Origin: Granulicella sibirica
GTDB lineage: Bacteria; Acidobacteriota; Terriglobia; Terriglobales; Acidobacteriaceae
Assembly: GCF_004115155.1 (NCBI RefSeq)
Contig: NZ_RDSM01000003.1
Span: forward strand, 372,001-436,000
Reading direction: 5' to 3'
Length of the DNA: 64,000 nucleotides
Shown piece by piece: positions 1-64,000 of the stretch. Within the stretch, counting starts at the first letter, position 1; each line of letters starts with the position of its first letter. The notes below the pieces were generated by a model that saw nothing but the letters and a program-made list of their open reading frames with translations, was not told the DNA's origin and did not search any database. The position numbers were made by a program, and so were the translations under genes.

Positions 1-696
1 GCCCTCGGCACCATCACGCCCACCCGCCAGATGGTCCAGATGGCCCACCGTTACGGCGCGCGCGTCCTCGTCGATGGAGCCCAGTCCGTCTCGCACATGG
101 CCACCGACGTCCAGGCCCTCGACTGCGACTTCTTCGTCTTCTCCGGCCACAAGGTCTTCGGCCCCACAGGCATCGGCGTCCTCTACGGCAAGCCCGACGC
201 ACTCGCCGACTCGCCTCCATGGCAGGGCGGTGGCAACATGATCGTCGACGTCACCTTCGAGAAGACCATCTATCACGCACCACCCGCACGCTTCGAAGCA
301 GGCACAGGCAACATCGCCGACGCAGTCGGCCTCGGCGCAGCCATCGACTACGTCGAGAGTCTAGGCATGGAGAACATCGCCCGCCACGAGCACGACCTGC
401 TCATCTACGCGACGAACCTCCTCAAGACGATCCCCGGCCTCCGCCTCATCGGAACCGCGAAGGAGAAGGCCAGCGTCATGTCCTTCGTGCTCGAGGGCTA
501 TAAGACCGAAGAGGTAGGTGCCGCTCTCAACAAGGAAGGCATCGCCGTCCGCTCCGGCCATCACTGCGCCCAACCCGCGTTGCGCCGCTTCGGTGTCGAA
601 ACATCCGTCCGCCCATCCCTTGCCCTCTACAACAACTACGACGACGTCGACGCCCTCATCGCCGTACTACGCAAGCTGAAAAGCAACAACGCATAA
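1..696 (+). CDS. sufS: SufS-type cysteine desulfurase, 3' part
   Basis: The reading frame is open from base 1, so the gene begins upstream of the window; 231 residues plus stop are present. The product is a PLP-dependent class-V aminotransferase-fold enzyme that removes sulfur from L-cysteine as a persulfide for Fe-S cluster assembly in the cytoplasm. Visible motifs are the DGAQS cofactor region, SGHK with the PLP-binding lysine (codon 151-153), a GTGN segment, and RSGHHCAQP with the catalytic persulfide cysteine (codon 565-567). The RSGHHCAQP form is that of SufS (group II) rather than IscS. The usual family length is about 405-415 residues, so a little under half is missing. The next gene is convergent, so this is the last gene of its unit. 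Confidence 0.93.
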   Translation, partial: ALGTITPTRQMVQMAHRYGARVLVDGAQSVSHMATDVQALDCDFFVFSGHKVFGPTGIGVLYGKPDALADSPPWQGGGNMIVDVTFEKTIYHAPPARFEAGTGNIADAVGLGAAIDYVESLGMENIARHEHDLLIYATNLLKTIPGLRLIGTAKEKASVMSFVLEGYKTEEVGAALNKEGIAVRSGHHCAQPALRRFGVETSVRPSLALYNNYDDVDALIAVLRKLKSNNA

Positions 697-728
697 AGCC
701 TTCTCCATAGCAGGCACAGCGCAACGAA

Positions 729-764
729 GGCCGTTTCTGAAAGGGAAACGGCCCTCACTCTTTT
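729..764 (+). terminator. Probable terminator hairpin after sufS
   Basis: A perfect 9-bp inverted repeat, GGCCGTTTC at 729-737 and GAAACGGCC at 745-753 with a 7-base loop, lies 32 bases after the sufS stop and is followed by a short pyrimidine run ending in TTTT (761-764). The stem is strong but the T run is weak, so it may be an imperfect intrinsic terminator. Confidence 0.6.
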
Positions 765-1084
765 GCGGCCTGCATGACTGCCTGCGAAACAGACCACTTT
801 GCAAGATACCGTCCGCTGTCCACAGTTACCGCACTTCGCCCCACATTCTGCACACCAAAAAGTTTGTGGTGAAACATTGGCAAATATACGACGAACTCCG
901 ATAACCCCTTTAGAAGACCACGATTACAGCCACACCCAAAAATCGGCAGAAATAGACCAATTTTCTGTGACTATTCACACGAGAGGTCCGACCTTTCGTG
1001 TGAGCGCTAAAGCCCGAATTGACCCCACCGCCAGGCTCAAGCCATATCCCCTCGCGTCGAACGCCATGTCTTCGGCGATCCCGG
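765..1084. other. Intergenic stretch, no gene seen
   Basis: This lies between the 3' ends of two convergent genes. A short open frame on the plus strand (799-1137) has no recognisable motif, runs into the 3' end of the opposing regulator gene and has no clear ribosome binding site. The local base composition is more AT-rich than the coding flanks. I see nothing I can name here. Confidence 0.5.
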
Positions 1085-3529
1085 CTAAGGAGCAAGGGCA
1101 GCCTGTTCCGGAGGGCGAGTTCCTTGAAGAGCTTTGACTTCGTTTCTTGCCTCGACTAGGAATTTGGCATTGGCGTCCGCGTGCGACCAGAGGCTGAAGA
1201 AATGCTGATATGCCTCCATGGCTGGCCCCGCTTTGCCTTCAGCGGCCAGGGTTCGGCCGAGGCCGAGCCAGGAGAGCGGTATCTCTATTACCGCGGCGGC
1301 ATGTAGCGGACCTTCAACAATCCGTCGGTACTCTCTTTCAGCCAGGTCGAGGTCTCCATCGGCGAGGTAGGCGTCAGCCCTGCTCATGGGGAGGAACAGC
1401 GAGCGCCCTTCTATAGGTCGGCTGCGTTCCAGTGCTGCGATGGCATCTTTTGGTCTATGGGTCGCCATCGCAAGGAACGTCTCCAGCAAAGGTCCGCGCT
1501 CGTCATTCCAGAGCGTTCCCTGGGGGAACTCGGCCTGCGCTGCGTGGAGGATGGACTTGGCCTGAGTAAAATCTCCCACGCGGGCCAATCCCTCGACACT
1601 GAGCCCGTCCTTCGGATCGATGGGCACGCTGCGGAAGAGACTCGCACCCTCCGCGAGATCGCCGGCCTCGATTAGATTGATGGCTTCCGAGCGAACGAAG
1701 TCATCCGCTGCGCCCATTCCCCCGCGGCGCATCAGATCCACGACCTGCGCGATGAGATGGTGCGCGTCGGAGATACGGCCCTCATCGAGCGCGATCTCCA
1801 CCTCCTCGGCTCGCACAAAGACTGCGTCGGGATGTCCTGTCTCCCAGTCCCGCTGCTTCTGGAGGAGTCCCGCGTCATGCAGGTCGTGGGCCAGACGGAG
1901 GTAAGGCTGGCGAATGTAGTCGCCGTCGAGACCTTTGGCGACGGCTAGCTCACAGGTGGCGAGAGCTCCCTTGAGATCTCCCGTCTCCTTTTGATCGTGG
2001 GCGAGATTGACATAAAGGCCCAGGATCGTTGGCCTCAGATCCAGAGCGCGCTGAGACGCGATGGCCGCGTCGGCATTGTGGCCAAGGTCTCTCTCGACCA
2101 CGGACAGGCCGTTCCAAGCCTGCGCGGAGCGAGGATAAACTTCGGTCCAGTTCCGGTAATTGCGCTCCGCTTCATATAGATCTTGGGTCGCGGCGGAGTG
2201 GTAGAGAGCAATGGTGGCCAATCGGCTTGGCTCGCTTGCGTAATCGCGCAAGCTGTATGCCTTCAGAATTGCCTCTCGTTCGGAAACCGAGTCCATCGTC
2301 GACCGGTAGTTGGCAGCGAGGTCGTAGTAACCCTCCGCGAAGTTCGGATCGGCAGCGACCGCCTTTTTTAAGAGTGCAATCGCATCCAGATACTTGCCCT
2401 GACCTGCCTGAACGGTGGCCTGACTGTAGTCCTTGAGCGCCTCGATCGACGCGGTGTCCCCCGCGAAGAGCGGTACGTCGAATCGAGCGATACTGCGCCG
2501 GGATTCGCCGAGCTTCCGCCTCAGGCTTTCGGCCAGATTATCGATCTCACGAGGCAAGTCCTCGGCGTTGGACGCTTCATACTTCGCATCGGCCAGAGTG
2601 GCTCCGTTAACGCAACTCGTCGCCTCCTCGGTCAGGAGGAAGTGTTGCCCGACACGCGCGACATTCCCTTGAAGGACCGCCTGGCTGTTGGTCCGCTCGC
2701 AGACATCCCGGGCAATGGCCGGCGTCATGGCAGCGTCGGGATTCTGCTTCATCTCGGTCAGGGTCGCGCGAACCCTTGCCCCGGAGACCACGGAGACGAA
2801 GGGGCTCTGCGCAAGATCCATGCGCAGAGCAGTGGTCAGGGCTTGATCGAGAACCGGATCGCCAGTGTTTCCGCTCGTCGGGGTAAGTACGACATCCACG
2901 GGTGACCCGCCCGTCTTGTCGAGCCAACGCTGCCAGCCGAACCAGCCCGCGACGAGCAACACCAGCATCACCAGTGACCCGGAAAGCGCCCACGCGAGAT
3001 GTCGGGATTTTCGAGGAGCACCTTCAAGAACGCGCTGGCCAACGCCTGGCTGTTTAGTCAGGACTGTAACTTCGCCAACCGTCGAACCTGCCGATGGACT
3101 TCCAGCGATAGGGGAGGCCGCGACAGAGTCCTCCTCCTCTTCCACTGTGATCCGCGTGATGGACTCGGTGGCGCTCAGGACCATGCGTTCGGCTGGCGCA
3201 TCGCCTTCTATTAAGGGTGCGGTGAAGCGATAGCCTCGCCTCGGCACGGTCTGGACGATCGTCTGATCGGCTCCGTGCGCCGAAAATGCTTTGCGCAGAA
3301 GGAAGACGTGCTGCGTGAGATTGCTCTCCTCCACGAACTGGTCCGGCCAGAGTTTCTCTAGCAATTCCTCCTTCGTCACAAGCCGATCCCGATGATCGAT
3401 GAGGTACAGAAGAAGGTCGAAGGTCTTCCTGTTGAGGGGAACAGGCTCGTTCTGCCATAGGACGACGCAACCAAGTCGATCGATAGAGAAGTCGTGAAAC
3501 CGGGCCGAGTCCATTCGTTTCAATGACAT
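1085..3529 (-). CDS. CadC-like winged-helix regulator with TPR sensor region
   Basis: An 814-residue protein. Residues about 8-105 form an OmpR/PhoB-type winged-helix DNA-binding domain (NRKTFDLLLYLIDH, LVTKEELLEKLWPD, TVPRRGYRF). A Ser/Ala/Gly-rich linker follows, then one transmembrane segment at about 177-197 (SGSLVMLVLLVAGWFGW). The remaining 600 residues contain TolB/FlgO-like and tetratricopeptide repeats. This arrangement is that of one-step membrane-bound transcription activators such as CadC, common in Acidobacteria. The frame continues upstream, but the ATG at 3529 gives the normal N-terminus before the DNA-binding domain; an ATG at 3514 is an alternative. Three ATTGAGG copies stand just upstream. 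Its signal is not evident, and the target could be the neighbouring surface-protein genes (inference). Confidence 0.82.
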   Translation of the reverse strand: MSLKRMDSARFHDFSIDRLGCVVLWQNEPVPLNRKTFDLLLYLIDHRDRLVTKEELLEKLWPDQFVEESNLTQHVFLLRKAFSAHGADQTIVQTVPRRGYRFTAPLIEGDAPAERMVLSATESITRITVEEEEDSVAASPIAGSPSAGSTVGEVTVLTKQPGVGQRVLEGAPRKSRHLAWALSGSLVMLVLLVAGWFGWQRWLDKTGGSPVDVVLTPTSGNTGDPVLDQALTTALRMDLAQSPFVSVVSGARVRATLTEMKQNPDAAMTPAIARDVCERTNSQAVLQGNVARVGQHFLLTEEATSCVNGATLADAKYEASNAEDLPREIDNLAESLRRKLGESRRSIARFDVPLFAGDTASIEALKDYSQATVQAGQGKYLDAIALLKKAVAADPNFAEGYYDLAANYRSTMDSVSEREAILKAYSLRDYASEPSRLATIALYHSAATQDLYEAERNYRNWTEVYPRSAQAWNGLSVVERDLGHNADAAIASQRALDLRPTILGLYVNLAHDQKETGDLKGALATCELAVAKGLDGDYIRQPYLRLAHDLHDAGLLQKQRDWETGHPDAVFVRAEEVEIALDEGRISDAHHLIAQVVDLMRRGGMGAADDFVRSEAINLIEAGDLAEGASLFRSVPIDPKDGLSVEGLARVGDFTQAKSILHAAQAEFPQGTLWNDERGPLLETFLAMATHRPKDAIAALERSRPIEGRSLFLPMSRADAYLADGDLDLAEREYRRIVEGPLHAAAVIEIPLSWLGLGRTLAAEGKAGPAMEAYQHFFSLWSHADANAKFLVEARNEVKALQGTRPPEQAALAP

Positions 3530-3535
3530 AGGGAA

Positions 3536-3575
3536 ATTGAGGGTAATTGATTCTTTATTGAGGGTGCAATTGAGG
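3536..3575. promoter_or_regulatory. Three ATTGAGG repeats upstream of the regulator
   Basis: ATTGAGG occurs at 3536-3542, 3557-3563 and 3569-3575, with start-to-start spacings of 21 and 12 bases, directly upstream of the winged-helix regulator start. Winged-helix OmpR-type domains typically bind tandem direct repeats, so autoregulation is possible. A 12-bp palindrome built from the same half-site lies at 48250-48261. Function is inferred only. Confidence 0.35.
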
Positions 3576-3925
3576 CCGAGACGGATGGCCCGTGACATAA
3601 ATGCGGACATGCGAAACGACGTCCGATCGAATGAGGCTGTTGGGCAGAAGCATATCAAGACAGAGGGGAAAGCGACCCATCAAATCGCTCCCCACTGCCC
3701 GGTGCCAGTCAATACGGACTGCATTGTGGTGCCTGGCTCCTGCTTTTCTGAGCGTCTATCTAGGCGCACCGGACTCCCGGAGATACAAATCACGGCAAAT
3801 GAACCCGCTTGGGCTGGACTATTTGTTCTGTCGTGTCGCGTCTGTACTAGGCCGGGACCGCCTTTGCCAGTTACGTTCTCGCATGGAAAGACATCATCAC
3901 CTCGGACGAAAGGGCGGCCGAGCGC
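3576..3925. other. Divergent intergenic region
   Basis: This separates the minus-strand regulator from the plus-strand CPxC protein and must hold promoters for both. Short open frames cross it, but none has a recognisable motif. I could not place a convincing -35/-10 pair. Confidence 0.4.
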
Positions 3926-4327
3926 ATGAGCAAAATCCGACGCGTGTCCGTAGAGGTGATACGCCGCGAACTAAGCCTTTCGATAAGTCGACCGGTCACG
4001 ACAAATGACGAAACAAGCCCGGATGCCCCTGCCGCGGCCGGACAGGGCGACCCGATCAATTCTTTGCAAACGCCTGCCTGTCCAGAGTGCGACTCTCCGT
4101 CGTTCGCGCTGCCGGCAGGAGACGGCACGGGACCAGCCATCGTGCAGCGGGTCCTGCAAGCACACGGAATTCACCATCAACTGTCGTCTCGCGGTGAGCT
4201 CCTCGTCTGCGGCAGGTCCTTCGAGCTTCATTCAGGGGCTCCCCCCGTAACGAAAGCGGCCGAACCGACACGATCGCAAGAACAATCCAGCGAGCCTCCT
4301 CCCATACAGGATTCACGCCATGACTAA
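3926..4327 (+). CDS. Small hypothetical protein with CPxC motif
   Basis: A 133-residue protein with no signal peptide or membrane segment. It starts with a basic, beta-strand-like stretch (MSKIRRVSVEVIRRELSLSI) and carries a CPECDSP motif near residue 51, followed by VQRVLQAHGIHHQLSSRG and a LLVCGRSFE segment. The Pro-, Ser- and Gln-rich tail looks disordered. The paired cysteines suggest a small metal-binding or redox element, although only one CxxC is present. It has a weak purine-rich stretch (AAAGGG) upstream of the ATG and lies 106 bases before the giant surface protein, possibly in one transcript. I recall small proteins of similar layout in Acidobacteria but cannot assign a function. 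Whether it is coding is moderately supported by the coherent composition. Confidence 0.5.
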   Translation: MSKIRRVSVEVIRRELSLSISRPVTTNDETSPDAPAAAGQGDPINSLQTPACPECDSPSFALPAGDGTGPAIVQRVLQAHGIHHQLSSRGELLVCGRSFELHSGAPPVTKAAEPTRSQEQSSEPPPIQDSRHD

Positions 4328-4433
4328 CCCTGCCGCACGCGCGACACGTCGCGGAGCCGCGTCGGCTTCAGATCGCGCAGATGTCTGTTTCAACCCGGTT
4401 TCCTTCCATCCGGTTTCAAGGAGTTCCTCGATC

Positions 4434-7400
4434 ATGCATCGTATCGGTATTCTTCACTCCCGTAATCGCACAGTAACCGTCCGGTTAGGAACAATTGGCT
4501 ATGCACTATTGCTCATCACGCTTCTCGGAACGGCGTCGCGCGCCTTTGCAGCCGCGCCGCCCGTAACCCAGGCAGGGAACGGTGCGGCACGTGCAGCAGC
4601 CGCAAAGTCGCTGTTGCGGATGCCGCTCCGCTTTGAAGGCACGGCGGACGGGCAGGCTATGGCCACTCACCTGGGAGACCGTCAACTCCGCTTGGGCAAA
4701 GCGGGCGCTGTCGAATCCAGAAGCACTTCTGGGGATGTGCTCTCGATAACGCTCGAAGGCGCGAACCAGGACGCCGCCCCGGTGGGACAAGCCCAGTTAC
4801 CGGGCAGAAGCAACTACTTCCTCGGCCGCGATCCCTCAAAATGGCGCAAAGGGGTCGAGCAGTTCTCGCAAGCTCGCGTCAAGGATGTCTACGACGGCAT
4901 CGATCTGCTCTACTACGGCAACGGCAACGGCCGCGATCTCGAGCACGACTACGTTCTTGCGCCGGGCAGCGATCCGGCACTGATTCGCATGCGAATCCGT
5001 GGAGGCAACTCCCGGATCGATGACGGGAGCGGTGACTTGATTGTGCGCCAGGGAGATGGCGCCCAGGAACTGATGCGTTTGGTCCGGCCCGTGGCGTACC
5101 AGACACAGGCGGATGGCTCGCACAAACCGGTCGAAGCCCGTTACACGCAAAACGAGAACGGCTCTTTCGGCTTCACACTCGGCACCTACGATCAAGCTCT
5201 CCCGCTGACGATCGACCCGGTCGTCACCTACTCCACCTACTTTGGCGGAAGTAACAACGACGAGGTCAACGACATCAAGACCGACGCCGCCGGCAACCTC
5301 GTACTGCTGTTAGCGACCTCCTCGACCGACCTTCCCGTGGTTTCGCAGATCGCGAACGCATGCGTTGGCCCCTGTGGCCCGTTGAATCCAAGCCCGAACG
5401 GCGGGGCCCCGCGCACGTACGATTTCTATCTCGCCAAGCTGGACCCGACCGGGCAGACGCTGCTTTATTCGACCTACATCGGCGGCAGTGGCAGCGACTT
5501 TCCGGGGGCTCTGGTCATCGCGTCCGATGGCACCCTCTATATCGCCGGGACCTCGGATTCGACCGACTTTCCCGTGGTGAACGGGTACCCGAGTGCGATT
5601 CCGGACTACCGGTATTACAACAGCGCCACGTTGACCAAGCTGAGCGCGGACGGCAGCACGATTCTCTATTCGTCGTTGATTGGGGCTGGCCTTGTCGAGG
5701 CTTACAACTACTCCGCCTATAGCAGCGCTCCTGGATCCTTGGCTGTGGGGACCGATGGAACCGCTTACGTGATCGGCAATGCATGTTGCGGTCTAGCCTC
5801 ATTTCTGGATGCAAAGAACACCACCTTCACCGCAGGCGGAGGTTCCTTCATCGCAAAGTTCGACACGACAAAGTCCGGAAACGATTCTCTGCTCTATGCC
5901 ACGACGTTCGGGCAGCCGGGAGATATTGGAGGAGAGAACCTGCAGGCGATTGCGCTCGATTCGAAACAAAATCTCTGGGTTGCCGGTGAGGCCTACGGCA
6001 GCTATGCAAGCCAACCTATCCCGACCCCGGACGCTGTGCAGCCCGTCTGCGACGGTGGCGGGCAATGTGGCAACGCTTTTCTCCACGGACTCACACCGGC
6101 GGGGACGATCTTCTACACCACCTTCCTCGGTGGAACAATGAATAGCGGCGGTGGTCCGGGGTTCGAGACACCTATCGACCTCGTCATCGATTCCACGGAC
6201 AACATCTATCTCTCAGGCACCACGGAGTCCGTCGACTATCCAATCAAGAATGCGGCGTTTACGACGATCGATACCGAAACCAGAAGTAACTTTCTGACCA
6301 AGCTCAGCCCTCTTGGCAAGAGCATTCTTTACTCGACTTACACGCCCTTTGTGCCTTTGCTGGCGACCCTGGCGAACGGCGAGATCGCGGCGGTCGGGAA
6401 CGGTATCGTGCCGCAGGTCAATGCGATCCCACCCAATGCCCTCACGGGGGAATATAACGCCGATATCGCCTTCGAGGTGTTCGACACAACGAAGGCGGGC
6501 ATGGACTCGCTGCTGATCTCCAGCTACCTGGGAAGCCTGGCACTGCCGAGACCCGAGGCGGCGAGCGTGGATGCGCAGGGGAACCTGCTGATTGCCGGTC
6601 TGATAGGAACCAACAACTTCCTCCTGGTCAATCCGTACCAGAGTTCCTGCGCCACCTGTGGCTATCCCGACTTCGCGCTGGACGGTTTTGTGACGCGGGT
6701 GCAGCTTGCGAGCGGCTCGCTTACGCTGACGCCTTCGACGCAAAGCTTCCCCGACACGCCATCCGGCTCCTCCAGCCCGACCCAGACCTCAACCCTCACC
6801 AACACCACCTCTGCCACGATCAGTCTCTCGGCGGGAAGTTTGACGGATGCCAATGACTTCAGCGAGAGCGACAACTGCAACAGCAGTATCGCAAGCGGCG
6901 CCTCCTGCACCTTCACGTTCACCTTCAAGCCACAGAGCGCGGGCGCGTTGAGCTCGACCTACTCCATCTCTGACGTGAGCAATCCGTCGTCGCCGCTGAC
7001 TGTGGCGCTCTCGGGCACCGGGACCACGCCACCCGCACCAACAGCTGTGCTTAGCCCGGCAAGTGCGGACTTCAGCAACATCGCGGCTGGAAGCACAAGC
7101 GCGGCCAAGACCTTCACGCTCACCAACAGCGGCAACGCCGCGCTATCGATCACCTCAAAGGCACTCGCTGGAGCCGACGCGGGCAGCTTCGCCATCCCGG
7201 ACAGCAACTGCGGCAGCTCGCTTGCGGCGGGAGGCTCGTGCGCGATCCTGGTGACGTATGCCCCGGCATCGGCAGGAACCGCAGCAGCCATGCTGACCGT
7301 CACCGATGCCGTGGGAACGCAGACGGCGGCGCTGACAGGCACAAGCTTCGCCGCCGCGCCAAAGGCAACGGTCACCCCTGCGAGCATTGATTTTCAGACC

Positions 7401-10400
7401 TTCACCCTGGGCATTGCGGGGAATCCCCAGACCATCACGCTGACCAACACCGGCAATACGGCGCTGCCCTTCAACTCCTTCGCGATCACGGGCACCAATG
7501 CAAGCAGCTTCCAGGTTCGTAACGGAGGCTGTCCTAAATCGCTGGCAGCCGGCGCGGCCTGCCCGATCGACGTGATCTTTACGCCGGCAACGGTGGGCAC
7601 GTTTGTGGCGAGCCTGACGTTCACGGATTCGCTCGGGACCCAGAGCGCCACGCTGACTGGCAAGGCGGTGTATGCCTCGGCAACACTGGTTCCGGCTCCC
7701 GGCAGTCCAACTAACTTCGGAGACGTGACAGTGGGGGCCCAGGCTGTCTCCGCGATTCGCGTCAACAACACAAGCCAGGAGTCCATCTCCGTGACCGGCG
7801 TATCGATCACCGGTACGGGATTCACGGCGACCGGCGGTGGAAGCTGCAGTGGGCAGATCGCACCCAACAGCCTGTGCGAGGTCTCCGTCACCTTCAGCCC
7901 GACCGCCCTGGGAGCCGCCGCGGGAACGCTGAGCGTCACCACCGACTATGCGGGTACGCTGACACTCAACGTCACAGGCAATGGGATCGAGCCGACAGCA
8001 ACGCTGGACCCGGTGAGCTATAACTTCGGCAAGCTGCCGCTCAACACGTCCTCCGGCCCGATCCCGTTTACCTTGACCAACACGAGTCCGGTACCCATCA
8101 AGCTGATCACGAGCTCGGTCACGGGGAGCGCCTTTCACCTGGCGGCGAAGGCCGGGACGCTTGCGCCGGGTGCGTCAGGGAAATACCTTGTCGCCTTCGA
8201 ACCGACCGCTCTTGGGGTAACAAACGGGATCCTCAGCGTCGTCTCCGACGCGGGCACATTCACGAGTACCCTGACGGGGACAGGTCTCGCGCCGCAGGCG
8301 ACCCTGACGCCAACCACCAAAGACTTCGGCAACGTGACCGTCGCCGGCGAAAGCCCAACCGATACTTTCAGCCTGACCAACGCCGGAACCGCGCCGCTTT
8401 CCATCAGCTCGATTGCCCTGACGGGTGCGAGCTCGACCGGCTTTGTGATCAGCGAGAACCAGTGCGGCACCTCGCTCGACCCCGGTACGTCCTGCACGAT
8501 CGGTGTGACGTTCCTGCCGACGCAGGTGGGCCAGGTGGTCGCGACGCTCGCGGTGGTGGACTCGGTGGGCACGCAGAGCGCGGCGTTGACGGCAGTGGGC
8601 GTGCTCCCGGTGCTGACCCTTACGCCTCCACGCCTGAACTTCGGCGCGGTGACCGTTGGGACCACGGTTACGAACAGCATCACGTACGCCAACAACAGCC
8701 CCGTATCGATCCAGTTCAAAAGTCAGACCGGCACGGGGGACTTCTACAAAGCCTTCAACCAGTCTGGGGATGGTACATGCACGCCGCGGAGTGGAGGACT
8801 CAATATCACCTCCGGCGGGTCCTGCGTGTATCAGTTCTCGTTTACCCCGACGGCGGCGGCGAACTACTTCGGAGCGCTAATCCTTACGGACACTGCCGGG
8901 ACCCAGACGATCTACTTCACGGGGCAGGGCGTTCCGCCGACCCTGAACATTACACCAACGACTGTTTCCTTCGGAGACGTCGCCGTTGGGAGCACGGCGA
9001 GCCAGACGGTCACCTTCACCAACGCAAGCGCGGGGCCGATCAGTTTTTCAGGCAACGCGACTCCGTCGGGAGACTTCGGGACTGTCTTCACCCCGGCTTT
9101 GACGGGCAATACATGCGCCGGGAATGCCATAGCCGCCGGGGCATCCTGCACGCTCGCCTTCTCCTTCGCGCCAACAGCTACGGCTCACTACTCCGGAGAT
9201 TTGTCCTTTACCGACGACGCCGGAACCCAGACCCTCACCTTCACCGGCACAGGCGTCTACCAGGGGCCAAAGCTCGTCCTGAGCCCCACCACCTACACCT
9301 TCGGAGCAGTCCCCGCAGGCTCCACTCCAACTGAAACCGTCACTCTGACAAACGCTGGCAGCGAAGACGCAAACTTCGTCTACGGCAGCTCAGTCGCTTC
9401 GAACGGTCTACAAATCGCAGCGACCGGCAACACCTGTGGGACCACCCTCGCCCCCGGCGCAAGCTGTACCATCCCCGTCCAACTCACAGGAGCCGACACC
9501 GGCTCCGCTCAACTCACCATCGACATCGCCGGCAACTCCGGAACGAACTCCGTCGCGGCATCGCTCATCGGCTTCGGCGCGACCGGCGGACCTCCACCCA
9601 CCTTCATCGACCTCGGCAACGGCTTTACCACTGGCGCCCTGGCCCTCAACGGCCCCGCAGCCGCCGCCAACGGCGTCCTGCAACTCACCGCCGATCAGGC
9701 ATCCCAGACGAGCAGCGCCTTCTACTCCACGCCCGTCTCGGCAACCACCTTCTCCACCGACTTCGCCTTCCAGTTGCTTGATCCTCTCGCCGAAGGCCTC
9801 ACCTTCACGATCCAGTCGAATGGTGCGAACGCCATCGGCACCGGCGGCGGTGGACTCGGCTACCAGGGCATCGCCAAGAGCATCGCCCTCAAGCTTGACC
9901 TGCACGACACCGCCGGAGAAGGCGACAACTCCACCGGCATCTACGTCAACGGAGCCGCTCCCACCGTCCCCGCCACCTCGCTCGCCGGCTCCGGCATCGA
10001 CCTCCACAGCGGCCACGTCTTCACCCTGCACATCGACTACGACGGAGCCACCGAGTCCATCATCCTCACCGACACCGCCACCCAGGCCGTCTGGAAGACC
10101 CAGGCAGCCGAGGATATCCCCACCCTCCTCGGAAGCGACACCGCCTACTTCGGCTTCACCGCAAGCACCGAAGCCACCGCCCCGGACGCAGGCGGAGCCA
10201 AACCTCTGGCCGCAGCCGCGAACGCGACCGCCAACACCACCACAAGCATCCTCGACTGGACCTACACCACCGCACCCTCCCCAGCTACCCTCACCCCCGC
10301 ATCGCTCGACTTCGGCACCCACGTGGTCGGCGGCCTGAGCCCCAACCAATCCGCCATCCTGACCAACACGGGCGTCGCTCCGATCCAGGTCGTCTCCGTC

Positions 10401-12398
10401 ACGCCAAGCGACCCCCAGATCCAGATCCCGGGTGGCAGTGGCAATTGCATCGGCACCCTCACACCGGGACAGACCTGCGGGTTCTCGCCGTTCTACTCGC
10501 CCTTCGTGACCGGTCCGTTCTCAGGCTCGGTCACCGTCAAGTATTTCCTGGGCGACGGTACGAAGGCGAACGAAAACTTCATCGCTTCCGTGAAGGTAAC
10601 GGGAACCGGCGTCCCACTCAGCCTCGTCCGCATCTCGCCGTTCCCAGCCGACTTTGGCACAGTCTCCGTCAACCAAACGGGCTCACCCCAACTCTTCACC
10701 GTAGTCAACGACGGTGGCGAAGCAACAACCCTCTCGGGGATCACTACAACGGGCGCTTTCAAAGTCGTGAGCGGAGCCACCTGCATCAGCGGCACCTCGT
10801 TGGGGTCGTTGAAGTCCTGTACGGTTCCTGTGGTGTTTGCTCCGGGGTCGCTAGGAGCGAACTCTGGAACATTATCCCTGTCCTACACCGATACGGACGA
10901 CCCTGGGAAGACGCAGATGGCGTCCACACCTCTGACCGGCATCGGATCGCCCGAGCTAACCTTTTCACCCAGCCTTTTTGATTTCGGCACCGTTACTGTC
11001 GGATCGCGGGCCGCAGCCGCTGTCACCCTAACGAACCCTAGCACCCTGCCACTTATCTTCACAGGTGAATCCTTTCCTGACAGTCCTTTTTATTCATATG
11101 GAGGGAACTGCGACCTGGTATCTCTTGCTCCCGGCGCTTCCTGCACCCTATATCTCGGGGTCTATGCATCTGTGAAAGGAGACATTACCGCGAACCTCAT
11201 TCTGAACTACATAGGGGGGTCAACGATAATCCCCCTCATCGTGCATGACGTCGCTCCCGTCGTGAGCGTCACCTCGCCTCATCTTGACTTCGGCAATGTT
11301 ACCGCTGGCTCCAGAGCCGGCATGACGGTCACTCTTACCGCAACGGTAGGCCCCATCGAGTTCATGAACGTCGCTGGAAATCCTATGAAGGGAGACAACA
11401 ACTTTTACATAACTTCGGATACCTGCGACCCCGTGTCTCTGCCTTCCGGGGCTTCGTGCACCATCGATTTCGGGGTTTATGTTGGCGAAGCAGAAGACGT
11501 CTCTGGAAGCTACACCCTGAGCTACCAAGGAGGGGCAACCACGATTACCTTCATCGCGCATGGTGTTACGCCAATCATAACCGTCACCCCGAATAAACTT
11601 GATTTTGGTGATGTTATGGTCGGATCCCGCGCCGGAGTAACGGCCGGTCTTACCGCGACTCTCGGCCCAATTCAGTTTATTAATTATCATGCGAATCCTC
11701 TTTCAGGAGATCCCAGTTTTTACATAAATTCCGACACCTGCGACCCCGTGTCTCTTCCTTCCGGGACTTCATGCACCATCGATTTCGGGGTTTACGTTGA
11801 CGCAGTAAGAGACATTTCTGGTAGCTTCACCCTGAATTATCAAGGAGGCTCAACAACAATCCCCTTAATTGTGCATGGAGTGCCTGCAACTGCACCCGAC
11901 TTCACCGTCACCACGACCAACGCCAGCCTTAACGTCATTCGAGGCTCCTCAGCGAAGCTTGTCATCGATCTGGGTCCATCGAACGCCAATCCATTTACCG
12001 CTCCTGTCAGCTTCACCGCCTCCGGCCTTCCTGCCGGGGCCACGGCCACCTTCGCTCCCTCCACCCTGACCCCAGGCACGGGCACAAGCACCACCATGAC
12101 GGTCTCCGTCCCCGCCCTCGCCGCCCGCAACAAACCCTTCGCACCCTTCCCGCCCGGAGGCCGCAACGCCGCCTTCGGCATCTCCGCCGCGGCCCTCATC
12201 GCCGGACTCTTCGGCTTCCGCCGCAGGCTCAACCCACGCCTCCTGCTCTGCCTCTGCGCCCTTAGCCTCATCGGAGCGATCACCGGATGCGGGAGCGGCG
12301 CGGGCTTCACCATCCCCACCACCAACTCGAACTTCACCGTGACCGCCACCAGCGGCTCCATCACCCACACCATCTCCGTCACCCTGACGGTCCAGTAG
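4434..12398 (+). CDS. Giant secreted SBBP / choice-of-anchor-D protein with lectin-like domain
   Basis: A 2654-residue protein. The ATG at 4434 is preceded by AAGGAG (4418-4423) and begins a signal peptide (IGYALLLITLLGTASRAFA); the frame is open to 4320, but that start lacks these marks. Residues to about 750 form a DUF7948/SBBP beta-propeller-like region (repeated FLGGSxxD, YSTYIGGSGSD). Residues 760-1720 are tandem choice-of-anchor-D (ASH-like Ig-fold) repeats of about 100 residues, each with a DFGxVxVG start and SCTxxxxFxP motif. Residues about 1722-1942 resemble a legume (L-type) lectin domain (FSTDFAFQL, LKLDLHD, LHIDYDG). More anchor-D repeats follow to about 2482. The C-terminus has a hydrophobic, basic segment (ISAAALIAGLFGFRRR) and a final Ig-like strand set. 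Probable role: cell-surface or secreted adhesion/carbohydrate binding (inference). Confidence 0.85.
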   Translation: MHRIGILHSRNRTVTVRLGTIGYALLLITLLGTASRAFAAAPPVTQAGNGAARAAAAKSLLRMPLRFEGTADGQAMATHLGDRQLRLGKAGAVESRSTSGDVLSITLEGANQDAAPVGQAQLPGRSNYFLGRDPSKWRKGVEQFSQARVKDVYDGIDLLYYGNGNGRDLEHDYVLAPGSDPALIRMRIRGGNSRIDDGSGDLIVRQGDGAQELMRLVRPVAYQTQADGSHKPVEARYTQNENGSFGFTLGTYDQALPLTIDPVVTYSTYFGGSNNDEVNDIKTDAAGNLVLLLATSSTDLPVVSQIANACVGPCGPLNPSPNGGAPRTYDFYLAKLDPTGQTLLYSTYIGGSGSDFPGALVIASDGTLYIAGTSDSTDFPVVNGYPSAIPDYRYYNSATLTKLSADGSTILYSSLIGAGLVEAYNYSAYSSAPGSLAVGTDGTAYVIGNACCGLASFLDAKNTTFTAGGGSFIAKFDTTKSGNDSLLYATTFGQPGDIGGENLQAIALDSKQNLWVAGEAYGSYASQPIPTPDAVQPVCDGGGQCGNAFLHGLTPAGTIFYTTFLGGTMNSGGGPGFETPIDLVIDSTDNIYLSGTTESVDYPIKNAAFTTIDTETRSNFLTKLSPLGKSILYSTYTPFVPLLATLANGEIAAVGNGIVPQVNAIPPNALTGEYNADIAFEVFDTTKAGMDSLLISSYLGSLALPRPEAASVDAQGNLLIAGLIGTNNFLLVNPYQSSCATCGYPDFALDGFVTRVQLASGSLTLTPSTQSFPDTPSGSSSPTQTSTLTNTTSATISLSAGSLTDANDFSESDNCNSSIASGASCTFTFTFKPQSAGALSSTYSISDVSNPSSPLTVALSGTGTTPPAPTAVLSPASADFSNIAAGSTSAAKTFTLTNSGNAALSITSKALAGADAGSFAIPDSNCGSSLAAGGSCAILVTYAPASAGTAAAMLTVTDAVGTQTAALTGTSFAAAPKATVTPASIDFQTFTLGIAGNPQTITLTNTGNTALPFNSFAITGTNASSFQVRNGGCPKSLAAGAACPIDVIFTPATVGTFVASLTFTDSLGTQSATLTGKAVYASATLVPAPGSPTNFGDVTVGAQAVSAIRVNNTSQESISVTGVSITGTGFTATGGGSCSGQIAPNSLCEVSVTFSPTALGAAAGTLSVTTDYAGTLTLNVTGNGIEPTATLDPVSYNFGKLPLNTSSGPIPFTLTNTSPVPIKLITSSVTGSAFHLAAKAGTLAPGASGKYLVAFEPTALGVTNGILSVVSDAGTFTSTLTGTGLAPQATLTPTTKDFGNVTVAGESPTDTFSLTNAGTAPLSISSIALTGASSTGFVISENQCGTSLDPGTSCTIGVTFLPTQVGQVVATLAVVDSVGTQSAALTAVGVLPVLTLTPPRLNFGAVTVGTTVTNSITYANNSPVSIQFKSQTGTGDFYKAFNQSGDGTCTPRSGGLNITSGGSCVYQFSFTPTAAANYFGALILTDTAGTQTIYFTGQGVPPTLNITPTTVSFGDVAVGSTASQTVTFTNASAGPISFSGNATPSGDFGTVFTPALTGNTCAGNAIAAGASCTLAFSFAPTATAHYSGDLSFTDDAGTQTLTFTGTGVYQGPKLVLSPTTYTFGAVPAGSTPTETVTLTNAGSEDANFVYGSSVASNGLQIAATGNTCGTTLAPGASCTIPVQLTGADTGSAQLTIDIAGNSGTNSVAASLIGFGATGGPPPTFIDLGNGFTTGALALNGPAAAANGVLQLTADQASQTSSAFYSTPVSATTFSTDFAFQLLDPLAEGLTFTIQSNGANAIGTGGGGLGYQGIAKSIALKLDLHDTAGEGDNSTGIYVNGAAPTVPATSLAGSGIDLHSGHVFTLHIDYDGATESIILTDTATQAVWKTQAAEDIPTLLGSDTAYFGFTASTEATAPDAGGAKPLAAAANATANTTTSILDWTYTTAPSPATLTPASLDFGTHVVGGLSPNQSAILTNTGVAPIQVVSVTPSDPQIQIPGGSGNCIGTLTPGQTCGFSPFYSPFVTGPFSGSVTVKYFLGDGTKANENFIASVKVTGTGVPLSLVRISPFPADFGTVSVNQTGSPQLFTVVNDGGEATTLSGITTTGAFKVVSGATCISGTSLGSLKSCTVPVVFAPGSLGANSGTLSLSYTDTDDPGKTQMASTPLTGIGSPELTFSPSLFDFGTVTVGSRAAAAVTLTNPSTLPLIFTGESFPDSPFYSYGGNCDLVSLAPGASCTLYLGVYASVKGDITANLILNYIGGSTIIPLIVHDVAPVVSVTSPHLDFGNVTAGSRAGMTVTLTATVGPIEFMNVAGNPMKGDNNFYITSDTCDPVSLPSGASCTIDFGVYVGEAEDVSGSYTLSYQGGATTITFIAHGVTPIITVTPNKLDFGDVMVGSRAGVTAGLTATLGPIQFINYHANPLSGDPSFYINSDTCDPVSLPSGTSCTIDFGVYVDAVRDISGSFTLNYQGGSTTIPLIVHGVPATAPDFTVTTTNASLNVIRGSSAKLVIDLGPSNANPFTAPVSFTASGLPAGATATFAPSTLTPGTGTSTTMTVSVPALAARNKPFAPFPPGGRNAAFGISAAALIAGLFGFRRRLNPRLLLCLCALSLIGAITGCGSGAGFTIPTTNSNFTVTATSGSITHTISVTLTVQ
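11253..11882 (+). repeat. Two in-frame 315-bp tandem repeats
   Basis: Inside the giant protein, 11253-11567 and 11568-11882 encode two consecutive 105-residue units that are much more alike than the other anchor-D repeats. Both contain SDTCDPVSLPSG followed by CTIDFGVYV, at an exact 315-base offset (for example ACCTGCGACC at 11421 and 11736). The preceding unit (to 11252) is a diverged relative. The copies look recent and are less GC-rich than the flanks. Confidence 0.85.
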
Positions 12399-12423
12399 CC
12401 GCCAGCCCAAGGAGACACACCCA

Positions 12424-13002
12424 ATGTTCCGAATCCAGTCCCGCACGCATTTCCTTCTCCCAATCCTCGCCGCCGCCCTGACGACAGGGGCGGCAGCCCA
12501 AAGCAGCCACCCCATCGACCTTGGAGCCAACTACACCTACATCCGCAGCAACACCGGCCCCGACTGCGGCTGTTTCGCCCTCAACGGCGGCGGAGCGCTC
12601 GTGCAATATGGCCTCTCGCGCCACCTGGCGGCCGTAGCCGACCTCAACGTAACCCACGCCTCTAACATCACGACGGAGGGCTACACCCTCACCCAGACCG
12701 CCTATACCTTCGGCGCACGCTACACGCCCGTCGCCCCCGAGTACCAGATCCAACCCTTCGGAGAGTTCCTCGTCGGCGCAGCCCACGCCTCAGGTACCCT
12801 CGCCCCATCGAGCACAGGCCTCGGCGGCTCCAACACCTTCGCCCTCCAGACGGGCGGAGGCGTCCGAGTCCTCCTCGGAAACCGCTTAATGGTCGAACCA
12901 ATTCGAGCCGACTACCTCATGACAAAGTTCGCCAACAACACCAACGACCGCCAGAACGACTTCCGCCTGTCCATCGGCGTGCTCTTCCGCATCAAGCGAT
13001 AA
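12424..13002 (+). CDS. Outer-membrane beta-barrel protein
   Basis: A 192-residue protein with a signal peptide (LLPILAAALTTGAAAQ). The rest alternates hydrophobic and polar residues in short strands (LGANYTYIRSN, YTFGARYTP, FRLSIGVLFRIKR), as in OmpA/OmpX-like eight-stranded barrels. It ends in a strand with a hydrophobic/basic terminus rather than the usual terminal Phe. A strong AAGGAG lies 9 bases before the ATG, and only 25 bases separate it from the giant surface protein, so co-transcription is likely. A role as a small porin or a surface partner of the giant protein is possible but not shown. Confidence 0.72.
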   Translation: MFRIQSRTHFLLPILAAALTTGAAAQSSHPIDLGANYTYIRSNTGPDCGCFALNGGGALVQYGLSRHLAAVADLNVTHASNITTEGYTLTQTAYTFGARYTPVAPEYQIQPFGEFLVGAAHASGTLAPSSTGLGGSNTFALQTGGGVRVLLGNRLMVEPIRADYLMTKFANNTNDRQNDFRLSIGVLFRIKR

Positions 13003-13046
13003 CCATTGAAACGGAGCCCTCAAGCAAAGCACAATCAGGAGCCACC

Positions 13047-13628
13047 ATGTCACTTCCACGCCGCCACTTCCTGCGCAACGGACTCTTCTCTCTTCCGGCC
13101 CTCGGCCTCGCGTCTCAAGCCTCACCAGCCGAAACGACCCAGCCCGGAGCCTTCATCGTTCCCGCCGGCAAAGCCCGCATTGACGGCCCATGGACCGTCC
13201 ACGGAGAACCTGCCTTCTACGACAAGATCGCCTCCGCCGACACCGGTGGCCGCCTCTCAGTCCTCGAGGTAACCACCCCACCCAATCAAGGCCCTCCCAT
13301 GCACATCCACCTCGAACAGAACGAGTGGATGTATCTTCTCGAAGGCTCCTTCGGCATCCAGTGCGGGACAGACAAAAACGTCCTCCACAAAGGCGACAGC
13401 TTCATGGCTCCCAAAGGGATCCCCCACTCCTACGTCGTCCTCGGAACCACCCCGGCCCGACACCTCAACATCTACGACCCCGCCGGAGAGATCGAAGCCT
13501 TCTTCCGCGACTACGAGAAGAACCACCCAGCCGGAGCCCGCCCCGACCCCGCCAAAGCAGCGGCATCGGAAGAACACTACCGGATCCGTGTCGTAGGACC
13601 GCCAATCAAAGCGGCCCTGTTCGCCTGA
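13047..13628 (+). CDS. Exported cupin-domain protein
   Basis: A 193-residue protein. The N-terminus has a twin-arginine-like start (RRHFLRNGLFSLPALGLAS), suggesting Tat export. Residues about 50-150 form a cupin-2 barrel: motif 1 PPMHIHLEQNEWMYLLEG has the metal-binding His-x-His and Glu positions, and motif 2 contains KGIPHSYVVLG with the second His. Cupins of this type bind a divalent metal and include dioxygenases and isomerases; the substrate cannot be read from the sequence. The C-terminal tail (EALFRDYEK-like, AASEEHYRIRVVGPP) is as seen in quercetin-dioxygenase-like cupins. CAGGAG stands 6 bases before the ATG, 44 bases after the barrel gene. Confidence 0.8.
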   Translation: MSLPRRHFLRNGLFSLPALGLASQASPAETTQPGAFIVPAGKARIDGPWTVHGEPAFYDKIASADTGGRLSVLEVTTPPNQGPPMHIHLEQNEWMYLLEGSFGIQCGTDKNVLHKGDSFMAPKGIPHSYVVLGTTPARHLNIYDPAGEIEAFFRDYEKNHPAGARPDPAKAAASEEHYRIRVVGPPIKAALFA

Positions 13629-13673
13629 ATCTCAACTGCAACGACACCTTCTTTCAAAAAGGAAAGCCATCTC

Positions 13674-15053
13674 ATGAAGACACAGATCAAACTGGCAGCC
13701 GCCGTAGCCTTCTCCCTGACCCTTCCGCAAGGCGCCCTTTTACATGCTCAGGAGTCAACACCCGAGACCGCAGCCATCCGCGCAAAGATTACCGCCGAGC
13801 GCGTCGCCATAGGCAAAGCGATCGCCACGCGCGACGCCGCCACCCTCAGCCGTTACTGGTCCCCTGACCTGATCGTCAACGGTCCCGGAAACACGATTGT
13901 CTCGCGCTCACAAATCCTCGGAGCCCTGAACCACGGCGGCCTCAGCTATACCAGCCTCAAGGGTGTCCCCGAGTATTTCACCGTCATCAACGGGACAGCC
14001 GTCTTGATGAGTCACGAAGACCTCGTTCTCGCCGGCGGTCCCATGGCAGGCAAACACCTTGTCCGCCGAACCACCGACATCTATCAGCCCTCTGGAGACG
14101 ACTGGACCCTCGTCGCCCGCCAGGCCACCTACGTCGGCCTCGACGGCGCTACCATCGAAGGCTCCGGCGCCAGCACCTTCTCGCCCCCATCCTCCACGCC
14201 AGCGACCGAAGCGATCCGTACACAGATCCAGGCAAACGGTCGCGCCGTTGGTCGCGCCATCGGCACCATGGACTTCGCAGCCCTCGAAAAGGTTTGGTCA
14301 CCGGCCATGGTCGTCAACAGCCCAGGCAACAACATCCTGACCCGCGACCAGGTCTTCGCCGCCATGCGCGAGGACAAGCTCAAGTACTCGAGCGCCAGGG
14401 CGGTCCCAGAGGCCTTCTTCGTCGTTCAGGACGTCGCCATCGAGATGGGTCATGACGACATTGTGATGTCCAACGGACCGATGGCTGGCAAGCCGCTCAA
14501 CCGCCGCTTTACCAACGTCTGGCAGAAGGCCGGCGACCAGTGGCTTCAGATTGCCAGGCAAGCCACCTATGTGGGTGTCGATGGCGGTGCGGTCTACGGC
14601 CATCCTGATCCCACTCTCGGTTCCATGTCTTCCGCAACGCCAGCCGCCCAGCCAGGTGCCATCAGCGGCTCTCCAGAGGACATCAAAGCCATCGAAGCTC
14701 TCGTGCACTCGAATCCCTCCGATCATGTCACCGAAGATGTGAGCTTTACGAACATCTTTGGCACCGTTCGCTTTGGCCGCGAAGACTTTATCCAGCGGCA
14801 TAAAGAGATAGGGCAAACCTTCTTTAAAGGAACGACAGCAAAGAGTTCTATCACCAAGCTGCGCTTCATCCGGCCAGACGTTGCGGTCGTGGATGTTGCT
14901 GGAGAGCTCAGCGGATTTCAAAAGGTTTATCCCGGGCTGCCGGTAGGCAAGGACGGAATCCTTCGGAACAAACTGCTGTTGGTCCTCGTGAAGGAGGGTG
15001 GCGTTTGGTGGATCAGCGAATTTCACAATGTAGCGCAGACGCCCGAGGTCTAG
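13674..15053 (+). CDS. Secreted protein with two or three NTF2-like (DUF4440/SnoaL) domains
   Basis: A 459-residue protein with a signal peptide (LAAAVAFSLTLPQGALLHAQ). Two tandem DUF4440/SnoaL-type NTF2-like domains at about residues 32-165 and 180-310 share the pattern AIxTxDxxxLxxxWSPxxxVNxPGN, a later MSHEDLV or MGHDDIV strand, and RRxTxxWQxxxxxWxxxARQATYVG. A third, diverged domain (about 335-455) has the SgcJ/EcaC-like ending LLVLVKEGGVWWISEFHNVA. NTF2-like folds bind small ligands or act as simple enzymes; no catalytic set is recognisable. It follows the cupin gene by 45 bases. The near-repetition of domains 1 and 2 indicates internal duplication. Confidence 0.78.
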   Translation: MKTQIKLAAAVAFSLTLPQGALLHAQESTPETAAIRAKITAERVAIGKAIATRDAATLSRYWSPDLIVNGPGNTIVSRSQILGALNHGGLSYTSLKGVPEYFTVINGTAVLMSHEDLVLAGGPMAGKHLVRRTTDIYQPSGDDWTLVARQATYVGLDGATIEGSGASTFSPPSSTPATEAIRTQIQANGRAVGRAIGTMDFAALEKVWSPAMVVNSPGNNILTRDQVFAAMREDKLKYSSARAVPEAFFVVQDVAIEMGHDDIVMSNGPMAGKPLNRRFTNVWQKAGDQWLQIARQATYVGVDGGAVYGHPDPTLGSMSSATPAAQPGAISGSPEDIKAIEALVHSNPSDHVTEDVSFTNIFGTVRFGREDFIQRHKEIGQTFFKGTTAKSSITKLRFIRPDVAVVDVAGELSGFQKVYPGLPVGKDGILRNKLLLVLVKEGGVWWISEFHNVAQTPEV

Positions 15054-15210
15054 TCCGAAGAGCACACAGGGCTCGCAAGGCTGTGACTCGAGACTCCCGA
15101 TAGCCCGTTCCCGCTGATCCTTCCTATCTGAACTTGCACTTACTCCATCCTCCGCAGCAGTTTCCAACGACTTTACCTTACGCTCACCTTATTTTCCGGG
15201 AGCATCTCCC

Positions 15211-17247
15211 ATGTGCCACACTCCGAAGCTGCTATCAAAAAGCGCTACATCGCCCACAGTTCAGGGCTCGGCCCCGTCACCACGCCGGACTCTTGTCTTC
15301 TTCCTAATAGCCGCATGCCTCCTGTGCACACTCGCCGCCGAAGAATGGCTTTCGATTGGGCACCTCTCCATGAGCTACGACGAGGGCGCTCACCTCTACG
15401 CTGGCTATCAGCACTGGACCGCAAGGGACTTCGGCGTGAACCCCGAACATCCCCCACTCGTAAAGCTGGTCGCGGCAGCTCCCTTGCTTGGCATGACGAT
15501 CAAGCCAGCGGCTCCGCCACGATTTCTCTTCCTGGTGGAGCAATACACCGGCGGCCAGCAGATGCTTGCTGAAAACGGTGATTATCGTTTGCTGACCCGG
15601 GCACGCATTGCTGCGAGCCTGTTTACCTTTGCACTCGCGCTCTTGATTTTCGCTGCAGGATGGGAGATGTTCGGCCCACTGGCAGGCCTGCTCGCCCTCA
15701 CCCTGTTTACCTTCGAGCCCACCATCCTGGCACACGGTGCCCTGGTAACGACGGACATGGGCGTAGCCTGTTTTACCTTTGCTTCTGTCTACGCGTTTTA
15801 CCGCTATCTCAAGCGTCCCGGATGGTTGAGGGTTGTGCTATGCGGACTAGCCGTTGGCCTCGCGCTCTCGGCAAAGCTAAATGGAGTCCTCGTCCTTCCC
15901 ATCATTGCCCTGATTGCGCTTTGGGAGATAGCCACGACTCCCTCTCACCGTGCCCAAAGAGCAGCTTCGCTGTTCTCTGCGGTTCTCGCCGTTGGTCTCA
16001 TCGGTTATGTCGTGCTCTGGAGCTTCTATACCTTCCGCTACGAGGCCCGGCCCAACGGACTGACCCTCGGCCCTCCACTCGCGGCCTTTGTGCACATGGG
16101 GCCTTCTCCGTGGCAAGCCAGCCTGGTGACACACCTTGCCGCATGGCACCTGTTACCGGAAGCCTATCTCTTCGGATGGACCAAGCTTGCTACCTCTTTT
16201 ACCGAAGGTGCGGGATTTCTCTTCGGGCATATCTACCCGCGAGGAACATGGCTTTACTTCCCAGCCGCGCTGCTCATCAAAAGCACGCTGACCTTGATCC
16301 TACTTCTCGTGGCCGCGACCTTCGCACTGAAGCGGTTCCGTCGCGAAGCCGTGATTCTGGCGATTGCTCTGTTCACCATCCTTATTGCCTGCCTGCCTGC
16401 ACACGTCAACATCGGCGTACGTCATGTGCTCGCGATCTATCCCTTCGCAATCCTCCTCGCCGCCGCAGCCGCTTTGCAGATAGCCCGCAGGTCTCGTTAT
16501 GCCGCCGCCATAGTCTCTGCTCTCTTTGTCTTCCAGTGCGCCACATCGCTCCACGCCTATCCGGACTACCTGCCTTACGCAAACGAAGCGTTCGGTGGCT
16601 CGTCCCGAACGTATCGCATGCTCACCGACTCGAACGTCGATTGGGCGCAGCAACTCAAGGAAGTCAACGCGTGGACCACGTCGCATCACGTCACGGACTG
16701 CTGGTTTGCCTACAGCTATCTCAGTGGCGCTCCCCCCTACGACAAGACACCGTGCCGGCCGCTGCCGACTGGCCTTGCCATGCTGGCGGGACAACCGAGC
16801 CCCGTGGTCCCTTCACATCTACAGGGCACCCTTCTCGTCAGCGCCGAGGATGCCGCAGGGGTGCTCTGGGGGCCAGGAAGTCTCAACCCTTATAGGCAAT
16901 TTCAGGATGGCCAGCCATCTGAGCTGATCGGCCATTCTGTCCTCGTCTACGAGGGGTCGTTCGATGTGCCACTGCTTGCGGCGGAGTCTCACCTGAGCCA
17001 GGTCCCGTTGCTCATGCGAATGGGAAACTCAGATGCTGCGCTCAAGGAAGCTGAAGCAGCGATCGCGATCGCTCCCCAAGCTCCGTTGATCGAGGCCGCT
17101 CTTGGAGGCACACTTCTACAGCTACACAGGGTTCCGGAGGCGAAGCAAGCTTTCGGCAGAGCGATGCAGGAGAGTGCAGCACTTTCCAAAGAAGACTCGG
17201 ACGCAACAGCCGTCAAGATCGCTCAGATGGAACAACCCCCGCACTGA
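15211..17247 (+). CDS. PMT-type dolichol/undecaprenyl-phosphate-sugar glycosyltransferase with TPR tail
   Basis: A 678-residue polytopic membrane protein of the GT-C fold. A GGGAG site precedes the ATG. The first membrane helix (LVFFLIAACLLCTLAAEEWL) is followed by the periplasmic loop SYDEGAHLYAGYQHW with the acidic pair expected for catalysis, then NPEHPPLVKL, both hallmarks of ArnT/PMT_2 enzymes that transfer sugars from lipid carriers. About ten further hydrophobic segments follow. Residues about 590-670 form TPR-like helices (AALKEAEAAIAIAPQAPLIEAALGGTLL, EAKQAFGRAMQE), an addition to the basic family plan. It probably glycosylates surface lipids or proteins at the periplasmic face. The gap to the NTF2-like gene is 157 bases, so it may have its own promoter. 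Confidence 0.82.
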   Translation: MCHTPKLLSKSATSPTVQGSAPSPRRTLVFFLIAACLLCTLAAEEWLSIGHLSMSYDEGAHLYAGYQHWTARDFGVNPEHPPLVKLVAAAPLLGMTIKPAAPPRFLFLVEQYTGGQQMLAENGDYRLLTRARIAASLFTFALALLIFAAGWEMFGPLAGLLALTLFTFEPTILAHGALVTTDMGVACFTFASVYAFYRYLKRPGWLRVVLCGLAVGLALSAKLNGVLVLPIIALIALWEIATTPSHRAQRAASLFSAVLAVGLIGYVVLWSFYTFRYEARPNGLTLGPPLAAFVHMGPSPWQASLVTHLAAWHLLPEAYLFGWTKLATSFTEGAGFLFGHIYPRGTWLYFPAALLIKSTLTLILLLVAATFALKRFRREAVILAIALFTILIACLPAHVNIGVRHVLAIYPFAILLAAAAALQIARRSRYAAAIVSALFVFQCATSLHAYPDYLPYANEAFGGSSRTYRMLTDSNVDWAQQLKEVNAWTTSHHVTDCWFAYSYLSGAPPYDKTPCRPLPTGLAMLAGQPSPVVPSHLQGTLLVSAEDAAGVLWGPGSLNPYRQFQDGQPSELIGHSVLVYEGSFDVPLLAAESHLSQVPLLMRMGNSDAALKEAEAAIAIAPQAPLIEAALGGTLLQLHRVPEAKQAFGRAMQESAALSKEDSDATAVKIAQMEQPPH

Positions 17248-17347
17248 GCTCGCGCCATTGCGAAATGAAAATCTTCGTAACTTATATTTACAAAGGCTTT
17301 GGTTAGGCTGAACGCTTAACCTGGAGGCAGGTATCGAAAAACCGGGG

Positions 17348-17367
17348 CAGATAGACTTCGATATCTG
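17348..17367. promoter_or_regulatory. Inverted repeat CAGATA-N8-TATCTG after the TetR gene
   Basis: Perfect 6-bp arms (17348-17353 and 17362-17367) lie just beyond the TetR stop codon. The arms equal the outer six bases of the palindrome at the MFS promoter. It could be a weak second operator or simply a hairpin between convergent genes. Confidence 0.3.
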
Positions 17368-17370
17368 TCT

Positions 17371-18108
17371 TCACGGATTGAGAGGGCGATGCGAATCCAC
17401 TTTCCACTCTCCAGCGTGGGTTCGAATCAAGGTGTCAAACACTTCGCCTATGAGCTTTCGCGTCGTTCTTTCAGAAGGCTGCGATCCTACAACCCGTTGC
17501 CGCAAAGCGAGTCCATGCGCGAAGCTGCTCATGGCAAGCACGAAGTTACTAGGAGACATCTTGCATAACAGGCTGCCATTCTCAATGTGTTCTGTCAGCC
17601 GATTGACGGAGTCCTGAACCATCGCATGGTAGAACTGCCGGTATCGGCTTTGCATCTCCTTGTTTCGAACAGCTTCAGACTGAAATTCCGCCCAGAGGAT
17701 CACCCACTCTGGGTTGACCAACATATCGATATAGGTAGTCCGGAGTTCTTGGAGCATCTTCTCTGAATCTCCGTTGTCGCGATAGATCGCCTTATAGAGC
17801 TCACAATACCGCTGATGCTCTTCCTGCATGACAGCGACAAAGAGATCTTCCTTGCCTGCGAAGTTCGAATAAAGCGCGCCGCGGGAATAGCCCGCCTCTT
17901 CGGCGATCTTCTCCGCTACCGCGCCACCGAGCCCATAGGCAAGAAAGTGCTGCCTCCCTACCTCGATGAGGCGGGCACGTGTCTGACGCTGACTCTCCTC
18001 ACGGGAGAGTCTCCGTGGCGAAGAGATGGTCCGGCTCGGCGGCTCGTCTTGGCGGGCGGCGAAGTAGCTTGTGGCTTTATGCGAGGCTGCTCTCATAGTG
18101 CGTCCCAT
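17371..18108 (-). CDS. TetR/AcrR-family transcriptional regulator
   Basis: A 245-residue protein. After a basic, Ser-rich leader of about 40 residues comes a TetR_N DNA-binding domain (RARLIEVGRQHFLAYGLGGAVAEKIAEEAGYSRGALYSNFAGKEDLF, in part) with the helix-turn-helix around AEKIAEEAGYSRGALYSNF. The C-terminal half is the variable ligand-binding helical domain. The ATG at 18108 is preferred to a TTG three bases earlier. It starts 8 bases after the stop of the MFS exporter on the same strand, so the two form an operon. The usual role is repression of the exporter until a drug-like ligand binds (inference from context). Confidence 0.86.
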   Translation of the reverse strand: MGRTMRAASHKATSYFAARQDEPPSRTISSPRRLSREESQRQTRARLIEVGRQHFLAYGLGGAVAEKIAEEAGYSRGALYSNFAGKEDLFVAVMQEEHQRYCELYKAIYRDNGDSEKMLQELRTTYIDMLVNPEWVILWAEFQSEAVRNKEMQSRYRQFYHAMVQDSVNRLTEHIENGSLLCKMSPSNFVLAMSSFAHGLALRQRVVGSQPSERTTRKLIGEVFDTLIRTHAGEWKVDSHRPLNP

Positions 18109-18116
18109 CAATTCTT

Positions 18117-19694
18117 TTAGTGGACTGCTTCGCCTGCCGGGGCACCCTGGCCGGGTCTGTTCTTACTGAGCAATAAGCCGAATAGAACGAGAAATACCGA
18201 CATCCAACAAAGGACGCGGTAGATGTCTTGATACGCGAGCACCGTCGCCTGCTGGTTGAGCTGCTGATAGATGTTTGCCTGAGCCATATGTTGCGCATCA
18301 TATGCGTTGCCCGTGTGACCCTGGAAGAAGCCACTCATCGCGGTCATCTGCGAGTTATAGGCCTGGCTTCCCGGCAACATGTAATTCTGCAGCCGGGCCT
18401 CATGAAACGAGGTACGTTGCACGACGCCCGCACCTGTCAGTGCGATCAAGATGCTGCCACCGACATTTCTGACAAAATTGATAATGCCCGAGACCTGATT
18501 CGACGCCTCCCGCGGCAGACCCACATATGCGGCGTTTGTGATCGAAATAAAAGCAAATGGGATTGGCAGCACCTGCAAGATCCGGAGCAGAGCATTCTCG
18601 TTAAATGAGATATAGGGTGAGATGTGGGTCGATGAGAAGTAAAAACTGTACGCGAAGAAGGCGAAGCCGATCATCACCAGATTGCGAGCCGGAAACTTCC
18701 CGACTGCGATTCCTGCCAGCGGCATCACAACAAGCAGCGCGAGGCCTCCGCCAGTCAGCGCTTCACCGGCCTTGGTAGCAGTATACCCAAGCAACTCCTG
18801 CATAAACTGCGGCTGGAGAACGGTCGCTGCGTTTAGAACGCCGCCCACCAGCAGCATCAGGAGGCAACAGATCGCGAAGTTCTTATATTGGAAGAGTCTT
18901 AGATTCATGATTGGGTTTTTCACCTTGAACTCCCACCAGATGAGACCGATCATGCCGATCGCGAAGAGGCCCGCGAAGACGCGAATGAACTCGGAGCCGA
19001 ACCAATCCTTCTCCTGCCCTTTATCGAGAAAGATCTGCATGCCACCCATCGCGAGGGTGAGGAAGCTGAGTCCGACGTAATCGAGCCTGCGCAGATTATC
19101 TCGGCTCGGCTTGATCCACGGCGGATCCTCCACGAGGCGCGTGACGAGGATAAAGGCAAGAATGCCGACTGGCAGATTGATATAGAAGATCCAGCGCCAG
19201 GAGTAGTTGTCGGTAATCCATCCACCTAACGTAGGCCCGATTGATGGTGCAAGCACCGCTACGAGTCCATAAAGAGCGAATGCCTGTCCTCGTCTCTTCT
19301 CATCGAAGCTGTCAGCCATAATGGCCTGCGCCATGGGCTGCAATCCGCCGCCACCCGCACCCTGAACAACGCGTGCGATTAGAAGAATGGGAAGAGACGG
19401 CGCGATGCCGCACATGAAGCTTGCTACGGTGAACAGGGTGATACAGGCGAGAAAAAAGTTCTTGCGGCCAATGACGCTGGATGCCCACGCGCCTGCAGGC
19501 AACACAATCGCATTTGCCACCAGGTAGCTGGTGAGCACCCATGTGCCCTGGTCCTGGCTCGCGCCCAGGTTTCCGGCAATATGTGGAAGGGCGACGTTGG
19601 CAATGGAGGTGTCCAGGACCTCCATGAAGGCAGCCAGGGCCACGGTTGCCGCGATCAACCATGGGTTGACCCTAGGTTTCCACCTTTGCTCCAT
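18117..19694 (-). CDS. DHA2-family (EmrB/QacA-type) MFS drug exporter
   Basis: A 525-residue inner-membrane protein with about 14 hydrophobic segments, the DHA2 arrangement. Family motifs include FMEVLDTSIANVALP in helix 1, the antiporter motif C region GPTLGGWITDNYSWRWIFYINLP and RVVQGAGGGG. The ATG at 19694 is chosen because CAGGAGA lies 8 bases before it; the frame remains open to 19946 but that extension is Cys/Arg-rich and unlike the family. Such proteins expel hydrophobic compounds by proton antiport, often with an EmrA-type adaptor and a TolC-like channel; neither is encoded nearby. A palindrome 26 bases upstream of the start probably mediates control by the downstream TetR protein. 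Confidence 0.88.
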   Translation of the reverse strand: MEQRWKPRVNPWLIAATVALAAFMEVLDTSIANVALPHIAGNLGASQDQGTWVLTSYLVANAIVLPAGAWASSVIGRKNFFLACITLFTVASFMCGIAPSLPILLIARVVQGAGGGGLQPMAQAIMADSFDEKRRGQAFALYGLVAVLAPSIGPTLGGWITDNYSWRWIFYINLPVGILAFILVTRLVEDPPWIKPSRDNLRRLDYVGLSFLTLAMGGMQIFLDKGQEKDWFGSEFIRVFAGLFAIGMIGLIWWEFKVKNPIMNLRLFQYKNFAICCLLMLLVGGVLNAATVLQPQFMQELLGYTATKAGEALTGGGLALLVVMPLAGIAVGKFPARNLVMIGFAFFAYSFYFSSTHISPYISFNENALLRILQVLPIPFAFISITNAAYVGLPREASNQVSGIINFVRNVGGSILIALTGAGVVQRTSFHEARLQNYMLPGSQAYNSQMTAMSGFFQGHTGNAYDAQHMAQANIYQQLNQQATVLAYQDIYRVLCWMSVFLVLFGLLLSKNRPGQGAPAGEAVH

Positions 19695-19720
19695 CCGTGT
19701 CTCCTGATCAACATCCGTTT

Positions 19721-19739
19721 CAGATACTGTATGTATCTG
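19721..19739 (-). promoter_or_regulatory. Palindromic operator at the MFS-TetR promoter
   Basis: CAGATAC-N5-GTATCTG is a perfect 7-bp-arm palindrome upstream of the exporter. Reading the minus strand, TTGCTA followed by 17 bases and TACATA fits a -35/-10 pair whose -10 falls within the palindrome, the expected position for a TetR-family repressor site. TGGATGCATT also repeats directly at 19738 and 19760 (22 bases apart). Confidence 0.55.
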
Positions 19740-20015
19740 GATGCATTGCGAATAGCAATTGGATGCATTTGGCTCCCACGTGTGCCTGAATACGGCATCG
19801 GGATCGAGACTGGGAGCAGTAGTCGCCTGTTTCTCGTCGGAAGAGCCACGACGGCGACAACAACGCGAGCCGGATGGGGTGGCAAGGCTGACTGCATTGG
19901 CATCTGATGAACCCAGCCCCTCAACACTTTGCTGATTTTTCCGCAAAACGATCTGGAACCGAGCTGGTCTACTCTTCGTATCCCAACCAGCCGTTCAAGC
20001 TCAGGAGAAGTTTTA
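19740..20015. other. Divergent intergenic region
   Basis: This separates the minus-strand exporter from the plus-strand TonB-receptor-like gene. Apart from the palindrome at its edge and the TGGATGCATT copies, I see no gene; open frames across it are low-complexity. Confidence 0.4.
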
Positions 20016-22745
20016 ATGCGACATCTGTTCTTCGCGGCGGCACTCTTGCCGGCGTTAGCTGTTTCCTTGGCCTCACGTGCCCGCGCTCAGACACCGTGCC
20101 CTGGCAAACCCCTCACCGGCACGGTCCAGGACAGCACCGCCGCCGTGATCCCCGGTGCCCGCGTTCAACTGGACGGTAGCCCGAGTCAGACCAGCGGCGG
20201 CGATGGCCGTTTCCGCTTTCCGTGCGTCGGCCCTGGCCCTCACCACCTTGCGACCAGTGCCAACGGATTCGCGCCTCTCGAGCAGGAGCTACCCTCGCGC
20301 TCGACAAACGACCTCCACATCACCCTGGTGCCCTCGGATTCCATCACCGTCACCGTCGATGCGGGAGATTCCGGTACTCAGCCCGTGCTGGGTGGACTCA
20401 ACGGGGGCACGCTCTCCGGGGACCAGCTCACGACCCTGGCGGACGATCCCGACGACCTCCAGCGCGAACTCCAGCAGTTGGCGGCGTCGGCCGGTGGACC
20501 CCCCTCCGGAACCGTTATCTCTGTCGACGGCTTTCAGGACGATAGCCCGCTACCTCCCAAGTCCTCCATCGCCCGCGTCGAGGTCAATCCCGACCTGTTT
20601 TCCTCTGAGAATCGCCAGCCGCCCTTTGAAGGCGGTCACATCCAGATCTATACCAAGCCCGGCGCGAAAAACTTCCATGGCTCGCTCTTCACCACCAACT
20701 CCTCGCAGTTTATGAACGCCCGCGATCCCTTTTCCGATGCACCTGCCGCGATAGGCAAGCAGCGTTACGGCTTCACTCTCAACGGCCCCGTCCGCAAAGA
20801 AGGCTCCAACTTCTCGTTCGCGCTGGAGCACCGGTCGATCGATGACTTCGCTGTGGTCAACGCGATCACCCTGGACTCGGCTGGCAATCAGACCTCTACC
20901 GTCGCGAATGTTCCCCTGCCGCAGCGCCTGTGGATCGGGAGCGGCCGTTTCGATGTGCAGCTCGGCCCGAAGAACATCGCCTTCGCCAGCTACTCTGCCA
21001 ATGTGGACCATCTCTCGAACGTTGGTGTCGGTGGAACCACACTGCTCGAAAGCGGCTACGACTCCCAGACCTACGATCACGTTCTCCGCTTCAGCGATAC
21101 CACCACGATCTCTCCGAACCTCCTGCACGAAGGCCGCGTCAGCGTCGACTTTCGCGGCGAGATCGACGTTCCCACATCAACTGCGCCACAGATTCAGGTC
21201 GCAGGTGCCTTTACCGGAGGGGGCGCCAATATCGGCAATCAGCGCATACGCCAGATCCGCACGGAGTGGGACGACGACTTCATCTACACGAAGGGCAGGC
21301 ACTCGCTCAAAGCCGGTCTCCAGTTCTTCGATTACGTCGAGCACCAGACCCTCACCACCAACTTCAATGGAACGTATATCTTTGGCGGAGGCACCGCCCC
21401 TGTGCTGAACGGCAACACCCCAACCGCAGCCACGGAGACCATCAGCGGTCTCGAACAGTATCGCCGAGCCTTGCTTGCACTTCCGGGCGGAACCCCAAGC
21501 CAGTACTCCTCCGTTTCCGGCAACCCGCAGGTTGACCTCACCGAGCTCTACAGCGCCTTCTTCTTTCAGGACGACATGAAGCTCCGGTCGAACCTCACGC
21601 TATCGCTCGGCCTCCGCTACTTCGTGGCGAATCATCCGTTCCAGGCCGACGGCGTCAGCCCTCGCGCAGGCGTATCCTGGGCACCGGGCGGCAGCAAAAC
21701 GCTCAACCTTAATGCCCACCTCGGGCTCTTCAGCGGCCATAGCCCCAACGGTCTCGCCTTCACGCAAGCAGAGCTCCTCCGGCAGGACGGCACGAATCGC
21801 GTCACCTCGCTTGTCTACGATCCCGTCTACGGCACCCCTGCCACCACCGGCAGCTCCGTCGTCCAATCCATCCGCACTCTCGCACCCAACTACGGCAGCA
21901 ACCAGACCTTGATGGCGCAGGTGGGTGCCGACAAGACGCTACCCTTCGGGTTCTCCCTCTCTTCGAATATCATCTACATCCGGGGCTGGCGCCAGGAGCG
22001 CACCCTCAACGTCAACACGCCTCTGAGCGGCTCACCGACCGGGCCCCGTCCCGGCGCCGCCAACCTCGACGTTCTGCAACTGCAGAGCTCAGCGGATGCT
22101 GCCGGGGACATCGAATTCGGTGGTATCGGCAACCAGAAGCTCAAGGCAGTCCAGTTCTTCGTCGGGGCGGTGAGGATCCACATTCTTTCGGATACGGATG
22201 ACAACGCCTTTCTCACTCCGCAAAGCTCCTCGACCAACGCCGGGGAGTATGCCCGTGAGACCGGTAACTCACTCTGGCAGAACTTCGCCAACGTCACGGC
22301 TCATCTACCCGGGAAGGTCGTCCTGAGTACCAACTACTACGGCAACGGCAACTCTCCCTTCAACCTGACAACTGGCTTTGATAACAACGGCGATGGCAAC
22401 TTCAACGACCGCCCTCAGTTTGCTCTTCCCGGCCAGGCAGGGGCTGTTAGTACTCCGTTTGGCACCCTTGTCGCAACCGGAGGCACTGGCGTTCTCGCCC
22501 GCAATATTGCGAGCCTTCCCTGGAGCTTCCACGTTGACGGCAACATCCAGCGCGTCTTCAACATCACTCGCGACCCGAAAGCGGACCATCGGCAGACCCT
22601 GACAGCGAATGTCCGCTCCTCGAACCTCCTCAATCACACGAATGTCACCTCGGAGGGCGGTGTGCTCGGATCGCCCTTCTTCCTGGTTCCTTATTCCGCA
22701 GACAACGGTCGACGTATCGAAGGGGGACTCCGCTACAACTTCTAG
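20016..22745 (+). CDS. TonB-dependent-receptor-like outer-membrane protein
   Basis: A 909-residue protein. AGGAG at 20003-20007 precedes the ATG and a signal peptide (FFAAALLPALAVSLASRARAQ). Residues about 30-110 form a carboxypeptidase-regulatory-like beta-sandwich (GTVQDSTAAVIPGARVQL, GDGRFRFPCVG). A plug-like region contains GGPPSGTVISVDG and RVEVNPDLFSSENRQPPFEGG, then GHIQIYTKPGAKNFHG, and the rest is a 22-strand-type barrel ending in aromatic GLRYNF. This is the OmpA-like/TonB-receptor class that is abundant in Acidobacteria and imports large substrates. It is shorter than the 1102-residue relative at 59061. No sugar gene lies beside it, so the substrate is unknown; divergence from the exporter gene does not prove a link. 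Confidence 0.86.
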   Translation: MRHLFFAAALLPALAVSLASRARAQTPCPGKPLTGTVQDSTAAVIPGARVQLDGSPSQTSGGDGRFRFPCVGPGPHHLATSANGFAPLEQELPSRSTNDLHITLVPSDSITVTVDAGDSGTQPVLGGLNGGTLSGDQLTTLADDPDDLQRELQQLAASAGGPPSGTVISVDGFQDDSPLPPKSSIARVEVNPDLFSSENRQPPFEGGHIQIYTKPGAKNFHGSLFTTNSSQFMNARDPFSDAPAAIGKQRYGFTLNGPVRKEGSNFSFALEHRSIDDFAVVNAITLDSAGNQTSTVANVPLPQRLWIGSGRFDVQLGPKNIAFASYSANVDHLSNVGVGGTTLLESGYDSQTYDHVLRFSDTTTISPNLLHEGRVSVDFRGEIDVPTSTAPQIQVAGAFTGGGANIGNQRIRQIRTEWDDDFIYTKGRHSLKAGLQFFDYVEHQTLTTNFNGTYIFGGGTAPVLNGNTPTAATETISGLEQYRRALLALPGGTPSQYSSVSGNPQVDLTELYSAFFFQDDMKLRSNLTLSLGLRYFVANHPFQADGVSPRAGVSWAPGGSKTLNLNAHLGLFSGHSPNGLAFTQAELLRQDGTNRVTSLVYDPVYGTPATTGSSVVQSIRTLAPNYGSNQTLMAQVGADKTLPFGFSLSSNIIYIRGWRQERTLNVNTPLSGSPTGPRPGAANLDVLQLQSSADAAGDIEFGGIGNQKLKAVQFFVGAVRIHILSDTDDNAFLTPQSSSTNAGEYARETGNSLWQNFANVTAHLPGKVVLSTNYYGNGNSPFNLTTGFDNNGDGNFNDRPQFALPGQAGAVSTPFGTLVATGGTGVLARNIASLPWSFHVDGNIQRVFNITRDPKADHRQTLTANVRSSNLLNHTNVTSEGGVLGSPFFLVPYSADNGRRIEGGLRYNF

Positions 22746-22910
22746 TGAGCTACGGGGCGGCTTGAAATCCCAAGTTGAAATTACCGGATCCCGCAAGGCG
22801 TAGGTAGCCGCAAGGGAAGGGACCGACGGGTCCGTGCAGAAAGGCACACGATATTAGGGTTAGACTCTTTTCGGTTGGCTTGTCCTGGACCTGGCTCCTC
22901 GTGGACCTCG
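22746..22910. other. Short convergent gap
   Basis: This lies between convergent genes. Two short hairpins (GGACC-N4-GGTCC at 22820-22833 and GTGC-N6-GCAC just after) lack a T run, so termination here is uncertain. Confidence 0.3.
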
Positions 22911-23570
22911 CTACAGCATAGGCGCATGAAGGAAAGCTTCCGCGGCGCTTAGACGCCGCTCCTCAGAAGATCCCGACACCATGGACTTCGACGTCTTTCC
23001 CGAAGGAACTTGGAGGCGGGCCAAAACGACACCGTCGGCATCAAAAGGCGAGTGGCCGTTCTTCGACATAATCCCGTGACACGTATCGCATCCGGTCGGA
23101 GCCTGCTTTGCCGAATGGCAGGCAATGCAGCTTCCCATGTTTGTGGGATGTTCAAGTGCAATGGCAGTCCGCTCAGCGACCGGCCCATGGCACTCCTCGC
23201 ACTTGTTGCCCGCTGCCGTGTGAGTCTTGTGGCTGAAGGTCACGAACGAAGGCACACGGTAGACGCGAACCCAGGGAATGCTGTCTTCATTCTTCGCCGC
23301 GGCCGCCAGGCGCTGAATATCCGGCTTGTCCGTCGCAACCGACGCATGGCACAGCATGCACTTCGGGGGCTGCGGCATGCTGACCGTCGAACCGTCACCG
23401 CGAGATTCATGACAGTCGTTGCATTCGAGCTTCGCAGTCTGAATGTGCAGCTTGTGGTTGAAGGCGATGGGCTGCGCCGGGGCGGCCGGCTTAGACGCGC
23501 CACCGTCCTGCGCGCGGAGACCAGCGCTCAGGCCGAAGAGTATGACGAACATCAGCAGCAAGTTCCGCAC
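22911..23570 (-). CDS. Pentaheme c-type cytochrome
   Basis: A 219-residue periplasmic protein with a signal peptide (LLLMFVILFGLSAGLRAQ). Five CxxCH heme-attachment motifs begin at residues 50, 71, 124, 148 and 161 (CNDCH, CMLCH, CEECH, CIACH, CDTCH), with extra histidines (FNHKLH, FSHKTH) as likely distal ligands, as in cytochrome c3/c7-type proteins. The start is GTG at 23570, with GAAGGGA about 7 bases upstream. It is the last gene of a three-gene unit with a GMC flavoprotein and a gluconate-dehydrogenase-subunit-3-like protein, so it probably accepts electrons from the flavoprotein and passes them to the respiratory chain. Classical gluconate dehydrogenases use a triheme cytochrome subunit of different sequence. 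Confidence 0.87.
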   Translation of the reverse strand: MRNLLLMFVILFGLSAGLRAQDGGASKPAAPAQPIAFNHKLHIQTAKLECNDCHESRGDGSTVSMPQPPKCMLCHASVATDKPDIQRLAAAAKNEDSIPWVRVYRVPSFVTFSHKTHTAAGNKCEECHGPVAERTAIALEHPTNMGSCIACHSAKQAPTGCDTCHGIMSKNGHSPFDADGVVLARLQVPSGKTSKSMVSGSSEERRLSAAEAFLHAPML

Positions 23571-23618
23571 GCAAAATCCCTTCTTCTGGAAAACAGCAGT
23601 ATCTTATGACGTCGAACG

Positions 23619-25190
23619 TTAGACGTTGCCCTTCCGCATCTCCTCGGCGAGATAATCCGAAGCACGCATGGCGAGCGTGCACATGGTAATCGTCGGATTC
23701 TGCCAGCCCGCACTTACGAAAACGCTTGCATCGGTGATGAAGAGGTTCTTCATATCGTGGCTCTGATTCCACTTGTTGACGACGCCCTTCTTCGGATCGT
23801 CGCTCATGCGCGCTGTGCCCTGCTCATGAATCGAGAAGCCAGGCGGGTTGAACTCGTAGTTTTTGACCAGGATATCGAAACCAGCGTCTTCGGCCATCGC
23901 CGACATGGTGTCGATATAGTCCTTGGTCATGTTGGTCTCGTTGCTCGTGTACTTCGTATAAATGTTGAGCGTGGGCATGCCCCAGGCATCCACGACATCT
24001 TTGTTGAGCGTAACGTGGTTCTCGTAATGCCCAAGCGTCTCGCCCATGATGTTTGTCGAGAAGGAACTCCCGTTATAGCTTTGCAGCTTCTTATCCAGTT
24101 CCTTGCCATAGAACGGCAGAGAGCGCGCGTCGAACGGACCGTTATTGTTGGAGACGTTGACGGCATAGCGGCGAAGAAAGCCATCGCTCTTCGTATCCAG
24201 GTTGCGAAAGCCCGGAATCAGCGCGCCTCCGCCCATCAGGCCCTTGCCGCCCTTGCCGTCGCGTGCCTCTGGAACCGAGCAGATGATACCCGCGCCATAG
24301 ATCTGGTCCGTGAGATAGTGCCCGAGAGCGCCACTCGAGTTGCAGATATTCGAGATCATCAGCAGACGGGTCGTCTCCAGAGTTCCCGCGGCAACGATCA
24401 CCACCCTTGCCTTCAAGACCATCTCGCGGTGCGAGTGGCGGTCAACAAATAGAACTCCGTCAGCTAGGCCAGTCGCCTTGTCCACCGTGATCTGCCGAAC
24501 GATCGCGTTGGGTATCGTCGTCAGCTTCCCGGTGGCCACCGCATCCGGAATCACCAGGTTGATGGAAGCGGCCATCCCATCCTTGCCCAGCGCCGACCGC
24601 GCCTTCGTAACCGGCACACCATGCTTCTTGCCGGCGTTCACAAACCGCTGCATGGCCCCGGACCAGGGAGAATTATCTTCGATGAACTTACCGTCAGGAT
24701 ACTGCGGCAAACCATCGGTGTGTCCCGTGACCCGGAAGATCTCTTCCACGCGCGGATAATAAGGCTCCAGGTCCTTCAGCGAGATCGGCCAGTTTTCGCC
24801 GAAGCCGTCATGATCCTTGCTCTTGAACTCGTAGTCGCTGTGGCGGAAAGACTGACGTCCCCAGAACGGCGAACGTCCACCAACGCTGCGTACCCGAACC
24901 CAGTTGTAGATCTGATCAGGCGGATGGTAGTAAGGAATGGTCTTCTCATCCACCCACATGTTCGCGTTGAACTCGCTCGCCTGGAAGACGTGCGGCAAAC
25001 GGCCCGGCGCATCGAATCCTCGGTAAGGAAGCTCGTGTACCGGCTTCAGCTCGCGATCCTTCTCGAAGTTCAGCATCGGACCGGCATCCAGCATCGTGCA
25101 GGCGATACCTTTTTCCGTCAGAATCTTTGCGGCCATTCCGCCGGTATGTCCCGACCCGATGATGAGGACGTCCACCTTCTTCTGTGCCAT
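23619..25190 (-). CDS. GMC-family FAD-dependent dehydrogenase
   Basis: A 523-residue protein. The N-terminal Rossmann motif (DVLIIGSGHTGGMAAKILTE, acidic end of strand 2 in MLDAGP) binds FAD. The GMC C-terminal domain shows HEQGTARM and ITDASVFVSAGWQNPT, with the paired His/Asn region of the active site. Closest in style to the large subunit of membrane-bound gluconate/2-keto-gluconate or sugar dehydrogenases. No signal peptide is visible; such flavoproteins are often carried across by the Tat signal of the small subunit, which is encoded upstream. It lies 32 bases after that subunit and 48 bases before the cytochrome. It probably oxidises a sugar or sugar acid at the periplasmic face; the exact substrate cannot be read. 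Confidence 0.88.
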   Translation of the reverse strand: MAQKKVDVLIIGSGHTGGMAAKILTEKGIACTMLDAGPMLNFEKDRELKPVHELPYRGFDAPGRLPHVFQASEFNANMWVDEKTIPYYHPPDQIYNWVRVRSVGGRSPFWGRQSFRHSDYEFKSKDHDGFGENWPISLKDLEPYYPRVEEIFRVTGHTDGLPQYPDGKFIEDNSPWSGAMQRFVNAGKKHGVPVTKARSALGKDGMAASINLVIPDAVATGKLTTIPNAIVRQITVDKATGLADGVLFVDRHSHREMVLKARVVIVAAGTLETTRLLMISNICNSSGALGHYLTDQIYGAGIICSVPEARDGKGGKGLMGGGALIPGFRNLDTKSDGFLRRYAVNVSNNNGPFDARSLPFYGKELDKKLQSYNGSSFSTNIMGETLGHYENHVTLNKDVVDAWGMPTLNIYTKYTSNETNMTKDYIDTMSAMAEDAGFDILVKNYEFNPPGFSIHEQGTARMSDDPKKGVVNKWNQSHDMKNLFITDASVFVSAGWQNPTITMCTLAMRASDYLAEEMRKGNV

Positions 25191-25222
25191 GCTCTCTGCT
25201 CTCTTCTCTCAGGATCCGAATC

Positions 25223-25978
25223 TTAGGAATGCTTCTGTTTCGAGGTTGGTGTGGCCTGCGCCATGCCGTTGCTCACCCATGTCTGCGTGCCCGGATCGAT
25301 CGGATGCCAGTAAAGTCCCACGCCCGGCGTACGCTCGCCGAGCGCCTCAGCTGCCTTCGCCCAAACCGGCGAGTTCATCGTGGCCGTCCTAATGTCGCGG
25401 TGCGCCAGGTTAACGAAACGGATGTGACCCTCCGTCGGCGGATGATCATTCATCCATCCCTTCAGATGAGGACGGATGACGGCATCGGCCTGCTTCGCGT
25501 CAGCCTTCGCAAACGGAATGTTGAACTGCTTCATGCTGTCGGCGTTGAGGCGATCAAGGCCGTTGTTGTACATGGCCTGTTGTTCGCGGGGCGACGCCCC
25601 GATATAAAAGTCCAGGAACTCCGGCGTACCGGCTTTCAGGGCGCTTGGATAGTCGTCACCAGCCGGCATGAACACCTCGCAGAGATGCGTCAAGGTCGCG
25701 AAACGCACCGGGGTGAAATAACGCGTCTCCGTGATCGCCACGTCATCCGGTTGCGAGATCGGGATGTTCGGCGTCCGGACCTGCGCATCCCGCTGGACGC
25801 GGGAGATTGCCCGCGGACTGGAGGCCGCTGACGGGTTGACAGCCATCGTTCCCTGATCGACTGTGTTCGTAGCCGGAGGCGGATTCTGCGCCTGCGCGCC
25901 CGAATTCTGCTGTCCAAACGCTGTACTTGCCGTTGCCGTGGCGACAGCAAGGCCCTTCACAAAGTCGCGCCGTTTCAT
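25223..25978 (-). CDS. Gluconate 2-dehydrogenase subunit 3-like protein (Tat-exported)
   Basis: A 251-residue protein. The start MKRRDFVKGLAVATATASTAFG is a textbook twin-arginine signal (RRDFVKG). A Pro/Ala/Gln-rich linker follows and then the subunit-3 domain (residues about 95-230) with FTPVRFATLTHLCEVFMPAGDD near its beginning and a C-terminal GLYWHPID. In the family, this small subunit escorts and anchors the GMC flavoprotein. It is first in the unit, ahead of the flavoprotein (32-base gap) and the cytochrome, giving the complete subunit order small, large, cytochrome. Confidence 0.83.
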   Translation of the reverse strand: MKRRDFVKGLAVATATASTAFGQQNSGAQAQNPPPATNTVDQGTMAVNPSAASSPRAISRVQRDAQVRTPNIPISQPDDVAITETRYFTPVRFATLTHLCEVFMPAGDDYPSALKAGTPEFLDFYIGASPREQQAMYNNGLDRLNADSMKQFNIPFAKADAKQADAVIRPHLKGWMNDHPPTEGHIRFVNLAHRDIRTATMNSPVWAKAAEALGERTPGVGLYWHPIDPGTQTWVSNGMAQATPTSKQKHS

Positions 25979-26024
25979 GCGACAGATGCTACGTGGTAAC
26001 GATCATCATAGTCAATCGCCTGGT

Positions 26025-28415
26025 TTAGGCCGTAGCCATCCACTCGTCACTCGCGGCGAATCCAGCCAACTTGCCGGCGCAGGTAGGTACCGTGAAGGAG
26101 AAGACCGTACCTCTCTGAGGAGCGTCGGAGATCCGGATCCGCCCACCCTGTCTCGTGACTAGGTCTTTTGCTATATGAAGGCCCAGTCCGAGTCCGTTTC
26201 GGCCAGATCCGTTTGGTTCCCCCTGGCCGGCTCTGTCGATCTGGTAGAGATTCTCGAAAACCCGCCCCCTCTGCTCCGGTGGAATTCCGCATCCCGTATC
26301 CGAGACCTGCACGAGCAGGTAGCCGGCACTCTCTTCCGAGACCTGGACGCTGATTGTGCCACCCTCAGGGGTGAACTTGATGGCATTGTCGAGAAGAATG
26401 ATCAGGATCTGGCGAAGACGGGTAGGATCGGCATAAGCGTTGTCAATTTCGATTTGACACTCCGACCGAAGCGAAAGGTTCTTGCGAGCGGCTGCGCCCT
26501 GCATCGTGTCGATGGTATCCGAGACGGCCTCCTGTGCCGAGATCGCCTGCGGATGGATGCTCAGCTTGCCTTCCCTCATTTGCGTGACGGTTAGAAGATC
26601 CTCAATCATGAACTGAAGCTGTTCGACATTCTTGAGAACGATGCCAAGATATTGCTTCTGCTCTGCCGTCGTGCTCCCGGCAAGGCCGTCCGCAATGATG
26701 GAACTGAAGGAATAGATCGACGTAAGCGGAGAGCGTAGCTCGTGCGAGACGTGCGAGAGGAAGTCATCCTTCAGCTTCAACTCCATTTTGTCCACGCGTC
26801 TCGTCTCCGCGATCAGGCTGCGCTGTTCGGTCGCATCGTGAAAGACCAGCACCGCTCCGCGAAGTTCACCTCGATCTCCGAGAATAGGGGCCGCCGAGTC
26901 CTCGATGCCTAACTGGCTTCCGTCGCGGGAGATGAGGTTCGTATTCGGTGCAAGGTTGGTAGCGCTTCGGCTTGCAAGGCACACGACGACCGGATTGTTG
27001 ACGGCCGCACCTGACTCGGCATGAACGATCTGGAAGACCTCCGTGATCGGCAACCCGATGGCCTCGCTGACAGACCATGCGGTCATCCGCTCGGCGACGG
27101 GATTCATCCAGGTGATGTTGGAATAGGCGTCGGTCGTGATAACACCGTCTCCGATGGACTGGAGGGTGACACGGAGCAATTCGTGTTGCTGAGCGAGCGC
27201 TGCGGTCAACTGCCTCGATTCAGTGACATCCCAGTTCGCTCCCACCATGCGAATCGGCTCTCCGGCATCATCACGGGATATCTGCGCAGTCGCGCGAATG
27301 TTGTGGATGCTACCATCCTGCCATAAGACTCTGAACTCCATATCGTATGGCTTTCCACCGGCCAGTGCGTCGTGGAGCGCACCCACAACAGACTCCCGAT
27401 CGTCAGGATGAAGTTGTTCGCGCCACAGCATCTCGTCGGCGGGCTCGCCGGTGTATGTCATGCCGTGAAGACGATGCATCCACCGGTCACAGTGAACAAA
27501 CCCCTTGGCGATATCCCAGTCCCAGATACCGATCCCACCACTATCGGTGGCGAGCGCGACTCGCTCGTTGGCGTCCCTGAGCGCCGTGCGTTCTGCAACC
27601 CTGGCGGTTACATCCTGGAAGGCCCCAGCCAGTCGGATCGGAACACCATCCTTAAGCTCCGCCGCTCCGACGGTGCGGACCCAAATGCGAACGCCGTCGC
27701 AGCGAGTGACGGAAAGCTCGAGGTCCCATCCTTCCCCACCCTCGCATGCTCTCTGCACCGCGGCGGTAATGATCGGGCGGCACTCGGGCGTGTAGAAAGC
27801 GAGTCCTTCTTTGAGCGTCGGCTTGTAATCGAGCGGAACTCGATGGATGCGGTAGGTTTCCGCCGACCACGTTACTTCGTTGGTAACAAGGTCCACCTCC
27901 CAGCCACCAACGCCCGCAATCGTTCCAGTGCGCTCGAGGAACTCCTCGCTCTTTCTCAAGGCTTCACTGCGTTGCTGGTCAGACACGAGAAGGTCAAAGA
28001 AACGCGTGATGTTTTTCGCAATGGCCTGCGATCGCCAGGCGAACAGGATCCCGGCTGGGATCGACGCGGTGGCACAAATGATCTTCAAGGCAATAGAGAA
28101 CTGGTAGAGAGGGAACCAGATGTTGATGATGCGGATCAGGATCGTAGCGCCACTGGCAGCAACAAAGATCTTGAAAGCGGCAAACACCCAAAGGTGAGCT
28201 CTGATTCCCGGTATGTGCTTGATCCTCGATAACAACCATCGAAGCCCGAGAAGAAATGAAGCATACGAGATCACCGTCAGCACATCGGACAGCACGTTTG
28301 TCCAGAGCAGCCAGGGGTGCGCCATGTAAAGCGCGCGCCGGGGCGAGTACTCTGAGGTGAGCAAAGTTTGAACAGGACCCGAAGAGAGAAGAAGCAGGAG
28401 CGAAGTCGGCTGCAT
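26025..28415 (-). CDS. PAS sensor histidine kinase with ethylene-receptor-like membrane domain
   Basis: A 796-residue kinase. Residues 35-115 hold three membrane helices resembling the sensor of plant/cyanobacterial ethylene receptors: LLWTNVLSDVLTVISYASF, then AAFKIFVAASGATILIRI, then ALKIICATASIPAGILF. The Asp and Tyr of helix 1 (D44, Y51) are kept, but the Cys and His of the CGATH copper motif are Ser88 and Ile92 (SGATI). Three PAS domains follow (about 130-530), then HisKA with the phosphorylated His in SHVSHELRSPLTS and a HATPase domain (NAIKFTPEGG, GLGLHIAKDL). The ATG at 28415 is one base after the stop of the response-regulator frame, so I prefer it to a TTG at 28448. The cognate receiver gene is broken by an amber codon. 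Confidence 0.87.
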   Translation of the reverse strand: MQPTSLLLLLSSGPVQTLLTSEYSPRRALYMAHPWLLWTNVLSDVLTVISYASFLLGLRWLLSRIKHIPGIRAHLWVFAAFKIFVAASGATILIRIINIWFPLYQFSIALKIICATASIPAGILFAWRSQAIAKNITRFFDLLVSDQQRSEALRKSEEFLERTGTIAGVGGWEVDLVTNEVTWSAETYRIHRVPLDYKPTLKEGLAFYTPECRPIITAAVQRACEGGEGWDLELSVTRCDGVRIWVRTVGAAELKDGVPIRLAGAFQDVTARVAERTALRDANERVALATDSGGIGIWDWDIAKGFVHCDRWMHRLHGMTYTGEPADEMLWREQLHPDDRESVVGALHDALAGGKPYDMEFRVLWQDGSIHNIRATAQISRDDAGEPIRMVGANWDVTESRQLTAALAQQHELLRVTLQSIGDGVITTDAYSNITWMNPVAERMTAWSVSEAIGLPITEVFQIVHAESGAAVNNPVVVCLASRSATNLAPNTNLISRDGSQLGIEDSAAPILGDRGELRGAVLVFHDATEQRSLIAETRRVDKMELKLKDDFLSHVSHELRSPLTSIYSFSSIIADGLAGSTTAEQKQYLGIVLKNVEQLQFMIEDLLTVTQMREGKLSIHPQAISAQEAVSDTIDTMQGAAARKNLSLRSECQIEIDNAYADPTRLRQILIILLDNAIKFTPEGGTISVQVSEESAGYLLVQVSDTGCGIPPEQRGRVFENLYQIDRAGQGEPNGSGRNGLGLGLHIAKDLVTRQGGRIRISDAPQRGTVFSFTVPTCAGKLAGFAASDEWMATA

Positions 28416-28416
28416 G

Positions 28417-28848
28417 TCAGGAGTGTGTCGCAACTTTGCAAGCGTCAAGGTCGTAGACGACCGAATCGGGATCCGATCCTGATTCGAGTATCCGCTCGAT
28501 CGAGCGCAGGAGCTCGGCGTTCTTGACGGGCTTCTGCAGGAAAATTCGTGCGCCGCAGTTGAGAGCGCGATCTTGATTCATCAACCGATTCCGTCCAGAG
28601 ACAACGATTACAGGGATCTTTGCCAGCTCATCGAGAGCCTAGAGACGTTCGAGAACAGTAAAGCCGTCGCCCGCCGGAAGGCCAAGATCGAGAAGGATCA
28701 GGTCGGGCTGGCGCCGCCGCGCCTCCGCAATGGCTGAAACGCCGTCCTCCGCCGCCTCTACCTCGTAGTTGTTGGCGCGCAGCCTGATCTTCAGGGCAAG
28801 GCGCATCTCCGGATCATCGTCCACTACCAGGATCTTCTTCAGCTTCAT
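28417..28848 (-). pseudogene. Response-regulator receiver gene interrupted by TAG
   Basis: The ATG at 28848 follows GGAGG by 9 bases. The first 69 codons encode a CheY-like receiver half (ILVVDDDPEM acidic pocket, phospho-acceptor Asp54 in ILLDLG). Codon 70 is TAG (28639-28641). The same frame then continues without a stop for 73 codons and completes the receiver fold: IPVIVVSGRN with the switch Ser/Thr position, and IFLQKPVKN with the invariant Lys106, ending at TGA 28417-28419, one base before the kinase ATG. The intact product would be a 143-residue single-domain receiver translationally coupled to the kinase. Either a nonsense mutation, a sequencing error, or suppressed/read-through decoding explains it. 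As written, it yields a 69-residue stub lacking the switch residues. Confidence 0.85.
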
Positions 28849-29187
28849 TTGCGGTGGCCTCCGCAAGCTTCGACCAGCAACACGTTCTGCCCTTGGTGTC
28901 TGGGTGCGATTTGCTCGCTCACGCTTCTATCGGGACCAAGCGCAAGGCCGTTCAGGCGTATCCAGCCAAGCTGACTGCAACGTTTGGGGAATGCTTCGGT
29001 AAGTGGGGAATACACACTCATAGCGTCCGTGCCCCGTTTGTGTCATTGCGGTTAATTCGACGAACAATCACACTCGTCGAAATAGCCTCCTTCCAGCAGG
29101 AGACACGCGCGCCGAAGACCGTGGCATCGCGATGGATGATTAACGAAGTTATTGACGGCGATCGAAGCAAGAAGATGGTGAGAAGCG
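28849..29187. other. Divergent intergenic region of the signalling cluster
   Basis: This lies between the receiver/kinase pair (minus) and the propeller-GGDEF gene (plus). It is relatively AT-rich toward the plus-strand gene. A plus-strand open frame (28854-29327) has no recognisable motif and overlaps the GGDEF gene start, so I do not call it. Confidence 0.4.
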
Positions 29188-32142
29188 ATGGGCTATCTCC
29201 GGAAAGTTCGAGTGCGGCGAGCGAAGTATCTCGCAACTTTACTCATCGTCCTCGTCTCCTTCTCGTCTGTCATCTTCGCGTCGGAATCCAAGCTGACGCA
29301 ATATACCCAGACGGAACTGACCGATAGAAACGGACTCCCGCAGAATTCTGTCGCTTCGGTGACGCAGACGCGCGACGGCTATCTCTGGTTTGGCACGCAG
29401 GAAGGCTTCGCCCGCTTCGACGGAATTCGATTTACCGTCTTCAACACACTCAATAGCCGAGGCTTGAAGGATAACTATATCCAACTCCTCGCTTCGGGTC
29501 TGGATGGAAGCGTTTGGATCGGGACCAGGAGCGGGCTAACCCGCTATAGAGAGGGTGTATTTCGCAGTTACATTACGGCCGATACCCCGCTCACTACGCT
29601 CTTCGCAAGCCGCGACGGAAGCATCTGGGTCGGAAGTGCGGGACGGCTGTACTCGGTCAAAGATGATCAAGTTCGTCTCTACGGAGCAAAGGACGGGTTG
29701 CCGTGCAATGATATCCGCGGCATTGCCGAGACTCCGGACGGAACCATGTGGTTTGCGACGGCCCAGGGGCTGATGAGCCTGAAAGATGGTCGCTTCCGGC
29801 TCTACACAACAACCGACGGTCTTCCGGATAGCAACATTCTAAGAATCGTCGCCTCCCATAACGGATCTCTGTGGTTGGCGACCCCCAAAGGGATCGCTCA
29901 CTGGGATCCAGGTCATGGCCTCCTCGAGAATATAGCCACAGCCAGCATGCCCTCACACGCGCGCATCAGTTCCCTGCTTGTGGACCATGAAGGAATGCTG
30001 TGGGTCGCCTTCATGCACAGCGGAATTGCCTCATTTTCCAAAGGCTCGCTCACTGGCTATACGCATCGCGACGGCTTGCCCTCGGATGATGTGTCCGCCA
30101 TCTACGAGGACCGTGCCAACCACCTTTGGATTGGACTCGCGGAGGGTGGCGCGGTGGAACTCCGAGAGGGGCTCTTCGAGAGCTTCGGGGAGAAGGAAGG
30201 TCTCTCCGAGAACATGATCTGGACCGTCTTGCAGGCCCGCGACGGAAGCGTCTGGGTCGGCACGAACAGCACCGGTCTGAATCATGTCACGAAAGATGGA
30301 AAAGTACGCGTATTTACAACCCGGGATGGCTTGCCCGATGGGTCGGTGAATGGCCTCAGTGAGGCGAGGGACGGAAGTCTCTGGATCGGTTCAGAGCACG
30401 GTATTCTCAGCCGGCTTTTCAATGGCCACATTACCTCCTTTCGAGACGCCGAGAGCCCCGACGCGCGGATTGCTTCGATCCTCGAGGATAGAAATGGCGA
30501 TCTGTGGCTCTCGTTCCACGAACTCAACGGACTCGTGCGGTTTCATGATGGAAAGTTTGAGCACTACAAATCACCGGGGCTGCTGAATACGTCTGTCTTC
30601 GCTCCCGATGGTTCGATCTGGCTCGGCTCGGATCATGGGGGAGTAACTCACTTCTCTTCTGGAACCTTTACGAGCTACACCACGGCAAATGGCTTGTTGA
30701 GCAACTTCGCCCAGGCGATCTATGTCGATCCTGAAGGAGTCACCTGGGCGGGAACATCGCCTGGCGGCTTGAACCGTATCAAGGATGGCAAGATTACGAC
30801 GTACTCTGTCGCCCAGGGCCTGTTCGATCTGACAGTTGGTGCGATTGTCGAGGACGATTCCGGCAACCTCTGGATGACGTGTAACAAAGGTATCTTCCGG
30901 GTAAGCAAGAAGGAACTCAATGACTATGCGGATGGAAAGATCTCTTCCATCCATTCCATCGTGTATGGGACCCCTGACGGGATGAGGGTTGCTGAGTGTA
31001 ACTTTGGCGCAAGTCCGTCGATCTGGAAAGGCGAGAATGGACGCCTCTGGTTTGCCACGGTTGCTGGCGTCGCTTCGATCGACCCAAGGCTCGGCCAGGT
31101 CGTTCCTTCTCCGCCGCCCGCGACGGTCGAAAGCGTGGTGGTCAACCAGAAGGTAGTTCCGTTCCAGCGGGAGGTTATAGCTGGGCCAGAGAGCACCGAT
31201 CTCGAAATCCAGTTCACCGCGCCTGACTTTGTTGCTCCCGAGCGCATCCGATTCCGCTACCGGTTGCGTGGATTCGACCCGAATTGGGTTGAGGTAGGAC
31301 CGCGGCGACAGGCGTTCTACACCAGACTGCCGCCAGGCCACTACTTCTTCGAGGTGCAGGCAGCACATGGCGAGGGGGAGTGGGGACCGAGCGCTCCGGG
31401 AATCAAGCTTCGCATGACACCGCACTTCTGGCAGACGGGATGGTTTCGTCTCTCCTGCGGATTGCTCCTCATTCTGATCTCGGTGGTGACCTATCGCATA
31501 AGGACAGGTTATCTTGTACGCCGTAACGCCGAGTTGGAGCAGCGGGTCTTGCAAAGGACGGCCGAGCTCCAGAAGGCGACCAGGGCCGCGGAAGCAGCTC
31601 AGGCAGCCCTGCATGAGCAGGCCACGAGGGACGGCCTCACAAGGGTGTGGAATCGCCGTTCCATCTTTGAGATTCTGGAACGTGAGATCGATCGATCCCG
31701 GCGAGAGGACGGCGACGTGTGCGTCGTGATGGCCGATCTAGATCACTTCAAACAGGTCAACGACACGCACGGACATCAGGCCGGCGATTGTGTGCTCCAA
31801 GAGGTGGCCCGGCGAATTTCAGGTCTTATGAGACCGTACGATTCGGTTGGCCGCTATGGCGGCGAGGAGTTTCTGATCGTACTTCCAGGTTGCACGCAGG
31901 CCGACGCCTTCACGAGAGCGGAGGAATTTCGCCAAGCCGTCTACGGCATTCCGATACCGTTTGGGCAGAAGAGTGTTACGGCGACCTGCAGCTTCGGACT
32001 CGCGGCAGCGGTCAACGCGGCGAACTGCGAGGAGATGGTGGCTGCGGCGGATGAAGCCCTATACGTAGCCAAGCGAACCGGTAGAAACAAGGTTCACGTG
32101 TACGCCATCGAAGAGAGTCTTTCGACGATTATCTTCAACTAG
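29188..32142 (+). CDS. Two-component-type propeller sensor with GGDEF domain (diguanylate cyclase)
   Basis: A 984-residue protein. After a signal/anchor helix (LATLLIVLVSFSSVIFA), residues about 35-640 carry 13 or so Reg_prop beta-propeller repeats (DGxxWxGTxxGLxR type, e.g. DGYLWFGTQEGFARFDG). A Y_Y_Y domain follows at about 660-735 (FRYRLRGFDPNWVEVG), then a transmembrane helix (LSCGLLLILISVVTYRI), a short coiled coil (ELEQRVLQRTAELQKATRAA) and a GGDEF domain at about 810-975. The signature is GGEEF in GRYGGEEFLIVLPG and metal/substrate residues DLDHFKQVND are present, so it should synthesise cyclic di-GMP. It resembles YfiN-like hybrids where the propeller senses a periplasmic ligand. It lies divergent from a receiver/kinase pair. 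Confidence 0.9.
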   Translation: MGYLRKVRVRRAKYLATLLIVLVSFSSVIFASESKLTQYTQTELTDRNGLPQNSVASVTQTRDGYLWFGTQEGFARFDGIRFTVFNTLNSRGLKDNYIQLLASGLDGSVWIGTRSGLTRYREGVFRSYITADTPLTTLFASRDGSIWVGSAGRLYSVKDDQVRLYGAKDGLPCNDIRGIAETPDGTMWFATAQGLMSLKDGRFRLYTTTDGLPDSNILRIVASHNGSLWLATPKGIAHWDPGHGLLENIATASMPSHARISSLLVDHEGMLWVAFMHSGIASFSKGSLTGYTHRDGLPSDDVSAIYEDRANHLWIGLAEGGAVELREGLFESFGEKEGLSENMIWTVLQARDGSVWVGTNSTGLNHVTKDGKVRVFTTRDGLPDGSVNGLSEARDGSLWIGSEHGILSRLFNGHITSFRDAESPDARIASILEDRNGDLWLSFHELNGLVRFHDGKFEHYKSPGLLNTSVFAPDGSIWLGSDHGGVTHFSSGTFTSYTTANGLLSNFAQAIYVDPEGVTWAGTSPGGLNRIKDGKITTYSVAQGLFDLTVGAIVEDDSGNLWMTCNKGIFRVSKKELNDYADGKISSIHSIVYGTPDGMRVAECNFGASPSIWKGENGRLWFATVAGVASIDPRLGQVVPSPPPATVESVVVNQKVVPFQREVIAGPESTDLEIQFTAPDFVAPERIRFRYRLRGFDPNWVEVGPRRQAFYTRLPPGHYFFEVQAAHGEGEWGPSAPGIKLRMTPHFWQTGWFRLSCGLLLILISVVTYRIRTGYLVRRNAELEQRVLQRTAELQKATRAAEAAQAALHEQATRDGLTRVWNRRSIFEILEREIDRSRREDGDVCVVMADLDHFKQVNDTHGHQAGDCVLQEVARRISGLMRPYDSVGRYGGEEFLIVLPGCTQADAFTRAEEFRQAVYGIPIPFGQKSVTATCSFGLAAAVNAANCEEMVAAADEALYVAKRTGRNKVHVYAIEESLSTIIFN

Positions 32143-32543
32143 CAAGTTCAACTTCATCATGCGCGTTCCTTCGTGGTCGCGGAGATGATCTGAGGCTATT
32201 CGCTATATAGCTCTCAGCCGGCACGGAAGTGCTCTGCGCCTGCAGCCTCCAAAACAAGGATAAGTCTCCGTTCCAATCCAGAACGCCCCGATGCGTCGTC
32301 TGAATAATTATGGGGAGAAAGACATCCCCCTCCCATGCCTGACGTTAATTCGGGGCCGAGCCGATCACGCGAACGAGCCTCGTTGGCTATTTCGCCGTTC
32401 ATTGCGATGCATGCAAAAAGTGCTACTGATTGTTCCGGGCTGTCTTGCTGGTTGAGACGGATGTAACGCTGTGTTACCTTTTCCCACCATCGTTACATGG
32501 GCACAGGCTACGGAACGCCCCACCCTTTTGCAGGTGATTTGCT
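32143..32543. other. Intergenic region upstream of the orphan membrane protein
   Basis: No gene is seen. The notable element is near its end: ATGTAACG (32461-32468) and CGTTACAT (32491-32498) form a perfect 8-bp inverted repeat around a second GTTAC copy (32473-32477). It lies about 45 bases before the start codon, so an operator or leader hairpin is possible. Confidence 0.4.
32461..32498 (+). promoter_or_regulatory. Inverted repeat ATGTAACG / CGTTACAT
   Basis: Perfect 8-bp arms separated by 22 bases. The spacer contains GTGTTAC, which can pair with the left arm instead, making two alternative hairpins just before the orphan gene. Function not known. Confidence 0.35.
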
Positions 32544-35500
32544 ATGGCGCAGCGCTCCCTCATTACTGGTATCGTCGCCGCCGGCATCGCCGCCGCGGCC
32601 ATGCGTGTCGGCACATCGGGGCCGTCCCCTCAACTCGGCGGCAGCAGTGGCTCCGCGGCGACGGCATCGTCCCATCGGCACACGAGCACGCTGGAAGAGA
32701 CGATGGCGAAGATCGACTGGACCGAAGATCTAAAACGCCATCCAAAGGAAACGGGACAACGGTCCGCGGCAAAGGAATTAGATGATGCCATCGCTGACTT
32801 CTACACACCTCGCGGAAGCGAGGGAGAGTCGGCCCCCAAGCCATCATCCACTGCGCAATGCAGCGATCTCGAGGTCATGATCGCCATCGAGCCGGACCCG
32901 GCACACACCCGTCTCGCCCTCTGGTTCGACCGCGATCTCGACACCCTCGGCGATGCGCTCCAGGAAAGCGGTTACCAGTACCAGGGAAACTGGATGCCCT
33001 GGTCCGCGGAAGGCTCATCAAGCGCCCCCGGAGATCGCTTCCTCGACCGTCAGGAACAGCGGCTTTTCTTCGAGGGCCGCGAGCAGATGCCCGGGGTTCT
33101 TCTCTATAGACCAGGCCGAACGAAGGCTACTGAAGGCGCCTGTCCACCAAAGTCTCTCGAAGTGTTTGTCGTAGGAAATTCGCCGACATCGGGAATTAAC
33201 GGAACTCAGTTTCGCGAAGCCATTCGCCAATTTGCCAGACGTTCGAATCAACAGGAGAAGCTAAAGATTCTTGGCCCAAGCTTCAGCGGATCCGGGCCCT
33301 CCTTACGATCTCTGATTGAGGAGATACCCACGCTCCTCGCACAGTCAGGGTCGACTTCATCCACGCACTCTTCCCCCACACTCAAGTCGGTCGAAGTTGC
33401 AAGTGGCTCCATCACGGATCCTGACTGCTCTCACTTTCTGCCGGGCGCACAACAAGCAAGCGGCGGCTGTAGCGTCATGACCGGCAACATACAGAGCAGC
33501 TTCGTCTCCTTCGCCCCTGACTCTTATTCGGTCATCAAGAGCACAGAAGACTTTCTCACCGACAACGCACACGGAAACATCGAGCCGTCGCGGATCGCGG
33601 TGCTCACCGAGGATGAGAGTAACTTCGGCCTTAATATCAGGGACGCCAGCAAGCCCACCGCCAATGGCTCCGCAACCAGATCAGCCGCGGGGACGGAGGA
33701 ACGCAGCAAGGTCCTTAACGTCACCTACCCACGCGGCATCTCTCATCTTCGCACTGCTTACCAGAAGAGCAGTATCTGGGGCTTTGGCGGAACAACGGAG
33801 GGCTCCGGAAGCGTCAATCTCAATCTCGATTTCGATGAAACAACCATCGACGAGGATTCCGTCCCTGTCTTCGCCCACCAGCAGATGCCGGTTTCGCAGG
33901 AGAGCAACGTCTATCAGCTCACCACAATGCTGCGCGAGCGAGGCATTCAGGCAGTTATTCTCAGCGGCACAGACGTACTCGACGTAATCTTTGTCGCCCA
34001 GATCCTCGCGCGACAGGCTCCGAACCTGCTGATCGTCATCTGGGAAGCTGACGATCTGTTCCTCCGGTCCGCGACCAACAGTGTCTTCCGAAACATCTAC
34101 TTCGTCGGGTCATGGCCTCTCATCTCCGAGAACTACTTCTGGAGTCTTCCTGCACATCAAGCGGGAGGACCGCCCGCCACCCAATTTCGAAACTTCACAA
34201 GCGATAACGCCGAAGGATTTCACACAGCCGTCCACTATCTCCTCAGGGACAGTGCTCCGCAAGACGGCTCGCCTGTTCTTGACCTTCCGGACTACCACTC
34301 GCCATTCCGGCGGGAGACGTTCGGGCATCCCCCGTTGTGGCTATGTTCCGAGGATAATGGCCGATTCTGGCCGGTCGCTCTGCTTGACGCGAACGCCGGT
34401 GATACGAAGCGATCGAACTTCCACCTGCCTGACCTCAAACTCTCGAGAGAACCGGCCGGTCTTGACCAACCCCTTCCTCCCCCCGCCTCGCAACGGTTCT
34501 TTCTGGTCATTCTGTCCCTGTTAAGTTTGGCTCACCTCTACTTCTGTCTTGACTTCAAACTCCCGAAGCCGCAAGGCGTCGAGGCTCACTACCTGACGAA
34601 CGATAGAACGACCCGCACCGCTAAGCTCCTGCTTCTTCTCGGCATCAATCTGGTTGGCGTCTTTATGCTCGCCGTTCTTCTTCCTCCGCCTGCCCGGCTT
34701 GGCTTACTCAGTGCCTCGACAGCGCTTCCCTTTGCCATCAGCATGCTTTGTCTCTCGACGGCCGCAACTCTTCTCCTGGGCCGGTTGCCTTCGACCTCTC
34801 CCGGGAAGTGGACGTACGTGCCTCTGTTCCTAGTAGTTGTTGCGGGAACGACCTCGTTCTGGCTCCTGCTCTGGCGGATTCTCCCCCCGTCGATGGGAGT
34901 CGATGGAATGCACGCGCTCTTCGCCTACCGCGTCACGCAGCCTCTGAGCGGAGCCTCGCCCGTTCACTCGTTGTTTCTTGCTTCCGCAGGTCTTGCTTAT
35001 GTCCTCTACAGCCATCTGGGACGTCTCAACTTCACCAGCCAGCTCGCCCCGCGGCTGCCGGACAATAGCGGCTCGATCCCAAACATCCCGAATCAGCAAG
35101 GCTCCAACCGGGTCACCTCCTTGCTGCACTATCCGCCCACGCGGAAGCAGTGGGGCCCTAAGGCTCTGTCGCTCGCAATCCTCTCCGTCACCGCGCTCCT
35201 TCTCTGCTGCGCCGCGGATGTCTCCCCTCGTGTCTTCGATGGCCGAGCAACTCATGTCTGTCTGGAGCTTCTCCTCTCGCTCGTCCTCGTCGCCATCCTG
35301 TGGGATCTCGCGATGGCATTTGCCATCTGGTCGAACCTCAGTAGCCACATCCTCCAGCCGCTTGAGAACTCCTCCCTCCGCCGGGCGTTCAACGCCATCG
35401 GAGGTCTTACCTGGAAGTCTTTCTGGATGCCACAGAACTCTGTCTCCCAGTACCGCGCGATCTTTCGCCTGTTGGAGCAGGCGGAACGGAAACCGCTCCT

Positions 35501-36179
35501 GCCTGAAAGCCAGACCATCGTCTCCGGAGGAAAGAATCTCCAGCAGAAGGCAGTTTCTCTTTGGAAGGAATACAAAAGAAGTCCGAGGTTGAGCCCGCCC
35601 GTCCTGCAGGCCTTCGACGATGTCCAGCAAGGAATCCAGACCTTGGCCGACTCGCTCCTGGACAAGCTGCACATCCATTGGAGTCGTGAGGTTGTCTCGA
35701 TTACTGCCCCCGATCTCGAGTCCCCCGAAGAAGGCTGCAAATGCCCCGAGAAGCCCTCGCCCACCGAAGCGAGGCATCTGGCACGCGAGGAATGGGTCGC
35801 CCTTGTCTATCTGCATTTCAGCCGCATGGTCCTCGCCCAGATTCGTTCCCGCCTCATGACCGCCGCCGTGCTCTACTTTTTCCTCGTTTGGGCATGCACC
35901 TCCTACCCGTTTCTCAACCGTCACCTGATACTCATCGCCCTCTCCGTGACTCTCGGCATTCTCTCCGCGGTTGGCATCACCATCTTTGCCTCCATCAACC
36001 GCGATGCCGTCCTCAGCCGCGTCACCAAGAACACACCTGGGGAACTTGATTGGGACTTCCTGATCAAGACCGCTTCGCTCATCGGCATCCCAATCCTCAG
36101 CTTCGTCGCCACCCAGTTCCCAGAACTCGGTTCCTTTCTCTTCTCCTGGATCCAGCCAGGCATGACCTCGCTCAAATAG
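32544..36179 (+). CDS. Large membrane protein of unknown function with periplasmic-binding-like N-terminus
   Basis: A 1211-residue protein I do not recognise. AGGTGA lies 7 bases before the ATG. The first helix (LITGIVAAGIAAAAM) could be a signal anchor. Residues about 100-640 are soluble; within them, SRIAVLTEDESNFG, MLRERGIQAVILSGTDVLDVIFVAQILA and NLLIVIWEADDLFLR resemble a type-I periplasmic-binding fold. From about 650 there are roughly ten hydrophobic segments (e.g. FFLVILSLLSLAHLYFCLDF, LLLLLGINLVGVFMLAVLL, LILIALSVTLGILSAVGITIFA), interrupted by a large hydrophilic loop at about 935-1105. It ends 65 bases before the LigD-type polymerase, but no functional link is evident. A sensor or transporter role is only a guess. 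Confidence 0.75.
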   Translation: MAQRSLITGIVAAGIAAAAMRVGTSGPSPQLGGSSGSAATASSHRHTSTLEETMAKIDWTEDLKRHPKETGQRSAAKELDDAIADFYTPRGSEGESAPKPSSTAQCSDLEVMIAIEPDPAHTRLALWFDRDLDTLGDALQESGYQYQGNWMPWSAEGSSSAPGDRFLDRQEQRLFFEGREQMPGVLLYRPGRTKATEGACPPKSLEVFVVGNSPTSGINGTQFREAIRQFARRSNQQEKLKILGPSFSGSGPSLRSLIEEIPTLLAQSGSTSSTHSSPTLKSVEVASGSITDPDCSHFLPGAQQASGGCSVMTGNIQSSFVSFAPDSYSVIKSTEDFLTDNAHGNIEPSRIAVLTEDESNFGLNIRDASKPTANGSATRSAAGTEERSKVLNVTYPRGISHLRTAYQKSSIWGFGGTTEGSGSVNLNLDFDETTIDEDSVPVFAHQQMPVSQESNVYQLTTMLRERGIQAVILSGTDVLDVIFVAQILARQAPNLLIVIWEADDLFLRSATNSVFRNIYFVGSWPLISENYFWSLPAHQAGGPPATQFRNFTSDNAEGFHTAVHYLLRDSAPQDGSPVLDLPDYHSPFRRETFGHPPLWLCSEDNGRFWPVALLDANAGDTKRSNFHLPDLKLSREPAGLDQPLPPPASQRFFLVILSLLSLAHLYFCLDFKLPKPQGVEAHYLTNDRTTRTAKLLLLLGINLVGVFMLAVLLPPPARLGLLSASTALPFAISMLCLSTAATLLLGRLPSTSPGKWTYVPLFLVVVAGTTSFWLLLWRILPPSMGVDGMHALFAYRVTQPLSGASPVHSLFLASAGLAYVLYSHLGRLNFTSQLAPRLPDNSGSIPNIPNQQGSNRVTSLLHYPPTRKQWGPKALSLAILSVTALLLCCAADVSPRVFDGRATHVCLELLLSLVLVAILWDLAMAFAIWSNLSSHILQPLENSSLRRAFNAIGGLTWKSFWMPQNSVSQYRAIFRLLEQAERKPLLPESQTIVSGGKNLQQKAVSLWKEYKRSPRLSPPVLQAFDDVQQGIQTLADSLLDKLHIHWSREVVSITAPDLESPEEGCKCPEKPSPTEARHLAREEWVALVYLHFSRMVLAQIRSRLMTAAVLYFFLVWACTSYPFLNRHLILIALSVTLGILSAVGITIFASINRDAVLSRVTKNTPGELDWDFLIKTASLIGIPILSFVATQFPELGSFLFSWIQPGMTSLK

Positions 36180-36244
36180 TGATCCCGATGGCCTGGTCAC
36201 TGGCCGCCCAGAAAAGGCATCAAAGTTCGTTGGCGAGGACAACG

Positions 36245-37606
36245 ATGGCGAAAGAAGACGACGCGGAGTTGCTCGAAGTAAGTGGCCGTATGGTGCGCAT
36301 CAGCAGCCCGTCGAAGGCGTACTTCACACGCGGTGTACATCTCACAAAACTGGATATCGTCCGCTATTTTCTGGCCGTGGCTCCGGGTGCACTCCGCGGC
36401 ATCCAGGATCGCCCTGTGGTCCTGAAACGTTTCGTCAATGGCGCGGAAGCAGAGCCCTTTTACCAAAAGCGCGCGCCCAGTGACCTGCCCGAGTGGATGC
36501 GAACGGTGACCCTCTCGTTCCCCTCCGGTCGCACCGCCGAAGAAGTCGTTGTCGATGATGCCGCCGGCATCGCCTGGATCGTGAACCTTGGCTGCATGGA
36601 GTTACATCCGCACCCGGTGCGCACCGGCGACCTCGATCATCCCGACGAGCTACGTGTCGATCTCGACCCACAGCCCGGCGTAGCGTGGACCGACGTCCGC
36701 GCTGTCGCTATGGAAGTGAAGGCGCTCCTCGACGAACTCGGCCTCGTCGCGTGGCCCAAGACCAGCGGCTCACGAGGCATTCACATCAACGTTCGCATTG
36801 AGCCGCGCTGGGGGTTCACCGAGGTGCGCCGGGCGGCGCTCGCGCTGGCACGCGCGGTCGAGAAGCGCTGTTCGCTTGCCAGCAGCAAATGGTGGAAGGA
36901 AGAGCGCCATGGCGTCTTCCTGGACTACAACCAGAACGCGAAAGATCGAACGACCTGCTCCGCCTATTCGGTCAGGCCGCTCCCCGATGCGCGCGTCAGC
37001 ACGCCCCTCCGCTGGGATGAGGTGATGACCTGCGACCCTGCCGACTTTACCGTTCTTACGGTGCCGGATCGCTTCGCGAAGATCGGCGATCCACACGCCG
37101 CGATGAACGACTACGCCGGGGTGCTGGACGCCTTGCTGGAGCTGGCCGCACGTGACGAGTCCGAAGGCCTGGGCGACGCGCCTTGGCCGCCACACTTCCG
37201 CAAGATGGACGGCGAGCCTGCCCGCGTGCAACCTTCGAAATCGCGCGTCTCCGCCACAAGGAAGAAGCCGGCTCAGCCCGGCGGCGAAAATCCTGAGCCT
37301 GCGGCTGGTCCCCCCAAAAAAGGCCGCCGCCAGCCGGCCATGCCTCTGATCGTGATCGCGCAATCTCCTGACAAAGCTTCGGCGGAAGCTGGCTTGGAAC
37401 GCTGGAAGCAACAACACCCCGAAGCTGCGGCACTTCTCGCGCCGGATGACATTCTGGTCGACCGCATGAGAGGCGCGTCCTACGTCTGGTATCGCATTCG
37501 CGTCAACCTGCGGCATATTCCGGAGACTTTGCGTCCCCCGCAGGGCACCCCTGATCCGGATGATGATCCAACGCGCGCCTGGCGCGAAACCAGGGAAGAG
37601 TCATAA
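36245..37606 (+). CDS. ligD: LigD-type DNA polymerase/primase (NHEJ)
   Basis: A 453-residue protein of the archaeo-eukaryotic primase fold used in bacterial non-homologous end joining. Visible motifs are the metal-binding DLDPQPG, the SGSRGIHINVRI strand with the His of the active site, and GVFLDYNQNAKDRTTCSAYSVRP. The ATG at 36245 is used because it begins just before the conserved domain and has GAGGA about 8 bases upstream; the frame is open to 36050. The tail (residues about 320-453) is a Lys/Pro/Ala-rich linker followed by a small domain (LIVIAQSPDKASAEAGLERWKQQHP). Nuclease and ligase domains found in full LigD are absent; the ligase is a separate convergent gene 7 bases away. No Ku gene lies in the window. 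Confidence 0.86.
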   Translation: MAKEDDAELLEVSGRMVRISSPSKAYFTRGVHLTKLDIVRYFLAVAPGALRGIQDRPVVLKRFVNGAEAEPFYQKRAPSDLPEWMRTVTLSFPSGRTAEEVVVDDAAGIAWIVNLGCMELHPHPVRTGDLDHPDELRVDLDPQPGVAWTDVRAVAMEVKALLDELGLVAWPKTSGSRGIHINVRIEPRWGFTEVRRAALALARAVEKRCSLASSKWWKEERHGVFLDYNQNAKDRTTCSAYSVRPLPDARVSTPLRWDEVMTCDPADFTVLTVPDRFAKIGDPHAAMNDYAGVLDALLELAARDESEGLGDAPWPPHFRKMDGEPARVQPSKSRVSATRKKPAQPGGENPEPAAGPPKKGRRQPAMPLIVIAQSPDKASAEAGLERWKQQHPEAAALLAPDDILVDRMRGASYVWYRIRVNLRHIPETLRPPQGTPDPDDDPTRAWRETREES

Positions 37607-37613
37607 GCATCCG

Positions 37614-38696
37614 CTAAGTTCCTTCCGAAAAGATGCTCATCAACTCGTGCGGCGGAACGACTTCAAGCTGCTCATACGTGCAGTCCTTCGGTGCCTTATC
37701 GGCACGCCAGCGCCGAAAGTGCGCAAGGTGACGAAACCGGTCGCCCTGCATATGCTCATACGCTACCTCGACGACAAGCTCGATACGCATCGGCTGCCAG
37801 CTTAGGTCTTTCCGCGCGTTCCATCGCGACTGCCCTCCGGGCATCCGGCCGCTGGCCTGCGCGGCCTCGTCGGCCCAGTCCGCCCACGGATGATCGCGCA
37901 ACGCATCCTCACGATACGGCGCGAGGAATTCCACAAGCTCCTTGCGCTTCGCAGCCGTAAAGCTCGCGCAGACACCGACATGCTGCAGCTTGCCCACACC
38001 GCTGTAGAGGCCAAGCAGGAGCGAACCAATGGCTACCCCATCGCCATCTTTATGCCACCGGAAACCCGCCACGACACAGTCGCAGTCGCGCTCATGCTTG
38101 ATCTTCAGCATGGTTCTCTTATCCGGCGTATACGGTCCGGAGATCGCCTTTGCGATCACGCCATCGAGGCCCGCTCCTTCAAAGCGCTTGAACCAATCCT
38201 GCGCCGTCGCGCGATCCTTCGTCGCAGGGGTCAGGTGCAGCGGCGCCTCCGCCTTCGCGAGAACGCGTTCGAGGTCAGCACGCCGCAGATGGAAAGGCTC
38301 ATCGCGCAAATCGCGGCCCTCAAGCTGGAGCAAATCGAAGAAGACGACCGACGCCGGCGACGCTTCAGCCAACATCTTCACCCGAGTAGCCGCAGGATGG
38401 ATCCGCAGGGTCAACGCATCGAAATCCAGGCCGCCATCGCGCGCGATGACCACTTCGCCATCCAGCACGCACTGTTCAGGCAGTTGCCGCAGTAACGGTT
38501 CGCGAAGTTCCGGAAAGTAACGATCGAGCGGCTTGCCATCGCGGCTTTGTATCAGCAGGTCGTCGCCGTTGCGAAAGATCACCGCGCGAAAGCCGTCCCA
38601 CTTCGGCTCAAAGCTCCATACATCTGAGACTGAAGGAATCTCATCGACGCGCTTGGCGAGCATGGGCAGAATCGGTGACGGCAACGGCAAAGCCAT
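37614..38696 (-). CDS. ligC: ATP-dependent DNA ligase (LigC/LigD type)
   Basis: A 360-residue ligase. The nucleotidyltransferase motif I is EPKWDGFRA with the adenylated Lys32 (KxDG), motif III VFFDLLQLEGRDL, motif IV GLDGVIAKAI, motif V MLKIKHERDCDCVVAGFR. A C-terminal OB-fold domain (residues about 225-345) follows. The length and motifs match the stand-alone ligases (LigC) and the ligase module of LigD. It presumably seals breaks together with the convergent polymerase, the 3' ends being 7 bases apart. NHEJ enzymes are usually split or fused in different bacteria; this is a split version. Confidence 0.9.
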   Translation of the reverse strand: MALPLPSPILPMLAKRVDEIPSVSDVWSFEPKWDGFRAVIFRNGDDLLIQSRDGKPLDRYFPELREPLLRQLPEQCVLDGEVVIARDGGLDFDALTLRIHPAATRVKMLAEASPASVVFFDLLQLEGRDLRDEPFHLRRADLERVLAKAEAPLHLTPATKDRATAQDWFKRFEGAGLDGVIAKAISGPYTPDKRTMLKIKHERDCDCVVAGFRWHKDGDGVAIGSLLLGLYSGVGKLQHVGVCASFTAAKRKELVEFLAPYREDALRDHPWADWADEAAQASGRMPGGQSRWNARKDLSWQPMRIELVVEVAYEHMQGDRFRHLAHFRRWRADKAPKDCTYEQLEVVPPHELMSIFSEGT

Positions 38697-38760
38697 GGGT
38701 CGTTGGATGCGTTCCGCGCGCGCGGCTGGAGATACATATTTGCGATTAACCGGATCCTCG

Positions 38761-41700
38761 CTATTGCGAGGATCCCGTATTTGACGTTCCGATGGAGTTG
38801 GTGAGGGTGACAGTGACGCCGGTGATGGTGCTGGCCGTGCCCGAATCGAGGGTGAAGCTCTGGGTGTAGACCACGGTGGACCCGTAGGGCGCGGATGCAG
38901 CGGAGCTGTACCAGGTTCCGAACAGCGGGTTGATGTTAGCAGTGAAATCAGGCGTGTTCAGGTCCGCACCTGACGCGGCGGTGAAATGGAACTTCGCCTG
39001 TGTGGCCTCGCGGGTGTTCGAGTAGCCCGTGACGACCACATTCACTCCGCCGCCCGTAGAGTTCATCGTCACCAGGCTGACGACAGGTGCGGCTGGCGGG
39101 ATGACGATAACCACAGGCGTCAGACTGGCAGGAGTGACATCCACTCCCTGCGCGGTGAGGGTCACCGGAACAGTGATGGTTCCCGCTTCGGTCCCCGCCT
39201 GGAGCTGGATGGGAGGCGTGACGACGGAGTTCGCGGCGACCGTGAAGGTATAGTTTCGCCCACCGCCTGCAAACTGGATAGCCGGGTCATCGACTGCCGG
39301 TGTGGTCGCTGGGGTGAACAGGAGGTTGAACGATGCCGTGAGCGGTACCGGGTATGGGTTGGTGAGCTGGAACGTCAGAGTCGGCTGCTGACCCGAGGCA
39401 GGCGGGGTCGTGGGCCCGGTAAAGACGACGGCAGGCGTGTTCGAGACCGTGATCGTCAGGGCATTTGAGGTGGTCTTGCCGATCAAGTCACTCACGGCAA
39501 CCTGGATCGTGCCAGCCGTCGCGAGCGCCGAAGCGGGGATGACCGCCGTTAGGGTTGTCGCGTTGACGAAGGTGGTAGCGATGGTCCCGGTGCCATTGAG
39601 ACGTAGCACGTCGACTGAGTTGAAATTGGTTCCGGTAAGGGTAATCGTAGTGGCCGCGCTCCCGAGGGTAATTGCCGCCGGAGTGATCCCGGTAAGGGTC
39701 GGTAACGGGGCTCCGGAGACGGTGAAGCTCTGCGTCACGCTGGGAGCGGCGGCATACGTGGTATTGCCCGCCTGGCTGGCCTGGACGACGACCGTTCCGG
39801 TCGCTCCGGTTAGGGTGAGGGTGTTGCCGGAGATGGTAGCCGGTCCGGAGACAAGCGTGTAAGTGACGGCTAGACCGGAAGAGGCAGTAGCTGACAGCGT
39901 GAATGGGGCGTCCTCAATGGTGTGGCTTGCAATCGCCGGGAATGCAATCGTCTGGGTGGCGAGGGACACCACGAGAGTCCGCGGAGCGCTCACGCTGGCG
40001 GCATAGTTCGTGTCTCCGCTGTAACTTGCCGTAACGCTGTACGTGCCAACCGGAATCTGGCTCGTGCTGAAGCTGCCAGCCCCGCTCGCTCCAAGCGTGA
40101 TGGTAGTCGTCCCAAGGCCTCCGCCGCTACTGGCGAGAGTAACGGTGCCGGTGGGGACGGGCGTGGTCTGCCCGGCACCGGCGACGCTGACGGTGAAGAG
40201 GACGTTCTGGCCTGCGGTGGCCGCGAGCGGAGCGATCGTGAGGCTGGTTGTACTCGCGACAGCCACTGACGGTGCGGAGACGAGCGGAATCGTCGGGGAG
40301 ACGCTTGCCGCGAAGTTTGCATCAGCCGGGTAGCTCACATCCACGTTGTGCGTTCCCGCAGTGCCGGTGACATTCACCGGAGTGAGGGTCGCGGTTGCGG
40401 TCTGGGTGACCTGGCTGAGCAGAATACCGGCGGTGCTATCGCTGAAGTCCGAGATGGCGAGATCGGGATAACCGTCTCCGTTGAAATCAGCGGCCACCTG
40501 TCCGTACGGGAAGTTCCCGGTTGGGTACTTTATCTGGGCCTGGAAGGTCCCGTCGCCATTGCCAAGGAGATAGCTTTCCGTCAGGTCGGTCTGCGCGGCA
40601 GTGCCGGTATTACCGGTGGAAAGGTCGAGGAAGCCATCGCCGTTGAAGTCGGCGATGACGAGGCCCACGGGGTCGATGCCGACAGGGTAGGTCACCTGCG
40701 CCTGGAAGGTGCCGTCATCCTGGCCGATCAGCACGCTGATCGTGTTGTCGCCGCTATTGGTGACGGCGATATCCAGGAATCCATCGTTGTTGAGGTCTGC
40801 GACCTGCACGCCCTGTGGCCTGGAACCAACCGGGTAGGTGACCTGCGGCTGGAAGGTGCCATCGCCGTTGCCGCGCAAGATGCTGATGGTGTTGTCGCCG
40901 AAGTTGCCGATGACGAGGTCGACATTGCCGTCTTTGTCGAAGTCTCCCTCCGCCAGCGTCTGAGGGGTGGTCCCGGTCTGATAGGTGACCGCGGGGTGGA
41001 ACGTGCCATCACCAACACCGAGCAGAATGCTTACCGATCCCGTGTAGTAGTCTCCCACGGCAATGTCGGCGATACCGTCGTGGTTCAGGTCCATGACGCC
41101 GAGGCCAACGGGCGATGCGACGGCATAGGTCACCTGAGGCATGAAGGTGCCGTCGCCAACACCCAGAAGGATGCTGATGCTCCCGCTCCCGGTGTTCGCG
41201 ACCACAAGATCGAGATTGCCGTCGCCATTGAAGTCAGCGACGAGCACACGCTCCGGCAGGTTGCCTGCGGGGTAGCTGACCTGCGGCTCAAAGGTTCCGT
41301 CGCCGTTGCCGAGCAGGACACTGACGGATGCGCCGTCGTAGTTCTCGGTGACCACATCCATGAACCCGTCACCATTGAAGTCTCCGCTTGCGATGCCATA
41401 GGGATGAGTGCCCACCGTATTGGGAGAGCCGGTCGCAGGCGTGGTCGTAAAGGCGAGTGTTGCGGGAGCGAGTGAAGCAGTTCCAAGCACCGGAGTACCG
41501 GTATTGCTGGTGTCACTGAAGGTGAGGGTTCCCGTCGGCCCGGCGGTGCGATCTCCCAGGCCTACGACTGTTCCGAGGAGGCTATAGGCACCGACGCCCC
41601 CGGACGATACAAGCGTTGACGATGACGGATAGATTCCTGTCACGGCAACGGTCTGCTCGGTCGAGACGCTGGCGGACGCAGACGCGGTTGCTATGAAAGT

Positions 41701-44025
41701 GGCCGTGTAGCTGTGACTCCCGATCGTTCCAGCAGCAAGCCTCAACACGGCATTGCCGGCCGGGTTCAACTGGACAGTGCCCAGATTGGAGTAGGCGTTG
41801 CAGCCCCGGACGGCGAGATCGCAGAAGTACACCTGCCCGGTCGTAAGAGGAGCGCTCGAGGAGTTGGTGACCGAGGCGGTAAGGGTGATGGGCGACCGGT
41901 AGGCAACAGTCGCTGGAGCGGCGGTCAGAGCAACGGTCGTGGCTGCAGACGAAGTGACGATGACCTGTTGCCCATTACTTGTGCTCGTCGCATAGTTGGC
42001 GTCGCCACTGTAGACCGCAAGAATGGAATCCTGGCCGACGGGAAGCGTGGTGGTGGTAAGAGTCGCGATTCCTCCCGTCCCGGTAGACGTGACGGGAGCC
42101 GTGCCCACAACGGTGATCCCGAGGACGAAGTTCACCGAGCCCGTCAGGGCAGGAGAGCTTGCTCCTGCGATGGTCGCGGTCAACGTAACGGGCTGTCCGC
42201 TCACGACGGTGCTCGCACTGGAGGTGAGGTTGGTCGTCGTGGGCTGGGCGGTAGGTCCGCCGTTGACGACAAGAGTCGTCGGGCCGCTGGTTCCGGCCCC
42301 GACCGTCGTCGACCCGTTATAGCGGGCGTGGACAGTGTAGGTTCCCCCGGCCAGGGCGCTCGTAGTGAACGTCGCCTCCTGGTCCCCGTCACCTGCGGTA
42401 GCCAGCGTTCCAGATCCAATGACAGTGTTGTTGGAGTCGAGGAAATCAACCGTGCCGGTAGGAGTCACATTCGTGTTCGTGCTCCCGTTAAAAAACTGTG
42501 CGGTGACGACCGCGCCGAACGTGATCGCCTGCCCGAACGTCGCCGGGTTCGGAGAGACAAAAAGTGTGGTGGTGCTTTGCGGAGTCTGACCGTTGAGTGT
42601 GTACGAACTCGGCGTCGCCGACCCGTTCCCGCTCGTCGAGTCGATGGTGAGGGTCGCGGTGTAGGTCTTCGGAGTGGTGGGCGAAAATAGAAGGTTGAGG
42701 ATGCACGTCCCACCCGCCTGGAGAGCGTTGTCGTCCACCAGGCAAGTTGTTCCATCTGGGTTGACGGAGAAGGCGGGGTCGCTGAAGGTGAAGCTGCTGA
42801 AGGAGAGTCCGTCTGTGCCGGTATTCGCGACGTAGATCGATCCGACGGTGCTTTGTCCCACCTGGGCGCCCACGGTGAGGGATCCGGTGCCGCGGTTGAC
42901 CCTCGCAACAGCGCTGGTCGCGGATGAATTGAACCCTTCGTAGATATTTCCCTGCGGATCGATGGCGACGGAGGTCGGACCGTTGAAGCCGGTGCCGAGG
43001 CGACTCTGGAAGCTGGAGATCACGTTGAGCCCGCCGCTCGCGGCGATGGCGACGCTGCCCCCGGCGTCGACAGCGATCCCCTGGATGGTGCCGAAGTTGC
43101 TCTGACCGATGGTGACCCGGGCAGACGTATTCCCGCCGGGGTATTCGTAGACCGTGTTGATCGTGCCTGCCTGGGCGTAATAAATGTCTCCGGCTGCATC
43201 AACGGCAATGCCCACGAGGCTGGTAAGGCCCGTTGCTACAGTTGTTTCTTCCCCAGAGTTGTCGAGTTTGATGATGCGGCTGTTGCCCGCGTCCGCGATG
43301 TAGAGATCGCCCATTCCGTCGACGGCGAGCCCGATTGGGTCGGAGAGGGGCGTCGTCGGGACGGGGTGCTGCACGCCATGCTGCGTCTGCCCATAGACGA
43401 GATTATTCACCCTATCGGCGACGTAAACGTTATCCTCGCCATCGACAGCGATGGCTCCGGGACTACTCAGGCCCCGGAAGCCAGAGGCCTGTTGGTTGCT
43501 TCCGTCGGGATTCGACACGAAAACATCTTTGGAGGATGTACTGGAGATGTACACCAGGCCGTCGGGGCCAATCGTGATTCCACCTGGATTGGCCACGCTC
43601 GGCGCGGCGTTGGCGAAAGATCCAAACGTGAAGCCGATCTGCGCACCGATGCCGGTTCCGTAGAAGTATTGCTGGAAGACCGGGACGCCGTCGGAGTTAG
43701 GGTAGAAGATCGAGTCGAGACGCAGTCCGGGAGCCGTGGGGGCGAAGGTCACGGTCGCACTGCAGTTGTAGTTTGGAAAGGGGCCGGTGCCGCCGGCCGG
43801 GGTGCAGGTTGTCGCGGATGCCGTGAAGTCTTTCCCGAAGGAGGTAGAAAGTTGCGTACGGGAATTATTGGTAACAAACGTGACGGTCTGCGTGGTGCTC
43901 TGGCCCACGGCGACGGAGCCGAACGATTGCGAATCGCCTGTCTGGGCACCGGCTGAGAGATTCGTTGAAGCGAGAAGAAGACCGAGCAGAACCGGAAACG
44001 ACAGCAACCTGGGGAGCGAACTCAT
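38761..44025 (-). CDS. Giant secreted NHL / VCBS (FG-GAP) / Ig-like repeat protein
   Basis: A 1754-residue protein. The ATG at 44025 starts a signal peptide (LLSFPVLLGLLLASTNLSAGAQ) with GAGG upstream. An anchor-D-like domain (about 30-120) is followed by NHL/SMP-30-type beta-propeller repeats (AVDGEDNVYVADRVNN, LYIADAGNSRIIKLDN), then Big_3_5 Ig-like domains (TVDFLDSNNTVIG, YSGDANYATST). Seven FG-GAP/VCBS repeats (DFNGDGxxDxxxxN, LLGNGDGTF) follow, more Ig-like domains, an IPT/TIG-like domain (LTGITPAAITLGSAATTITLTGTNF) and a C-terminal domain. It has no transmembrane anchor near the end. The DxDxDG-like loops in the FG-GAP repeats suggest calcium binding. A surface adhesin or matrix role is inferred. 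Confidence 0.85.
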   Translation of the reverse strand: MSSLPRLLSFPVLLGLLLASTNLSAGAQTGDSQSFGSVAVGQSTTQTVTFVTNNSRTQLSTSFGKDFTASATTCTPAGGTGPFPNYNCSATVTFAPTAPGLRLDSIFYPNSDGVPVFQQYFYGTGIGAQIGFTFGSFANAAPSVANPGGITIGPDGLVYISSTSSKDVFVSNPDGSNQQASGFRGLSSPGAIAVDGEDNVYVADRVNNLVYGQTQHGVQHPVPTTPLSDPIGLAVDGMGDLYIADAGNSRIIKLDNSGEETTVATGLTSLVGIAVDAAGDIYYAQAGTINTVYEYPGGNTSARVTIGQSNFGTIQGIAVDAGGSVAIAASGGLNVISSFQSRLGTGFNGPTSVAIDPQGNIYEGFNSSATSAVARVNRGTGSLTVGAQVGQSTVGSIYVANTGTDGLSFSSFTFSDPAFSVNPDGTTCLVDDNALQAGGTCILNLLFSPTTPKTYTATLTIDSTSGNGSATPSSYTLNGQTPQSTTTLFVSPNPATFGQAITFGAVVTAQFFNGSTNTNVTPTGTVDFLDSNNTVIGSGTLATAGDGDQEATFTTSALAGGTYTVHARYNGSTTVGAGTSGPTTLVVNGGPTAQPTTTNLTSSASTVVSGQPVTLTATIAGASSPALTGSVNFVLGITVVGTAPVTSTGTGGIATLTTTTLPVGQDSILAVYSGDANYATSTSNGQQVIVTSSAATTVALTAAPATVAYRSPITLTASVTNSSSAPLTTGQVYFCDLAVRGCNAYSNLGTVQLNPAGNAVLRLAAGTIGSHSYTATFIATASASASVSTEQTVAVTGIYPSSSTLVSSGGVGAYSLLGTVVGLGDRTAGPTGTLTFSDTSNTGTPVLGTASLAPATLAFTTTPATGSPNTVGTHPYGIASGDFNGDGFMDVVTENYDGASVSVLLGNGDGTFEPQVSYPAGNLPERVLVADFNGDGNLDLVVANTGSGSISILLGVGDGTFMPQVTYAVASPVGLGVMDLNHDGIADIAVGDYYTGSVSILLGVGDGTFHPAVTYQTGTTPQTLAEGDFDKDGNVDLVIGNFGDNTISILRGNGDGTFQPQVTYPVGSRPQGVQVADLNNDGFLDIAVTNSGDNTISVLIGQDDGTFQAQVTYPVGIDPVGLVIADFNGDGFLDLSTGNTGTAAQTDLTESYLLGNGDGTFQAQIKYPTGNFPYGQVAADFNGDGYPDLAISDFSDSTAGILLSQVTQTATATLTPVNVTGTAGTHNVDVSYPADANFAASVSPTIPLVSAPSVAVASTTSLTIAPLAATAGQNVLFTVSVAGAGQTTPVPTGTVTLASSGGGLGTTTITLGASGAGSFSTSQIPVGTYSVTASYSGDTNYAASVSAPRTLVVSLATQTIAFPAIASHTIEDAPFTLSATASSGLAVTYTLVSGPATISGNTLTLTGATGTVVVQASQAGNTTYAAAPSVTQSFTVSGAPLPTLTGITPAAITLGSAATTITLTGTNFNSVDVLRLNGTGTIATTFVNATTLTAVIPASALATAGTIQVAVSDLIGKTTSNALTITVSNTPAVVFTGPTTPPASGQQPTLTFQLTNPYPVPLTASFNLLFTPATTPAVDDPAIQFAGGGRNYTFTVAANSVVTPPIQLQAGTEAGTITVPVTLTAQGVDVTPASLTPVVIVIPPAAPVVSLVTMNSTGGGVNVVVTGYSNTREATQAKFHFTAASGADLNTPDFTANINPLFGTWYSSAASAPYGSTVVYTQSFTLDSGTASTITGVTVTLTNSIGTSNTGSSQ
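40415..41430 (-). repeat. Seven FG-GAP/VCBS repeats
   Basis: Seven copies of about 52 residues (about 156 bases) share the core DFNGDGxxDLxxxNxGxxxISxLLGxGDGTFxPQVTYPxG in variant forms (DFNGDGFMDVV, DFNGDGNLDLV, DLNHDGIADIA, DFDKDGNVDLV, DLNNDGFLDIA, DFNGDGFLDLS, DFNGDGYPDLA). Such repeats fold into an integrin-like propeller. Confidence 0.8.
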
Positions 44026-44206
44026 TCGGGACCTCGAGCGACGACCGCTCGTGCTTTTGGGATGATGGGAACGTGCAAACGCCGCGCCCACTCTCATGGG
44101 GGAACGCTTGCACCTACCTGTATACATGGCCCCCTTAAACAGGGACAGATGAATTTACGCTTTTGGCAAATTTTTCTGCCCGTGCCTCAGCTTCTCAGCC
44201 CGGAAG

Positions 44207-45391
44207 CTAGTCCCCCGCCGCCAGCATCGGCGATTCCACCGCGACGTGCCGCTCTTCCACGATTCCCAGTGCCTCTTTCACCGCCGCGCTCACCTCGTGC
44301 GCCTGCGCATCCGTCATCGCGTCGAACAGCGGCAGCGTCAGCGCCCGCGCAGCGATTTCATCCGTCACCGGCAACGACACCGGACTGAACGAATCCCTGA
44401 AGTAGGGCTGCTCCGCCACATGCGGAGAGAAGTAATTCGCTGACCCAATCCCCAACCGTGTCAGCTCAGCCTGCACCTTGCTGCGATACGGCGCTAACTC
44501 CTTTGGAAGCAGCGTCGACGTAAACTGGTGCGCCTGCCGATGCGCCTTCACCGGCTGAAACGACAGCTCCGGAAGCGCCTCCCGGTACATCCCAACCAGT
44601 TCCGAACGCCTCTGCATCACCTCGTCGAAGCTCTCCAGCCGCAGGCTCGCCAGCAGCGCCGACACCTCGGTCATCTTCCCGTTCAACCCAACCATCGTTG
44701 CGTTGCGCGGCTCGCCGAATCCAAAGTTGCTCATCGTCCGCAGCGTGCGAATCATCTCCGAATCGGCGCTATAGATAAGCCCGCCCTCGCTCGTGGCAAA
44801 AGACTTCGTCACATGCATGGAGTAGATGACGGATCCCGAAAAGCCCGAACCAAATCCAAGCCCGTTCCCGGAGATCGTCCCTAGCGATGCCGCGGCGTCG
44901 ATCACCACCGGAATGCCGTAGTCCCGCTGAATCTTCTCGTACCGGTCAAGATCGATGTCATAGCCGAACGTGGCATACGGCACCACCACCGCGATCTCGT
45001 CCTTGTACCGCTCCAGCAACTCCGCTTCGCTGTGCTCGTCCGCGGACCAGTCCACCCGGTTGATGTCACAAAACAGCGGTGTGAGCCGGTTCCACTGCAC
45101 AGCCTGCGCTGCGGCGGCAAAGGTGAACGAGGGCATCAGCGCGTAACGCCGCTTCGTCGCCGGCCTTCGCATCATCGCCTGGCGAACCGCCATGATCAGC
45201 CCGATCGTGGCATTGCAGACGGTAAGGCACTCGCCCACGCCGCCAAACACCTGGTTCGTCATCCTCTGCTCGAAGCCAATGCTGAGCGGACCGAAGTTGC
45301 TGAAGATGGCGCGCTCTTCCAGAGCCTTCAGCTCGGCGATCGCCTCGCTGAGCTTTGCTGGATTCGGGCGGGCGAGCGGGATCCGTATCAC
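44207..45391 (-). CDS. DegT/DnrJ/EryC1/StrS-family aminotransferase
   Basis: A 394-residue PLP enzyme. The GTG start at 45391 overlaps the stop of the upstream FAD gene (GTGA, 4-base overlap), so translation is coupled; the open frame to 45514 overlaps that gene and is unlikely. Motifs include AIGLIM-like cofactor glycine region (CNATIGLIMA), VVIDAAASLG and SMHVTKSFATSEGG with the PLP lysine. The family transaminates keto-sugars for surface glycans and antibiotics. The neighbouring glycosyltransferase supports a glycan role, but pairing with an FAD protein is less usual. Confidence 0.86.
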   Translation of the reverse strand: MIRIPLARPNPAKLSEAIAELKALEERAIFSNFGPLSIGFEQRMTNQVFGGVGECLTVCNATIGLIMAVRQAMMRRPATKRRYALMPSFTFAAAAQAVQWNRLTPLFCDINRVDWSADEHSEAELLERYKDEIAVVVPYATFGYDIDLDRYEKIQRDYGIPVVIDAAASLGTISGNGLGFGSGFSGSVIYSMHVTKSFATSEGGLIYSADSEMIRTLRTMSNFGFGEPRNATMVGLNGKMTEVSALLASLRLESFDEVMQRRSELVGMYREALPELSFQPVKAHRQAHQFTSTLLPKELAPYRSKVQAELTRLGIGSANYFSPHVAEQPYFRDSFSPVSLPVTDEIAARALTLPLFDAMTDAQAHEVSAAVKEALGIVEERHVAVESPMLAAGD

Positions 45392-46779
45392 AGCGCAATC
45401 CCTGCAGTCGCCACAACTCTCTCGCCATGCGCTTGCACCGGCAGCCGCGCTTCCGGGCTCGCCGTTACGGGCAGAATCGCGTTCACGATGATTGACCCAA
45501 TCCCGTTCTGCCATAGCCAGAGCCCATTCGCCTGGCCCACGAAACTCGGCTCGCCACCAAACTTGCCGTAAGGAACAAAGCCCGCAGCGAGCCCAATGCC
45601 ATACAAGCCCTCAATCGGATTGCTCTTCGCGTCCAGCACCCGGCACTGTGCATCGACCAGGGGAGCCGAAACATGGCTCTCGGCAAACAGAGTGATCGCT
45701 GCGTTCTGGTGATCCAGAATCGGAAGCGCGCTCGGCCGGTAGCCAAGTGCCGCAATCACCAGGTCCGCTTCGTCGATGAGCGCAAGAGCTTCCGGATCGT
45801 GTTCTTTCGTCAGGTGCATCGTCATGCGCGGCTCAGGAGCACGTCCACCAATCCCCCGAACCTGCATCAGCAACTCCCGCGAATCCAGCCGCAGGCCAGC
45901 AAGCCGAAAGACACGCTGTGTGACCGGGCAAATGTCATGTGGACCGAACTCGTCGTATCCATCTGCCACCGCCTCCTCGACGCTCATGTAGTACACGCTC
46001 AGCGGACGCCGGTGAAACACCGTCACCCCGCCGCTCTTGAAGTGCACCTCCGGGAGCCGGTTCAGCAGCGCGTGCGCCACCGCCATCGCGCTCGTCGAGC
46101 CGCCCAGGATCGCGACCTTCGGCGCTGCCTTCTCGCTCAACATCTTCGTCACAATAGTGAGACCGCCGAGGCTGATCACCTCGCCGGATTGCATCAGCTT
46201 CTTGCCCCAGCGCTCCACAACCGGAGCACCCGCGACGAACTCGTTGTCGAGCCGCGCATGCGGCTGCGTCGCACCCGTCGCCAGCACAAGCTGCTTCGTT
46301 TGAAACGTGCGCTTGTGACCCCTCACATCGGAGACCAGAACCCGCCAGCTTCCATCTGGACACGACTGCGCCGACTCCGCCGTGCAGGAGGTCAGTACCG
46401 CGCTCTGCGGGTACTCCTCGATCAGCGCGTGCATCGCCTCGCCCACCAGCGCCATCAGTTCGCCCACGTCCCGCAGCGGAACAGCACCAGCACCAGCCTC
46501 CGCGATGCGCTTCGCTACCGGCGTCTCCAGGATCTTATGCAGGCTCGCCTCGCTGCCGACCCGAAGCGGATCAACGAACGTGTATCCCGTGCTGTCGGAG
46601 TTGATCGTGTAGTTGCCGATCTGCCCCTTACCGATCTTGGCGCCACGTTCGATGAGCAGAAGCCCGTGTTCCAGGAGCTCCCTCAGCTTGCCGTCACGAT
46701 GCGCGCTTAACAGAACCGCAACTCCTGCAGGGCCACCTCCAACGATAATTGCGCCGAACTGACCTTTTGAACTTGTCAC
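45388..46779 (-). CDS. FAD/NAD(P)-binding oxidoreductase
   Basis: A 463-residue flavoprotein with a GTG start at 46779. The N-terminal Rossmann motif is AIIVGGGPAGVAVLLSAH, with the following IERGAKIGKG. A second NAD(P)-like motif occurs near VAILGGSTSAMAVAHALL and the ATG motif as LVLATGATQPHA. This plan resembles SidA/IucD/lysine-N-hydroxylase-like and FAD-NAD(P)-binding (Pyr_redox_3) proteins, acting on soluble substrates; no membrane segment is visible. It overlaps the aminotransferase by 4 bases and therefore probably modifies the same molecule. Substrate unknown. Confidence 0.78.
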   Translation of the reverse strand: MTSSKGQFGAIIVGGGPAGVAVLLSAHRDGKLRELLEHGLLLIERGAKIGKGQIGNYTINSDSTGYTFVDPLRVGSEASLHKILETPVAKRIAEAGAGAVPLRDVGELMALVGEAMHALIEEYPQSAVLTSCTAESAQSCPDGSWRVLVSDVRGHKRTFQTKQLVLATGATQPHARLDNEFVAGAPVVERWGKKLMQSGEVISLGGLTIVTKMLSEKAAPKVAILGGSTSAMAVAHALLNRLPEVHFKSGGVTVFHRRPLSVYYMSVEEAVADGYDEFGPHDICPVTQRVFRLAGLRLDSRELLMQVRGIGGRAPEPRMTMHLTKEHDPEALALIDEADLVIAALGYRPSALPILDHQNAAITLFAESHVSAPLVDAQCRVLDAKSNPIEGLYGIGLAAGFVPYGKFGGEPSFVGQANGLWLWQNGIGSIIVNAILPVTASPEARLPVQAHGERVVATAGIAL

Positions 46780-47008
46780 TGTGCCTGCCTGGAAAGCGAA
46801 AGTGTCCTACCGAAAATGGCTCAAGATGTGCGGAGCTGTGAAGGCGTCTATCAGAGGAGATAACAATGCCCTTTGGCCGTCTATCCACGAAAAGTTGTAC
46901 AACGCTTTCTATCGGCGGATTCTCGAGTTCACCTTAGGCAAGGCAATATGTTTTCCCTCTTGTGTTCGTTTCGCTACGAGGCAGGACGAGAACCAGGCGA
47001 GATGCAGC

Positions 47009-47992
47009 CTACAAGCGCGGGACCGCTCGCCGCGTCTTCCAAAGCGTGTCGCAGACAGTCGCAAGCGCGAGCATCTTTGTCTTGCTCACGATATTGTCCA
47101 GAACGTTCGGAGCGCGGAACGCCTTCCGCGCCATCTCGCGCGCGGCCGGATAGTTCTTCTGCTTGAGGTACAGGTAAGCGATCTGCCCGTAGCGGCGGCC
47201 CTTGGAGGCTCGCACCGACCGGTGCCACTCGTCAGGAAGGATACTCTCCATGCGCTCGCAAAACTCCAGGTCGATCAGGTCCTGGTGCAGCGCGTTCTTG
47301 CTCATGTAGGCGCTTCCGGGGGTCAGGACGTAGTCCGCCATCACCCGGTCGATCAGGATGATGTCCCCCGACACTCCCGCCATCAGCAGAATGGGCCAGT
47401 CAGCCAGCCCCGTCAGATCGAAAAACCACGACGGCAATTTGTGATGAAGACCGTTACGAAACATGATCGTCGGCGAGGGCACGAAGTTGCTGCGAATGAT
47501 CCGCTCCAGTCCATACCGGCCGGCTGGCACGAATGGGCTCTTCTTGTGAAGAACCTCTCCCGTCGAGGTCACCTGTCGGACGTAGTGACCACACGCACTC
47601 ACCGTCTGGTCTGATTCCAGCAGATTGACTTGGATTGCCATCTTCTCCGGATCCGTCCAGTAGTCGTCCGCATCCAGCCACGCGATGTACTTTCCCCGGC
47701 AGTTCTCGAACGTGTCGTAGAAATTTCTCTGCATCCCTAGGTTCTTGGCCCGCTCGAGAACACGAACCACATCCGGGTAACGCTCTTGGTACGACCTGGC
47801 AACGGCAAGCGTTTGATCTTTGGAACAGTCGTCGCCAATGACAATCTCGAAGGCAAAAGACGTTTGCTGCCGCAGAACGCTGTCCAACGCCCTTGCAAGC
47901 CACGCCTCCGAGTTATAAGCCGTCATGGAGACACTGACCATCGGAACTGGCATAAGCACAGCTTCGCTGGCCCCCGGGGCCTGCACCATCAT
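47009..47992 (-). CDS. Family 2 glycosyltransferase
   Basis: A 327-residue GT-A enzyme. The start at 47992 is chosen for the purine-rich AAGGGAAG 8 bases upstream; an ATG at 48061 adds an Arg-rich leader without a convincing site. The sequence opens with MVSVSMTAYNSEAWLARALDSVL and FEIVIGDDCSKDQT, and the metal-binding DxD is WLDADDYW. No membrane helix is evident, so it is a cytoplasmic enzyme adding a sugar to a glycan or lipid intermediate. It is upstream of the FAD/aminotransferase pair on the same strand with a 229-base gap, so a shared transcript is possible. Confidence 0.87.
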   Translation of the reverse strand: MMVQAPGASEAVLMPVPMVSVSMTAYNSEAWLARALDSVLRQQTSFAFEIVIGDDCSKDQTLAVARSYQERYPDVVRVLERAKNLGMQRNFYDTFENCRGKYIAWLDADDYWTDPEKMAIQVNLLESDQTVSACGHYVRQVTSTGEVLHKKSPFVPAGRYGLERIIRSNFVPSPTIMFRNGLHHKLPSWFFDLTGLADWPILLMAGVSGDIILIDRVMADYVLTPGSAYMSKNALHQDLIDLEFCERMESILPDEWHRSVRASKGRRYGQIAYLYLKQKNYPAAREMARKAFRAPNVLDNIVSKTKMLALATVCDTLWKTRRAVPRL

Positions 47993-48426
47993 AGCGGTCG
48001 CTTCCCTTTCGGCCTGCCTCTGTCCGCTCCGTTCGGCCCTCGGTTGCGTTCGTGGCTGCATCCGGTTCGCCCTATCGCATTGAATCCGTTCGCCATCGTC
48101 TCCCGCATCCTCGGCTCGATTCTATCGCTGTCGTTCGTTCTGTTCCCAGGTGCCGTCCCTCGAATAACACCGAAGTTGTACGGCTCACGAAGCAAAAAGA
48201 TCGTCTAACCCCTCTTGTAGCTCATGATGAACCCGGCGTAGAAGGAATACCTCAATTGAGGGATAGCGAGGACAATTTGCCCGCAGTAGGGTTCTCGTAG
48301 ATGCTTGCGTCATAAAGACGCTGAATCCGCATCCTTCTCTATGCTTCTAAGACAGTCGCTCGCGCACTGTTCCGATTAACCTGTAAGCGGCCCTTGAACC
48401 AGGGGCCGGGATGGTGGGATTTTTAC
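47993..48426. other. Divergent intergenic region
   Basis: This separates the glycosyltransferase (minus) from the small protein/amidohydrolase pair (plus). A perfect palindrome CCTCAATTGAGG at 48250-48261 is the only clear element. No gene is seen. Confidence 0.4.
48250..48261. promoter_or_regulatory. Palindrome CCTCAATTGAGG
   Basis: A perfect 12-bp palindrome about 165 bases upstream of the small protein. Its half-site equals the ATTGAGG copies at 3536-3575. A shared regulator is possible; a chance match cannot be excluded. Confidence 0.3.
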
Positions 48427-48684
48427 ATGCAACTCTCCCTGAATGTGCGACAGGGCCGCTTGGGCCGGTGGATGATGTACTGCACGCCGGCCATGGCTAC
48501 AGAACCTGAACTTGGGCCGGATGTGAACTTTGGGACCTTGGAAGAACTCACCGCCGCGCTTGACGAGGCCGGCATCAACCGTGGGCGATATGCCCCGACG
48601 ATTAGGGCGGCGAAAGATGGTTACGGATCCGGGTTCCTTGTCTCTCGGATCGAAGCAACGAAACTCGAGTTGCTCGATACTTAG
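48427..48684 (+). CDS. Small hypothetical protein upstream of amidohydrolase
   Basis: An 85-residue protein from the ATG at 48427 (a TTG at 48394 would give 96). It begins MQLSLNVRQGRLGRWMMY and ends SRIEATKLELLDT, with a helical middle (LEELTAALDEAGINRGRYAP). No signal peptide, cysteine pair or known motif. It is followed after 5 bases by an amidohydrolase gene, so they are co-translated. I do not recognise a family. Confidence 0.55.
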   Translation: MQLSLNVRQGRLGRWMMYCTPAMATEPELGPDVNFGTLEELTAALDEAGINRGRYAPTIRAAKDGYGSGFLVSRIEATKLELLDT

Positions 48685-48689
48685 TTGCT

Positions 48690-49526
48690 ATGGCATCTCG
48701 AATCGACTCACACCACCACCTGTGGACGTACGATCCAGAGGAGTTTTCGTGGATCACTCCGGAAATGGCGGCGATCAGGCGAGATTTCCTGCCGGCGGAT
48801 CTGGAAGAACAGCTTGCACCCGCGAGGATAGACGGCACCGTCGTCGTGCAGGCGCGGCAGACCGTGGAGGAGACGGAGTGGCTGCTTGGAGTCGCTCGTA
48901 GCTCTGACAAGGTCCTTGGCGTGGTGGGGTGGCTGCCAATTGCGTCAGAGTATTTTGAACAGCACTTGGAGCGGTTTGCAGGTGCTGACCTGCTCAAGGG
49001 CCTTCGCCATGTCGTGCAGGGGGAAGATGCAGGATTCCTCGACGGAACAGCGTTCAATAAGGGAATCTCGCGGCTGAAGCCCCACGGGCTGGTATACGAT
49101 CTGCTGATCTATTCAGGGCAGATGGAGGAAGCCCTGCGATTCGTCGACCGGCATCCGAACCAGCCCTTTGTACTCGATCACGTGGGGAAGCCGGGGATTC
49201 GTCGGCGCGAGGTCGAGCCCTGGAAGAAGTGGATTGGGGGCCTCGGGAAGCGGCCAAACGTTAGCTGCAAGGTCTCGGGGATGGTAACCGAAGCGGATTG
49301 GACGAACTGGAACCCGGCTACCCTGTCTCCGTACTTCGAGACTGTCTTGGAGGCGTTCGGGGCGGCCAGGCTGATGGTTGGGACGGACTGGCCGGTTGTG
49401 ACCCTGGGCTGTTCGTACAGCAAATGGTGGGAGATCGTCGAAGAGTGGGTCGCGAACCTCTCGGAGGCGGAGCAGGCAGGCATCCTTGGAGAGAACGCCG
49501 CTCGGATTTATCGGCTGAAAACTTGA
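48690..49526 (+). CDS. Amidohydrolase-2-family protein (sugar-lactonase-like)
   Basis: A 278-residue TIM-barrel protein. The N-terminal metal motif is RIDSHHHLWTYDPEEF; further residues are the barrel strands RHVVQG, PFVLDHVGKPGIR and LMVGTDWPVV with the metal Asp, and NAARIYRL at the end. The HxH plus D-W-P pattern matches L-fuconolactonase/L-rhamnonolactonase-like enzymes, which hydrolyse sugar lactones in the cytoplasm. It follows a small protein by 5 bases. A sugar-acid pathway role is plausible given the araA locus nearby, but the substrate is not defined. Confidence 0.84.
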   Translation: MASRIDSHHHLWTYDPEEFSWITPEMAAIRRDFLPADLEEQLAPARIDGTVVVQARQTVEETEWLLGVARSSDKVLGVVGWLPIASEYFEQHLERFAGADLLKGLRHVVQGEDAGFLDGTAFNKGISRLKPHGLVYDLLIYSGQMEEALRFVDRHPNQPFVLDHVGKPGIRRREVEPWKKWIGGLGKRPNVSCKVSGMVTEADWTNWNPATLSPYFETVLEAFGAARLMVGTDWPVVTLGCSYSKWWEIVEEWVANLSEAEQAGILGENAARIYRLKT

Positions 49527-49689
49527 CAGACATCCCCCGGGAAAAGCGTCCCTAGTCACCAGCACATCGAAAAACATGCACGCAAAACGCATCCAGCCAA
49601 TAAAGACGCACCCTTCACCACGTTTGATGACCGTCCGCTAACCACGTTTACCGTACAACGCCCCACATCCTACCGTCACTTTTCGCCCG

Positions 49690-50118
49690 CTAAATGTCTG
49701 TCGCCCAGTTTGCAACAGGCCGGAGAGCCTCGACCTGGGAAAAGGCCTTGTCGCTGGTAACCAGGATCGCGTCCGCGGCAATAGCGTGGGCAGCAATGAG
49801 CATATCCATAGCGGAAAGGGTCTTGCCAGCCGATGCGAGCTGCGCCCGAAGCGTCCCATAAGCGCCAGCCGCGGCCGAATCCCAGGGCAGCACGAGCACA
49901 GTGGCAAGCAGGGATTCCACAGCAGCCCGAAGCCGCGTAGCTTCAGGCTTTTTCGCCAATCCATAGAGGATTTCTCCCTCCGTAATGGCAGAAATAGCCA
50001 GAGGAGAGTGCTCGATCAGCGAGGTCATCTGTGCCCGGGCAGCGGGGGAGCGCCCGTTGACGATGTAAGCGAAAGTGTTGGTATCAAGGAGGTAAAGGGT
50101 CGTGCCCCTCACATCCAC
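49690..50118 (-). CDS. vapC: VapC-type PIN-domain toxin
   Basis: A 142-residue PIN domain ribonuclease. Acidic residues of the active site are visible in YLLDTNTFAY (Asp), ITEGEILYG (Glu), LSAMDMLIAAHA (Asp) and LVTSDKAF (Asp). It is a typical VapC of the VapC/FitB family that cleaves RNA (often initiator tRNA or rRNA) when freed from its antitoxin. Its start overlaps the end of the antitoxin gene by 10 bases, as usual for vapBC. Confidence 0.88.
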   Translation of the reverse strand: MDVRGTTLYLLDTNTFAYIVNGRSPAARAQMTSLIEHSPLAISAITEGEILYGLAKKPEATRLRAAVESLLATVLVLPWDSAAAGAYGTLRAQLASAGKTLSAMDMLIAAHAIAADAILVTSDKAFSQVEALRPVANWATDI

Positions 50119-50363
50119 TCCCTCTCCTCAGGCTGCCGTTGGTCCCGGTCAAGGAGGAGATCCCCCGCTCCGCCAGCATCGTCAATCTGGGCAAAGATCT
50201 CGGTCAGAGAACGCTTGAGCGGATGCTCGGACAGCACGAGTTCTCCGTTTTCGGGATTGCGGCGGATGTACACCTCCTGCACGCTGAAACGGTACTCTGC
50301 CGGGATCCGGACAGCCTGGCTTCGACCGTTCATGAACACGCGGGCTTTCTCAATGTTCGCCAT
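50109..50363 (-). CDS. vapB: VapB-type AbrB-fold antitoxin
   Basis: An 84-residue protein. The N-terminal AbrB/SpoVT swapped-hairpin motif (KARVFMNGRSQAVRIPAEYRF) binds DNA, and the C-terminal acidic tail (FAQIDDAGGAGDLLLDRDQ) would wrap the toxin. It is upstream of vapC and overlaps it by 10 bases. A near-perfect palindrome just before it should be its operator. Confidence 0.86.
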   Translation of the reverse strand: MANIEKARVFMNGRSQAVRIPAEYRFSVQEVYIRRNPENGELVLSEHPLKRSLTEIFAQIDDAGGAGDLLLDRDQRQPEEREWM

Positions 50364-50375
50364 AGGAACACCTCA

Positions 50376-50397
50376 GGTATCTATCATGATAGGTACC
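50376..50397 (-). promoter_or_regulatory. VapBC operator palindrome
   Basis: A 22-bp near-perfect palindrome with half-sites GGTATCTATCA and TGATAGGTACC (one mismatch), 13 bases upstream of the vapB start. It overlaps the likely -10 region, as expected for autoregulation by a VapBC complex. Confidence 0.7.
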
Positions 50398-50452
50398 ATA
50401 CTGCCGCGTCAATTCTAGTGCACCTGATGGAGCGGATATGTCGTCCTAAAGA

Positions 50453-52389
50453 ATGTTCCCCGCATCTTTCCAGTTTGTTCCTCCAGGACTTCCCGTGAAC
50501 CCTATCGCTACTCATCCCGCCTGGGAGTTGCTTGAACATGCACTCCGACATCATCGATGTGGAGAGCTGGATCAAGCTGCTCCGCTTTACGAGAAAATCC
50601 TGGCGGTCGAGCCGCGCCATGCGGAGGCTTTGCACTATCTGGGGATCTTGACGTTCCAGACCGGACAACTGGAGGATGCCGAGAGGCTGATGCGGGAGTC
50701 GATTGGAATCAAGGAAGAGGCGTTCTTTCACTCCAACCTCGGGCTTGTGCTGCAGGCCAAAGGGGAAATCGAGGGTGCGATCGAGGCGTTTGAGAGGGCG
50801 CTTGATCTCAATCCGAACTGGCTGAGACGAGCAGCAATCTCGGGACCGCACTGGCCGGCGCTCACCGGTTCGAGGAGGCGTTGCTCTGCTATCAGAGAGC
50901 GCTCGCAATTAAGCCGGACTTCTTCGAAGCTCATAACGGAGTGGGGAACGTATTTCAAGCGCAGGGAAGGTTTGCGGAGGCGGCAGCAAGTTATGCGCGC
51001 GCGGTTTCGTTGGCTCCGCGGAACGCGGATCTTTGGGGGAACCTGGCGAGTGCGTTTCAAGGTGAGGGCAAGGTGGACGAGGCGATCGCGTCATATCGGA
51101 TGGCGGTGGAGCTGAGGCCGGATTTTGCCACGGCAAACTACAACCTGGGAACAGCGCTGTTCAAAAACGGCGAGCTGGAAGAGGCGGCAGGTCGACTTGA
51201 GGCGGCCGTGCGGGCGAACCCCGAGTATGTGCTCGCGCACAACAACTTGGGGAATGCGTATAAGGAGCTGGAGCGGTTCGAGGAGGCGATGGCGTGCTAC
51301 GAGAGGGCGCTCGCGCTGAAGCCAGATAGCGCGCGGGCGCATTACGACATCGGTTGCCTGCTCGGCGACCTTGGCGACTGCCATGGTGCGCTGAAACGGT
51401 ACGAGATGGCACTGGCCATACAGCCGGATGACGCGCAGGTGCAGTTCAGCATGGGGCTGCTACAGGTGATGCGCGGGGAGTTCGAGACGGGCTGGCGGAA
51501 CTACGAGCGACGGTGGCACTCGCATGATCACGACACCCCGGAACGTGGTTTTCCTCAGCCGCCATGGGCCGGCGAAAAGTTGGAGGCGGGGCGCCTCCTG
51601 CTCTGGGCAGAGCAGGGTGTGGGCGACGAAATCATGTTTGCGGGGCTGGTGGCGGAAGCGGTGAGAACGGGGAATGACTGCATCCTCGATTGCGATCCAA
51701 GGCTCCGTTCGATGTTCGCGCGATCGTTTCCAGAGGTGGAGGTAGTAAGCGGTTTCGACGCGACGCTGAGCCTGGAGGCGGGTGTTGCGGCGCAGATTCC
51801 AGTGGCCAGCCTGCCCAGGCTGTTTCGCAGATCCGAGGCGGAGTTTGGGCGGACAGATTCTCCCTATCTGTTTGCCGATTCGGTTCAGCGTAGGCGGCTT
51901 CGGGAGAGGTATACGGATGGGCGACCGGTAGTTGGAGTCGCGTGGTTTACGCGAGGAAAGAAAACCGGGCAAGTTCGTTCGGCGGGGCTGGGGGCACTGG
52001 AGCCGCTGTTTGGCGTTCCGAACGTTAGATGGATGAGTCTGCAGTATGGAGATCCGGATGTCCTGCAGGCCGAGATCAATTCGGTCGGGGCTCCGGTCTT
52101 GGTGGATCGGGACATTGACCAGATGAAGGATATGGACGGGTTTGCGGCGCAGGTAGCGGCGATGGACCTGGTGATCACGATCGATAGCTCGGCGGCACAC
52201 CTGGCGGGAGCGCTTGGGGTACGATGCTGGGTGATGCTGCCGTTTGCGGCGGATTGGCGGTGGCTGGGTGGGCGGGACGATAGTCCGTGGTATCCGGGGA
52301 TGCGGCTATTTCGGCAGAGGCAGCGTGGGGAGTGGGGCCCGGTTGTTGAGAAAGTACGGGAAGCGCTGGCAGAGTTTTCGCAGAGTTGA
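50453..52389 (+). pseudogene. TPR / glycosyltransferase-like gene with a one-base frameshift
   Basis: Bases 50453-50821 encode TPR repeats (LLEHALRHHRCGELDQAAPLYEKIL, EAFERALDLNPNW); the homologous reading then continues one frame off from 50821: AETSSNLGTALAGAHRFEEALLCYQRALAIKPDF. One missing base at AACTG/GCTGAG (50819-50823), where AACTGGGCTGAG would keep the frame, explains it. The restored protein has about 645 residues: eight or so TPR repeats, then a domain typical of TPR proteins with GT9-like ends (WAEQGVGDEIMFAGL, DLVITIDSSAAHLAGALG, DSPWYPGMRLFRQ). If the deletion is real, the gene is inactive unless a TTG internal start at 50881 gives the C-terminal 502 residues. No slippery motif for programmed shifting is evident. 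Confidence 0.82.
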
Positions 52390-52793
52390 GCTAGTTGGAG
52401 CTAGCCGGGAGCCGTTGAGATTCTTCCTGTTATGTCTTCCGGCGAGCAGAAGCAAAGCCCGGAACGCACTATTCTGCCGGAATAAGAAAGGACGACAAAC
52501 CTGAAATTGTAACCGTCGACCAGGGCGACAACTCGGCTGTCATCACGTTCCGTGGCGAAGAGCCAGTTCTCTACCCTGCGAGTCTGCTCTACGCAGCGAG
52601 AGATGTCGCGAAACTGATTTATGAAAAAGAGTGGAGCGAGCGGAGAAGGAACGGGCGCTATGAAAAATCCTCTCTGAACGCACTGGAGGGGTCGCGGAGT
52701 GGCGACTGCGAGCATCGTTGATGCTTTGACAGCGTGACCTCGGCCTTGTAGCGTTGCAGCGTTGCCTGCTAGGCAGATTTTTGCTCCTCGGCT
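52390..52793. other. Intergenic region upstream of araA
   Basis: No gene is seen. AGCATC-GTT-GATGCT at 52711-52725 is a 6-bp hairpin with a 3-base loop, followed directly by TTGACA (52726-52731). Counting 17 bases on gives TAGCGT (52749-52754), a poor -10, so this is at best a weak promoter for araA. Confidence 0.4.
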
Positions 52794-52805
52794 GGAAACG
52801 TTTAC
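52794..52805 (+). promoter_or_regulatory. LacI-family-like operator before araA
   Basis: GGAAACGTTTAC contains a perfect AAACGTTT palindrome centred on CG, resembling LacI/GalR or CcpA-type sites. It lies 22 bases before the araA start. No LacI-type regulator is encoded in the window. Confidence 0.4.
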
Positions 52806-52827
52806 TTTACGTGTAGAGGATTGATCG

Positions 52828-54306
52828 ATGACGAAGCTGAAGAGTCTTGAGGTTTGGTTCGTGACGGGTAGCCAGCATCTGTATGGGCCCGAGGCGCTGG
52901 CGCAAGTGGCGGCTAATGCGCGGGTGGTGGCGGAGTCGCTGGCGAAGGAAGCGGCGATCCCGGTAACGATCGTGTTCAAGCCGGTGATGAAGACCGCGGA
53001 CGAGATTCGCGGGATCTGCCGGGAAGCGAACAACGCCGAGACTTGCATCGGGCTGGTGCTTTGGATGCACACATTCTCACCAGCGAAGATGTGGATCGCC
53101 GGGCTGCAGTCGCTGACGAAACCGTTCCTGCATCTGCATACGCAGTTCAACCGGGAGCTTCCGTATTCGTCGATCGATATGGACTTCATGAACCTGAACC
53201 AGGCGGCGCATGGAGATCGGGAGTTCGGGTTCATTACGGCGCGGCTGAAGCTGGCTCGGAAGGTCGTGGTCGGGTTCTGGGGTGATGCGGAGACCGTTAG
53301 CGAGATCGCGACGTGGACGCGGGCGGCGGCGGGTTGGCACGAGTCGCAGCACTTGAAGGTCGCGCGGTTTGGCGACAATATGCGCGAGGTGGCGGTGACC
53401 GAGGGGAATAAGGTCTCGGCGGAGGCGCAGTTCGGGTTCAGCGTGAACGGGTACGGGATCGGCGACCTGGTTGCGCGGATGAACGAGGTCTCGGATGGCG
53501 AGGTGGATAAGCTCTTGAGCGAGTATCGCGACGCTTACTCAATTGCGAAGGAGCATGACCGGGTCGATTCGCTGAAGGTTGCGGCGAAGATCGAGTTGGG
53601 CTTGCGCGGGTTTCTGGATGAGGGCGGGTTTGGAGCGTTCACGGATACGTTCCAGGACCTGCATGGGATGGACCAGTTGCCGGGGATCGCGACACAGAGG
53701 CTGATGGCCGATGGGTACGGGTTTGGCGGGGAGGGCGACTGGAAGACGGCGGCGCTGGTGCGCATCATGAAAGTCATGGCGCAGGGGATGGATGGCGGCA
53801 CCTCGTTTATGGAGGACTACACATATGACTTCAGCGGGACGCCCAAGGTGCTGGGGTCGCACATGCTGGAGATCTGTCCGACGATCGCGGCGGATAAGCC
53901 GACGCTCGAGGTGCATCCGTTGGGGATTGGCGGGAAGGCGGATCCGGTGAGGCTGGTGTTTACGGCTCCGAGCGGGGCTGCTGTCGTGGCTTCGTTGGTG
54001 GATATGGGGAACCGGTTCCGGATGATCGTGAACGAGATCGATGTCGTTCAACCGGAGCAGGCGCTTCCGAAGCTTCCGGTTGCGAGGGCGGTCTGGTTGC
54101 CGAAGCCTAGCCTCAAGGTAGCGGCGGCGGCGTGGATTTATGCGGGCGGGGCGCACCATACGGGGTTCAGCCAGGCGTTGACGACGGAGCATATTGCGGA
54201 CTGGTGCGAGATTGCCGGGATTGAGCTGATCCGGATCGACGCGGGGACGAAGATTCCGGAGTTCCGGCAGATGCTGCGGTGGGAGGAGTTGGCTTACTCG
54301 AGGTAG
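52828..54306 (+). CDS. araA: L-arabinose isomerase
   Basis: A 492-residue cytoplasmic enzyme converting L-arabinose to L-ribulose, first step of arabinose catabolism. Motifs are [16 protein letters not shown] at the start, [15 protein letters not shown], and the metal/catalytic residues in GEGDWKT (Glu), FMEDYTYDF (Glu), [10 protein letters not shown] (His) and GGAHHTGFS (His). The length is that of the family. AGAGGA lies 7 bases before the ATG. The next gene, a GH43 arabinanase, would supply arabinose. No araB or araD lies in the window. Confidence 0.96.
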
Positions 54307-54357
54307 ACAGGTGCGCTTGCTTGTTTATCGCAGGTTTGTCGCAGAGTGGAGGCTTTC

Positions 54358-55398
54358 ATGGCTAAGAGGTGGTTGGCGGCGGTGTTGGCGCTCGGCGTGC
54401 TGATGAGTGGGACGGCGTGCCGGGCGGAGGATCCGCATGTGTATGCGCTGACGGGCGACGCGGCGGGGACGCACGATCCTTCGATCATCAAGGAGGGTGG
54501 GACGTGGTATGTGTTCGCCACGGGGAAGGCTCCGGGTGGGGGGCAATTCGCGGTGCGGTGCTCGACGGACCTGGAGAAGTGGACGCGGTGTGGGCAGGTG
54601 TTCGATGCGATTCCGGGGTGGATTCATGAGAAGAGTCCGGGGACGGAGGAGCTTTGGGCTCCGGATATCTCGTATGGGAACGGCGAGTACAGGATGTACT
54701 ACGCGTACTCGCTATTTGGGAAGAACACGTCGGGGATTGCGCTGGCGGTGAACAAGACTCTGGATTCGAAGAGCCCGGAGTACAAGTGGGTGGATAAAGG
54801 GCTGGTGCTGGAGTCGAAGGCGGAGGACAACTTCAATGCCATCGATCCGAACTTCATCCGGGATGAGAAGGGGCGTGGCTGGCTGGCGTTCGGGAGCTTC
54901 TGGGACGGGATCAAGATGAGGCGGCTGGATGATGCTACCGGGCTGGTTTCGAAGGAGGATGGGACCGTTTATGCGTTGGCGCGGCGGGCCATGCCTCCGG
55001 GAGCGGCTCCGGCACCTCCGGGATTGCCGCCGGACTGGGAAGCGGTGGAGGCTCCATTTATCGTGCGGCATGGGGGGTACTTTTATCTTTTTACTTCGTG
55101 GGACCTTTGCTGCCGCGGGTTGAAGAGCACGTACCGGACGATGGTGGGGCGGTCGAAGGTGGTTACGGGGCCTTATGTCGATGAAGCGGGTAAGGCACTG
55201 GCGGAGGGCGGCGGGACGCAGATTTTGTTTCCGAATGCGAAGTGGCTTGGGCCGGGTGGGGAGAGCGTGTTGATGGATCCGAAGGGGAAGGATCTGTTGG
55301 TGTATCACGCGTATGACGCGAAGACGGGGAAGCCATCGCTGCAGATCTCGACGATTGACTGGGCGGGTGGGTGGCCGAAGGTGGGGTTGGAGAAGTAG
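54358..55398 (+). CDS. GH43 endo-arabinanase/arabinosidase
   Basis: A 346-residue exported protein. GGAGG lies 5 bases before the ATG at 54358; a GTG at 54346 is less likely. After a signal peptide (LAAVLALGVLMSGTACRA) comes a five-bladed propeller: catalytic base Asp in GTHDPSIIKEG, pKa-modulating Asp in NAIDPNFIRD, acid Glu in VEAPFIVRHGG, plus ELWAPDISYGNGEYRMYYA. The motif FLFTSWDLCCRGLKSTYR fits arabinan endo-1,5-alpha-L-arabinosidase. The product cuts arabinan in the periplasm or outside the cell. It is 51 bases after araA on the same strand. Confidence 0.92.
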   Translation: MAKRWLAAVLALGVLMSGTACRAEDPHVYALTGDAAGTHDPSIIKEGGTWYVFATGKAPGGGQFAVRCSTDLEKWTRCGQVFDAIPGWIHEKSPGTEELWAPDISYGNGEYRMYYAYSLFGKNTSGIALAVNKTLDSKSPEYKWVDKGLVLESKAEDNFNAIDPNFIRDEKGRGWLAFGSFWDGIKMRRLDDATGLVSKEDGTVYALARRAMPPGAAPAPPGLPPDWEAVEAPFIVRHGGYFYLFTSWDLCCRGLKSTYRTMVGRSKVVTGPYVDEAGKALAEGGGTQILFPNAKWLGPGGESVLMDPKGKDLLVYHAYDAKTGKPSLQISTIDWAGGWPKVGLEK

Positions 55399-55428
55399 TT
55401 TCAACAGCCTGCGTGCTACAACGTTGGG

Positions 55429-57942
55429 ATGCGCTTTGCTTACTTTTTCTGCCTGCTGGCGGGGGGTGGGGTTCTTTCTGCCCAGACCGCCAAGACTGAT
55501 GACGTGGTTGCGACTCCGACGATTGCGGGGAAGACGGCTGCGATGACGCGGATGGCAGGGTTGCTGCCGCTGGATTGGGATGCGCGGGCGGGGAAGCTCT
55601 ATCTCGAGGTTCCGGGGTTCGATGGGAAGGGGCGGTCGCAGGATTATCTGTATGCCGATTCCCTGCCCTATGGGACGGGATCGAATGACCTGGGGCTGGA
55701 TCGGGGGCAGACGGGGGATGGGCGGATCGTCCACTTCGAGCGGGTGGGGCCGAAGGTGCTGCTGGTGGAACCGAACTTGATGTTCCGGTCTTCGGCGACG
55801 GATCCGGCGGAGACGCTGGCGGTGCGGCAGTCGTTTCCGGAGTCGGTGCTGGGTGGGTTTGCGGTGGCGGCCGAGGATGCTTCGGGGGCGGTGCTGGTGG
55901 ATGCCACCGAGTTCTTTCTGCGGGATGTGCATGGGGTGGCGGAGACGCTGGCGCAGAGGCAGCAGGGGAGCTTCAAGATCGATCCGATGCGGTCGACGAT
56001 CGCGCTGGACCGAACGAAGGTGTTTCCGAAGAACACCGAGGTGGAGGCGGTGCTGACGTTCGTGCCGGATAAAGAGAAGCCGGTGAGCGGGCAGTTTGTG
56101 AAGGACGTGACGCCCGATCCGCAGGCGTTGACGGTGCGGGAGCATCAGACGTTTCTGGAGCTGCCGGGGCCGGGGTATGTGGCGCGGCGGTACTATCCGC
56201 GGGCGGGGTATTTTCCGATGAGCTATCGGGACTACTCGGTGCCGCTGGGCGGGGCGCTCGATCAGCAGTTTATTGTGCGGCATCGGCTGGTGAAGAAGGA
56301 TGCGGCTTGCAAGGCGAAGTGCGAGGCGGTGACGCCGATTCAGTACTACGTGGACCGCGGGGCTCCGGAGCCGATACGACAGGCGCTGGTGGATGGGGCT
56401 AGATGGTGGGATGAGGCGTTCCAGGCGGCGGGATGGGCTCCGGGGACGTTCAAGGTGGACCTGCTGCCGGCGGATGCGGACCCGATGGATGTGCGGTACA
56501 ACATCATCCAATGGGTGCACCGGTATACGCGTGGGTGGAGCTATGGGGCGGTGATCGCGGACCCTCGGACGGGCGAGATCATCAAGGGGAACGTGACGCT
56601 GGGGAGTTTGCGCGGGCGGCAGGATTATTTGATCGCGGAGGCTTTGCTTTCGCCTTATGTCGCAGGCAAGACGATGACTGCCGCGAACGACCCGATGCTG
56701 GCGATGGCGCTCGCCCGCACCAGGCAGCTTGCGGCGCATGAGACGGGACATACGCTTGGGCTGGCGCATAACTTCGCGGCGAGCGCGTTTCCGCATACTC
56801 CGGAACAAAGCGTTTCGGTGATGGATTATCCGCATCCATGGATCACGCTGGATGCGCAGGGTGTACCGGATCTCTCGCATGCTTACGGGGTGGGGATCGG
56901 GCAGTGGGACAAGGTCGCGATCGACTATGGGTATCGACAGTTCGGGGGGAAGGCGGATGAGACAGCGGAGCTGGGGAAGATCCTGTCGACGTCGGAGAAG
57001 ACGGGCATGATCTTCATCACGGATGACGATGCGCGGCCATTTTCCGGGGCGCATCCGCATGCGCATCTTTGGGATAACGGAACCGATCCAGCGGATGAGT
57101 TGAACCGCATATTGACGGTGCGGACGACGGCCCTGGCGCGGTTCAGTGAGAACGCGATCCGAGTGGGAACGCCGGTGTCGCAACTGGAGGACACGCTTGT
57201 GCCTCTGTTCCTGCTGCACCGGTACCAGACGGAGGCGGCGATCAAGGAGATCGGTGGGCTGGACTACCGGTACCAGATTCGCGGGGATGGACAAGCTGCG
57301 CCGGAGGTCGTTGCTCCGGAGACACAGCAGAAGGCGATTGCGGCGGTGCTAAAGACGCTCTCTCCGGATACGCTGACGCTGCCGGAGGCACTGCTGACGG
57401 CGCTGCCGCCGAGGCCTCCGGGGTATCCGAGTACGCGGGAGTCCTTACCTTCGGAGACGGGGCTTACGTTCGATCCGATAGCCGCGGCAGAGGCCGCCGC
57501 GGACCTCACGCTGCAGGTGCTGCTCGATCCTGCAAGGGCGTCGCGGCTGGTGCAGTACCACATGCGGGTTCCGAAGGCTCCGTCGCTGCGCGGGCTGCTG
57601 GAGGCGGTGTCCAAGGCTACGGCCGAGAGGCCGGAGGGTGGGCATACGATGTCGTCCGAGGTGGAGCGGGCGGTGGAGTTCCGGGCGACGGAGGCGATGT
57701 TCGGGCTGGCGGTGAACCCGGCTGCTTCGAGCCAGGCGCGGGCGATTGCGCGGTCACATATCGCGGATGTTTATAAAGAAATGACCGGGGCGGCTCCGCT
57801 TGCGGATACGGCCGAGGCGATCCATCGGGCGGCCCTGATCGAGCGGATGAACGAGTTTCAGCGGGCGCCAGAGAAGTTCGTTCCGGCGAAGCCCATCGAC
57901 GCTCCACCAGGGATGCCGATTGGCGCTGATGAGGTGATGTAG
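55429..57942 (+). CDS. Secreted zinc metalloprotease (DUF5117/DUF4953 type)
   Basis: An 837-residue protein with a signal peptide (FAYFFCLLAGGGVLSAQ). The N-terminal half matches DUF5117-like sequence; the catalytic zinc site is AAHETGHTLGLAHNF (HExxHxxGxxH, at about residue 436), followed by a Met-turn-like VMDYPHP. This metzincin-like arrangement occurs in large secreted metalloproteases of Bacteroidota and Acidobacteria. It follows the arabinanase by 30 bases, so the genes are co-transcribed even though proteolysis is not part of arabinan use. It ends 2 bases before the 3' end of the convergent GntR gene. Confidence 0.88.
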   Translation: MRFAYFFCLLAGGGVLSAQTAKTDDVVATPTIAGKTAAMTRMAGLLPLDWDARAGKLYLEVPGFDGKGRSQDYLYADSLPYGTGSNDLGLDRGQTGDGRIVHFERVGPKVLLVEPNLMFRSSATDPAETLAVRQSFPESVLGGFAVAAEDASGAVLVDATEFFLRDVHGVAETLAQRQQGSFKIDPMRSTIALDRTKVFPKNTEVEAVLTFVPDKEKPVSGQFVKDVTPDPQALTVREHQTFLELPGPGYVARRYYPRAGYFPMSYRDYSVPLGGALDQQFIVRHRLVKKDAACKAKCEAVTPIQYYVDRGAPEPIRQALVDGARWWDEAFQAAGWAPGTFKVDLLPADADPMDVRYNIIQWVHRYTRGWSYGAVIADPRTGEIIKGNVTLGSLRGRQDYLIAEALLSPYVAGKTMTAANDPMLAMALARTRQLAAHETGHTLGLAHNFAASAFPHTPEQSVSVMDYPHPWITLDAQGVPDLSHAYGVGIGQWDKVAIDYGYRQFGGKADETAELGKILSTSEKTGMIFITDDDARPFSGAHPHAHLWDNGTDPADELNRILTVRTTALARFSENAIRVGTPVSQLEDTLVPLFLLHRYQTEAAIKEIGGLDYRYQIRGDGQAAPEVVAPETQQKAIAAVLKTLSPDTLTLPEALLTALPPRPPGYPSTRESLPSETGLTFDPIAAAEAAADLTLQVLLDPARASRLVQYHMRVPKAPSLRGLLEAVSKATAERPEGGHTMSSEVERAVEFRATEAMFGLAVNPAASSQARAIARSHIADVYKEMTGAAPLADTAEAIHRAALIERMNEFQRAPEKFVPAKPIDAPPGMPIGADEVM

Positions 57943-57944
57943 CG

Positions 57945-58799
57945 CTACTTCGCCGTGGCTTTGCGGCGGGTGGGCCGCAAGGCGGCGCGAGATGCTTCCG
58001 GTTTCGCGATGCGGAGGGTTTTGACAGCACGGGTGGTGGTGGCCATGTGATCGCGGAGGTTGCGGGCCTTCTCCTGCTCGCGGCTGTGGGCGAGAAGGTC
58101 GGTGGCGTCGGTGAGGTGCGCGGTCATGAGCTCGGCGGCGAGCTTTGCGTTGCGTTGCTCGATGGCGGCCAGGATGGGCTTGTGGAAGGCGACCGTGTGT
58201 TCGAGGTCGACGAGCTGCGACGTCACCATGATCATGTTGAGCATGGCACGGTGGATGGTGTGGAAGAGGCGGCCGGTGAGGCGGTTGCCGGATGCCTGGA
58301 AGATGGCACGGTGGAAGAGAAGATCGGATGCGACAAGCTTGACCCGGTCGCGCTTGCTGCTTTCTAGATCGGTGATGGACTGGCGGAGGAGGGCAATGTC
58401 GTCGGCGTTGGCGCGCTCGGCGGCCTTGGCGGCGAGCGCCGGCTCCATGAGGAAACGGAGCTCGGTGAGCTCATGGACGGAGGTGTCGTCGAGGAGGAAA
58501 AGGAACTCCATGGGGACGGCAAGGACGGAGGATGCGTCGCGGTTGAGGTAGGTTCCATCGCCGACCTTCTGGGTGATGACTCCCATGATCTCGAGGACCT
58601 TAAGCGCCTGGCGGAGGGAGGAGCGCGCGACGTTGAAGTGGGCTGCTAGCTCGCGCTCGGGAGGGAGCCTGGTTCCGGGGCCGAGGACACCGTCGCTGAT
58701 CATCTGCTGGAAGCGGAGGATGAGCAGGTGGGTGACGTCGTCCTTGTTGTTGAGAACGTCGGCCGACGAGTTGAGACGAAGGTTACCCCGGCTATTCAT
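57945..58799 (-). CDS. GntR-family (FadR/FCD) transcriptional regulator
   Basis: A 284-residue protein. Residues about 20-95 are the GntR winged helix (GPGTRLPPERELAAHFNVARSSLRQALKVLE, in part); residues 100-245 are the FCD ligand-binding helices with the metal-binding pattern DLLFHRAIF, HTVAFHKPIL and TAHL. The tail is Arg/Ala/Lys-rich. FadR-type repressors of sugar-acid or uronate operons are common. Its own promoter region holds a GGTGCTACC site and the divergent TonB receptor has a matching GGTACTACC site, so it likely represses both itself and the receptor (inference). Confidence 0.88.
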   Translation of the reverse strand: MNSRGNLRLNSSADVLNNKDDVTHLLILRFQQMISDGVLGPGTRLPPERELAAHFNVARSSLRQALKVLEIMGVITQKVGDGTYLNRDASSVLAVPMEFLFLLDDTSVHELTELRFLMEPALAAKAAERANADDIALLRQSITDLESSKRDRVKLVASDLLFHRAIFQASGNRLTGRLFHTIHRAMLNMIMVTSQLVDLEHTVAFHKPILAAIEQRNAKLAAELMTAHLTDATDLLAHSREQEKARNLRDHMATTTRAVKTLRIAKPEASRAALRPTRRKATAK

Positions 58800-58863
58800 G
58801 CCCCTATGGTGGGGGACCGGTCAGACAAAGTCAAGCCTGTCCGTTCTCCTCGACTCATCTATT

Positions 58864-58876
58864 GGTGCTACCTTTG
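58864..58876. promoter_or_regulatory. Putative GntR operator, copy 1
   Basis: GGTGCTACCTTTG, with a one-mismatch GGTNNTACC palindrome, upstream of the GntR gene. It matches copy 2 at 58993-59005 at 12 of 13 positions. Confidence 0.5.
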
Positions 58877-58973
58877 GTAGACGGCTGATTCGGCCAGAGG
58901 GTTCGCCGAATCCATAATTCTTTAGCTTTTAAACACCTTTCCTGCTCATACTATTTGGCCTCCGAATAATGTG

Positions 58974-58979
58974 TTGACA
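58974..58979 (+). promoter_or_regulatory. -35 element TTGACA of the TonB-receptor promoter
   Basis: A consensus TTGACA. A TACTAC (58995-59000) lies 15 bases downstream, inside GntR operator copy 2, as a possible -10. The start codon is at 59061. Confidence 0.45.
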
Positions 58980-58992
58980 GAACATTTTCATC

Positions 58993-59005
58993 GGTACTAC
59001 CTTTG
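58993..59005. promoter_or_regulatory. Putative GntR operator, copy 2
   Basis: GGTACTACCTTTG contains GGTACTACC, a 9-bp palindrome around one central base, typical of GntR-family sites. It overlaps the likely -10 of the TonB-receptor promoter, so binding would block transcription. Confidence 0.55.
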
Positions 59006-59060
59006 TGCCCGCTTCGGCGATCGACCCTACGCGGTGTCGACCCGGCATTGAGGAGAACCA

Positions 59061-62000
59061 ATGAAAATCCAACGGCTCATGCGAGCGACGAAACGTGTTC
59101 TGCTTGGGATTGTGATGGGATGCGTGACAACGATGGCGATGGGGCAGGTAGAAACAGGCCGTTTTGTCGGCCGCATTGCTGATTCGCAGGATGCGAGCAT
59201 TGTGGGCGCGGCGGTGAAGGTGACAAACACCGCGACCAACATTGTGCAGGCGGCCGTGACCGACGGCAGCGGGAGTTACGTGATCACGCCGGTTCAGGCG
59301 GGCGTTTACGTCTTGAGCGTTACGGCGACCGGGTTCCAAACGACGACTACATCCAACATCGAGGTGCAGGTAGGCCAGATCGTGAGGGAAGATCTCACGC
59401 TCGCCGTCGGTTCTTCAACGACAGTGGTGCAGGTGACGACGACGACCCCCTTGCTGACAACCGATTCGGCAACAGTTGGGCAGGTCATTACGAATAAGCA
59501 ACTGACTGACCTTCCTCTGAACGGACGCGGATTCTTCCGACTGGCGGAGTTGACTCCGGGAGCGGCGCTACTACCGCCCACCGGGAACTCCCTGGCGATT
59601 CGACCGGAGGTGGTGGACGGAAATACGATCAGCGGAATTCGCGGTTCGGCTATTTCGTTCCTGCTCGACGGCGTGGATGTGAGCGAACAGCACCAGGGCG
59701 GGACGTTTATCCAGACATCGATCGACGCACTACAGGAGTTCTCCGTACAGCAAAACCCCTATTCCGCGGAGTATAACCGGGGGGGCGCCTTCTTCAATGC
59801 GACGACGAAGAGCGGGACGAATCGCTTTCACGGCGGTATCTTTGAGTTCATCCGGAATGAGAAGCTCGACGCACGGAACTACTTTGCACTGACAAGGCAG
59901 ATTCTGAAACGTAACCAGTTTGGCGGCGATCTGGGTGGCCCGCTCACCATTCCTCATTTATATGAAGGCAAAGATCGGACGTTCTTCTTCTTCGACTATG
60001 AAGGCCAAAGGTTGAGACAGGGACTGGTGAACAACAATGTCGTTCCGAGCAATGCACAGCGTGCGGGCAACTTCGGCTCAAAGACGATCTACGATCCCCT
60101 GCTAACTTGCACCGTCAGTGCGGCGAATAGTTGCAATTCCTCAGCGGCTTTGGGAACCGTCATCAAAACCCCATTCGTGAACAACACGATCCCGACAGGA
60201 CGGCTTGCTCCCCAGGCTCTGGCGATCCAGGCTTACTATCCGCAGCAGAACACCACCACGGGAACGTTTGTGTATAACCCGTCGCAAGCGATCGACTATG
60301 ACCAATACACCGTGAGGTTGGATCACCAGATCAACAGTCACAACAGGTTGTTCGCGCGATGGATCTACGTCACAAATCGAGAGGTCGATCCGAATGCCTC
60401 GCCATTCTTGAAAACGGCTTCGCTGACTTCGATCGGGCAGGATATTGCAGTGGGTGTGGCTACAAATATTGGCGCGGATATGGTGAACGAGGCGAGGGTG
60501 CATTTTCTACCAAGCCATGTGCGATTGAGCGCGTTCCTGGAGGGTACGGACTTCAATGCGCAATTCGGCGTACAAGGCCTTTCAGCGCTGCTTCGGCCGG
60601 GCACGGGTGGATCGTTCCCTGACTACGCGTGGAGCGGGTATGGCTCGCTACAAGGGTCCGCATTCGATCAGAGACCGAAGTCGCAGGATCGGAAGGCAGC
60701 GGAAGGGACGGAGAATTTTACAATTCTCAAAGGGCATCAATCGATCAAATTCGGGATATTGGTCCGCTACTACCAATGGCTAGGCTTCGACAGCGAGACC
60801 TACGCGGGACAGTTCAACTTCAATGGAAATGCTTCTGGAGATGCCTACGCGGATTTTCTGCTTGGTTACCCTTCATCGGTGGCGCGAGCCTATCCGGCGG
60901 CCAACTTCGGAGGGCAGCAGACCTACAAGCAGTTCTATGGTCAGGATGATATTCGTGTAAGTGAGAAGCTTACTTTGAATGTTGGTCTGCGGTATGGATA
61001 TTCGCCCTGGTTGGCGGGGTATAAGGGGCAGATCGGTACATTCGATCCCACGCAGGCAAAGCCGATTATTGTTTCGGGAAACGGAACAATGCCAGACCTG
61101 ACGGCGCAGTACGCCGCACCCGCAGCGTATCAGTTCTTCGGGCAATATATCCAAACGAGTAGCCAGGCGGGGTTGCCATCAAATATCACCTACACGGATA
61201 AGACACAGTTGGGACCGAGGGTGGGCTTCTCATTCTCTGCTACGCCGAAGACCGTCGTTCGCGGCGGCTTTGGGATGTTCTATGAGCCGGAGACTTCGGG
61301 TGGCCGCGTGAACCTCGATATGCTTCCCTTCCGTCTCGCGGAAACAGTGAACCAGACGCAAAACGTAGTTCCAGCGCGAACTCTGGGTAACTTCTTTTTG
61401 GGAACCGCACTTGGCTCCGCTCTCGCCAATCCTACGCTGGTGCCGAGTAAGACACACTTGAAGGTAGGCGTGAATGAGCACTACAGCCTAGGGGTGCAGC
61501 AACAGATCTCGAATAAGGATGTGGCAGAGATTGCGTATGTCGCAAACCGGGGCGTGCATCTCAATGGTACGGATGACTTCAACGATCCTACGCCAGCTCC
61601 AGGTGCGATCCAGGGGCGGAGACCGTATCAGCCTTGGGGAACAATTACTTACAACACTCAGGATGTTTCGACGAACTATGGCTCGCTGCAGGCTAAGTAT
61701 GAGCATCGCGCGGGAAATGGGTTGACGGGTCTTGTTGCTTACACCTATTCAAAATTCCTTCAGTACAACCAGTCCCCCGCGATTGGCGGGAACCTCGGAT
61801 ACGAGTACGCGCTATCGCCCTTCGATACTCCGCACAACCTCGCGCTGAGCGGGAGTTACGAGTTGCCAGTTGGACACGGCAAGCGGTTTCTGAGCAACTC
61901 GAACTCGATCGTGGACAAAATGATCGGAGGGTGGCAGATCCAATCAATCATCGTCGTGCGAAGCGGAACGCCATACACGCCAATTGTATCGGGCGATGTT

Positions 62001-62369
62001 GCAAATACGGGCGTGGCGAGCCAAAGGCCCAATTTGAACCCGGCAGGTAAGAGCGCGGCGTTCCAGCGCTCGCTTGCGCACTGGTTCGATAAGACGGCCT
62101 ACGTCGTGGCTCCCACGTATACCTATGGCCAGGTTAGGGCCAATACGCTTCGCAGCGACGTCTATCGGCAGTATGACGGCTCTATTTTCAAGAACTTCGC
62201 AATGCCAAGAGAGGGCGTTCTTTCGTTCCGGGCGGAGTTTTTCAACCTTTCGAATACAGCAAGCTTCAACGCACCAAACGCTACGATCGATACCAGTTCC
62301 GCCGGTCAGGTGACGAGCACGTCTAATGCGCCACGGGATATTCAATTCGCCCTGAAGTACAACTTCTAA
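59061..62369 (+). CDS. TonB-dependent receptor, carbohydrate-uptake type
   Basis: A 1102-residue outer-membrane protein. GAGGAGA precedes the ATG; the signal peptide is VLLGIVMGCVTTMAMGQ. Residues about 30-115 form a carboxypeptidase-regulatory-like domain (GRFVGRIADSQDASIVGAAVKV). The plug has LPLNGRGFFRLAELTPGA, GSAISFLLDGVDVSE and SIDALQEFSVQQNPYSAEYNRGGAFFNATTKSGTNRFHG (in part), then a large barrel ending in QFALKYNF. This SusC-like acidobacterial class imports oligosaccharides. It sits between the GntR regulator and the GH39 gene (11-base gap), so its substrate is probably an arabino/xylo-oligosaccharide. No SusD-like lipoprotein is present. Confidence 0.9.
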   Translation: MKIQRLMRATKRVLLGIVMGCVTTMAMGQVETGRFVGRIADSQDASIVGAAVKVTNTATNIVQAAVTDGSGSYVITPVQAGVYVLSVTATGFQTTTTSNIEVQVGQIVREDLTLAVGSSTTVVQVTTTTPLLTTDSATVGQVITNKQLTDLPLNGRGFFRLAELTPGAALLPPTGNSLAIRPEVVDGNTISGIRGSAISFLLDGVDVSEQHQGGTFIQTSIDALQEFSVQQNPYSAEYNRGGAFFNATTKSGTNRFHGGIFEFIRNEKLDARNYFALTRQILKRNQFGGDLGGPLTIPHLYEGKDRTFFFFDYEGQRLRQGLVNNNVVPSNAQRAGNFGSKTIYDPLLTCTVSAANSCNSSAALGTVIKTPFVNNTIPTGRLAPQALAIQAYYPQQNTTTGTFVYNPSQAIDYDQYTVRLDHQINSHNRLFARWIYVTNREVDPNASPFLKTASLTSIGQDIAVGVATNIGADMVNEARVHFLPSHVRLSAFLEGTDFNAQFGVQGLSALLRPGTGGSFPDYAWSGYGSLQGSAFDQRPKSQDRKAAEGTENFTILKGHQSIKFGILVRYYQWLGFDSETYAGQFNFNGNASGDAYADFLLGYPSSVARAYPAANFGGQQTYKQFYGQDDIRVSEKLTLNVGLRYGYSPWLAGYKGQIGTFDPTQAKPIIVSGNGTMPDLTAQYAAPAAYQFFGQYIQTSSQAGLPSNITYTDKTQLGPRVGFSFSATPKTVVRGGFGMFYEPETSGGRVNLDMLPFRLAETVNQTQNVVPARTLGNFFLGTALGSALANPTLVPSKTHLKVGVNEHYSLGVQQQISNKDVAEIAYVANRGVHLNGTDDFNDPTPAPGAIQGRRPYQPWGTITYNTQDVSTNYGSLQAKYEHRAGNGLTGLVAYTYSKFLQYNQSPAIGGNLGYEYALSPFDTPHNLALSGSYELPVGHGKRFLSNSNSIVDKMIGGWQIQSIIVVRSGTPYTPIVSGDVANTGVASQRPNLNPAGKSAAFQRSLAHWFDKTAYVVAPTYTYGQVRANTLRSDVYRQYDGSIFKNFAMPREGVLSFRAEFFNLSNTASFNAPNATIDTSSAGQVTSTSNAPRDIQFALKYNF

Positions 62370-62380
62370 CGTACGGACAC

Positions 62381-64000
62381 ATGAAAGAGAGACGAGACGT
62401 GAGGGTTTTCTTTGATCGGATGCGAGGGGTGGGAGCAGTGGCTCTCACCGTTGGGGCCTACCTAAGCGCCTATGCACAGGGCACAGTTCCGCCGCCGGCT
62501 CCGGCTTCTTCGCAAGCGCCTGTTGTAATCGGGGTAGACCTTGCGAGAATCGTGGGCCCTTATAAGCCGATCTATAGCTGGTTCGGCTATGACGAAGCGA
62601 ACTACACGACGATGCGGCATGGGACGGAGTTGCTGAAGGAGCTGCACGACCTTAGTCCGGCACCGGTGTATATCCGAGCCCATCACCTGCTGACCTCGGG
62701 GGACGGTGTGGCTGAGCTGAAGTTCAGCTCGACCAATGTGTACTCGGAAGATGCAGATGGGAAGCCGGTGTATGACTTCAAGATCTTTGACGGGATCTTC
62801 GATGCCTATAAAGCTGCGGGCGTGCGGCCGATGGTGGAGTTGGGATTCATGCCGAAGGATCTTGCCGCGGACCTTCCGAATCGGCACGAGCCTTACCAGG
62901 TCCACTATCCGAAAAGCACTATCTCGGGAAAGTCAAACAACCCTCCGAAGGACTACGCGAAATGGGGAGAGCTTGCACGTGTGGTGACGGCTCACCTCGT
63001 GGAGCGCTATGGCAAGGAGACGGTGCTGCAGTGGTACTTCGAGGTCTGGAACGAGCCGGATATTGACTACTGGCACACGACACCAGAGGAGTACTGGAAG
63101 CTCTACGACTATGCCGTCGCGGGGGTTCGAGCGGCGCTTCCGGGAGCGAGGGTCGGCGGCCCGGCCTCGACAAGCCCCGGGAATCCAAAAGCATATGGCT
63201 TCCTGAAGAATTTTCTTGATCATGTGGATACAGGAAAGAGCGCGGCCAATGGTAAGGCGCTACCGATGGACTTCATTTCGTTTCATGCCAAGGGCTTTCC
63301 GACGATCAAAGAAGGCAAGGTCACGATGGGACTAAACCGCGAGATGAAGGATGCAGACCAGGGGTTTGATCTTATCTCGAAGTACCCAAAGTTCAGGAAC
63401 CTGCCAATCATCATCAGCGAGGCAGATCCTGAAGGGTGCGCGGCTTGTTCATCGAAAGTCAACCCGGCGAACAACTATCGGAATGGAACCCTTTATCCGG
63501 CGTATACGGCCGCGGCTTTCAAGGGACTGTTTGAACTGCAGGATCGACACAAAGTGAATCTACTCTCGATGCTGAGCTGGTCGTTCGAGTTTGAAGATAA
63601 GGATTACTTTGAAGGGTTTCGATCGCTGGCGACGAACGGGGTTGATAAGCCGGTGCTCAACGTCTTCCGCATGTTCGCGCTGATGTCGGGAAATCGCGTG
63701 ATGACGACGAGCTCGGGGCAGGTGCCGCTCGATACGCTGCTGAGTACGGGTGTTCGTGAGAATGCCGATGTGGATGCGCTGGCAACCATGGGAGATCGCG
63801 AGGCGGCGGTGCTGGCGTGGAACTATCACGACGTCGATGGGGCAGCGGAGGCTACCTCGGTGAATGTTGCGATCGCAGGGATCCCGAGTAATGTGCATCG
63901 GGTCTTGCTCGAGCACTACAGGCTCGATGACACGCACAGCAATGCCTACACGATATGGAAAGGTATGGGTTCGCCGCAACATCCTACGACGGAGCAGTAC
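62381..64000 (+). CDS. GH39-type glycoside hydrolase (beta-xylosidase-like), 5' part
   Basis: The frame is open from 62381 to the window end (540 codons), so the gene is cut. The first 35 residues form a signal peptide (VGAVALTVGAYLSAYAQG); a GTG at 62399 is an alternative start. The TIM-barrel GH39 catalytic domain is clear: SWFGYDEANYTTM, VRPMVELGFMPKDLA and the acid/base Glu225 in QWYFEVWNEPDIDYWH. The probable nucleophile is Glu347 in IIISEADPEG. The usual activity is exo-beta-xylosidase on xylo-oligosaccharides. It is 11 bases after the TonB receptor and probably in its transcript. Confidence 0.9.
   Translation, partial: MKERRDVRVFFDRMRGVGAVALTVGAYLSAYAQGTVPPPAPASSQAPVVIGVDLARIVGPYKPIYSWFGYDEANYTTMRHGTELLKELHDLSPAPVYIRAHHLLTSGDGVAELKFSSTNVYSEDADGKPVYDFKIFDGIFDAYKAAGVRPMVELGFMPKDLAADLPNRHEPYQVHYPKSTISGKSNNPPKDYAKWGELARVVTAHLVERYGKETVLQWYFEVWNEPDIDYWHTTPEEYWKLYDYAVAGVRAALPGARVGGPASTSPGNPKAYGFLKNFLDHVDTGKSAANGKALPMDFISFHAKGFPTIKEGKVTMGLNREMKDADQGFDLISKYPKFRNLPIIISEADPEGCAACSSKVNPANNYRNGTLYPAYTAAAFKGLFELQDRHKVNLLSMLSWSFEFEDKDYFEGFRSLATNGVDKPVLNVFRMFALMSGNRVMTTSSGQVPLDTLLSTGVRENADVDALATMGDREAAVLAWNYHDVDGAAEATSVNVAIAGIPSNVHRVLLEHYRLDDTHSNAYTIWKGMGSPQHPTTEQY

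Follow-up and report, generated by a model that had tools for sequence, protein, structure and literature searches.

Altered copper-ligand residues in an ethylene-receptor-like sensor kinase of Granulicella sibirica and its relatives

What becomes of an ethylene-receptor membrane domain when the residues that hold its copper are gone? The question is raised by a sensor histidine kinase gene (26025..28415, minus strand; 796 amino acids from its ATG) in the stretch of Granulicella sibirica DNA analysed here, a window of 64,000 nucleotides. A preliminary description had proposed that this kinase follows the ethylene-receptor sensor plan, with the Asp and Tyr of plant ETR1 kept and both copper ligands of helix 2 lost. 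We find these claims borne out. We also find that the loss of ligand residues is clade-wide and broader than first noted, involving the His site, a His-x-x-Cys (HxxC) motif ahead of helix 1 and two new invariant residues.

The kinase and its membrane domain

The kinase comprises an ETR1_N-like membrane domain, PAS domains, HisKA and HATPase_c. The open-reading-frame list gives it as 26025-28448, with a TTG start 11 codons upstream of the ATG. This ATG (28413-28415) comes immediately after the stop codon of the upstream regulator gene, a TGA (TGACATG), and seems the likelier start; residues are numbered from it here. ETR1_N (Pfam accession PF25487; 28047..28310, minus strand) spans residues 36-123 (47-134 from the TTG). 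Several PAS-type Pfam matches lie C-terminal to it, in a part whose length differs among the clade members described below. HisKA (26568..26771, minus strand) contains the phospho-acceptor His558 (His569 from the TTG; 26742-26744), and HATPase_c is a Pfam match at 26085..26429 (minus strand). The motifs of both domains are intact in the window kinase and near-invariant in the alignment, in which one record (P0006) ends before the ATPase part. With HisKA, a HATPase_c that has its motifs and an adjoining response regulator gene (carrying an in-frame stop in the window), the protein has the features of a two-component histidine kinase. The kinase is free of stops in the four clade members for which we had DNA.

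The membrane domain is homologous to those of ethylene receptors. Compared with 24,736 Pfam families (hmmscan), the window kinase matches ETR1_N at E 2e-11 and 44.4 bits, against a cut-off of 27, and a six-frame search of the genome scores the domain at 49.7 bits. All 16 members of our alignment A1, among them the window's own protein in a shorter record (P0010), match ETR1_N at E 0.01 or better. A PDB sequence search with the window domain returned one match, at E 0.5; a high-resolution structure of the ETR1 membrane part is still lacking according to a review (PMC13012798). At the sequence level, the three-helix layout agrees with that of AzoEtr1 from Azospirillum brasilense Sp7, to which helix 2 aligns without gaps. 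The ETR1_N score and this alignment rule out generic membrane helices as the explanation.

Asp44 (GAT, 28284-28286, minus strand) stands opposite AzoEtr1 D35 and is the equivalent of ETR1 Asp25. Lys111 (28083-28085, minus strand) stands opposite K98, the equivalent of ETR1 Lys91, and Tyr51 (TAT, 28263-28265, minus strand) corresponds to ETR1 Tyr32. Ser88 (AGT, 28152-28154, minus strand) and Ile92 (ATC, 28140-28142, minus strand) occupy the sites of ETR1 Cys65 and His69, opposite AzoEtr1 C75 and H79. The reading frame, residues and codons given in the preliminary description are thus correct. Measured against a copper-dependent ethylene receptor, the protein has equivalents of Asp25, Tyr32 and Lys91 and lacks those of Cys65 and His69. 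Helix 2 of the window protein contains no other Cys or His, and no Met, which rules out a misalignment with the ligands elsewhere in the helix. A sequencing error at the two codons is likewise ruled out, since 17 other distinct domains also lack the His. Ile35, Pro36 and Ile62, which we take to be among the seven residues named for ETR1, are replaced by Phe54, Leu55 and Val85. Pro36 is a weak criterion because it is absent from most copper-type domains sampled (Phe in 100% of the sister proteins described below; Pro in 29% of the others).

Several of these residues have been mutated in characterized receptors. AzoEtr1 is a bacterial ethylene receptor whose binding was assayed on the first 130 residues of the Sp245 protein, and its C75A and D35A mutants did not rescue biofilm formation (PMC11819568). 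ETR1 binding is abolished by mutation of C65 or D25, and mutants of the comparable Cys in ETR1 and SynEtr1 lose binding (PMC11819568). ETR1 D25 is predicted to bond with K91 and, in published models, helps to position His69; K91 is involved in output (PMC11819568). Asp25 has been counted as belonging to the copper site, and published models have the receptor dimer made more rigid by Cu(I) (PMC12643061). An Asp-to-Asn change at the Asp25 site lowers affinity about 100-fold, according to a review (PMC13012798). Judged from its sequence, the window kinase is an ethylene-receptor-derived sensor that lacks the residues of that family's copper-ligand test, and we infer that its membrane domain is without copper.

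A clade that shares the changes

The preliminary description had suggested looking for acidobacterial relatives with Ser and Ile at the two ligand sites. Relatives without the ligands do exist, and the exact Ser/Ile pair is confined to the window protein among the 18 domains of its clade. We compiled 203 distinct ETR1_N domains, leaving out exact duplicates and rows with more than 25 gaps. Both Cys and His are present in 173 and not in 30, totals that lean on the sister group because a single search contributed 115 of the 203, all of them sister proteins. These sister proteins are acidobacterial-type ETR1_N proteins (P0017-P0136, the best 120 of 218), for example from Silvibacterium dinghuense. 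Of the 30 domains without the pair, 18 form the window's clade and 12 lie elsewhere.

We selected the clade by Arg at position 72 together with the Asp25 and Lys91 equivalents, so the occurrence of these three residues in 18/18 members is true by definition. His69 is missing from all 18 members and Cys65 from 14, the other four retaining it. Ser (13), Cys (4) and Asn (1) occur at the Cys65 site, so that 17/18 have Ser or Cys there; Val (7), Ile (6), Thr (3), Cys (1) and Ser (1) occur at the His69 site. The resulting pairs include Ser/Val, Cys/Ile, Ser/Thr and others. The Tyr32 equivalent is Tyr in 17/18 and Phe in one, and Phe61, Trp77, Pro79 and Pro100 are kept throughout. Two replacements are invariant: Glu72 has become Arg (Arg95 in the window protein; 28131-28133, minus strand) where 98% of the copper-type sister proteins have Glu, and Pro85 has become Gln (Gln105; 28101-28103, minus strand) where 87% of them have Pro. 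Scanning helix 2 across the clade revealed no conserved replacement Cys, His or Met; Met occurs at position 68 or 71 in 9/18 members.

A protein search with the window domain returned 15 proteins, including the window's own (P0010), and a search from the most divergent of them added two. One member is from Granulicella aggregans. Genome searches with the clade alignment located the clade (scores of at least 198 bits) in 4/62 genomes of the genus, 3/398 of the family and 2/396 of the phylum; for the family and the phylum (alignment A2), about 10 first-look candidates were scored per genome. The next best match in the family genomes scored 142 bits and retains Cys and His (L064). A plasmid search with the window domain gave four records, all of which score higher with a copper-type query, and Cys and His are present in three of these four records examined (L159, L160, L114). 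Further losses are scattered outside the clade, with five more domains lacking Cys/His (L118, L119, L144, L155, L156), and many of the losses there are in long-branch, low-scoring domains whose alignment is unsure. We also observed an ETR1_N hybrid kinase (L111, 7273-10914) that keeps the Cys, has Arg at the His69 site and carries two receiver matches and an Hpt.

The 18 domains have a single origin in our trees. From a 126-row alignment (rows with more than 15 gaps dropped, every third sister protein taken) stripped of its Cys, His and Arg columns, they emerge as one clade (100/94). This clade is nested in a 63-row group (98/90) in which 43 of the 45 other rows retain Cys and His; the two exceptions are both long-branch (L070, Cys/Arg; L071, Arg/His). 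A 102-row tree, with long branches taken out, the Gln column also dropped and the root placed on a group with Asn at both the Asp25 and Lys91 sites (the Asn/Asn group), recovers the clade at 100/98. For this tree we dropped rows with more than 12 gaps, took every fourth sister protein and excluded 18 locus ids, some of them absent from the set anyway (L044, L046-L049, L052, L070, L071, L092, L098, L099, L102, L105, L118, L119, L144, L155, L156). Both trees are built on 92-93 columns and have many open forks and a bootstrap that had not settled. Loss from a copper-type ancestor is the simplest reading.

The membrane domain appears to be under constraint. Between the members from G296 and G357, its dN/dS is 0.15 (99 codons, dS 0.48), compared with 0.16 for the PAS part and 0.03 for the kinase. 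Three more distant pairs give 0.17, 0.16 and 0.27 for the membrane domain, at dS values of 1.6-2.6 that are near saturation. The PAS part ranges over 0.13-0.32 across pairs, like the membrane domain over its four pairs (0.15-0.27), and these membrane-domain values argue against decay.

A receiver-type response regulator gene (28417..28848, minus strand) lies directly upstream of the window kinase and has an in-frame TAG at codon 70 (28639-28641). The regulator is also directly upstream of the kinase at three other clade loci (L060, L106 and L107), where it is uninterrupted; that of L106 is a Pfam Response_reg match. A search of the window genome for a close intact copy found none, the next match being distant (58.6 bits versus 180). 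With its partner regulator interrupted, this pathway may be breaking down in the window species. The kinase-regulator pair adjoins a recN-like gene at L060, L106 and L107, and in the window species the recN-like gene has similar neighbours on its other side, without the pair. The gene names recN, ispH, shc and hpnH were assigned by recognition from sequence.

The genes directly downstream of the window kinase (22911-25978, minus strand) encode a gluconate-2-dehydrogenase subunit 3 homolog, a GMC oxidoreductase and a multiheme cytochrome c; by eye, this arrangement was not recognised at L060, L106 or L107. On the other side, a divergent gene (29188-32142, plus strand) encodes a large protein with Reg_prop propeller, Y_Y_Y and GGDEF domains.

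A His-x-x-Cys motif ahead of helix 1

Copper-type bacterial receptors carry His-x-x-Cys at the place of Arg26-Leu29 in the window protein (28329..28340, minus strand), which lacks all four residues: Cys65, His69 and the His and Cys of the motif. The copper-type sister proteins have P-H-x-x-C upstream of helix 1, with the His and the Cys each present in 115/115. Other copper-type domains with enough upstream sequence have His and Cys no more than 14 residues from the domain in 52/53 cases. HxxC is missing from 18/18 clade members. In the 15 members that we read residue by residue, the motif His is always Arg and the motif Cys is always Leu, Val or Ile.

Across 211 domains, HxxC is present in 174/177 with Cys/His and missing from 33/34 without. 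This set comprises domains that are ungapped at both the Asp and the Cys column and have at least 12 upstream residues (L044 is dropped in this way). The exceptions are L028, L048 and L049, which have Cys/His without the motif, and L090, which has the motif without Cys/His. On plasmids of Alphaproteobacteria, Betaproteobacteria, Cyanobacteriota and Deinococcota, the motif is present in 11 of the 12 Cys/His domains examined, the exception being from Deinococcus; these 12 come from 19 records, of which the other seven are six further ones from Azospirillum and one further one from Novosphingobium.

Single cases fall on both sides. L015 has lost Cys65 and the motif together, and its close relative L079 has both; in L033, Cys65 and the motif Cys are gone and both His residues remain. 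Against linkage, L090 lacks Cys65 but has the motif, and L028 has Cys/His with the motif Cys missing. We ran an independent-change test on a quick 119-row tree, for which rows exceeding 22 gaps were dropped and every fifth sister protein was taken. Over well-supported branches it gave six pairs, three to five of them changing in the same direction and none in the opposite one (median p 0.125); the test run the other way round gave five pairs (median p 0.0625). These independent pairs are too few for significance, and we reject the claim that phylogeny proves the two motifs to have been lost in linkage. The linkage is strong as a count and not significant on the tree alone.

That HxxC is retained and lost together with Cys65 and His69 suggests that it may be part of the copper site, or of its loading, in bacterial ethylene receptors. 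The list of seven ETR1 residues does not include it. The listings and text passages that we consulted (without figures) from a library of 5.39 million open-access papers, which covers few subscription papers, contained no report of the motif or of a copper-less clade, and HxxC may be visible in printed alignments without comment.

Interpretation and comparison with known receptors

We favour, with a probability of about 0.6, an ethylene-receptor-derived two-component kinase that lost its copper ligands and HxxC at the base of the clade and works without copper. The three-helix membrane domain would descend from a bacterial copper-dependent ethylene receptor. The helix-2 ligands (His always, Cys mostly) and the motif ahead of helix 1 would have been lost at the clade base, while the Asp-Lys pair, presumed to relay the signal of helix 1 on to helix 3, would have been retained. 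The new invariant Arg follows the Cys site by seven residues and the His site by three. By helical arithmetic, this should place it one turn past the lost His, on the same ideal-helix face as the old copper site. Because it shares this face, with Asp and Lys kept and the copper ligands gone, we propose, as a guess, that Arg95 substitutes for the copper charge: its fixed charge may hold the Asp-Lys switch in place of Cu(I). The kinase would be driven by its PAS domains or by a ligand that is not copper-bound ethylene, and would signal to the receiver protein encoded directly upstream. Since the whole family shares the loss of copper residues, its membrane domain probably senses something other than copper-bound ethylene. 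A more specific version is tentative and less likely than not: here the clade would be a copper-free sensor in which the fixed Arg takes over the Cu(I) charge on the Asp-Lys switch and the pocket is freed for another ligand, and in bacterial receptors HxxC would belong to the copper site or help to load it.

The membrane domain might instead be an anchor and dimer module only, with the PAS domains doing all the sensing and the old pocket without a ligand. The several PAS-type matches, the variable length of the PAS part and the missing ligands fit such a module, but a passive anchor is expected to drift, and here Asp25, Lys91, Phe61 and Trp77 are invariant as in copper-type receptors and two new invariant residues arose. 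We regard this reading as rather unlikely. The low dN/dS, the intact kinase motifs, the uninterrupted regulators at three other loci and the stop-free kinases also stand against a degenerating receptor that is heading for loss and is stuck in a single state, as an ethylene-insensitive mutant is. Such an outcome would suit the window species, whose regulator is interrupted and has no close intact copy in the genome, and the presence of the clade in only four of the 62 genus genomes, yet we consider it improbable.

Weak copper binding is conceivable, given the Cys65 retained in 4/18 members and the reported ability of a Ser-x-x-Ser motif to bind Cu(I) (PMC12586476). The protein could then still be an ethylene or copper receptor through a different, weaker site made of the nearby Asp, Ser or Cys, and Met. 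Consistent with this are the place of Asp25 in the copper site (PMC12643061), the Ser or Cys at site 65 in nearly all members and the Met at position 68 or 71 in half of them. Such a site is nevertheless doubtful, with odds as long as those of decay. His never occurs at the His69 site, helix 2 has no clade-wide replacement ligand (and none at all in the window protein), HxxC is lost as well, and mutants of the comparable Cys in ETR1 and SynEtr1 lose binding (PMC11819568).

The field still asks by what means the copper site is assembled and binding is relayed to the kinase. A clade that keeps the Asp-Lys relay without the copper residues separates the two halves naturally, and the same genome holds the reverse pattern, in which the copper residues are kept and Asp-Lys has become Asn-Asn. 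HxxC is a possible second copper element in bacterial receptors. A 2020 review describes the domain as encoded by many proteobacteria and cyanobacteria (PMC7700396). Ligand residues should be checked before bacterial ETR1_N matches are labelled ethylene receptors.

AzoEtr1, as described in PMC11819568, resembles the window kinase in its three-helix ETR1_N domain, its Asp, Tyr and Lys equivalents, its PAS and kinase domains and its adjoining response regulator gene. It differs in having Cys75, His79 and LPHGVC before helix 1, where the window protein has Ser, Ile and SPRRAL. The regulator is upstream of the kinase in the window, whereas in AzoEtr1 it apparently follows the kinase (PMC11819568). 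Arabidopsis ETR1 and SynEtr1 share the helix plan and the Asp25, Tyr32 and Lys91 equivalents (PMC6586836, PMC12643061, PMC11819568, PMC13012798). Unlike them, the window protein lacks Cys65 and His69 and has Phe, Leu and Val for Ile35, Pro36 and Ile62; ETR1 has a GAF domain where the window kinase has PAS.

The sister proteins are the nearest group in the tree and have Asn21, Asp25, Trp77, Pro79, Lys91 and Pro100 in common with the clade. They differ in keeping Cys65 and His69, and the His and Cys before helix 1, in 115/115 distinct domains, and a PAS family is given for six of the best 120 of 218. At three related loci (L108-L110), no regulator was recognised when the ORF starts were viewed by eye. 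L109 (6704-7807) encodes a copper-type ETR1_N fused to a GGDEF diguanylate cyclase domain, not to a kinase.

The window genome encodes three ETR1_N domains in all. The Asn/Asn group, to which its two other domains conform, is also found in other genera, and 9/9 of those checked have a His and a Cys ahead of helix 1. These two paralogs (L001/L058 and L002/L059, contig C1) keep Cys, His and the HxxC motif and have Asn at the Asp25 and Lys91 sites; compared with the window kinase, the opposite half of the site is altered.
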